Both the position numbers and the translations under genes were made by a program. A model generated the notes under the pieces. That model searched no databases and was not told where the DNA came from. It saw nothing but the letters and a program-made list of their open reading frames with translations. A stretch of DNA of 33,431 nucleotides, from the NCBI GenBank assembly GCA_002718655.1, contig PBFM01000014.1, positions 23,925 through 57,355 on the forward strand. Reading direction: 5' to 3'. The DNA comes from Fidelibacterota bacterium (GTDB lineage Bacteria; Fidelibacterota; Marinisomatia; Marinisomatales; UBA1611). The stretch's first letter is position 1. The number at the start of each line of letters is the position of its first letter. Of this stretch, positions 1-33,431 are shown piece by piece.

Positions 1-806
1 GCTCCGCCTGAAACAGCATTTCCTGTAAAGGCGTCTTCAATTATCATAATAAATATTTTAGGTATCAAAGTAAAATTATTGATTAAGATCAATACAGCTG
101 ATATCACATACAAACCAACCATAGTTGGTACCATTCTACTTGCAACCCTTGCTATTCGTTGAATACCACCAAAGATTACTGATGCAACAATAACAGCTAC
201 AATTACACCAGTAATTAGGTTTCCAATAAAAGGGTTACCTTGAAAAAAACCCATTGGTTGATAAAAGTAATCGCGTACAATCTGTGATAACTGGTTTGCC
301 TGGAAAAAGACAAGGCAACCAAAAAGTCCTGATATACTAAATAATATTGCTAATGGTCTGAATGTCCTGCCTAGACCCTCCTCTATAAAATACATTACAC
401 CGCCTTGAATTTCTCCTTTGTCATCCGTACCCCTATACATCAAAGCTAGGGTACAGGTGAAAAACTTCGTACTCATTCCCAGTATTGCGGTTATCCACAT
501 CCAAAAAACTGCACCAGGACCGCCAGTATGAATTGCCACTGCAACACCAGCGATGTTGCCCATCCCAACTGTGCCTGCAAGTGCACTAGAAAGTGCTTCA
601 AAGTGAGTTATTTGACCTGGATCATTATCTGAATCATATTTGCCAAGTAAAATGTCGATTGCATGTTTAAAATAAGAAATCGGTACTAAACGGCTGTATA
701 TTGAAAAAAATATACCTCCGCCAAGAAGTAAAAAAACAAGAGGAAGTCCCCATAAAATACCTGAAACATTGCTTATTGTTTCTTCTAAAATTTTAAAATA
801 GTCCAT
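1..806 (-). CDS. Sodium:alanine symporter family (AGCS) transporter, N-terminal part
   Basis: The gene starts with ATG at 806 and runs off the left edge, leaving about 268 residues of a family usually near 450-550. I translated it by hand. It starts MDYFKILEETISN and has several hydrophobic segments. The family-typical stretch contains GTVGMGNIAGVAVAIHTGGP followed by FWMWITAILGMSTKF. Proteins of this family (AlsT/DagA type) import alanine or glycine together with sodium across the inner membrane. The substrate here is inferred from the family, not from a specific residue. The gene is divergent from the LptF/LptG-type permease at 869, with only 62 bases between the two starts. No Shine-Dalgarno sequence is obvious. 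No frameshift is seen in the visible part. Confidence 0.9.
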   Translation of the reverse strand, partial: MDYFKILEETISNVSGILWGLPLVFLLLGGGIFFSIYSRLVPISYFKHAIDILLGKYDSDNDPGQITHFEALSSALAGTVGMGNIAGVAVAIHTGGPGAVFWMWITAILGMSTKFFTCTLALMYRGTDDKGEIQGGVMYFIEEGLGRTFRPLAILFSISGLFGCLVFFQANQLSQIVRDYFYQPMGFFQGNPFIGNLITGVIVAVIVASVIFGGIQRIARVASRMVPTMVGLYVISAVLILINNFTLIPKIFIMIIEDAFTGNAVSGG

Positions 807-868
807 TCTATATCATTTTATTATTGGTACAATTTGATGAAATTCACTAATCAATCATACTGAATTTA
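807..868. promoter_or_regulatory. Divergent intergenic region, probably holding promoters for both neighbours
   Basis: These 62 bases separate two divergent start codons, so promoters in both directions are expected. On the plus strand there is a weak pair, TTGATG and CATACT, 16 bases apart, which would give a very short leader for the LptF/LptG-type gene. No convincing pair is seen on the minus strand. No ribosome binding site is obvious on either side. Confidence 0.3.
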
Positions 869-1963
869 ATGTTAAATAGACTAGACCAATATCTCATTCG
901 CCAATTTTTAACGATTCTTTCTATTTCTTTATTGGGTTTCTTATCAATTTTTTTAATTGTGGATCTAATAGAGAACCTAGATCGATTTATGGATAATAAT
1001 GTACCAGTAGCAATTACTTTAAAATATTATCTTTATACTATACCATATTTTTTAAGTATTGGATTACCAATGGCGGTCTTAATCTCAACTGTTTTTAGTC
1101 TTGGAAACATAGTAAAACATAATGAATGGACGGTTTTAAAAGCATCAGGAATTAGTATTTATAGAATTACCATACCATACGTTCTATGTGGTGTTATATT
1201 ATCTGGCATATCCTTTATGCTTGATAATATGCTTGTTGCTTATGGAAACGAAAAACGGTTTGAAATTGATAGAGAATTCGTAAAACGTAAATCAAGACAC
1301 AAGCTTAAAAACATATTAAAAAATATATTCATTCAAAAAAATGTGTCAACTCATATATCATTATCAAAATATTACATCAGAAAAAAAACTGGTAACAATC
1401 TAACTATGATAGATTTAGGTGAAAGAAAATTGCGTAAAAGAATAGATGCAAAAAAAATCATATGGAATCAAGATTCTTCAAAATGGGCTTTGCAAAACTA
1501 TTCAATTAGGTATTTTAGCCAAGCTGGTTCGGAAACAGAAGTGATACTAGGTAAAAAAGACACACTTATGAATCTTGGATTTATACCAGGAGAAATTCAA
1601 CAAAATTATAGAAAACCAGAAGAGCTAGATTATTTTATGTTAACTAAACAAATTAAAAAGCTAAAAACGAATGGTGTTGATACAAAACGTTGGGAAGTAA
1701 CTAGATTAATTAAAATCTCTTTTGCATTCACAAACTTAATTGTGATATTGTGTGGCATACCTCTTGTTCTGATAAAAGAAAAAAATAATTTATCCTTTGG
1801 TATGGGAGCAAGCATTTTCGTTATTTTTGGATATTATGCATTAATCAAATTTGGTCAATCTCTTGGTTTTAAGGGTATCCTCGAGCCTTTAGTCGCGGCT
1901 TGGATGGGGAATTTTATTTTTTTTATGGCATCAATAATTTTATTTTGGAGATGCAGAACATAA
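869..1963 (+). CDS. LptF/LptG family permease (YjgP/YjgQ)
   Basis: This 364-residue protein matches the LptF/LptG permease plan. It has transmembrane segments near residues 10-35, 55-78 and 100-120, then a periplasmic beta-rich domain (about 130-275), then three more segments near 283-303, 309-327 and 337-360. The stretch GNIVKHNEWTVLKASGIS is the typical coupling region that contacts the LptB ATPase. In the family, LptF and LptG form the inner-membrane part of the machine that extracts lipopolysaccharide and passes it to the periplasmic bridge. Only one permease is present here, and I cannot say whether it is LptF or LptG. It is the only plus-strand gene in the window and converges on the barrel gene ending at 1998. 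No Shine-Dalgarno sequence precedes the ATG. Confidence 0.9.
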   Translation: MLNRLDQYLIRQFLTILSISLLGFLSIFLIVDLIENLDRFMDNNVPVAITLKYYLYTIPYFLSIGLPMAVLISTVFSLGNIVKHNEWTVLKASGISIYRITIPYVLCGVILSGISFMLDNMLVAYGNEKRFEIDREFVKRKSRHKLKNILKNIFIQKNVSTHISLSKYYIRKKTGNNLTMIDLGERKLRKRIDAKKIIWNQDSSKWALQNYSIRYFSQAGSETEVILGKKDTLMNLGFIPGEIQQNYRKPEELDYFMLTKQIKKLKTNGVDTKRWEVTRLIKISFAFTNLIVILCGIPLVLIKEKNNLSFGMGASIFVIFGYYALIKFGQSLGFKGILEPLVAAWMGNFIFFMASIILFWRCRT

Positions 1964-1997
1964 TCATATTCATCTATGGTTTTGGTAAGGGACCCTT

Positions 1998-3338
1998 CTA
2001 GTTTGATTTTTCTTTATCTTTCCCAACTAATGTTAAACCCATCGAAAGATTAAAACCTTTCATAGTATGAAGCCACATTCCGTTTCTGAATGCAAATCCG
2101 AAATCGTACATTACGATACCTTTCTTGATACCGAATCCCATACCTAATTCCTTAAAGTCACCACCGCCCCAAGCAAATCCTATTCTCATTGGAATATGTT
2201 TTAAGCGTGTCCATTCTGTTCCTATAGACCATTTCCACCTTTTTCTTGAATAATATTTGTTTTCAAAACCAGCTATAAGATCTGATGCAATTAAAAAATT
2301 TCCTGCTTGCTTTGATAATCCCATTCTGAATGTGGCAGGCATACGGGTAATGAATTCTTTTTGATTTTTCGGCACGAAAAATTCAGTATTGTTTGTAAAT
2401 AATGAGTCCTCACCGAGCCTATCTGCACGAATTGTATCTATGTTGAATGTATATAATATTGATTCATTCGCATTTAATTCATCATCACCCCATCTAAAGG
2501 GATAAAAACTTGAAGTAAGAGGATTAATACTTGTAGATGTATTGCTTCCTCCCTGCTTCCACATAATCGATCCAACAAGATTTATTATGGATATACCAAA
2601 CTGCCAATCTTTATAAGGCCTTGAGACTACTCCAATATCAAATCCAAATCCTGCCCCACCCACTCCCTGCCTTAATATGTACCTTCCATTACCATATATT
2701 CCTTCATCATCAGTTATGAGATTAGAATATGATGAATCCTCGTCTACGCCTAAATAAAATAAACCCTGCATATACTTCGCCGTCACACCCCAGGACATAG
2801 ATTTGAATGGTATTCCAAAAGAAAATCCATATTCATTCATACCCAAGATTTCATAATTAAATTCTAAGTCTAAATTAGTTTTTTGACCGTTACCATACAT
2901 AATCAGTTCCAATAAACCTATTGGCAGACGATAATTTTGCAGTATCATATTATTAGCAGAAAATGCTTTATTCCCTATTGATAGATTAAGCAGCGGTATC
3001 GGCATATGGGTATCCATAAAAAAGGACATGCCATCTGCAGCTTCTAATTCCCTAAAAATAGCATTTTTTTCTTTTGTATCTAGAGTATCTCCGCTATAGG
3101 CAGCAATATTTTCAATTGAAAAGAAATTGCCAACTAGGCCAAAATCAAATTGGAACCCCTGGTACATAAATGGTTTATTTTGTTGGAGACCAATTAGACC
3201 AGGATTATATCCTACACTAAAAATCCCCTGGGCGATTGTAGTGTAAGCCCCTGCCATACCTACTACCCTTGGATCACGTTTTGTTTGTGCTTGAATGGTG
3301 ATACTCAGTACAAGAGAAATAAATATAAGTTTCTTCAT
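1998..3338 (-). CDS. PorV/FadL-like outer-membrane beta-barrel protein
   Basis: This is a 446-residue protein with a clear signal peptide (MKKLIFISLVLSITIQAQ). Alternating aromatic and glycine-rich strands then run to the C-terminus. The mature start, DPRVVGMAGAYTTIAQGI with SVGYNPGLIG just after, resembles the N-terminus of PorV and related FadL-type barrels of the FCB group, where an N-A/G-P motif marks the hatch region. The exact role (type IX secretion shuttle, hydrophobic transport, or something else) cannot be read from the sequence. Its ATG overlaps the stop of the upstream 1056-residue lipoprotein gene as ATGA, so the two are probably co-translated. It converges on the LptF/LptG-type gene with 34 bases between stops and no obvious terminator. 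Confidence 0.7.
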   Translation of the reverse strand: MKKLIFISLVLSITIQAQTKRDPRVVGMAGAYTTIAQGIFSVGYNPGLIGLQQNKPFMYQGFQFDFGLVGNFFSIENIAAYSGDTLDTKEKNAIFRELEAADGMSFFMDTHMPIPLLNLSIGNKAFSANNMILQNYRLPIGLLELIMYGNGQKTNLDLEFNYEILGMNEYGFSFGIPFKSMSWGVTAKYMQGLFYLGVDEDSSYSNLITDDEGIYGNGRYILRQGVGGAGFGFDIGVVSRPYKDWQFGISIINLVGSIMWKQGGSNTSTSINPLTSSFYPFRWGDDELNANESILYTFNIDTIRADRLGEDSLFTNNTEFFVPKNQKEFITRMPATFRMGLSKQAGNFLIASDLIAGFENKYYSRKRWKWSIGTEWTRLKHIPMRIGFAWGGGDFKELGMGFGIKKGIVMYDFGFAFRNGMWLHTMKGFNLSMGLTLVGKDKEKSN

Positions 3339-6300
3339 CTATTATTCCAAATCACCTTGGGTTTTGTAGTAAATGATCTGCGATGGCTAGAATTTTCTCG
3401 TATTTTTATGAAATATCCGTTTATGTCACAAGCTCCGCCATTAGATGCAACAATTTTTAATCTAAGCGAGTCAGTTTCAGTTAATCCACTTGACGATAAA
3501 TCCCAATTATAGGTACCAGTATTATCCAAACCACCCTCAATTAATGTCCAATTATTTGTAATTGTACAAAAACCTTTTTTATAGGTATTTGAATCGCTAG
3601 TAATTGAATAGAAGATATCAACAGATTCATCACTGCTTCCATAGGTAGCCCATTTTATATCATATGATTGATCATTGTACAAGGTTTGTCCTCCATTAGG
3701 ATAGGTAAGAATCAATTCATTCTCAGCTGAACCAAAGGCTCCAGTGCTACTTACCGTAAAAGTAATGAACGAACTTATGTCTAAGTAATCTTTTGTTGAA
3801 ATAAATGCACCCACGCTACCAGTTCCAGGAAGATGAAATCTAGGCATTGTATAATGATTTCCGTAATCAGTCAGTAAAAAAATTTGTGAAGTGTCAATTG
3901 TACTCGCATAAACTCCTGTACCAGGAATAGCAACCATCCCTTCTGGAAAACCAGATGAATCATTTTCTCCATAGTAGGATAAAGGATCGGGGAGAATAAA
4001 TTTAAATAATGTATCAACATATGAGAAAATTGAATCAACTCCAGAGCCATTTGTTTTGACAATGTATGGTAAACCATCAATGCACTCGGAATAGTCAGTC
4101 ATGACATCATAAATATAAATATTACTATTGCTATCTGGTGACATGTCACTACACCTTCTAATAATATATAAACTATCCATTAAGGAATCCAGGATTCCTT
4201 GAGTAGCGAGGGTATCTCGAAAAAAGTTTAGTTGGTCACGAGTTGTATCTTGAGGAAATTGAGATTTATTACTCATCAACACGGAAACCTCAGCACCAAA
4301 TGGCATTGCATTTGTGATGGTTGACACTAAGCTTGTTTCTAAAAGACTATTTCTAATTTTATATCTTGTATCGTGGTCAACCTCTTCTATTTCAGTTGAA
4401 TTACCCATAAAGGTCATTGGAGAAATCTGTAATACAAGAGGTATTGTAACTCTGAAACCTCCTCCAATGGCTTTACCTCCTGCTATTTCTCCTCTGCCAT
4501 CCACTTTTGCTGTTGGATTAATTACCATCGAAACTGGATTTGATGCTAAAAGATCAATTATGGTTGAACAAGTATCGCATGGAGTCTCAGTTTTAACATA
4601 TGAAGGAAGTGAATCATTAACAGATTTGTAAATTGAAATAGTTGTACCAAGTTTATTAAGTGCAATTATTGTCATAGATGTATCTAATGGACTATCAGAG
4701 TCTGGAAACCCAACAGTGTCCACGTTTACAGGAACATATGTAAGATCACCTAGACTATTGTATCCTTTAAATTCCATGAACATCTTGATTGGCAGTCTAA
4801 TTTGATTTTTAAAAATTATTTCAATCATTGCTTCAGTAGGGACTGCTCCAGTTAATCCAGGAGGGATTTCTTGGGACGTTGGTTCTGCAGGTAATTCCAT
4901 ATATAAATTAGCCCCAATAGACGCAAACTCTAATTTATCCAATTGCATATTCATTGTGAACTCACCTAATGGAGAACCATCCAAAGGTATGCTGGCTTTT
5001 TGTTCAGGTATGGCTATGTCTAAATCAAGGTCAAAACTAGTAAAAGCACTGTCTGGCCAGCAATCATCATCACATAAACCAAGTTCACAATCTTGAAAAT
5101 CACAGGGGATACCATCAGGACCATCATTATCACCATAAATACTCTGCAAAAAGTAACCATGCATAGGAAAGTTTCTATCTATATTTACGCCCTTTCTAAG
5201 AACTGTATCTATTTTCACAGAATCGCTGGTTGAAGGAAATGGTGTAAAATTCTTAAAGTTCATCAAAAATCTCATATCAAAAGGAAAGGAACTCGCTAGA
5301 TTACTTATTGCCAATACATTTGATACGGGGCTTTCAGTATCTGCTTCATCTTTTAATTTGTTTCTATATATTTCCATCCTACTAATTCCTGATTCACTCA
5401 TATCTAATTCAGGCAGCTCTATAGATGGTAGCTCTAATGCATCTGATAAAGAGTAATTATTAGTAGTGACATCAATACTATCAATTCCTGACATCTGGAA
5501 AGCAATTTCAAAATCAACATAAAGAGATCCTGGCTCTATGGTAACATAATTATCTGCGGGTGCAAGAGACATATTTGTGGCTAATTTTAAATAATTTACT
5601 AGACCTTTTCCTGACAGATTGGTGTTATGGGAATAAGTTTGGCCAGATTGTAAAGTAGATAACGAATCATGATCAGCAAGAGTATCACTTAAAAATATGT
5701 TACTATTACCAGTTACCATATAAGAGTATATGTTCTCAAGATTAGTTGGTATTCCGTTATTTTTAAAGGAGGTCTTGTACACACTATTGGTAGGATGTGT
5801 ACCAATCACCAAGGTATCTACGCTCGCAATGATTGGTGGATCATCCGGGAGAGGTATTGATGATAATCCAAGGTCAATAGTTGTATCAAGAGCAGTAGAT
5901 AATATACCCATTACAGAATCAAATAACGCAACTATAAGAGTGTTGTAATCTTCAGAGGTCATAGTTCTTACAGAATCAGTTGGGAAACTGAATGGCCTAC
6001 CCAACGTATCACCAGTCTCAGGATCCGTAAAACATTCCGTAGTCTCTACTCCAAGAACCGTTATGGTAGTACAATATGCTGCAGTATCTTGATAAACTCG
6101 TGCACCATATAGTACCACGTCAATTCGCTGGTCTATGGAAATGCCAGGGAGATCTAAATCCAAGTTTATTCCTTCAATTTCTCCTGAAGCAATAGCTTGA
6201 TCAAGCCCAAGAGGAATGGATGGTAATTCAGGCAACTCAGAAGCAGGCATTTCTCCTTCCTGAATAATTACAAATCCTAATGAATCTTCAGTAAGAAAAA

Positions 6301-6505
6301 TGCCTGCGGTTGAATCTGATATATCAACCATTTGATATTTTGATTTAACTAAGGGTATCTTGAGATCCAGATACCAAGTCGGCATCTCAAACTTATCTGG
6401 GATATCAAAATCACAAGAAACAAAAATGATTGTTAACACAATCAGTAATATGTTTTTGACGCCCTTATTAAAGTTAAATAGGGTATGTCTCGGGTTTACC
6501 TTCAT
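3335..6505 (-). CDS. Large predicted lipoprotein with C-terminal Ig-like domain, function unknown
   Basis: I do not recognise the main body of this 1056-residue protein. A lipoprotein signal peptide is visible: basic N-terminus, hydrophobic run, then FVSC with the lipidated cysteine at residue 31. Residues 40-900 are beta-rich and acidic, with repeated proline and leucine turns (LPELPSIPLG near 91, LELPSIELPELD near 358). A cysteine-rich acidic patch (C468, C473, C478, C482) may bind a metal or form disulfides. Residues about 930-1037 look like an Ig-like domain of the Kre9/KNH type, with TYPNGGQTL and DIKWATYG. It overlaps the barrel gene by four bases (ATGA). That suggests a surface or periplasmic lipoprotein working with a barrel, which is inference. 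The Shine-Dalgarno match is weak. Confidence 0.75.
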   Translation of the reverse strand: MKVNPRHTLFNFNKGVKNILLIVLTIIFVSCDFDIPDKFEMPTWYLDLKIPLVKSKYQMVDISDSTAGIFLTEDSLGFVIIQEGEMPASELPELPSIPLGLDQAIASGEIEGINLDLDLPGISIDQRIDVVLYGARVYQDTAAYCTTITVLGVETTECFTDPETGDTLGRPFSFPTDSVRTMTSEDYNTLIVALFDSVMGILSTALDTTIDLGLSSIPLPDDPPIIASVDTLVIGTHPTNSVYKTSFKNNGIPTNLENIYSYMVTGNSNIFLSDTLADHDSLSTLQSGQTYSHNTNLSGKGLVNYLKLATNMSLAPADNYVTIEPGSLYVDFEIAFQMSGIDSIDVTTNNYSLSDALELPSIELPELDMSESGISRMEIYRNKLKDEADTESPVSNVLAISNLASSFPFDMRFLMNFKNFTPFPSTSDSVKIDTVLRKGVNIDRNFPMHGYFLQSIYGDNDGPDGIPCDFQDCELGLCDDDCWPDSAFTSFDLDLDIAIPEQKASIPLDGSPLGEFTMNMQLDKLEFASIGANLYMELPAEPTSQEIPPGLTGAVPTEAMIEIIFKNQIRLPIKMFMEFKGYNSLGDLTYVPVNVDTVGFPDSDSPLDTSMTIIALNKLGTTISIYKSVNDSLPSYVKTETPCDTCSTIIDLLASNPVSMVINPTAKVDGRGEIAGGKAIGGGFRVTIPLVLQISPMTFMGNSTEIEEVDHDTRYKIRNSLLETSLVSTITNAMPFGAEVSVLMSNKSQFPQDTTRDQLNFFRDTLATQGILDSLMDSLYIIRRCSDMSPDSNSNIYIYDVMTDYSECIDGLPYIVKTNGSGVDSIFSYVDTLFKFILPDPLSYYGENDSSGFPEGMVAIPGTGVYASTIDTSQIFLLTDYGNHYTMPRFHLPGTGSVGAFISTKDYLDISSFITFTVSSTGAFGSAENELILTYPNGGQTLYNDQSYDIKWATYGSSDESVDIFYSITSDSNTYKKGFCTITNNWTLIEGGLDNTGTYNWDLSSSGLTETDSLRLKIVASNGGACDINGYFIKIRENSSHRRSFTTKPKVIWNNR

Positions 6506-6623
6506 GTTAAGCCAATTTTATTGGACTTCCGCACCCGAATTTGTAAAATTATTTTCAGAGATACAAAAACAAAAAATTAAAATTATATGAATTAATTAAG
6601 TATCTGATTTTAAATGATTTAAA

Positions 6624-8069
6624 TTAATATCTATAATGGTCTGGCTTGTATGGCCCGTCTTTAGGCACTCCAATATAGTCTGCTTGCTCGTCAGTTAATT
6701 CAGTTAATTCAATACCTAGATGATCTAAGTGGAGTCTTGCCACTTCCTCATCTAATTCTTTTGGAAGCATATATACCCCTATCTCTGGTGCGTTTTGAGC
6801 TAAAGCAATTTGAGCCATAACTTGGTTAGTAAATGAATTTGACATAACAAAACTAGGATGACCAGTTGCACACCCTAAATTTACCAACCTACCTTCTGCA
6901 AGTAAGAATATTTCATGGCCATCTGGAAATTTGTATCTATGAACTTGAGGCTTTATTGTTTCTCTTTGAACAGATTTATCATCGTTTAGTGCATTGACTT
7001 GAATTTCATTATCAAAATGACCAATATTACACACTACTGCTTGATCTCTCATACCATACATATGATCTTTTGTGATAACATCTTTATTTCCAGTTGTTGT
7101 TACAAAAATATGCCCTTCATCAATAACATTCTCAACCGTTGTTACCTCAAAACCTTCCATAGCAGCCTGCAATGCGCATATTGGGTCAATTTCCGTTACG
7201 ATTACCCTTGCTCCATAACCACGCATTGATTGTGCACATCCTCTGCCAACATCACCATATCCACAAATAATAACAGTCTTACCAGCAACCATCACATCAA
7301 GAGCCCTTTTTAGACCATCTGCTAGAGATTCACGACATCCATAAACATTATCAAACTTTGATTTTGTTACAGAATCATTAACATTATATGCTGGAAATAA
7401 TAAATGTCCATCTTTTTCCATTTGAACAAGCCTATGTACACCAGTCGTAGTTTCCTCTGAGACACCAATAATATTCTCTTGCAATTTATGCCAATGATTC
7501 GAATCTTTTTTAAGTACTTCTCTTAAAAGATTTTCTATTATGACTTCTTCTTCAATTTCAGTTTTAATTTCTGGAGCTTTTCTGTATTTCGCATAATATT
7601 CTTCTAATTCATATCCCTTGTGAATAAGCAGAGTTGCATCACCACCATCATCAACAATTAGGTCAGGTCCAGAACCATCTGGATAAGTTAGAGCTTGAAG
7701 GGTACACCACCAGTATTCTTCAAGTGTTTCACCTTTCCAAGCATAGACTGGGATACCAGCTTCAGCAATTACAGCTGCTGCATGATCTTGTGTAGAAAAA
7801 ATATTACAACTTGCCCATCTTACGTTAGCACCAAGTTCAACAAGTGTTTCTATAAGTACTGCAGTTTCAACAGTCATATGTAATGATCCAGTCAACTTTT
7901 TTCCTGCAAGTGGTTTTTCAGGACCATATTTTTTTCTTGTTGACATTAGACCAGGCATTTCTTTTTCAGCGATATCTAAGGCTTTTCTTCCATCTCTTGC
8001 TAGTGATAGGTCTTTTATCTTGTGCGGTAAATTTTCTACAATAGATCGAGTTGTTAATGTATCTGACAT
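6624..8069 (-). CDS. ahcY: Adenosylhomocysteinase (S-adenosylhomocysteine hydrolase)
   Basis: The enzyme hydrolyses S-adenosylhomocysteine to homocysteine and adenosine in the cytoplasm, removing the inhibitory by-product of methylation and feeding homocysteine back to MetH. The protein is 481 residues from the chosen start. Visible marks are GSLHMT (catalytic His64), DDGGD (140-144), EETTTGV, the SVTKSKFDN active-site segment (232-240), the NAD-binding GYGDVGRG (270-277), HFDNE (351-355) and the family C-terminus YKPDHYRY. It carries the roughly 40-residue insert near 150-195 found in many bacterial and plant forms. An in-frame ATG at 8123 would overlap metK by 46 bases. I chose 8069 because AGGA lies six bases upstream and the N-terminus then fits the family. 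It is the last gene of the metH operon; no terminator is evident. Confidence 0.97.
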
Positions 8070-8080
8070 TTCTTTTCCTA
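8070..8080 (-). promoter_or_regulatory. Ribosome binding site of ahcY, overlapping the metK stop codon
   Basis: Read on the minus strand, AGGA (8079-8076) sits six bases before the ATG at 8069 and shares bases with the metK stop TAG (8080-8078). This decides the start against the longer in-frame ATG at 8123 and suggests translational coupling of ahcY to metK. Confidence 0.7.
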
Positions 8081-9253
8081 TGATTTGTTTAAAAGGGTAT
8101 CGACCATATCGGTCTTTTCCCATGTGAATTGATCAAGCTCACGCCCAAAATGGCCATAAGCAGCAGTTTCTCTATAGCGCGGTTTCTTTAAATCTAAATG
8201 TGCAACTATTTCCCCAGGTCTGATAGGGAATACATCTCTAGCAAGCCTTGTTAGATCGTTGTCTGCTTTCTTTCCTGTTCCACCAGTTTTAACATAGAAA
8301 GATGTAGGCTCAGCAACCCCAATACCGTATGACAATTGAACCTCACAACGTTCTGCAAGGCCAGATGCAACTATGTTTTTTGCAATATATCTAGCCATAT
8401 AGGTTGCACTGCGATCAACTTTTGAAGAATCTTTACCTGAAAAAGCTCCACCACCATGAGGTGCATATCCACCATAGGTATCTACAATAATTTTTCTCCC
8501 AGTTAGACCTGTATCTGCCTCAGGACCTCCGTAAACGAACCTACCGGTTCCATTAACGATAAAATTATTTTCATATGCATATCCATAAGAATCAAGTACT
8601 GGTCTTATTACATTTTCAACTATTTCAGTTTTTACAAATTCCAACTCACTTCTTTCATTTCCATATTTGTCAAGCATATCATCATGCTGAGTTGCAATGA
8701 CTGTCTTTTCAATTGATATGGGTTTTGTATTATCATACTTTACTGATACTTGAGACTTACCATCAGGCCTAAGCCAAGTAAGAAAACCCTCCTTACGCAA
8801 CTTAGTTAAACGTTCTGTTAATCTGTGTGCTATTTGAATTGGAAGAGGCATTAACTCCGGTGTTTCTTTGCAAGCAAAACCAAACATTAATCCTTGATCT
8901 CCTGCACCCTGTTCAGATAAGTCATTAGCGTCAACTCCCTGAGCTATTTCTGGGCTCTGTTCATGAAGCTTGGACAGAACTTCTACCTCTTCAGGGTCGA
9001 TCCCACTGTTTGTTTTGTTATATCCAATTGCGCGGATAGCGTCTTTTACTATCTTATCTACATTAATAGATGCAGTAGTTCTAATTTCTCCAGATATGAC
9101 CACAAGACCTTTAGTAGCTAGCGATTCGCATGCTACATGAGCGTCATTATCTTTTGATAGAATATCATCTAAAACAGCATCGGAAAAAGCATCACAAGCT
9201 TTGTCAGGATGCCCCTCAGTTACAGATTCTGATGTAAATAAAAACTTGCTCAT
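8078..9253 (-). CDS. metK: S-adenosylmethionine synthetase
   Basis: The enzyme makes S-adenosylmethionine from methionine and ATP in the cytoplasm. The 391-residue length is typical. Visible marks are EGHPDK with His15 near the N-terminus, the ATP-binding GAGDQG (116-121), the glycine-rich GGGAFSGKD loop (267-275) followed by KVDRS, and the family C-terminus with YGHFGR. The Shine-Dalgarno sequence AGGG lies eight bases before the ATG. It lies 60 bases after metF and eight bases before ahcY on the same strand. As third gene of the metH operon it would be under the SAM-II leader at 13819-13914, so its own product would feed back on its expression. Confidence 0.98.
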
Positions 9254-9302
9254 GGAATTCCCTTTTATTTTGGCAAAATAATATGATTTTAAAGGAGCAA
9301 AA

Positions 9303-9325
9303 TATACATTCGTTTATAATGTATA
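9303..9325 (-). repeat. AT-rich inverted repeat across the metF stop codon
   Basis: TATACATT and AATGTATA form an eight-pair stem with a seven-base loop at the end of metF and the start of the metF-metK gap. It is not followed by a clean U-tract, so a terminator is unlikely. It could be a processing or stability element, or chance in AT-rich DNA. Confidence 0.3.
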
Positions 9326-10264
9326 GTTTTGTGTTTTTATGCAAAATTCTCTATAAATGCGAGCTAATTCCTGTAACATTTCTACAGAGGATTGAAAATT
9401 ATAAGACATTATATGCTCAACATTTAAACCAACCGGAACCTTTAGATTATTTTTTTCAATATTACTTAAAATCTCATTTAAAACTTCAATCGCAACATCA
9501 AGCGAACGTTCTTTCATCGATCCAGGCCTACCTTGTAAATATCTTTCTGTATTATCTGGTATCTCAACACCGAGCCATTTGAGAAATTCAATATTTTTTT
9601 GGGATGATACTGGAGCAAAACTTAATAATATTCTTCTTGGAAATGTATTGAGCTCATGGCATCTTTTTTGATAGTTATTTATCATTTTTATTGCATTTTC
9701 AGAATCATATAGAACTTGAGTTGTAAAGAATTCAGAACCATGCTGACTTTTCTGAATTAAATTTTTTGATTCTTCTTTTCTACTCGGTATAGAAATCCCG
9801 CCACAAAATATATCCCCAACTTTTTTATTATAAATGTTAGATATGGCATTTAAAGCTTCATTTACTGTAGGTCCAGAGTACTTTACACTGCTTGATTCTC
9901 CTCCTACTATTATCATATTCTCAATCTCAAAATCTTTATTTGTCTCTTCCAGCCATCTCATTTGCGTATCATAATCATCATAAACAACCACTCGGTTTAT
10001 AATTGCCTCAATCCCAACAATATCTTGCAAGAGTCTACCGAACTCCCTAGGCTCTCCTCTTTTTTGATTAACAATAGGCCGATCTCCCCTACCGACCTCA
10101 TCGTGCACTTCTGGTATATTTATCGCATCAATGTGAGTTTGGGATAGCAATGAACTTATTGTTTCAGCATACGAATTCAACGTTCCATCTTTTTCCCTTG
10201 GTGGTAGAATCTCATATGCGACTACAGGACGATGTGGTTTTTTAATCTTGTCTCTAATTCTCAT
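9314..10264 (-). CDS. metF: Methylenetetrahydrofolate reductase family protein (divergent)
   Basis: This enzyme family reduces 5,10-methylene- to 5,10... 5-methyltetrahydrofolate, the methyl donor used by MetH. The protein is 316 residues, a little longer than E. coli MetF. It is divergent but recognisable. It has YEILPP (17-22) in place of the usual FEFFPP, with the glutamate kept at 18, and FFTTQVLYD (179-187) in place of the ITQFFFD strand, with Gln183 kept. It also has a C-terminal VGLNVEHIMSYN segment. The usual LRGD loop is replaced by VGGES (120-124). The ATG shares one base with the metH stop (TAATG), and GAGAG lies just upstream, so translation is probably coupled. Folate methyl supply next to metH fits the function. 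The gene symbol rests on family and context. Confidence 0.8.
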   Translation of the reverse strand: MRIRDKIKKPHRPVVAYEILPPREKDGTLNSYAETISSLLSQTHIDAINIPEVHDEVGRGDRPIVNQKRGEPREFGRLLQDIVGIEAIINRVVVYDDYDTQMRWLEETNKDFEIENMIIVGGESSSVKYSGPTVNEALNAISNIYNKKVGDIFCGGISIPSRKEESKNLIQKSQHGSEFFTTQVLYDSENAIKMINNYQKRCHELNTFPRRILLSFAPVSSQKNIEFLKWLGVEIPDNTERYLQGRPGSMKERSLDVAIEVLNEILSNIEKNNLKVPVGLNVEHIMSYNFQSSVEMLQELARIYREFCIKTQNYTL

Positions 10265-13200
10265 TATAATCTCTCGTTTTTAAGCACACTAAAGTATCGT
10301 GCTTTTGGATGGGAAAAGTACCAACCACATACAGATGCAGCGGGAAACATTGCTCTAGATTCCGTTAAGCTGATACCTATCTCCTGTTCAACATTTAGTA
10401 ATTCCCAAATTTTATCTTTTTCTTTGTGATTTGGGCAAGCTGGATAACCAGGAGCAGGTCTAATTCCACAATACTTTTCATAAAGCATCGCATTCAAGTC
10501 TAAATCTTCATCTTTTGAATAGCCCCAATATTCTCTTCTTACCTTTTTATGTAACCATTCAGCGGCTGCCTCAGCTAAACGATCAGCCAAGACCTTTGCC
10601 ATAATTTCATTATAATCATCATTTTTTACTTGGTATTCTTCGATGATATTTTCAATCCCATATCCAGCTGACACAGCAAATAATCCAATGTAGTCATCTC
10701 CAGCCGGTGATATGTAATCTGCCAAACTGAAGTTTGGTTGGTTTCCTTTATCCATTAATTGCCTTGGAAAATGAAAAGAAATCTTATTGTCAATTAATTC
10801 AACCTCTTCATCATTTGATCGAGCTTTGAAGAAACCGTAAACTGCCTTAGCCTTGAGTTTATCATCTTTAATAATCAAATGCAGTAATTGCTGCGCATCA
10901 TCAAAGACTTTTTTTGCTTCAACGCCTTTAGTTGGATGTTCAAATATCTTTGGGTAAACACCTGATAATTCCCAAGCATGAAATAATGGAGACCAATCGA
11001 TATATTTTGATAAGGTATTAAGGCAGATTTCTTCTCTTTTAAAAGAACCTAATTCTTGCGGAACGATAGGATTATATTTAAGCAATGGCTTTCTTAACCT
11101 TGCATCCTCAATCGATATAAGGTTTATGTTTTTTTGATTTTCATAAAAAGATTCTTTAATAGAACTATACCTGTCTTTAGTCTCCTCTATCAATTCAATT
11201 TTTTCACTCGGTTTTAGCAGCTTAGCCACAAAACCAACACAACGACTAGCATCTTGAACATAGAAAACGCCCTGAGGATATTTTTCTTCAATTTTAACGG
11301 CAGTGTGTTTCACACTGGTTGTAGCACCTCCAATAAGAAGCGGTATGTCAAAATTAAGGCGTTTCATTTCTGAAGCTACGTGTACCATCTCTTCTAAACT
11401 TGGAGTTATTAATCCAGATAGCCCAATAATGTCAGCGCCAACTTCTTTTGCCTTTGATAGAATTTTTTCTGCTGGAACCATCACTCCCATATCAACAATC
11501 GAGTATCCATTGCATCCTAAGACCACCCCAACAATATTTTTACCAATATCATGGACATCACCTTTCACCGTGGCCAATAGTATGGTACCATTAGAAATGT
11601 CCCCAACACCTTTATCTTGTTTTTCTTTCTCAATAAAGGGAATTAGATATGCTACTGCCTTCTTCATGACTCTTGCAGATTTAACTACCTGCGGGAGAAA
11701 CATCTTACCCTCTCCAAATAGATCTCCTACTCGGTTCATTCCATCCATGAGAGGCCCTTCAATAACTCCTATGGGGTTGTCGAACTCAGATCTTGCAACT
11801 TCAGTATCTTCTTCAATAAATTTGTCGAGTCCTTCAATTAAAGAATAAGATAACCTTTCTTTTATTGGCAGACTTCTCCATTCGTCATTACTCTTTTTCT
11901 CTTTTTTTGTGCCACGGTATTTTTCCGCAAGCGCTACTAAATTATCAGTCGCAGTTTCACTACGATTAAACAGAACATCCTCAATGGCATCTCTGAGTTC
12001 AATGTCTATGTCATCATAAATCGTTAATTGTCCGGGGTTGACAATACCCATATCCATACCACTGGTGGTGGCATGATATAAAAAACATGAATGCATTGCC
12101 TCTCGGACAGTGTCATTACCACGAAAAGAAAAAGAGAGATTACTAACTCCACCACTGACATGTACTTTTGGCATTAATTCTCTTATTTTCTTGGCTGAAT
12201 CAATATATGCTTTCCCATACTGATTGTGCTCTTCAATACCAGTTGCAACTGCAAAGATATTTGGATCAAAAATAATGTCTTCCTCCCTCATCATCACTGT
12301 ACCAGTAAGAATATGGAAGGCGCGTTGGCATATTTCAACTTTTCTTTCAAAAGTATCTGCTTGGCCATTTTCATCAAAGGCCATGACGATGACCGCAGCA
12401 CCATATTGATTTACCAATTGAGCCTGTCTTATAAACTCATCCTCTCCTTCTTTGAGAGAAATGGAATTTACAATACCTTTGCCTTGGATATTCTTAAGAC
12501 CTGATTCAATGACACTCCATTTACTAGAATCAATCATTATGGGAACTTTACTAATATCCGGTTCAGATGAAATTAGCCTGAGGTAACGAATCATAGCATT
12601 TTCACTATCTATAAGTCCTTCATCCAAATTAATATCAATAATCTGTGCTCCATTTTCGACCTGATCTCTTGCTACTGATAATGCTTCTTCAAACTTGTCT
12701 TCCTTTATAAGTTTTTTAAACCGCAAGGAGCCCGTGACGTTCGTTCTTTCTCCAACATTAATGAAATTAGATTCTGGACGTATGACTAATGGCTCCAGCC
12801 CGCTCAATTTTGTATATGCCTCTACATTTGGAATTTTACGAGGCTTTTTACCATTTACATCATTTGCAAATGCATTTATATGATCTGGCGTGGTGCCACA
12901 ACACCCACCAATTATATTTACTAAACCTGAGTCAGTGAATTCTGAAAGTTGCTGTGACATGTCTTCTGGTGATTCATCATAACCACCAAACTCATTAGGT
13001 AAACCCGCATTAGGATATACAATTATATTGGTGTTAGCTATTTTAGACAGCGATGCTATGTAGGGTCTTATTTCCTCTGCGCCTAGTGCACAGTTGAGAC
13101 CAACAGCTAATAAATCTACATGAAATATTGAATGCCAAAAAGCTTCAACAGTTTGACCAGATAATAATCTCCCACTGGCATCTGTTATAGTTCCTGAAAC

Positions 13201-13818
13201 AATTACTGGAATTTCTTTACCAACTTCTTTGAAAAGTGACTGTATTGCAAACAATGCTGCTTTACAATTTAAAGTATCGAAAACCGTCTCAATCATTAAA
13301 ATATCTACTCCACCATCAAACAAACCTTTTGCCTGATCCTCGTAGGCATCTACCAATTGATCAAAATCAACATTCCTATGACCAGGGTTTGATACGTCAG
13401 GGCTCATAGAAGCAGTTTGGTTGGTTGGGCCAATCGCACCACAAACAAATCTAGGCTTATTTGGGTTAGATTTCGTAATACGATCGCATACATCTCTTGC
13501 AATTTTTGCAGATTCCAGGTTTAGGTCATATGCCAGATGCTCCAATTGATAATCTGACTGCGATATTGAATTTGCATTAAAAGTATTTGTCTCTATCAGA
13601 TCAGCTCCAGCTTTTAAATAGGATTCATGTATTTCTGAAATAATATCTGGCCTAGTGATTGAAAGAATATCATTATTACCCATTAGGTCCATCGTATGGT
13701 CGTTGAACTGAGAACCTCGAAAATCATTTTCTTTCAACCCATATCCTTGAATCATAGTACCCATGGCACCGTCAAGTACGAGAACTCTTTCTTTTAATAT
13801 ATCTTTAATTTTTTGCAT
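10264..13818 (-). CDS. metH: Cobalamin-dependent methionine synthase, full length
   Basis: MetH transfers a methyl group from 5-methyltetrahydrofolate through cobalamin to homocysteine, giving methionine. All four modules are present in 1184 residues. The homocysteine domain starts at LDGAMGT (15-21) and has zinc ligands Cys243, Cys306 and Cys307. The pterin domain follows from INVGERTN (353-360). The cobalamin domain has DVHDIG with the ligand His756. The C-terminal activation domain has the SAM-binding [10 protein letters not shown] (1120-1129). Reductive reactivation is therefore likely, and the cell needs B12. It is first in an operon with metF, metK and ahcY. The ATG follows directly on the U-tract of a terminator-like hairpin downstream of a SAM-II aptamer. 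There is no Shine-Dalgarno sequence next to this start. Confidence 0.98.
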
Positions 13819-13842
13819 AAAAAAACCGGCGCAAAGTCCGGT
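13819..13842 (-). terminator. Terminator-like hairpin of the metH riboswitch leader
   Basis: On the minus strand, ACCGG (13842-13838) pairs with CCGGT (13829-13825) around an eight-base loop. A run of seven Ts (13825-13819) follows and ends right at the metH ATG. This has the form of an intrinsic terminator, though the stem is short. Its place between the aptamer and the start codon suggests transcription attenuation of the methyl-cycle operon. Confidence 0.65.
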
Positions 13843-13857
13843 ATTAAGGTCACTTTA

Positions 13858-13914
13858 ATTCCTTTTTAGCGCTTTTATTTTTTGTCGCGGCAATATGGTG
13901 CAAATCACGACCTA
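13858..13914 (-). ncRNA. SAM-II (metA-type) riboswitch aptamer upstream of metH
   Basis: The minus-strand leader shows the SAM-II pseudoknot plan. Stem P1 is GTCGTG (13911-13906) with CGCGAC (13889-13884). Loop L1 carries the conserved GATTTG, then ACC and TTGC. An A-rich L3 follows, then the conserved 3' strand GCTAAAAAGG (13870-13861), which folds back on L1. GATTTG, ACC..TTGC and GCTAAA are the positions I know as invariant in this class, which binds S-adenosylmethionine. The 3' segment is nearly identical to that of the crystallised marine metX example as I recall it. The single A usually found between TTGC and the 3' side of P1 is missing. The gene downstream, metH, and its operon fit a SAM-repressed regulon. 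SAM-V shares part of the core and is the main alternative. Confidence 0.85.
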
Positions 13915-13916
13915 CT

Positions 13917-13929
13917 TGAAAATATTAAA
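13917..13929 (-). promoter_or_regulatory. Possible -10 element for the metH leader
   Basis: TTTAAT (13929-13924 on the minus strand) matches five of six bases of TATAAT and would place transcription start near 13917, just before P1 of the aptamer. No good -35 element is seen at the normal spacing, so this is weak. Confidence 0.25.
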
Positions 13930-13963
13930 GAATCACGATATATCCAAAGCTAAAGTTCAATCA

Positions 13964-15580
13964 TTATAATTTAGGACCTGCTTCGAGTATATCATTATCT
14001 CCAAGATCATATTTTTTATAATTATCCTGAAATTTTTTAACCAATTTTTTTGCAGATGTGTGATAATCATTTAGATTATCCCAGGCTCGTAATGGATTCA
14101 AAAGTCTGGAATCTATATCACCCAAGGAAACTGGAATCTGAAAACCAAAATAATGATCTTTTTCAAAATCTGTTTGTTCAATTTCTCCATTAAGAATTAA
14201 ATCTAGAATTTGTCTAGTTTTCGGTAGACTAAATCTCTTGCCTCCAGAACGAGCATCAGCTCCTACCCAACCAGTATTAACTAGGTAAACAGCAACATCA
14301 AATGTTTCCATTTTTTCTTTTAATAACTCTGCATATTTAATAGGGTGCAATGTTAAGAATGGACCCCCAAAACAAGGGGAAAAGGTAGCAGTGGGTTCAG
14401 TAATACCTCTTTCTGTTCCAGCTACCTTTGCTGTATATCCACTGACAAAATGATACATAGCCTGTTGTGTTGTTAATTTAGCGACAGGAGGTAAAATCCC
14501 ATAAGCATCACAAGTGAGAAAAATTATTGTATTTGGATGTCCTGCAATACTTGGCATTCCCTTTCCTGATATTGAGTTATTTATATGGTGTAGTGGATAT
14601 GAAACTCTAGTATTTTCTGTTTTTGTTCCATCACTAAAATCAATTTCTAAAGTGTCTTTATCATAAACAACATTTTCTAAAAGGGCACCCTGTCTTATAG
14701 CATTGTAAATATCTGGCTCTTCATCTTTGTTGAGGTTTATGACCTTAGCATAACATCCGCCTTCAAAGTTGAAAATACCATCACCAGACCATCCGTGCTC
14801 ATCATCTCCAATAAGAGGTCTATTGGAATCTGTACTTAAAGTGGTCTTACCAGTTCCAGAAAGTCCAAAGAATATTGCAGGGTTACTATTGTCTTTACTA
14901 ATGTTAGCAGAACAATGCATTGATAAGATTCCCTTTTTGGGGAGTATGTAATGCAATACCGAAAAAATTCCCTTTTTCATTTCTCCACCGTATTCAGTAC
15001 CTCCGATAATTGCAATTCTCTTGGCGAGATGAAATATTATGAAAGTTTCAGAATTCATACCTAGATCTTGATAATCTGTGTTTTTCACATCTGAAGCATT
15101 AATTATGGTAAAACCTGGCCTGAAGCCAGTAAGATCTTCCTGCTTCGGACGAATGAACATATTATTAACAAAATGCGCTTGCCAAGCCTTCTTCGCGATA
15201 ATGCGAACATTAAGAGTGTGCTTTTTATCTGCACCGGCATATCCATCAAAAACATAAGTTTTATCACTAATTTGTGAATTATAAAAATGTATTACCTTTG
15301 AGTATAATTTATTAAATACTTTCTCACTTATCTTTTGGTTAACATCACCCCACCATATATCATTTGAAGAGGATGATTCTTCTACTATATACTTATCCTT
15401 TGGAGATCTACCTGTATAAATACCAGTGTCTACCATAGCTGCACCTTTCATTCCAATTAAGCCTTCACCATTATCAACAATATCCTTAACCAGTGCCTTT
15501 ACGGGTAAATTCCTATGCACATTCTCTAAATTAATTATACCAAGTTTATCTAAACCTAATTCATTACTATTTAATTTCAT
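13964..15580 (-). CDS. pckA: Phosphoenolpyruvate carboxykinase (ATP)
   Basis: The enzyme converts oxaloacetate and ATP to phosphoenolpyruvate, CO2 and ADP, the entry step of gluconeogenesis. The 538-residue length is typical of the ATP-dependent class. Visible marks are TGRSPKDK (56-63) with the substrate-binding arginine, GGEMKKGIFSVLHY (198-211) with metal-ligand lysine and histidine, the P-loop GLSGTGKTTLS (239-249), and FEGGCYAK (272-279). The Shine-Dalgarno sequence AGGG lies six bases before the ATG. It follows the xer gene by 16 bases and looks like the last gene of the ileS cluster. No terminator is evident before the metH leader, so some read-through into that leader is possible. Confidence 0.97.
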   Translation of the reverse strand: MKLNSNELGLDKLGIINLENVHRNLPVKALVKDIVDNGEGLIGMKGAAMVDTGIYTGRSPKDKYIVEESSSSNDIWWGDVNQKISEKVFNKLYSKVIHFYNSQISDKTYVFDGYAGADKKHTLNVRIIAKKAWQAHFVNNMFIRPKQEDLTGFRPGFTIINASDVKNTDYQDLGMNSETFIIFHLAKRIAIIGGTEYGGEMKKGIFSVLHYILPKKGILSMHCSANISKDNSNPAIFFGLSGTGKTTLSTDSNRPLIGDDEHGWSGDGIFNFEGGCYAKVINLNKDEEPDIYNAIRQGALLENVVYDKDTLEIDFSDGTKTENTRVSYPLHHINNSISGKGMPSIAGHPNTIIFLTCDAYGILPPVAKLTTQQAMYHFVSGYTAKVAGTERGITEPTATFSPCFGGPFLTLHPIKYAELLKEKMETFDVAVYLVNTGWVGADARSGGKRFSLPKTRQILDLILNGEIEQTDFEKDHYFGFQIPVSLGDIDSRLLNPLRAWDNLNDYHTSAKKLVKKFQDNYKKYDLGDNDILEAGPKL

Positions 15581-15596
15581 TTTTTCCCTATTTACC

Positions 15597-16535
15597 TTAT
15601 GCGTGTGGATGTTTCAATCTGTAAACTTTTTTAAGCTTTTCTGTGCTTACCCTAGTATAAATTTGTGTAGAAGAGATACTACTATGGCCTAATAGTTCCT
15701 GAATAGATCTAATATCAGCATCTAAGTCTAATAAATGAGTACCAAAGGTATGTCTTAGTGTATGCGGACTAGCACCTTTTTTACCGCCTAAAACAATTTG
15801 AAGATATTTAGAAATTCTTCGTCTTACCGTTCTACCTGATATTCTTTTTCCCGGTTGTCCAATAAATAAAGGTAATGAACGATTAGATTCCCAACTTAGT
15901 CTACGATCATTTAAATACACTTCAATTGCATTTTTTGCTTTTCCCCCAAATGGAATTATGCGTTCCTTATCTCCTTTACCATATATTTTAATTAGTTTTG
16001 TATTTTCTTCGAATGAACCAATATTCAAACTTATCAATTCACTAAGTCTAATACCAGTTGCATAAAAAAGTTCAAGGATAGCTTTATCCCTTCTTCCAAT
16101 TTTTGTAGTTGTATCAGGTAAATTCATTAATTCGTCTATTTTATTAATGCTGACAAAGTTTGGAACATGTTTTGGAATCTTTGGAGAACTAACAAAACTT
16201 GCAGGATTTTCATAAACAAAATTAATTTGCACTAAAAAGTTAAAAAAAGATTTTAAGCACGCAAGTTCTCTTGCTATGGTTCTAGGAGTAATTGGTTTTT
16301 TTCCCCTTCCTGGTCTTTGGTCTTTTCTATCAAATTCAAATGCAAGAAAATGCCTTATTGTTTGTAAGTCTACTTTTTTTATGTCACTAGCCAAACTAGC
16401 ATCATAACTAACAAGAAAATCATAGAACCTAATTAAATCTCTTTTATATGCCATTGCAGTATGACTTGAAAAGTTTTTTTCATTTTGGATATACGATAGA
16501 AAATCCTCAATTATTTGTTTGAAATATTTATGCAT
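15597..16535 (-). CDS. XerC/XerD-type tyrosine recombinase
   Basis: The 312-residue protein has the Xer layout: an N-terminal SAM-like core-binding domain (about 5-110) and a C-terminal catalytic domain. The full tyrosine-recombinase set is visible: Arg163 (ATGIRLSEL), Lys187 (YGKGDKER), His258 and Arg261 (HTLRHTFGTHLL), His284 (LGHSS) and the nucleophile Tyr293 (QIYTRVS). In the family, XerC and XerD resolve chromosome dimers at the dif site during division. I cannot tell XerC from XerD, or a lone XerH-like enzyme, without the rest of the genome. The ATG overlaps the end of rluD by eight bases. The housekeeping setting, with no phage genes or attachment repeats, argues against an integrase of a mobile element. 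Confidence 0.93.
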   Translation of the reverse strand: MHKYFKQIIEDFLSYIQNEKNFSSHTAMAYKRDLIRFYDFLVSYDASLASDIKKVDLQTIRHFLAFEFDRKDQRPGRGKKPITPRTIARELACLKSFFNFLVQINFVYENPASFVSSPKIPKHVPNFVSINKIDELMNLPDTTTKIGRRDKAILELFYATGIRLSELISLNIGSFEENTKLIKIYGKGDKERIIPFGGKAKNAIEVYLNDRRLSWESNRSLPLFIGQPGKRISGRTVRRRISKYLQIVLGGKKGASPHTLRHTFGTHLLDLDADIRSIQELLGHSSISSTQIYTRVSTEKLKKVYRLKHPHA

Positions 16536-17496
16536 AAAATGAATTTAGTTCATAAACCAATTCCACATATTCATTTGGTAAAGGTGCCTCTAAATTAATT
16601 AAGTCATTATTCTTAGGGTGGTAAAAAGCAAGTTTTTTTGCGTGTAATGCATGCCGATTGAATTTTAACAATTTATTTTGATAAAATTTTCTAATTTCAG
16701 GTATAAAACCTTTAGTTTTTGATATACCACCACCATATTTTTGATCACCTAAAATGGGATTCCCAGAGCACTTAGCATGCACGCGAATTTGATGCGTCCT
16801 TCCAGTTTTTGGAAAAAATGAGACCATTGCACAATGTCTAAATTGTTTTTCTACTCTGAAACTAGTCTTTGCTTCTTTACCATTTGAATGTATCATATTT
16901 TTTGTGGGGTTTTTTTTATTTCTCATTATAGGTTGAATAATTTCTCCTTCTAAACTACTCCAATTACCCCAAGTAATTGCCGTATAAGACTTATTAACTT
17001 TTCTTTCCTTAAATTGCTTTGCTAAATGTACATGGGCTATATTTGTTTTTGCAGCAAGAATAATTCCAGATGTGTCCTTATCCAAACGATGAATAATTCC
17101 AGGTCTAATATCTCCATTTATGTTTGATAATTTCTTAAAATGATAAATTAAACCATTTACCAATGTACCTTTGAAAATCCCTGCTCCAGGATGTACAACT
17201 AGATTTGCAGGTTTATTTATTGCAATTATGCAATCATCTTCATATAAGATATCTAAATTAAGATTCTCTGGAATTAAATCATAAGCTTTAGAAGGTAATT
17301 CGATATTTTTCACCTTAACTAAATCATTTAACTGTAAAGCATAACCTGTTTTACATTTTTTATCATTAACCGTAATGTTACCTGATTTGATTTGAGTTTG
17401 TATCTTTGAACGCGTATACCCAATAAGATGCTCTACTAGAAAATGATCTAATCGAATTTCACTATCTTCCTTTGATTTTATTCTAAAAGTAATCAC
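16528..17496 (-). CDS. RluA/RluD family 23S rRNA pseudouridine synthase
   Basis: This 322-residue protein has an N-terminal S4 RNA-binding domain (about 13-65). A pseudouridine synthase domain follows, with the signature HRLDKDTSG (136-144), in which Asp139 is the catalytic residue. The RHALHAKKLAF segment near the C-terminus is also typical. The layout is that of RluD, which modifies helix 69 of 23S rRNA, but the target base is inferred from the family only. The start is GTG at 17496, which overlaps the lspA stop as GTGA. AAAGG sits directly against it with no spacer, so the exact start is not fully certain, though the S4 domain begins soon after. It is in a cluster with lspA, as in many bacteria. 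Confidence 0.93.
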   Translation of the reverse strand: MITFRIKSKEDSEIRLDHFLVEHLIGYTRSKIQTQIKSGNITVNDKKCKTGYALQLNDLVKVKNIELPSKAYDLIPENLNLDILYEDDCIIAINKPANLVVHPGAGIFKGTLVNGLIYHFKKLSNINGDIRPGIIHRLDKDTSGIILAAKTNIAHVHLAKQFKERKVNKSYTAITWGNWSSLEGEIIQPIMRNKKNPTKNMIHSNGKEAKTSFRVEKQFRHCAMVSFFPKTGRTHQIRVHAKCSGNPILGDQKYGGGISKTKGFIPEIRKFYQNKLLKFNRHALHAKKLAFYHPKNNDLINLEAPLPNEYVELVYELNSFYA

Positions 17497-17966
17497 CCTT
17501 TAATATTTTGTTTTACAGATTGTTCAAAAATAAAAGAATGAATGATGAACAGCACCATACCAATTGTTACTGATGAATCTGCAATATTAAAAATATACCA
17601 ATGGAAATCACCAATCATAATATCTATGAAATCCACCACTTTACCATACACTGCCCTATCTATCAAATTTCCAATAGCTCCACTCAATATGAGAGCTAAT
17701 CCATATTTCAATAATGGATGGCCATTCTTCTCTTTCCACAATAAACCAATTATAAAGCCTGTTAGGAGTATTGTTATCACTAGAAGAACATGTCTTCCTC
17801 CAGGAAATCCAAGTCCAAAAGCCATACCATCATTTGTTACATATGTTAAGTGAAAAAAATTTTCAATTATTGGCTTTGTTTGGTACAATTGAAATGAATT
17901 TTTTATGGTGATTTTAGTCCACTGATCAAAAATAACAATGAACAAGATGAGTCCGTAAAGAGACAT
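17493..17966 (-). CDS. lspA: Lipoprotein signal peptidase (signal peptidase II)
   Basis: LspA cuts the signal peptide of prolipoproteins at the inner membrane after the cysteine has been lipidated. The 157-residue protein has about four transmembrane segments and the family motifs FDQWTK (13-18), TNDGMAFG (44-51), GNLIDR (99-104), VVDFID (110-115) and FNIADS (126-131). The catalytic pair is Asp112 and Asp130, with the same 18-residue spacing as in E. coli. It lies seven bases after the DksA-like gene and overlaps rluD by four bases. Likely clients nearby are the TlpA-like lipoprotein (Cys29) and the 1056-residue lipoprotein (Cys31). No Shine-Dalgarno sequence is seen. Confidence 0.96.
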   Translation of the reverse strand: MSLYGLILFIVIFDQWTKITIKNSFQLYQTKPIIENFFHLTYVTNDGMAFGLGFPGGRHVLLVITILLTGFIIGLLWKEKNGHPLLKYGLALILSGAIGNLIDRAVYGKVVDFIDIMIGDFHWYIFNIADSSVTIGMVLFIIHSFIFEQSVKQNIKG

Positions 17967-17973
17967 TATTTAT

Positions 17974-18366
17974 TTATATTACTAACTTTTCATTTTCCTT
18001 GCAACTAACACACTTAGTAGCATTTGGCACCTCCAGCATTCGTTCTTCTGGTATTAATTCCTTACAGATTCCACATATACCAAATGTTCCATCCTCTATT
18101 CTTTCTATTGCTTTAGTAAGGTGCTTGTAGTAGTCTGTTTCACGGTTCATAAAGTGGTATCCTTTTTCTCTTTCATAAGAATCGGTACCTGCATCTGCCA
18201 TATGAACGCTGTATACTGATTCTTGAGACAAACTAGCCGTACCACTTGTGTTTTTATCTAAATTTTCCTTTATATCCCAAAGGTCATGTTCAACTTCAGA
18301 CAGTTTTTCTTCAATGCTCTTCTTAAATAATTTTAATTTTGATTTAGAGTATTTTTTTTGAGCCAT
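17974..18366 (-). CDS. DksA/TraR family zinc-finger protein
   Basis: The 130-residue protein has an N-terminal coiled-coil region (about 5-40 and 65-92), the MADAGTDSYERE segment at the turn, and a C4 zinc finger with Cys98, Cys101, Cys119 and Cys122. Family members enter the secondary channel of RNA polymerase and change initiation at stringent-response promoters, often with ppGpp. Whether this one acts as DksA proper is inferred. The tip acidic residues (Asp58, Asp62) are in the expected region. It lies three bases after ileS and seven before lspA. This ileS-dksA-like-lspA order is common in several Gram-negative groups. GGA lies about nine bases upstream of the ATG. Confidence 0.9.
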   Translation of the reverse strand: MAQKKYSKSKLKLFKKSIEEKLSEVEHDLWDIKENLDKNTSGTASLSQESVYSVHMADAGTDSYEREKGYHFMNRETDYYKHLTKAIERIEDGTFGICGICKELIPEERMLEVPNATKCVSCKENEKLVI

Positions 18367-18369
18367 AAG

Positions 18370-21300
18370 TCAATTCCAATTTATTTTTTTTATGAAAACA
18401 TTATATTTTCTTTCATTTAATATCAATTCTTCTTTATAGCATCCATCACTTGGATTATCATTAATTATTTCCGTCAATGTTTCGCTTTTAAAGTAATCTA
18501 TGAATTTACTTATGGCAAAAGAAATTTTACCATCAAAATCCCAAGAAACCTCGATTCTATCTTCTACAGCAAGTCCTGCATTTTTCCGCATTGATTGAAC
18601 AAATCGTACAAGATCTCGAACCTGACCTTCCATAATTAAATCTTCATTTAATTCTGTAGATATCCCCACTGTAATTCCGCTACCACTTTCAGCAGCAAAG
18701 CCTTTTGATGCTTCTGTTTCAATAAACAAGTCATCTCGATTTAGTGTATATTTTCCATCTAATAGACTTAAAAAATCATTAGCTTGAAGTTGCGAAACCA
18801 TTTGGCTTACATCTCCTTCTTCAAGTAACTGTCTTATTCGTGATAATTCTTTTCCATACCTACTACCTAGTGTTCGTAGATTTGGTTTTATTTTATATGT
18901 AATTAGTTTATCAGCTTCAGTTATTCTCTCTACAGTTTTCACATTCAACTCATCAAGTAAAATTTCCTTGTTGGCTAAAAAGAATTCTGCAATATTATTA
19001 TCTTCAATAGCAAATGAAACTTTACTTAGAGGCTGACGAATTTTAACTTTTGATTTACTTCTTGCTGAACGACCTAATTCAACGCACTTTTTAAGGGAAT
19101 CGACCTTATTAATTATATCCAAGTTTATCCATTTTTCATCAGCTTCTGGATATCCACATAAATGAACACTCTCTTTTGAACCTTCTACAGAGTTTATTAC
19201 AAGATTTTGATAAATTGTTTCCGATACAAATGGTAGTATTGGAGCAATAGCTTTAATAATATTATTTAGCACATGATAAAGAGTGGCGTAAGCTGAATTT
19301 TTATCCTGGTCATCTTCTGACTTCCAAAATCTTCTACGATTTCGCCTTACATACCAGTTTGATAATTCATCAAGAAAAATCTCAAATGATCGCATAAACT
19401 GGTCGACCATATATTGATTCATTGATTTTTTTCCATTTTTTAGAAGTAAGTGAGTCTTAGCAATTATCCACCTATCAAGAATATGTAACTTATCTATTTC
19501 AAGTGGATTGCTTGTTGGTGAAAAACCATCAACTGCTGCATAAGTAGCATAAAATGTATAAACGTTCCAAAGAGTAATGAGTTTTTTTCTTACTTCATCT
19601 GCTGGTCCATAACCAAATAATAAATTTTGTTCAACATTTTGGACTGAATACATCCATCTCATAACATCTACACCCATCTTTTCTGCTGCATCATCAAACC
19701 AAATTGCATTACCCCAGCTCTTGTGCATATCTCTACCAGTCTCATCTTTCACAAGTGCATGTCCTAATAGAGTTTTAAACGGTGCTCTCTCTTCCAATTC
19801 TGCAGACATTGCCAAAAGAGAATAAAACCAATTCCTAAACTGACCTGGAAAACATTCTGTCACAAAATCTCCCGGGAACCATTCTGACCAATACTCTTTA
19901 TCTGTATTGTATTTTAAGGTTGAAAAGGGTACAATTCCAGCATCCAACCAAGGGTTCCCTACATCCTTAATTCTTGTACCAATTAAACCAGTATCTGGAT
20001 GTTTAATTTTTACTTTATCAATCCAAGGTCGATGCGGTGAATTATTTTTAAATTCATCCCAGCCTTCAACTGCTAGTGATTTGAGCTCCTCCTTTGATCC
20101 CACAACAAAAAAAGAACCATCTTCAAAAACCCAAACTGGAAGTGCTAAACCCCAAAATCGTTTCTTTGATATCATCCAATCACTCATATTGTCCAGCCAT
20201 TCATGCTCTCTATCATTTCCCCAGCTTGGTATCCATTCAATATCATCTACTATTTTTTTTATTTTGTGACGCCAGTCCATATTTATATACCATTCATCAA
20301 CAAGTCTAAAAACAAGTTCATCCCCAGAACGCCAACAATGAGGATACACATGAGGATATTCCTCAGCATATATTAGAAACTCTCTTTTCTTCAAATCTTT
20401 GATAATTGCTTTAGTTGTATTTTTATCTGTGGCTAGCATTCCCGTTAGCCATCCAAATTTTTCAATGAACCTTGATTCATCATCTAATGGCGCTATATTG
20501 ATAAGATTATGCTTTTTTCCTATGGAATGATCGATATCACCACAACCGGGCGCCATATGTACTATTCCAGTACCTTCTCCGGCTACCACTATGTCTTTTC
20601 CCATATTATCCTTACCTGGGTTGATGACTCTATGATGTTTTACAGAATTAATATTCTGTTCTTTTAGAGCATCATTCACAAAAGGGTAACCTCCCATTTC
20701 ATTTTGAGCTTCCAGATTATCGTATGGCCCGTCGTACTGCCATCCAACCATATCACGACCTTTAATCACACCAATTTCCTCATATCCTCCCTTTTCTTTA
20801 AATATTTGCGCTATGGTCTTCAACTTCGGTACACCATCGATCCATTGTTTTTTTTCCTTAAACTGCTTTTCAAGCCTCTGAAACTCAAGATTTTCTTTTG
20901 CAAAATAATAGATTGAACCGTCTACTGATTTTAGTATTACATAATCTAAATCCTCATTTACGCCTACCACAACATTCGAAGTAAGTGTCCATGGTGTAGT
21001 AGTCCATATCAATAGATATTCCTTACTTTTGCCTTTGATTGGGAATCGAACAAATACAGATGTATGCGCAACAAGTCTACGACCCTCGATAATTTCCATC
21101 TGTGAATATGATGTTCCAGATCTGCCACTCCATGGGACAACATCTGTTCCACGATATATCTTTTTTTCAGTCCATAGTTTCTTTAAGAATGACCATATTG
21201 CATAATTGTTTTCATCGGACATTGTATAATATGAATTATCCCAATCCATCCAATATCCAAGTCGTTTTGATTGTTCAGTTTGTATTTCAGAGTATTTTTC

Positions 21301-21675
21301 TACTCGCTCTTTGCATAGGGTCACAAATTTTTCAATTCCAAATTCTTCAACTTCACGTTTCGTTTTAAACCCCAGCTCTTTCTCAACCTCAACCTCAACC
21401 CATAATCCTTGACAATCAAATCCGTTTTGGTAGCGTAACTCAAATCCACACATTGCTTTAAATCGATTGTATATATCTTTAAGTGATCTTCCCCAAGCAT
21501 GATGAACACCCATTGGGTTATTTGCAGTTATTGGACCATCAATGAAACTCCATTTCTCGTTACCCTTATTTAGAGCACGTCGTTTTTCAAAAATAGAATT
21601 ATTTTCCCAAAACTTAAGAATTTCATGCTCAGCTGCAATGAAATCAGGTTTAGTCTTTACTTTTTTTATGGCCAC
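18370..21675 (-). CDS. ileS: Isoleucyl-tRNA synthetase with unusual signature motifs
   Basis: The enzyme charges tRNA-Ile. The 1101-residue length and the C-terminal region fit the long (type 2, eukaryote-like) class. The catalytic Rossmann fold is split by an editing domain with IWTTTPWTLTSN (223-234) and EGTGIVHMAPGCGDID (367-382). ISKKRFWGL (502-510) and a C-terminal anticodon-binding region are also seen. Aligning the first motif with normal IleRS puts GVHH (56-59) at the HIGH position, and the second motif is DMHKS (649-653) in place of KMSKS. The start is GTG at 21675; no in-frame ATG is near and no Shine-Dalgarno sequence is clear. It is the first gene of a tight cluster ending with pckA. 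I recall similar GVHHAWG forms in other phyla but cannot verify this. Confidence 0.93.
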   Translation of the reverse strand: MAIKKVKTKPDFIAAEHEILKFWENNSIFEKRRALNKGNEKWSFIDGPITANNPMGVHHAWGRSLKDIYNRFKAMCGFELRYQNGFDCQGLWVEVEVEKELGFKTKREVEEFGIEKFVTLCKERVEKYSEIQTEQSKRLGYWMDWDNSYYTMSDENNYAIWSFLKKLWTEKKIYRGTDVVPWSGRSGTSYSQMEIIEGRRLVAHTSVFVRFPIKGKSKEYLLIWTTTPWTLTSNVVVGVNEDLDYVILKSVDGSIYYFAKENLEFQRLEKQFKEKKQWIDGVPKLKTIAQIFKEKGGYEEIGVIKGRDMVGWQYDGPYDNLEAQNEMGGYPFVNDALKEQNINSVKHHRVINPGKDNMGKDIVVAGEGTGIVHMAPGCGDIDHSIGKKHNLINIAPLDDESRFIEKFGWLTGMLATDKNTTKAIIKDLKKREFLIYAEEYPHVYPHCWRSGDELVFRLVDEWYINMDWRHKIKKIVDDIEWIPSWGNDREHEWLDNMSDWMISKKRFWGLALPVWVFEDGSFFVVGSKEELKSLAVEGWDEFKNNSPHRPWIDKVKIKHPDTGLIGTRIKDVGNPWLDAGIVPFSTLKYNTDKEYWSEWFPGDFVTECFPGQFRNWFYSLLAMSAELEERAPFKTLLGHALVKDETGRDMHKSWGNAIWFDDAAEKMGVDVMRWMYSVQNVEQNLLFGYGPADEVRKKLITLWNVYTFYATYAAVDGFSPTSNPLEIDKLHILDRWIIAKTHLLLKNGKKSMNQYMVDQFMRSFEIFLDELSNWYVRRNRRRFWKSEDDQDKNSAYATLYHVLNNIIKAIAPILPFVSETIYQNLVINSVEGSKESVHLCGYPEADEKWINLDIINKVDSLKKCVELGRSARSKSKVKIRQPLSKVSFAIEDNNIAEFFLANKEILLDELNVKTVERITEADKLITYKIKPNLRTLGSRYGKELSRIRQLLEEGDVSQMVSQLQANDFLSLLDGKYTLNRDDLFIETEASKGFAAESGSGITVGISTELNEDLIMEGQVRDLVRFVQSMRKNAGLAVEDRIEVSWDFDGKISFAISKFIDYFKSETLTEIINDNPSDGCYKEELILNERKYNVFIKKINWN

Positions 21676-21783
21676 GATTCAATATTTTAAAAGTATGAGG
21701 TGTATAATTTATTTAATTCAATTATCTAGAGCCACGGAACATTTGAAATTAGTTAATCTTTTTTTTTTCATTAGTCACAAAAA

Positions 21784-23163
21784 TTATTCATAATTAAGAG
21801 TGTAATATCTTGATGCGCCTCCAGGTTTTTTCACTAATAAGAGTACAGTACCTTTATTATTCGTTTTCTGCACCAGACGATTAAAATCTCCTAAAGTCTT
21901 TACTTTCTCAGTACCTACTCGCTTTATAACGTCGCCCTCGCGTATTCCTTTTTCGTATGCAAGCCCATTTGGGTCGATTCTAGTAACAACTAGTACATCG
22001 AGTTTTTCTTCGATATCATATTTTTGTTTTAAGGATTCTGTTATTTGTCTGAGTTGCATACCAAAATTTTTCTGATCACTTCTTTTTCTAGATGCAAATT
22101 GCTGTGGATTATCAGGCAATTCTTGAAGTGTTACCTTCAAAGTTTTTGGGGAGCCATTTCGAATCACTTTCACCCTGTTACTACTATTTGGAGCAGTTAA
22201 TGAAACTGTATTCTTAAGATTAGCGGTATTCTGAATACTCTTTCCATTAAATTCTATTATAACATCGCCTTCTTCTATTCCAGCATCTTCTGCAGGGCTA
22301 TCCTCAACAACATCCGCAATTAATGCACCATTTCTAGTTTTAATGTTCAGCGCCTCTGAGGTTTCATTATCCAGGTCTTGGATTATAACTCCTAGCCATG
22401 AGCGAGTAACATAACCTTTGTCAATCAAGTCTGACATAATTCTGTTTGCCATACTTGACGGTATTGCAAATCCTACACCACGGTTTCCTTTTTCATAACC
22501 GCCGGTTGCGATTGCAGTATTAATTCCTATTAAATTACCATCCATATTAAGTAGGGCACCACCACTATTACCAGGATTTATGGCCGCATCAGTCTGAATG
22601 AAGTCCTCATAGCTTCCTGCATTTAAAATATTACTCCTTCCAATTGCTGAAACGATACCCGTGGTGACAGTATGGCTTAAGTTCTCTGAAAAAGGACTTC
22701 CAACAGCCATAACCCATTCTCCAACTCTTAAATCATCAGAGTCTCCAAGATTAATATCTTTCAAATTCTCAGCATCGATTTGTAGAACTGCTAAATCAGT
22801 TTTAGGATCAGTGCCAATTATAATGGCTTCATATTCTCTCTTATCAATTAATTTAACTCGTATACCATCCATATCATCTACGACATGGTTATTTGTCAAA
22901 ATGTAGCCATTCTTTGCATCAACAATAACTCCTGAACCCAAGGCATTAGTTTTAAATTCTCTCTGTCTTGGAATATTTGGCTGAAAGAAAAATCCAAAAT
23001 CATCAAATTGCCTCATTGAAATCACTTTATCTGTGATAATTGTAACAACTGCGGGTTTAGCTTTTTCAGCAACATCAGCAAATGCTTTACTAAACTGGCG
23101 AACTACCGAATTTTGTGCAATGATAAAACAAAATAGAAAACTAGTAATAATTATTTTTTTCAT
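21784..23163 (-). CDS. DegP/HtrA family periplasmic serine protease
   Basis: The 459-residue protein has a signal peptide (first 17 residues, ending FIIAQ) and a trypsin-like domain with the triad His93 (TNNHVV), Asp123 (TDLAVL) and Ser200 (NPGNSGG). Two PDZ domains follow, at about 250-348 and 365-455. Such proteins degrade or hold misfolded envelope proteins in the periplasm and often protect outer-membrane barrels on their way to assembly. The gene has a good Shine-Dalgarno sequence (AGGA, eight bases before the ATG) and starts after the terminator of the 1269-residue protein gene, so it probably has its own promoter. The 108 bases between it and ileS hold no hairpin that I can see. Confidence 0.96.
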   Translation of the reverse strand: MKKIIITSFLFCFIIAQNSVVRQFSKAFADVAEKAKPAVVTIITDKVISMRQFDDFGFFFQPNIPRQREFKTNALGSGVIVDAKNGYILTNNHVVDDMDGIRVKLIDKREYEAIIIGTDPKTDLAVLQIDAENLKDINLGDSDDLRVGEWVMAVGSPFSENLSHTVTTGIVSAIGRSNILNAGSYEDFIQTDAAINPGNSGGALLNMDGNLIGINTAIATGGYEKGNRGVGFAIPSSMANRIMSDLIDKGYVTRSWLGVIIQDLDNETSEALNIKTRNGALIADVVEDSPAEDAGIEEGDVIIEFNGKSIQNTANLKNTVSLTAPNSSNRVKVIRNGSPKTLKVTLQELPDNPQQFASRKRSDQKNFGMQLRQITESLKQKYDIEEKLDVLVVTRIDPNGLAYEKGIREGDVIKRVGTEKVKTLGDFNRLVQKTNNKGTVLLLVKKPGGASRYYTLNYE

Positions 23164-23224
23164 GAGATTAATCCTGCTTATTTGTCTATTAAAATGCCTA
23201 TCGTTCGATTATGTTCCAAAAAAT

Positions 23225-23260
23225 AAAAAAAAGCCCTGTAATTTACCTACGGGGCTTTTT
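23225..23260 (-). terminator. Intrinsic terminator after the 1269-residue secreted protein gene
   Basis: On the minus strand, AAAAAGCCC (23260-23252) pairs with GGGCTTTTT (23236-23228), with a short GTA/TAC inner pairing in the loop. A run of eight Ts follows (23232-23225). It lies about 20 bases after the stop at 23279. The same hairpin read on the plus strand ends in a shorter T-run. Confidence 0.85.
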
Positions 23261-23278
23261 CTATTTTAAATATGCTAA

Positions 23279-26200
23279 CTATTTTAAGAGAATCATCTTT
23301 TTTGTATGATTATATTGCGTAGTACGCAAAGAATAAAAATATGTGCCAGTTGAGACAGCCTTACCCACATCATTTCTACCATCCCACTGTATAGTATAAT
23401 ATCCGGGTTGCATTTTTTTGTTTTCAAGAGTTTTAACCTTCTGTCCGTTAATATTATATACAGTTAAGCTTATCAAACCAGCCTCGGATATGTCAAATTT
23501 GATTTCAGTTATCGGATTAAATGGGTTCGGATAATTTTGATGTAGTGCAAATATACTTGGTACAGGCTTAATATCAAGATTTGAAGATCTAGAAATATGA
23601 TTTATTGACATTCCATCAAAACCTACTAGCTTAATACTTTCTATTGCAATTGAACCAATATCATATTCCGTTCCATTAAAATTAATGGGTATCAAAAGAT
23701 ATGATTGGTCAGTATGCTCAATAGCACCACCTCCTAGATCAGCAACAACAACTTTTAATTTCCCATTATTCATCAAGTTTGATGATGTAATCAAATTATC
23801 TGTATGATTTATGGCATTTGGTGGCTCAACACCTAAAATATCAGAATTATAATCTAATTCAAACTCCATCCCTCTGATAAGACCATCATAGTCAATTTTT
23901 AGTAAAATATTATTTCTATCCTGATCTAACACCAAATCAACATAAGCTAATTCATCTAAATCAGAATTTAAAATTCTTGCCGAACTTCCAAATATGATAT
24001 CCACCATTATTATCACATCTGCAATATTAATCTCTTCGTCCATATTAACATCCACATTTCTAAACTCATCATCGGTTGGATAATCCTCCTCAAGTATAAA
24101 ATCAACAACTGTTAGAACATCATTTATATCAGTGTCACTGTCAAAATCAACATCACCCAATGCATAGGGTACAGTGCATGCAATATTTGAATGTCTAGAC
24201 TCCAATTCACCATAATCATCTGTACTCCAATATGCAGAAACATTATAACAATACTCAAAGTAATTTGGACTAGCATCAACTGTAGCAAAAGTATCTGTAG
24301 TAGATACCATAAATGTCTCATTACCCTCTTCATCCACTTGATATACCCTATATTCAATTAAATCGTCTCTATCCACCATAGTATATGTGACTGGATTTCT
24401 AGTAACATATGGGTAATCCAAAATAGTGATGTTTTCAGGGTTAGTATTTTCCGCTTCAAAAGTATTAATAAAATTATTCTCATCAGATATACTTTCTACA
24501 TTAAAATGAGAAATATCAACTGAATTTGAATTGTGATGTTCTGTGATATTTCCAGAACTATTTAATGAAAAAGTGCGCCCTGGTGCGCCTAAAAATTGTG
24601 CTAAAATTCCAAAATTCCCAGTAAGACCAGGGTCTCCACCAACAATATCATTAATTGTAGCCCAATTTACACCATCTGTTGTAACCCAATTTCTATCGTA
24701 ATATTCTGGTGTTTGAGGCTCAATATCGTTTGCTATGCCTAAAAAACCACTTCCATTTTCATGAACCACAACATAAATATCACCACTTGTAACCTCCACT
24801 CCTGATCCAGCTACATCAAACTGATATTGTACTAATTCATCTGGAGCAGATAGATCCGCGGATGCAATCAAATTAATTGGGTCACCTACTGGTCCATTTA
24901 ATTCTCCATCTGGATCCAGATAAATATCAACAGCTGCAGCAACAGCGGACGCACCTCCTTGAAAGGACATTACTAAACCAGTTAACAATGCAGGATAATT
25001 AGGCAAAGTAAACCTTACACCAAAGGAGCAAGGTGCACCGCATCCTATTTGTGCCTCAAAAAAGTCATCATAGTATGCCATATCATAAAAGTCCACACCT
25101 CCAGGCTGTCGCCATTGCAAATAGACTTGCTCATCCAAAGGATCTGCATTCAAACCAACTGGACTTGGCATATCAGGACTTATGACGAAATCTTGAAGAG
25201 TGGGGTCAGCTTGAGCAAGAACCTCAACCTCAGCAGTAGTCGTATAAAATCCAGATCGCCGTACCTGGACAGTATTTATGCCAACATCAAGATTCCACAA
25301 AGTATACAATCCATCAGGGCCCGTAGTATCTGAGACACTCCCAGAACTAACAATGACACTATCTAACGGTGAATCATTTGGATCTGTAATTACGCCAGTA
25401 ACATCTCCGTAGACATATACAGATTGAGCAACAATATTTACTGGATCGCTCTCATAATTTTCTTCACCATCCGCCCCTTCATAAACTGCCGTTACTCCAA
25501 AAGTATATTCTAATTCATTGTCTAAACCATAGACAGTATAATTTGTTGAGTCAAAAATTCCATCATTATCTAAATTTCCATTGACATATAGATTGTATCC
25601 TAAAAAATCATATTCATTACGAGATTGCCTCCCGTCTGAAGTAATAGAAAAATTATCAACCATCCACCAGTTTATATCAAAGGTCGTTGTACCATAGCAG
25701 TGAAATCTGACAAATAGATTATTGGATAAATCTGAAACATCATAACTCTGGTTTGTAAAAGAAAAGCCATCGCCGCTATTTGAAAATTCTTCTAAAACCG
25801 TCCATTCAACATCTGACCCTGTTTTGTATTCTATGGCTAAATATTCAGCACCTGTTGGTGACCAATTATCGAATTCTAAATCAAATGCAATCGTAGCTTG
25901 GGTTAAAGTACCTAAAGGAATTACAGGAGAATAAAGACTCTGGTCATAATTCTGTGCTGTTGGGCTCCAATTAAATCTAAATGCGGGTTCTGGATTACCG
26001 GTGAATTCATCATAAATCCAATTATCCCCGTCCACAAGCCATAGATCAAGTAAACCCCCATCATCAAAAGATTCGTAGTAAGGTACACCTAAGTTATTTA
26101 TATCTGGCGCTGTCCAGTATAGCGAGACCTCTTCATCCCAAACTTCAGCATATACATTTGTCGGGGGAGCTGGTTCAAATGTTGAAGGAGTGCCGCAAAC

Positions 26201-27088
26201 TGTCTCAGTTGGTTCTGATTCACCTTCTTCATATAATGTTGTTAAATAGTAACAGTACTCAGTTCCATTGGAAAGTTCCGCGTGAGTAAAAACTAAATCT
26301 TCAGTACATATGAGAATTGTATTTGTTGCGGCATCATAGACACGATAACATAAAAAAGTTCCACACTCTTCTGGTATTTCTCTCGAGTTAGTATTTTGCT
26401 GGGTTGAATAGCGAATGGGGTTCATTGTCTCAGAGGTATGACTGTCAATCATTTCTTGGCTAAATCCCAATTGTTCCATTTTTGTCACTTCTAATGGCCA
26501 GACTGTTTTCACTGAATTATTAACATGATTACCATTCCTCTCTCCAGTTATGCTTATGGAAATCTCATAGTTTCCTGTAGCACCACCAAAGCCGTCAACA
26601 ACTACATAATATTGACCAGGTGTAAGAGTAACTCCCCATAATCCGCTCGGTGGATAGGGGGCAACATAATCTGGACAATTAGTATAATCATCATCGTTAT
26701 AGTTCCCTGTAGAGACAGGAAGAACACAATCCTCATTATTAGTAAAAATCTCTAATTTACTATCATAGTCTGTGTTATTGGAACACAATGTGAAATCATA
26801 GGTTGTTGTTACCGAAACATTTAAAGTATAAGCAACATCTTCACCTTGAGAGCCAGTTACAGGCCAATCATCGCCCATCCCCGCATTTGTTCCCTGATCA
26901 TTAAATGGCATATCATCAACAGCATAGTCCCCACAACCTATATTTCCAACAGGCTCTCCCCAAGAAATTATATTTTCAGCGTCACCACCAAAAACATTAA
27001 TTCCAGCTGGAGGACAAAGTTCTTCATCTTGCGATAAAATTATACTATTTAATAAAATAAATATTGAAAACGTAAGCCTTTTTTTCAC
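23279..27088 (-). CDS. Secreted multidomain protein with dockerin-like repeats, cohesin-like domain and type IX-type C-terminal sorting domain
   Basis: The 1269-residue protein has a signal peptide (first 19-20 residues). In order it shows a PPC-like beta-sandwich (about 60-185), fibronectin III-like segments (from about 235 and 305), a MAM-like or jelly-roll region (335-485), and a carboxypeptidase-regulatory-like domain (560-635). After further beta domains come two dockerin-like calcium repeats (976-1034, DVDFDSDTDIND and DVNMDEEINIAD), then a cohesin-like beta-sandwich (1045-1165). The C-terminal sorting domain has NYPNPFNP (1185-1192) and a FlgD-like end (WDGRNDVGKAVSTGTYFYSL). It is expected to cross the outer membrane through the type IX system and stay on the surface or be released. 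No catalytic domain is recognised. The start is GTG, with GGAG seven bases upstream. A terminator follows. Confidence 0.88.
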   Translation of the reverse strand: MKKRLTFSIFILLNSIILSQDEELCPPAGINVFGGDAENIISWGEPVGNIGCGDYAVDDMPFNDQGTNAGMGDDWPVTGSQGEDVAYTLNVSVTTTYDFTLCSNNTDYDSKLEIFTNNEDCVLPVSTGNYNDDDYTNCPDYVAPYPPSGLWGVTLTPGQYYVVVDGFGGATGNYEISISITGERNGNHVNNSVKTVWPLEVTKMEQLGFSQEMIDSHTSETMNPIRYSTQQNTNSREIPEECGTFLCYRVYDAATNTILICTEDLVFTHAELSNGTEYCYYLTTLYEEGESEPTETVCGTPSTFEPAPPTNVYAEVWDEEVSLYWTAPDINNLGVPYYESFDDGGLLDLWLVDGDNWIYDEFTGNPEPAFRFNWSPTAQNYDQSLYSPVIPLGTLTQATIAFDLEFDNWSPTGAEYLAIEYKTGSDVEWTVLEEFSNSGDGFSFTNQSYDVSDLSNNLFVRFHCYGTTTFDINWWMVDNFSITSDGRQSRNEYDFLGYNLYVNGNLDNDGIFDSTNYTVYGLDNELEYTFGVTAVYEGADGEENYESDPVNIVAQSVYVYGDVTGVITDPNDSPLDSVIVSSGSVSDTTGPDGLYTLWNLDVGINTVQVRRSGFYTTTAEVEVLAQADPTLQDFVISPDMPSPVGLNADPLDEQVYLQWRQPGGVDFYDMAYYDDFFEAQIGCGAPCSFGVRFTLPNYPALLTGLVMSFQGGASAVAAAVDIYLDPDGELNGPVGDPINLIASADLSAPDELVQYQFDVAGSGVEVTSGDIYVVVHENGSGFLGIANDIEPQTPEYYDRNWVTTDGVNWATINDIVGGDPGLTGNFGILAQFLGAPGRTFSLNSSGNITEHHNSNSVDISHFNVESISDENNFINTFEAENTNPENITILDYPYVTRNPVTYTMVDRDDLIEYRVYQVDEEGNETFMVSTTDTFATVDASPNYFEYCYNVSAYWSTDDYGELESRHSNIACTVPYALGDVDFDSDTDINDVLTVVDFILEEDYPTDDEFRNVDVNMDEEINIADVIIMVDIIFGSSARILNSDLDELAYVDLVLDQDRNNILLKIDYDGLIRGMEFELDYNSDILGVEPPNAINHTDNLITSSNLMNNGKLKVVVADLGGGAIEHTDQSYLLIPINFNGTEYDIGSIAIESIKLVGFDGMSINHISRSSNLDIKPVPSIFALHQNYPNPFNPITEIKFDISEAGLISLTVYNINGQKVKTLENKKMQPGYYTIQWDGRNDVGKAVSTGTYFYSLRTTQYNHTKKMILLK

Positions 27089-27199
27089 TGTATATCTCCA
27101 TATTAGTACAAATTATTTAAATCTTTAGCTTGCATAAACGCATAGGGACCCAATACTTATTCGAATTTAGTTACTCTCCATAGTAATTCAATTGATTTT

Positions 27200-30100
27200 C
27201 TATATGCTCTTCTGAAAACTAAAGACCCAATTATTAAAGTTTATTTTAGACACATTACCATCATACAAATAAAATGGGAAATCAAATCTAATAAATAAAT
27301 CTTGTTCTAAAAATTTTGTCGCCATACGAAATCCAACACCTGCATCAGCGAGAATTCTATCTATGTATCTTGGGGGATACCAGGGATGAAGAGATTTATT
27401 CCAAAATATTCCCCCATCTGCAAATGAAGAAAATTCAAGATTTAAATCTGCACCTATTAAATTGGACAAATCCTTTTTAAAACTTATTTCAGTTGAACTG
27501 CTAATTATTGCATCAGCTCCAGGCAACTGCCTGTTAACGAAGCCACGTAAATTTCCATCGCCAGGTAAATGATAGTTACTAAAGAGGTAATCAACTCCAT
27601 AAAATTGATCTATTAGATAATTTTTTCTTAACATCTCATTTGAGCTATTACCTTCAACATTATACATTTCATTACTTGGTGCTCCAGTAGCATTACTTGT
27701 CCAATCGTCATTTGTCCATAGCATACCGCTTATAATTCTTTGATATAAAAATACTGAATTATTTTGCCCTAATGACTTCTGAAATTTCATCTTAGATATA
27801 AACGTAATACGATTAAAATCCCAAGATGAAAAAGAACCTAATGTACTAGCACCATTTAAATTTAAATTAATTGGACCCCTACCCATTTTCCAGTCTAAAT
27901 ATCCAACTGCTAATTCTCCATTTGTTTCGTAACCAAGCGGTTTTGCTCTTATTGAATCGTATTTGGGTTGATAATATAATCCTCCTGAAAACACATGAGT
28001 AGGTGTTCTACCATAAACTCGGTTCCATTTTTTTTCTATTTCTAATCCATATTCCATAACACCAGGCTTATCAAATCCCCAGATTTTGAATAATGTTCGG
28101 GGAAAATGATGCACTGATTGAAGGGATGAATAAAAATTCCAATGTATTTTTTTTGATTCTATACCATAATTTATAGCCAAAGTAGTTTTCTCATATGGAC
28201 CATATGTCCTTTTAAAATTTAGTCCAGGCATAAAATCTGAATCTTTTTCATAAAAGTAGAATGTAGGAATCCACCAATAAACAATTTCATCTCTGGGCTC
28301 ATACCAAATACCTGGCCAATTGAATAGAAACTTTCTTTTAATTTTATTTGTATTATTTCTTAAGTCAAGGTCAACCGTTTGCACGTCTGGATCTAGAGTT
28401 ATGACCATTGGCTCTCTATCTACTACATAACTTAAAGTATCTTGATACCGCCATAAGTGATTTTCCCACCACCTTCTATCTTTTGATCCATCTCTATATT
28501 CAGTCTCTATAAGCATTGGCATAAATCTAGATCCAAAATTCTTGATTCCTAACTCAACATCCCATAAACCATCATTGTTCTTTTCTTTTTTAAAAAAAGC
28601 TAAACTATAATCAAGCTGACGAGACGTATGAAGCCAAGGGTTAAAAAACCAATCTAAGTCATTTCCTGTGAATTCCTCAATAGATTGAATAAACCTATAT
28701 TCATTCACATGTTTCAGTTTCCATTTTTCAAAGTAATGTTTCATTGCACCATAGTATATGCTATCACCGAGAATGTATTTTAATTCAAAAAGCATGAGTG
28801 CAGGTTTATTATATGCATTATTACTGTAAGATATACCATTATTAAACAAGTATGAGGATCGACTAATATTCTCATCATACCCGCTACTCATAAATCGAAT
28901 TGCACGCCATTGATCATAGTGAAGGTCATTATTGAGGGGGAAAAATTTTTTTGGAAATTTGTCATAATTTTCATAAAGCCCGGTATCAAATCCATGCGGG
29001 CCGTACCTATCCATCATATATTCTGTTGTCTGGTTTGTAGTAAGTCCTTCATCCAGCCATGCTTCGTCCAATTCATTATTAGCAAGAATCCCGTAAAAGT
29101 ATATGTGCCCATATTCATGAACAATTAGGCTCTCGCTATCTCGCCCATTCATTACCAGCATCGGATACTCCATGCCACCATTTTTTAATCGGTCAGTTGT
29201 GGTAATTTGAGGGTATGGATAGTTTCCAAATTTTTCCTCGAGCCAATCTATAGCTCTTATGGAGCGCTCAAGTACAACTTTTGTCCAATCATTCCCACGA
29301 CTCTTGTTGTATAATACATGAACATTTGTTTCACCGTCACCACTAATACCCCCCTCATATAGAAAATCTTTTGAGGCTACCCAAGCAAAATCGTGCACAT
29401 TTTCAGCAAAAAATGTTACGCTCCTTCTTAATTCTTCATAAGTGCTATCCTTGGCAGAATTGTGAATGTCTAACCACACATCATATTCGATGGAAGTATC
29501 TACTTTTACTTCTTCCCAGCCTGGATCACCATCAATCACTACCCCACTAGCTGCAATGATAAAAGATTTTGGAATATCAAATTTGACAATAAAATTACCA
29601 AATTCCCCATAAAACTCACCCTCAGCGTGGAATACGTCGGAGTGCCAACCTTTCTCATCATAAACAGCCATTTTGGGATACCACTGAGCCATATTGTACT
29701 GCCCTTTGTAATATCCTGCCCTTTCAACCATTTCACCTATGTGATGAGTCCAGTTGAGATCTATTCGAACAGTGTTTCCTGGTGCTAACTTAGTTGTTAA
29801 TTGAGCCTCTAAAATCGTGTCTTCAATTTTGTAAGATTTAAGGATTGGTGTCTTGTGAATCCAAGAGCGACCTTCTTTAGGAAGTGCAATTGATAAATCA
29901 TGAACATCAATTTTGCTTGTAAAACCTTTCATTTTACCCTTGAAATATTTTGCTCGAGATCCTCGCCCTGCATTCCCAACATATTCTCTATATTTTACCG
30001 ACCCTGTTTGGAATGCATTGGGATATAAATGCATAAAAAGCCTATCTATGGAGTCAAGAGAATTATTTGTGTACTTTATTACCGTTTTCCCAGTTAATTG

Positions 30101-30226
30101 CTTTATCGAATCGTGTAAGGTAATTTGCATTTCGTAATCTACCTTCTGTTGCCAATATCCATCTAACGGGTCAGCAAAAAGAAACCTACAGGTCGCTAAA
30201 AAAATAAAAGAGTGATTTAACTTCAA
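27200..30226 (-). CDS. M1 family zinc metallopeptidase with C-terminal outer-membrane-barrel-like region
   Basis: The 1008-residue protein begins with a probable signal peptide. An M1 peptidase unit (about 25-540) follows: GGMEYP (350-355) at the GAMEN position, zinc site HEYGH (370-374) with the third ligand Glu393 in WLDEGL exactly 19 residues on, and the probable catalytic Tyr472 (YNKPALML). After a linker, residues about 640-1008 look like a beta-barrel with many aromatic strands. They include LRGF (893-896) in GDGNLRGF and a C-terminal aromatic strand, as in Omp85/surface-antigen barrels. This suggests a peptidase held in the outer membrane by its own barrel, which is inference. The start is TTG at 30226; the signal peptide supports it and an in-frame stop lies just upstream. 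The next in-frame ATG would lose the signal. Confidence 0.82.
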   Translation of the reverse strand: MKLNHSFIFLATCRFLFADPLDGYWQQKVDYEMQITLHDSIKQLTGKTVIKYTNNSLDSIDRLFMHLYPNAFQTGSVKYREYVGNAGRGSRAKYFKGKMKGFTSKIDVHDLSIALPKEGRSWIHKTPILKSYKIEDTILEAQLTTKLAPGNTVRIDLNWTHHIGEMVERAGYYKGQYNMAQWYPKMAVYDEKGWHSDVFHAEGEFYGEFGNFIVKFDIPKSFIIAASGVVIDGDPGWEEVKVDTSIEYDVWLDIHNSAKDSTYEELRRSVTFFAENVHDFAWVASKDFLYEGGISGDGETNVHVLYNKSRGNDWTKVVLERSIRAIDWLEEKFGNYPYPQITTTDRLKNGGMEYPMLVMNGRDSESLIVHEYGHIYFYGILANNELDEAWLDEGLTTNQTTEYMMDRYGPHGFDTGLYENYDKFPKKFFPLNNDLHYDQWRAIRFMSSGYDENISRSSYLFNNGISYSNNAYNKPALMLFELKYILGDSIYYGAMKHYFEKWKLKHVNEYRFIQSIEEFTGNDLDWFFNPWLHTSRQLDYSLAFFKKEKNNDGLWDVELGIKNFGSRFMPMLIETEYRDGSKDRRWWENHLWRYQDTLSYVVDREPMVITLDPDVQTVDLDLRNNTNKIKRKFLFNWPGIWYEPRDEIVYWWIPTFYFYEKDSDFMPGLNFKRTYGPYEKTTLAINYGIESKKIHWNFYSSLQSVHHFPRTLFKIWGFDKPGVMEYGLEIEKKWNRVYGRTPTHVFSGGLYYQPKYDSIRAKPLGYETNGELAVGYLDWKMGRGPINLNLNGASTLGSFSSWDFNRITFISKMKFQKSLGQNNSVFLYQRIISGMLWTNDDWTSNATGAPSNEMYNVEGNSSNEMLRKNYLIDQFYGVDYLFSNYHLPGDGNLRGFVNRQLPGADAIISSSTEISFKKDLSNLIGADLNLEFSSFADGGIFWNKSLHPWYPPRYIDRILADAGVGFRMATKFLEQDLFIRFDFPFYLYDGNVSKINFNNWVFSFQKSI

Positions 30227-30268
30227 AACTTTAGATAATTTTTAATCAAGCTGACATATGTTTTGAAC

Positions 30269-30886
30269 CTATAAATAAGGCTTGATGTCATTGTAAAATA
30301 TTGCTTCAGACCTTGGGCCAACATATCTCTTCCGAATGAATCCCTCTCTATCAATGAGAAAAGTAGTTGGAATACCAGTTATTTGCTTTCCTGTTGACCT
30401 ACCATACAAAGCTGTAACCATTTGTGTTTCGTTGCCTTCAATATCAGTTAATAATGTATAATTGATTCCCCAGTTATCAGCAAAATCACTTATTTTTTCA
30501 GGCGGACCAGATGTGAGCGTTATTCCTACTATTTCAAGACCTTCTTTTTTATATTTATTTGAAAGTTTTATAAAGTCAGGAATTTCCTTTCTACAAGGTC
30601 CACACCACGTACCCCAAAAATTAAGTAATACAACTTTTCCCTTGAGCTGGTTCAGACTTATCCAGTCACCATTTAAATCAGCCAAAGTAAAATCTGGTGC
30701 AGAAATACTACTCCCTTTTGAATCCTTCTTTAGATTTTTTTCTATTTTTTTGTTTTTTGGTTCATTGGATGATAAGTCTTTTTGTGCTGGACTATTTTCG
30801 CATGAAATTAAACTTAACGCTATCAAGAAAATCAAAACACCATCCAATGGAAATATTTTCTTGATATTCTTAATCAAAATGTTCAT
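30269..30886 (-). CDS. TlpA-like thioredoxin-fold lipoprotein
   Basis: The 205-residue protein has a lipoprotein signal with the lipobox ending LISC (Cys29) and a lysine-rich linker (about 38-60). The thioredoxin-like domain starts with APDFTL. The active site is WCGPC, with Cys95 and Cys98, and the cis-proline loop is TGIPTTF. Such TlpA/ResA-type proteins reduce disulfides in envelope proteins, for example during cytochrome c maturation, and need electrons from DsbD or CcdA. The ATG shares its A with the dsbD stop (TGATG), so the two are probably co-translated and work as a pair. Which proteins it reduces cannot be read from here. Confidence 0.93.
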   Translation of the reverse strand: MNILIKNIKKIFPLDGVLIFLIALSLISCENSPAQKDLSSNEPKNKKIEKNLKKDSKGSSISAPDFTLADLNGDWISLNQLKGKVVLLNFWGTWCGPCRKEIPDFIKLSNKYKKEGLEIVGITLTSGPPEKISDFADNWGINYTLLTDIEGNETQMVTALYGRSTGKQITGIPTTFLIDREGFIRKRYVGPRSEAIFYNDIKPYL

Positions 30887-32820
30887 CAGTTATTTTCCTT
30901 TTCATAATATTTTGAAATACCTTCTGTTAAAAATTCAGCAAATCCACTTGGTATATAACCGCCTGTATCAGCAATTGTAGATTCATCTCTTGGATTCAAA
31001 ATGACATAATATGGCTGAGTTGCTTGCTTATATCTTTCAAATTGTAGTTGCGCATAAGCCTCGCTAAGAGAGTCTTTTTTATCAACATACAACCTAGTCA
31101 AAATCATTTTATCAAGTTGTTCTTTCACAGGTTTAGTAGGAAAGACCCTCCTCTCCATAACTCTGCAATTTGCACAGTATACACCTGTAAAATCAATGAA
31201 TAATGGCTTTTTTTCGTTTTTCGCTTTAATTAATGCCTCATCATACTGATCAACAAACCAACCATCAATCCTCGCTAGCTCATCTTCCGTAGGCGGAGGG
31301 GGTACAAGTGCTTCAATGAATTCATCCATAATCCTTGGCATACGATTGAAATGATAAGTTGGTGGAGAAGCTAGTGACATTGTGATGGGGTATAATATAA
31401 GCATAGTTAAGATAATTGAAACAAACCGCCCCTTGCCAACCTTGAATGGTTTTATGTTTTGGGTATTATGTCCAACATTGTAGATACCAAGTAGATATGC
31501 AATAAGCATTATTCCAATGATTATAAATAGAGCGAGCACTATGTTTCTATCAAGAAGACCAAGATTCCATTCTAAATCTGGAACCCATAGAAACTTAATT
31601 GCTGCAGCTATCTCGATGAATCCAAAAGAAACCTTTAAGGTTTCCATCCAGGATCCTGAACTTGGAAGCCTATCTAATGCTTTTGGAAAAAGAGAAAGTG
31701 TTACAAATGGTGCAGCAAAAACCAAACCATAGATTACCATCCCATAAAGACTAGTTATCAATCCTCCAGTAGTCCCTGCTGCCGCAACGACTAGTAATGT
31801 TCCGACAACGGGAACCGTACAACTAAAACTTGTAATAGCGAATGCTACTCCCAGTAAAAAAGAACCCATATAAGCACTGCTGGCAGATTGTCCTGCCCTA
31901 TCTGTTGTATTAACCAGTTTGCCAGCAACGTTCACATTTATTAATCCAAACATCCATAAGGCAAAAAATATAAATAAGAAACCTAGACCAAGATTTATCC
32001 AAGGATTAGTGGCAATAAAATTTCCAATATTTGCATATCTTGATTGAGTTGCAACATCATTGACCCCCCATGATAAAAATCCGACAGCAAGCCCTATTAA
32101 CACAAAGGTTCCTGCAATTCCTAACCCATAAAAAGAGGCTATGGTATTACGACCAATTTTTTTATCCTCAGACATCTTACCAAAAAACGATATGATTATT
32201 GGTATCATCGGATACACACAAGGCATTACCCAACTGAGTATTGCCCCTCCAACGGCCAAAAGGAAAATATTTATTAATGAATTATTATCAGTTGAACTAG
32301 AATTGCTATTAGCACTTGAAATGATGAAATTAACTTTTTCTGATCTCGGAGGACCAGGATTTACAATTAGTTTAAAACTTTTGACCTTAGATATTGGGGG
32401 ATAACAGAGTCTCTCATTGCAAACCATATAATACACTTGAACCTCTAAATCGTAAGTGCCAGGGTCTAAATTTCTTTTTAGTCTGATAGGTATAATAAAT
32501 TCTGTGTCACCTTCGTGATAATATGTTTCAGTTTCAAAGCCAGGGTCAAAAACATATTTTGGCTGTGGCTCTATCACTGGCGAAATAGCACCTATTGGTG
32601 AACCAGTAACAGATATTTCAGTCGGCAATGGTCCTTCAGTTATATTATAAATTGAATAAACATGCCATTCTTTTTCCATCAGGAAGTTTACTTTTAAATC
32701 AACAACTTCACCAGCCCTCGCTCCAGTACTAGCAAATACATCAATAGCAACAGGATTTTGGACTGACTGCGATTTCAAAAATCCGATGAAGAGTATAACT
32801 ATTAATGTTGAGATTCTCAA
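30886..32820 (-). CDS. dsbD: Thiol:disulfide interchange protein DsbD
   Basis: DsbD carries electrons from cytoplasmic thioredoxin across the inner membrane to periplasmic thiol proteins. All three modules are present in 644 residues. After a signal peptide comes an N-terminal alpha domain (about 22-155) with Cys134 and Cys139 (VCNERLC). The membrane domain (about 182-485) has Cys201 (VMPCVYP) and Cys334 (SFSCTVP). The C-terminal thioredoxin-like domain (about 520-640) has the CxxC at Cys549 and Cys552 (VYCANC). All six cysteines needed for relay are thus seen. The start is TTG at 32820, supported by the signal peptide. The neighbouring TlpA-like lipoprotein, overlapping by one base, is the likely partner. 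It lies 51 bases after the patatin-like gene. Confidence 0.95.
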   Translation of the reverse strand: MRISTLIVILFIGFLKSQSVQNPVAIDVFASTGARAGEVVDLKVNFLMEKEWHVYSIYNITEGPLPTEISVTGSPIGAISPVIEPQPKYVFDPGFETETYYHEGDTEFIIPIRLKRNLDPGTYDLEVQVYYMVCNERLCYPPISKVKSFKLIVNPGPPRSEKVNFIISSANSNSSSTDNNSLINIFLLAVGGAILSWVMPCVYPMIPIIISFFGKMSEDKKIGRNTIASFYGLGIAGTFVLIGLAVGFLSWGVNDVATQSRYANIGNFIATNPWINLGLGFLFIFFALWMFGLINVNVAGKLVNTTDRAGQSASSAYMGSFLLGVAFAITSFSCTVPVVGTLLVVAAAGTTGGLITSLYGMVIYGLVFAAPFVTLSLFPKALDRLPSSGSWMETLKVSFGFIEIAAAIKFLWVPDLEWNLGLLDRNIVLALFIIIGIMLIAYLLGIYNVGHNTQNIKPFKVGKGRFVSIILTMLILYPITMSLASPPTYHFNRMPRIMDEFIEALVPPPPTEDELARIDGWFVDQYDEALIKAKNEKKPLFIDFTGVYCANCRVMERRVFPTKPVKEQLDKMILTRLYVDKKDSLSEAYAQLQFERYKQATQPYYVILNPRDESTIADTGGYIPSGFAEFLTEGISKYYEKENN

Positions 32821-32871
32821 TTTTATGTAATTGTATCTGTCTTTAAAAAATAACGTGTTGAATTTATCATC

Positions 32872-33431
32872 TCAGGCCCATTTTTTTGATCTATTATTTT
32901 TCTTTTCTTTCAAGCTTTTCATTAGCAGAGGAATACTATTTTTTGCAGCTAAACGGCCTTCTTTAAAAAGTAAATCTCCTGATTCAAAACTCGTCCAATG
33001 AAGCCCCATTGTTTTAGGCCTTATAACAAAATCTGCTTCATCAGCGAGCTGCTTCTTCAGCTGATTAGATGTTATAATTTCTGACCTAGTTTTTATTGAT
33101 TTGGCATTTGGATTTTCTAACCTCTCGAAATCGTATGCTCCAATATCGATTGCTAATGAATATTCACATTCTAATCTTACAATTGGAACTGGTAAAGGCA
33201 TTCCAACACCGCCATCCACAATCATACTTCCCTGATATTCAATTGGTTCCATTACTCCAGGGATTGCACAACTTTGAACTAGGGCTTCAATAATATTGCC
33301 ACTATTATGAATAACATTCTTCCCAGTTTCAATATCTGTCGATATCACTCTAAGTGGGATGCGTAAATCGTCAAAAGTTTTAAATGGAATCAATTCAGAA
33401 ATAATATCTATTAAATAACTATTACTAACAA
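32872..33431 (-). CDS. Patatin-like phospholipase, C-terminal part
   Basis: The gene enters from the right edge; the reading frame stays open to 33431, so the TTG at 33393 is probably not the start. About 186 residues are visible. VDGGVGMPLPV holds the DGG motif with the aspartate of the Ser-Asp catalytic pair. RVISTDIETGK and EALVQSCAIPGVMEP fit the core of the RssA/PlpD-like patatin family. The serine motif GxSxG must lie beyond the window. Such enzymes hydrolyse acyl esters of phospholipids. There is no barrel domain after the patatin core here: it ends with a basic tail (KKNNRSKKWA), so this is the short RssA-like kind. Its substrate and location are unknown. Confidence 0.85.
   Translation of the reverse strand, partial: VSNSYLIDIISELIPFKTFDDLRIPLRVISTDIETGKNVIHNSGNIIEALVQSCAIPGVMEPIEYQGSMIVDGGVGMPLPVPIVRLECEYSLAIDIGAYDFERLENPNAKSIKTRSEIITSNQLKKQLADEADFVIRPKTMGLHWTSFESGDLLFKEGRLAAKNSIPLLMKSLKEKKNNRSKKWA

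Follow-up and report, generated by a model that had tools for sequence, protein, structure and literature searches.

Terminator-type SAM-II switches as such are already known, and terminators after SAM-II aptamers are described in the available sections of PMC1273637, PMC2258182, and PMC9373788. According to the same sections, the transcriptional members, such as that of Sinorhizobium metZ, form an H-type pseudoknot with the elements AUUUG, UUGC, and GCUAAA, carry a terminator between the aptamer and the methionine gene, and are predicted to be OFF switches. Their switching mechanism was not experimentally established as of 2007 (PMC2258182, available text), and effects of SAM-II on gene expression were unstudied before 2022 (PMC9373788, available text). 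The proteobacterial SAM_alpha targets listed in the accessible part of PMC4239095 are metY, hom, metA, metX, metC, and metW, and metH is absent from that list. The marine class SAM-V (RF01826) has a near-identical SAM site and a P2a helix of 2 bp, acts translationally, and was reported before metH in metagenomes (PMC2704228, in the part available). Tandem SAM-II/SAM-V leaders also contain a terminator-type SAM-II element (PMC9481103, in the part available). In guanidine-IV, a ligand-controlled pairing engages the terminal loop of the terminator, and the ligand promotes this loop pairing and read-through (PMC10907184, available text).

The window analyzed here, the whole stretch of 33,431 nucleotides from a Fidelibacterota bacterium (contig PBFM01000014.1), contains a SAM-II-like leader with a terminator before metH. 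It shares the pseudoknot elements and the position of the terminator with the metZ-type members, but its P2a has 2 bp, compared to mostly 5 in theirs, and its target is metH. SAM-V has the same short P2a and SAM site but is translational, whereas the window has a terminator. Unlike the tandem leaders, the metH leader has a single aptamer, although other members of the phylum do have tandem forms. The guanidine-IV class offers a precedent for the design with the opposite outcome, since in the window the ligand would withdraw the strand needed for loop pairing and so stop transcription. The proposed antiterminator pairs GCUAAA with the terminator's loop and 3' arm, whereas in two alphaproteobacterial leaders (L174 and L193), assigned to the metZ type by our reading of the S. 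meliloti paper and the sequence, it is the G-rich P2a strand that fits the arms of the terminator, being palindromic and pairing with either arm at -12 to -14 kcal/mol. In a literature search, we recognized no report of a riboswitch in Neomarinimicrobiota or of SAM-II with metH or SAR406; supplementary figures may describe the alphaproteobacterial antiterminator. The new elements would be the phylum, metH as a SAM-II target, and an antiterminator directed at the loop and 3' arm instead of the 5' arm.

The minus strand from 13921 to 13845 aligned with the SAM-II model RF00521 (SAM_alpha) over its full length at 30.0 bits (E 6.1e-5, cmscan), below the gathering score of 36, and a whole-window scan at the gathering score gave no match. 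The orthologues from two genomes of the same genus, G111 and G112, reached 44.3 bits, above this cut-off. Membership in SAM-V was rejected, with RF01826 scoring 27.1 bits on the window element against 41 required and none of 31 genomes (the window's own and relatives) passing the cut-off. The parts of the aptamer are as follows.

13845-13921, minus strand: SAM-II (RF00521, SAM_alpha) aptamer match (cmscan 30.0 bits; orthologues 44.3)
13906-13911, minus strand: P1 5' strand GUCGUG, pairing with 13889-13884 in the minimum-energy fold and the RF00521 alignment
13884-13889, minus strand: P1 3' strand CGCGAC (minimum-energy fold and RF00521 alignment)
13901-13905, minus strand: AUUUG, which would be the third strand of the P2 triplex (its UUUG does not vary in alignment A1; role per the available part of PMC6061858)
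13890-13893, minus strand: putative P2 5' strand UUGC (invariant in A1; assignment modeled on the PMC6061858 numbering)
13865-13870, minus strand: GCUAAA, 3' core of the aptamer (invariant in A1)

The full-length model alignment and the invariant UUGC and GCUAAA strands point to the P1 hairpin and P2 pseudoknot of SAM-II. The nucleotides of the SAM site, with roles taken from the available part of PMC6061858, were conserved, as UUUG, AUUGC, and GCUAAA were all invariant across the 15 leaders of alignment A1. In the matching strand of SAM-V, U47 pairs with the adenine of SAM and A50 touches its amino-acid end (PMC6061858, same part). In our own mapping to these bases, U13868 would be the counterpart of the adenine-pairing base and A13865 that of the base contacting the amino-acid end, which would make the terminator loop antisense to the SAM site.

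The first-pass annotation had placed a hairpin ACCGG/CCGGT with a T run ending at the metH ATG, and its coordinates proved exact to the base. The hairpin consists of ACCGG (13842-13838), the loop ACUUUGCG (13837-13830), and CCGGU (13829-13825), is followed by the T run 13825-13819 and the ATG at 13818-13816, all on the minus strand, and has the GC-rich stem and U run of an intrinsic terminator. It was the sole terminator-like site in 13500-14400, where shuffled sequences gave 0.4 (SD 0.7). The terminator and the genes behind it are listed below.

13825-13842, minus strand: intrinsic terminator hairpin ACCGG-ACUUUGCG-CCGGU (-6.5 kcal/mol; also in homologues)
13819-13825, minus strand: U tract ending at the metH start codon (from the sequence)
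10264-13818, minus strand: metH, B12-dependent methionine synthase, the presumed regulated gene (TIGR02082, 1668.7 bits)
9314-10264, minus strand: methylenetetrahydrofolate reductase-like (metF-like) gene (matches below curated cut-offs)
8078-9253, minus strand: metK, SAM synthetase (TIGR01034, 537.6 bits)
6624-8123, minus strand: ahcY, adenosylhomocysteinase (TIGR00936, 621.1 bits)

Since metH, the metF-like gene, metK, and ahcY lie in one run (6624-13818), the entire SAM cycle may be under a single switch. The distance from the end of GCUAAA to the ATG is 46 nt, and the description of the platform as very compact is fair but fits the whole lineage, where the median over 89 leaders is 40 nt. 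The 3' arm ends 6 nt before the first ATG, with a median of 7 nt across the leaders. No Shine-Dalgarno sequence was seen ahead of metH in 13819-13842, and several other genes of the window likewise lack a clear one. Within the sequence available per locus, the order of metH, the metF-like gene, metK, and ahcY was not seen in most relatives.

RF00521 matched at E ≤ 0.01 in 94 of 130 genomes of the window's order, 50 of them over the family cut-off; across the phylum, a match was present in 105 of 245 genomes. In the order, metH was present in 92 genomes, and in 90 of these the aptamer lay within 400 nt upstream of it, as expected of SAM-II ahead of methionine and SAM genes. Of the two exceptions, G109 has an aptamer and a terminator that were visible by eye and missed by the search, and in G121 metH is cut by the contig end. 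A search with the aptamer pattern yielded 38 loci in named genomes, all labeled Marinimicrobia/Neomarinimicrobiota except two labeled FCB group bacterium; metH was directly downstream in all 38, while within the sequence available per locus pckA preceded the element in 9 and metK was seen downstream in 6. Viral contigs gave no match to the aptamer pattern or to the variant pattern described below.

Loss of the hairpin from homologues that keep the aptamer, which would have spoken against the proposed switch, was rare, as the terminator was present in 90 of 92 followable metH leaders (89 by script and G080, with a longer loop, by eye) and absent from G099. The 92 comprised the 90 with an aptamer before metH plus G113 and G046 (metH cut by contig end); non-metH variant elements were left out of this survey, and G088:C146 and G070:C50 could not be followed because their contigs end. 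The set of 89 leaders used below lacks G078 (unreadable, Ns), G080, and G099. UUAGC was common in the loops of relatives, where it pairs without a bulge, and inspection by eye of eight metH leaders belonging to other families of the class showed UUUAG in every loop. In the small genomes G020 (L004) and G036 (L035), metH is interrupted, with the aptamer and terminator remaining, and in family f9, which has many small genomes, most lack both metH and the aptamer.

The alternative pairing was proposed between GCGCUAAA (13872-13865, minus strand) and UUUGCGC (13835-13829), which covers six bases of the loop plus one of the terminator 3' arm. The part predicted to form is the following.

13869-13872, minus strand: antiterminator 5' strand GCGC (minimum-energy structure; covariation in relatives)
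13829-13832, minus strand: antiterminator 3' strand GCGC, three loop bases and the first 3'-arm base (minimum-energy structure)

The GCGC/GCGC helix, at -3.4 kcal/mol, was contained in the free minimum of the full leader (-20.1 kcal/mol), and the AAA:UUU extension past the bulged U did not hold up, as its inclusion gave -2.2 kcal/mol. The terminator alone has -6.5 kcal/mol, and forcing it into the full leader gave -17.3, a cost of 2.8 kcal/mol. In these folds, computed without the pseudoknot, blocking the P2 and L1 strands as a stand-in for bound SAM changed the predicted minimum to P1 plus terminator. Taken alone, the window did not differ from chance, with a fold z-score of -0.41 and a longest pairing run of 4 compared to a mean of 4.7 for the shuffled loop and arm. 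The 4 bp of GCGC/GCGC are thus at chance level, and the support for the alternative pairing in the window is comparative.

In the 89 leaders, the aptamer 3' strand (six nucleotides, GCUAAA, and two nucleotides) was paired with the terminator from its loop through its 3' arm. The resulting duplexes had a mean energy of -8.75, compared to -7.30 (SD 0.17, best -7.97) with partners permuted among genomes, and none of 5,000 permutations was as good; shuffled loops gave -3.9. Permuting within families kept the signal in f1 (24 leaders) and f12 (33 leaders), with 0/5000 each, and gave none in f10, where the seven leaders are nearly identical and 5000/5000 permutations reached the observed value. When the whole aptamer was allowed, the best partner of the loop and 3' arm touched GCUAAA in 58 of 89 leaders. 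The register is shifted to ACAAAUGC/GCAUUUGU in G081 and G082.

The flanks of the pairing were analyzed in 78 of the 89 leaders with the register fixed on the core alone and the flank bases unused for anchoring; the window was one of the 11 leaders that could not be anchored. Position -1 was paired in 61/78 (T-A 39, A-T 9, T-G 8, and C-G 5; 17 unpaired) and position -2 in 68/76 (G-C 33, G-T 26, T-A 5, A-T 3, and T-G 1; 8 unpaired). Contiguous pairs at these first two flank positions numbered 114, compared to 79.8 after permutation (SD 5.6, maximum 104). The 89 leaders are related, for which the within-family permutations and a flank test with one genome per genus (32 genomes, median P 0.007) are a partial remedy. 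With each distinct hairpin counted once, 25 of 37 leader terminators had UUAG or UAGC in the loop and 3' arm, compared to 1 of the 79 other terminators that these contigs contain. Because this motif is enriched and the flanking bases covary, the terminator loop and 3' arm appear antisense to the strand predicted to contact SAM. The reading of terminator and antiterminator as mutually exclusive is supported by this covariation, with genus g7 (three genomes, G106-108), which has no UAGC loop motif, and G099, which has no terminator, as exceptions.

In 75 of 89 leaders, the pairing occupies one or more bases of the terminator 3' arm, so that the two helices cannot both be complete there. In the relatives, the finished terminator is usually the more stable one (median -10.7 compared to -5.1 for the antiterminator). 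In a folding series, the antiterminator was the minimum in 76 to 87 of 89 leaders as long as the RNA ended in the range from the loop to four bases into the 3' arm, and the terminator was the minimum in 54 to 61 once the 3' arm was out (61 when fully exposed). Since the energies favor the finished terminator, the switch would have to be kinetic, and this folding series is consistent with, and no proof of, such control.

Control of metH mainly at translation, with the pseudoknot or the hairpin hiding its start as in metX SAM-II and SAM-V, is unlikely. The 2-bp P2a (CC/GG), reported for translational members in the available part of PMC6061858, the ATG 6 nt past the terminator arm, and an AAAAAGG that resembles a ribosome site would suit it, but the terminator and U tract occur in 90 of the 92 followable leaders, AAAAAGG lies about 40 nt from the ATG, and a short reading frame starting from it is not conserved. 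This frame, which would begin at GTG 13853 and use AAAAAGGA as its ribosome site, was rejected because no more than 15 of 88 leaders have a start codon 4-12 nt past GG. Translational control could act in addition to termination.

Capture of the terminator 5' arm by the aptamer, the classical arrangement that the sequence suggests for the alphaproteobacterial metZ-type leaders, is quite improbable as the general design and was rejected, since over the 89 leaders the 5' arm showed no covariation with the aptamer (z -0.8; 1053/5000 permutations reached the observed value). Alphaproteobacterial 3' strands do reach -9 to -13 kcal/mol when paired to the 5' arm, and many leaders have an inner GGN:NCC helix, for which contiguous extension pairs over 88 of the 89 leaders numbered 96, compared to 81.8 (SD 4.8) after permutation, but this excess failed with one genome per genus (median P 0.087). 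The inner helix, in which GG of the aptamer pairs with CC of the terminator in many predicted folds, has weak covariation and is suggestive. In genus g7 (L061, L062, and L080), the partner of the 5' arm is the part of the aptamer between P2 and P1, with energies of -14 to -16 kcal/mol, and this genus has perhaps exchanged the loop-type antiterminator for a 5'-arm one.

It is very improbable that the hairpin simply terminates the upstream gene pckA, or acts as an attenuator free of regulation, and has an incidental loop match, for although it lies about 120 nt past the pckA stop and the pairing in the window has 4 bp only, the same hairpin stands before metH whatever is upstream (pckA in 9, metH in 38 of the 38 named loci), its loop motif is enriched, and its pairing covaries.

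A column profile over the 89 metH leaders showed a T-rich box at -37 to -34 from P1 and, in relatives, a conserved TAAnnTT at -12 to -6 before P1, located 4 nt further upstream in the window. The candidate promoter boxes of the window are as follows.

13945-13948, minus strand: TTTG, candidate -33 promoter box (column profile)
13920-13927, minus strand: TAATATTT, candidate -7 promoter box (column profile; TAAnnTT conserved in relatives)

From these positions, transcription would start close to P1. The two boxes are candidates for what we take to be the promoter type of Bacteroidetes relatives; a sigma-70 promoter scan found none.

A second, variant class of SAM-II-like elements was found elsewhere in the phylum, not at metH and often with two elements in tandem at about 107 nt. 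The loci were as follows.

L086 601-782, L092, L097, L098, L181, L182, L183, L188, L189, L190, L192, L206, L208: variant elements

In the tandem, the first element has a terminator and the second has GAGG/CCC in place of CC/GG, several with a GUCUCC/GGAGAC block at the ribosome site. A model of the second element (R1) matched sporadically, in 11 of 245 genomes and 7 of 84 genera. In many pairs of variant elements, identity is confined to about 100-280 nt and the cargo differs, including unknown small proteins, an AAA ATPase, and a Phd/YefM-YafQ-like pair, with a serine resolvase next door; by its sequence, the variant element looks like a mobile riboswitch module. L087 411-2177 and L190 306-2077, from genomes of different families (f12 and f16), are 99.3% identical over 1.77 kb, a stretch that includes the variant element and a toxin-antitoxin-like pair, and reflect either recent transfer or a misbinned contig.

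The metH leader of the window, which comes from a Neomarinimicrobiota bacterium, is likely a SAM-II-type riboswitch that switches OFF transcription of metH, and probably also of the metF-like gene, metK, and ahcY. Without SAM, the aptamer strand (N)GCUAAA would be free and would capture the terminator loop and the start of the 3' arm as they leave the polymerase, before the 3' arm is complete, and transcription would read through into metH. With SAM, (N)GCUAAA would be held in the P2 triplex, the terminator would fold, and transcription would stop at the U tract before the ATG. We lean toward a further reading, in which the terminator is an anti-aptamer in nearly all metH-bearing genomes of the order, SAM and terminator competing directly for the same six bases in a brief race that opens when the loop emerges and closes when the 3' arm is complete, with one genus apparently swapped to the 5'-arm form. 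The roughly 90 related leaders single out one helix that can be mutated and whose bases would themselves make up the SAM site, and a few mutants would suffice to test direct competition between ligand and terminator. For the Marinimicrobia lineage, the switch adds a likely SAM feedback on B12-dependent methionine synthesis.

Follow-up and report, generated by a model that had tools for sequence, protein, structure and literature searches.

The metH leader described here is very probably a SAM-II riboswitch that would turn the metH-metF-metK-ahcY operon off at transcription, as judged from comparison of related leaders and from predicted folds. The element in front of metH is a real member of SAM-II, a known class found here in a new phylum and with a conserved new main target. 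It lies within a 33,431-nucleotide stretch of a Fidelibacterota genome (hereafter the window), where it forms a 53-nt RNA on the minus strand between pckA (13964-15580) and metH (10264-13818), about 42 nt upstream of metH. Read from 13913 to 13861, its sequence is AGGTCGTGATTTGCACCATATTGCCGCGACAAAAAATAAAAGCGCTAAAAAGG.

The metH operon and its host

The genes behind the element are co-directional and all belong to the SAM cycle:

10264-13818, minus strand: metH, cobalamin-dependent methionine synthase (TIGR02082, 1668.7 bits; NF007024, 1909.7 bits)
9314-10264, minus strand: metF-like methylenetetrahydrofolate reductase, divergent (PF02219, 38.2 bits against a cut-off of 24; under the NCBIfam cut-offs)
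8078-9253, minus strand: metK, methionine adenosyltransferase (TIGR01034, 537.6 bits)
6624-8123, minus strand: ahcY, adenosylhomocysteinase (TIGR00936, 621.1 bits)

The last base of metH is the start of the metF-like gene, and the metK and ahcY reading frames overlap. The family profiles support the operon proposed in the initial annotation. Its assignment to Marinimicrobia is supported too: the closest named relatives of MetH come from bins titled Candidatus Neomarinimicrobiota or Marinimicrobia and are 68-87% identical to it. NCBI now names the phylum Fidelibacterota (Marinimicrobia, SAR406) and places it in the FCB group. Bins titled bacterium TMED46 and Euryarchaeota also occur among the relatives, the latter probably mislabelled. 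One contig in a bin titled Euryarchaeota archaeon (L115, NZXM01000048.1) carries a metH 86% identical to that of the window behind the same kind of SAM-II leader, and is probably a mislabelled Marinimicrobia contig.

Despite its place between metH and metK, the metF-like gene is far from the curated MetF models, with scores far below the NCBIfam cut-offs, and possibly represents a distinct type of MTHFR. Elsewhere in the window, the product of a reading frame at 3335-6505 (minus strand), 1056 aa long, matches nothing in Pfam or NCBIfam; a PorV-family-like gene (1998-3338) follows it directly.

A SAM-II aptamer in front of metH

The following parts of the aptamer were located:

13861-13913, minus strand: SAM-II aptamer core, with P1, L1 and the P2 pseudoknot strands (RF00521, 30.0 bits at 13845-13921; lineage model R1, 72.3 bits)
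13906-13911, minus strand: P1 5' strand, GTCGTG (pair 7-27 covaries in alignment A2)
13890-13905, minus strand: L1 (ATTTG, 13905-13901) and P2 5' strand (CC, 13898-13897; ATTGC, 13894-13890)
13884-13889, minus strand: P1 3' strand, CGCGAC, partner of 13906-13911
13861-13870, minus strand: P2 3' strand, GCTAAAAAGG, common to the pseudoknot and the antiterminator, with GCTAAA invariant

P1, ATTTG, CC..TTGC and the P2 3' strand thus follow in the order that the initial annotation had given, on the minus strand, which it had left unstated. At curated thresholds an Rfam scan of the whole window gave no match. With thresholds off, RF00521 matched over its full length at 30.0 bits (E 6.1e-5), short of its gathering score of 36; RF01826 (SAM-V) reached 27.1 bits against 41, and RF01726 (SAM-II long loop) 14.8 bits against 44. 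Both models to which the initial annotation had pointed, RF00521 and RF01826, therefore matched, each below its threshold. Since this evidence is sub-threshold for the window copy, Rfam alone would leave the case open.

We therefore turned to a covariance model of the lineage, built from 66 metH leaders of the same order (alignment A1), with the window's own family excluded and P1 as the sole structure. In a search of the 2.1 Mb genome it scored the window aptamer at 72.3 bits (E 3.6e-17), and the next match reached 20.3 bits. This score comes close to a blind prediction, because the model contains no sequence from the window's family, and it bears out the SAM-II class named in the initial annotation. 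A second SAM-II in the same genome was sought and rejected: the next matches scored 19-20 bits, and the Rfam one that was inspected had neither P1 nor the TTGC core.

Distribution and conservation of the aptamer

Over the same order the lineage model detected the aptamer in 96 of 130 genomes, 36 of 38 genera and 38 of 45 good-quality genomes; many of the absences came from a single genus whose genomes are small (g19, 0.4-1.0 Mb). RF00521 matched in 94 of the 130 genomes and in none of 14 control genomes. Its gathering score was exceeded in 50 of the 130, leaving 44 of the 94 match-bearing genomes without any match above the cut-off. The position is conserved as well: 91 of the 105 RF00521 matches in the order stood directly before metH, 3 lay at contig ends and were not assignable, and 11 were another kind of element. 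Eight further matches in the same class, outside the order, precede a metH-like reading frame, as judged by eye from translations.

A simple regular expression found the motif in none of the 22 remaining metH loci titled from other groups, and a distant locus titled Neomarinimicrobiota (L123) likewise had metH without a SAM-II motif by this expression. Several metH leaders of Bacteroidota (L114, L121, L124-L128, L133 and L137) have another conserved stretch just before the start codon, about AAAGATAAG..ACCCACC..GGGCTCTCTGGATAGC.

Across 87 metH leaders, including that of the window, the TTT of L1, TTGC and GCTAAA are all invariant, and the core order ATTTG / TTGC / GCTAAA is kept. P1 covaries. 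At pair 7-27 (alignment A2, 83 sequences) we counted UG 65 times, GC 6, UA 5, AU 4, CG 2 and another combination once, and P1 cells changed on both sides numbered 28, against 13.7 +/- 3.0 in shuffles. Covariation, which the initial annotation had proposed to test in both P1 and P2, was seen in the former. P2a (CC/GG) is paired in 98% of cells with few changes, and the P2b strand, for which pairing is possible, is invariant and so offers no covariation. The initial annotation had also described an A as missing between TTGC and P1. The position is in fact occupied: the column is variable, with C in the window and most sequences and otherwise A or U, so the difference is a substitution. In 63 of 82 sequences this base can pair (G-C or G-U) with the final base of the P1 5' strand.

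A predicted terminator and antiterminator

The initial annotation contained no expression platform. Between the aptamer and metH, and just upstream of P1, we noted these features:

13918-13948, minus strand: promoter-like TTTG (13948-13945), N20 and TATTTTC (13924-13918), a recurring motif, weak in the window
13869-13872, minus strand: putative antiterminator 5' strand, GCGC, extendable into TAAA (13868-13865); pairs with 13832-13829 in the free minimum-energy fold
13829-13835, minus strand: putative antiterminator 3' strand, TTTGCGC, in the terminator loop and 3' arm (complementarity, folds and duplex energies)
13825-13842, minus strand: predicted intrinsic terminator hairpin, ACCGG-actttgcg-CCGGT (one found in a terminator scan; shuffle mean 0.1)

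The T-run of the terminator (13824-13819, minus strand) abuts the metH ATG. A hairpin with a U-run lies 3' of the aptamer in 89 of 91 metH leaders, the U-run usually abutting the metH AUG; the two leaders without a terminator were G078, which has many Ns, and G099. The first ATG lies 4-10 nt past the terminator stem in 71 of the 89 leaders (about 80%). Across 90 leaders, a TTG at about -36 and a TA-rich box at about -12 appear repeatedly upstream of P1. This recurrent TTTG...TA-type motif would start the transcript at the aptamer; a sigma-70 promoter scan found none.

The loop and 3' arm of the terminator are complementary to the P2 3' strand of the aptamer, as GGUGCUAA/UUAGCACC in many leaders. 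The pair has lineage versions: GUUGCUA/UAGCAAC in genus g26, GAUGCUA/UAGCAUC in genus g29, GAGCUAA/UUAGCUC in family f8 and GCGCUAA/UUAGCGC in the window's family. The usual match is absent from about five leaders (G081, G082 and G106-G108). At the three positions 5' of GCUAA, 202 of 263 cells were paired, compared with 161.4 +/- 4.8 when leaders were permuted, a test that ignores relatedness and in which selecting the partner register in part on total matches biases the count towards pairing. With the register chosen on GCUAA alone, changes among Watson-Crick pair types on the MetH tree numbered at least 7 at position -1, 5 at -2 and 2 at -3. The mean duplex energy of the antiterminator was -8.7 kcal/mol, against -7.2 for swapped leaders and -3.9 for shuffled loop letters. 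In the window one U bulges out of the helix, GCGC(U)AAA/UUUGCGC, and the energy, -7.3 kcal/mol, is weaker than the mean; the free fold of the window also pairs the A-rich linker with the U-run.

When the P2 3' strand was blocked, as a stand-in for the SAM-bound state, the terminator appeared in 87 of 89 folds. The free minimum-energy fold was antiterminated in only 39 of 89 leaders, so the kinetics of co-transcriptional folding must matter. Comparison and folds together indicate that the predicted platform is a terminator with a mutually exclusive, covarying antiterminator built from a strand of the aptamer. What comparison shows is the aptamer, its conserved place before metH, the terminator and the antiterminator.

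Proposed mechanism and alternatives

We propose that at high SAM the P2 pseudoknot would be stabilised and would retain GCUAAAAAGG. With the P2 3' strand held there, the downstream hairpin could form and RNA polymerase would halt just before the metH start codon. At low SAM the P2 3' strand (GCGCUAAA in the window, usually GGUGCUAA) would instead pair with the loop and 3' arm of the terminator; with the loop captured in this way the terminator could not form and the operon would be transcribed. SAM binding, selectivity, the direction of control and the efficiency of termination are properties that we infer for the metH-leader RNA.

A purely translational SAM-II switch, in which AAAAAGG would be the Shine-Dalgarno sequence that SAM binding hides and the hairpin would be incidental or a standby element, appears improbable. 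AAAAAGG does resemble a Shine-Dalgarno sequence, no such motif stands between the hairpin and the first ATG in 80 of 89 leaders, and there is a precedent in S. meliloti metA, where translation from a start 74 nt downstream uses the Shine-Dalgarno sequence inside the riboswitch (PMC9373788). Yet a near-universal terminator with a U-run, its loop covarying with an aptamer strand, is not needed for purely translational control, and Shine-Dalgarno motifs are also weak before most other genes of the window. Because the hairpin occupies the ribosome-binding place and most leaders have no Shine-Dalgarno-like motif there, a translational contribution to a transcriptional switch is possible; we suggest, more tentatively, that the terminator hairpin may also hinder ribosome binding.

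The remaining alternatives are less probable still. That the aptamer is SAM-V rather than SAM-II is very unlikely: the two have a common binding core (PMC6061858) and RF01826 also matches, but at 27.1 bits its score is lower and further under its cut-off, and SAM-V has been described as translational (PMC6061858) whereas a terminator platform is typical of SAM-II. We rejected on comparison a leader-peptide attenuator, for which we see next to no likelihood; it would use a 19-codon GTG ORF overlapping the metH start, whose GTG (about 13853) falls a few bases past AAAAAGG in the window genome, but this ORF is not common to the other leaders, whose sequence differs there. Equally hard to credit is a chance resemblance or a degenerate, non-functional relic. 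The sub-threshold Rfam score would fit such a relic; all invariant positions are kept, however, the place before metH is conserved, and a model made from leaders of other families recovers the window copy at 72.3 bits (E 3.6e-17). Transcriptional control by a SAM-II riboswitch is the reading that we retain.

A second kind of SAM-II-like element

About a dozen Fidelibacterota genomes carry divergent RF00521-like elements that are not before metH, often in tandem and patchy across families. The form of copy 2, GTGGNGATTTGNNAGGNTTGCNNCCAC, was found in 10 of 245 genomes, from 6 genera, and a reversed control pattern in none. Copy 2 often follows the first copy by about 100 nt, and its P2a is inverted (AGG/CCC) with pairing kept. 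In L158-L168, several loci with copy 2 then have a TCTCC..GGAGA hairpin enclosing what is probably the Shine-Dalgarno sequence of a small ORF; this arrangement would fit a translational switch behind a transcriptional first copy. Tandem SAM-II is already known, with 44 cases (PMC9481103).

Second-kind elements lay beside defence-type genes at five loci:

L171, 10159-19999
L170, 8282-14165
L169, 1758-4465
L154, 942-2790
L152, 2-2480

Among the neighbours are a Druantia-like DruE (1790 bits) and DruF/DruL, a type I methyltransferase (HsdM), a dGTPase scoring 230 bits and HNH endonucleases, as well as an operon that contains an AAA ATPase and a divergent SAM synthetase. In several cases the gene immediately downstream encodes a small protein of no known function. 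With a handful of loci and small, uncharacterised first genes, the link to defence is an impression rather than a statistic. No match to the element was found in viral, phage and plasmid collections. It is conceivable, and we consider it rather doubtful, that SAM-II-type aptamers were recruited a second time in the phylum, as divergent, often tandem copies in patchy islands before defence-type cargo. If these elements are OFF switches like that of metH, loss of SAM, for example through a phage SAM-degrading enzyme, would turn the defence genes on.

Relation to known systems

The window aptamer resembles the SAM-II (RF00521, SAM_alpha) of A. tumefaciens metA in its P1, ATTTG loop, TTGC and P2 pseudoknot with GCTAAA. 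The A. tumefaciens RNA has been shown to bind SAM and to discriminate against SAH, and in many members a terminator has been described between P2 and the ORF (PMC1273637); SAM-II is commonly followed by a terminator (PMC2258182, PMC6061858). In contrast to A. tumefaciens, the element of the window is in another phylum, controls a metH operon instead of metA, metX or metY, has a short P2a (CC/GG), and in place of the fixed A after TTGC its lineage has C, A or U. The S. meliloti metA leader likewise has aptamer, terminator and start codon in order, and a Shine-Dalgarno-like sequence inside the aptamer (PMC9373788); its terminator is predicted to be unaffected by SAM, whereas here the loop is complementary to an aptamer strand and covaries with it. 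SAM-V (RF01826) has the same binding core and pseudoknot (PMC6061858) and differs in being translational and in scoring lower here. Candidatus Pelagibacter ubique, also marine, has a transcription-terminating SAM-II in tandem with SAM-V (PMC9481103); the window has a single aptamer, with no second before metH.

SAM-II was reported in the Bacteroides group in 2005 (PMC1273637) and again in Bacteroidetes in 2007 (PMC2258182). The initial annotation, which had presented an FCB-group member as an extension of range, was overstated on that point because of the 2005 report; its other half, metH as an addition to the target set, holds within the literature searched. SAM_alpha targets in about 200 proteobacterial genomes were metY, metA, metX, metC, hom and metW, with no metH among them (PMC4239095). 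We found no report of SAM-II together with Marinimicrobia or SAR406 in the openly accessible literature that was searched, and within it the Fidelibacterota range and the fixed metH target look unreported.

In the accessible literature the link between SAM-II pseudoknot and terminator has so far been predicted leader by leader. The metH leaders form a large natural SAM-II set in which the putative antiterminator can be read by covariation, and a lineage-specific model would recover the copies that fall below the Rfam cut-off in the 44 of 94 match-bearing genomes of the order. For a phylum of abundant uncultured ocean bacteria, the leader provides a concrete, testable control circuit of the methionine/SAM cycle whose main target is metH in place of metA, metX or metY.
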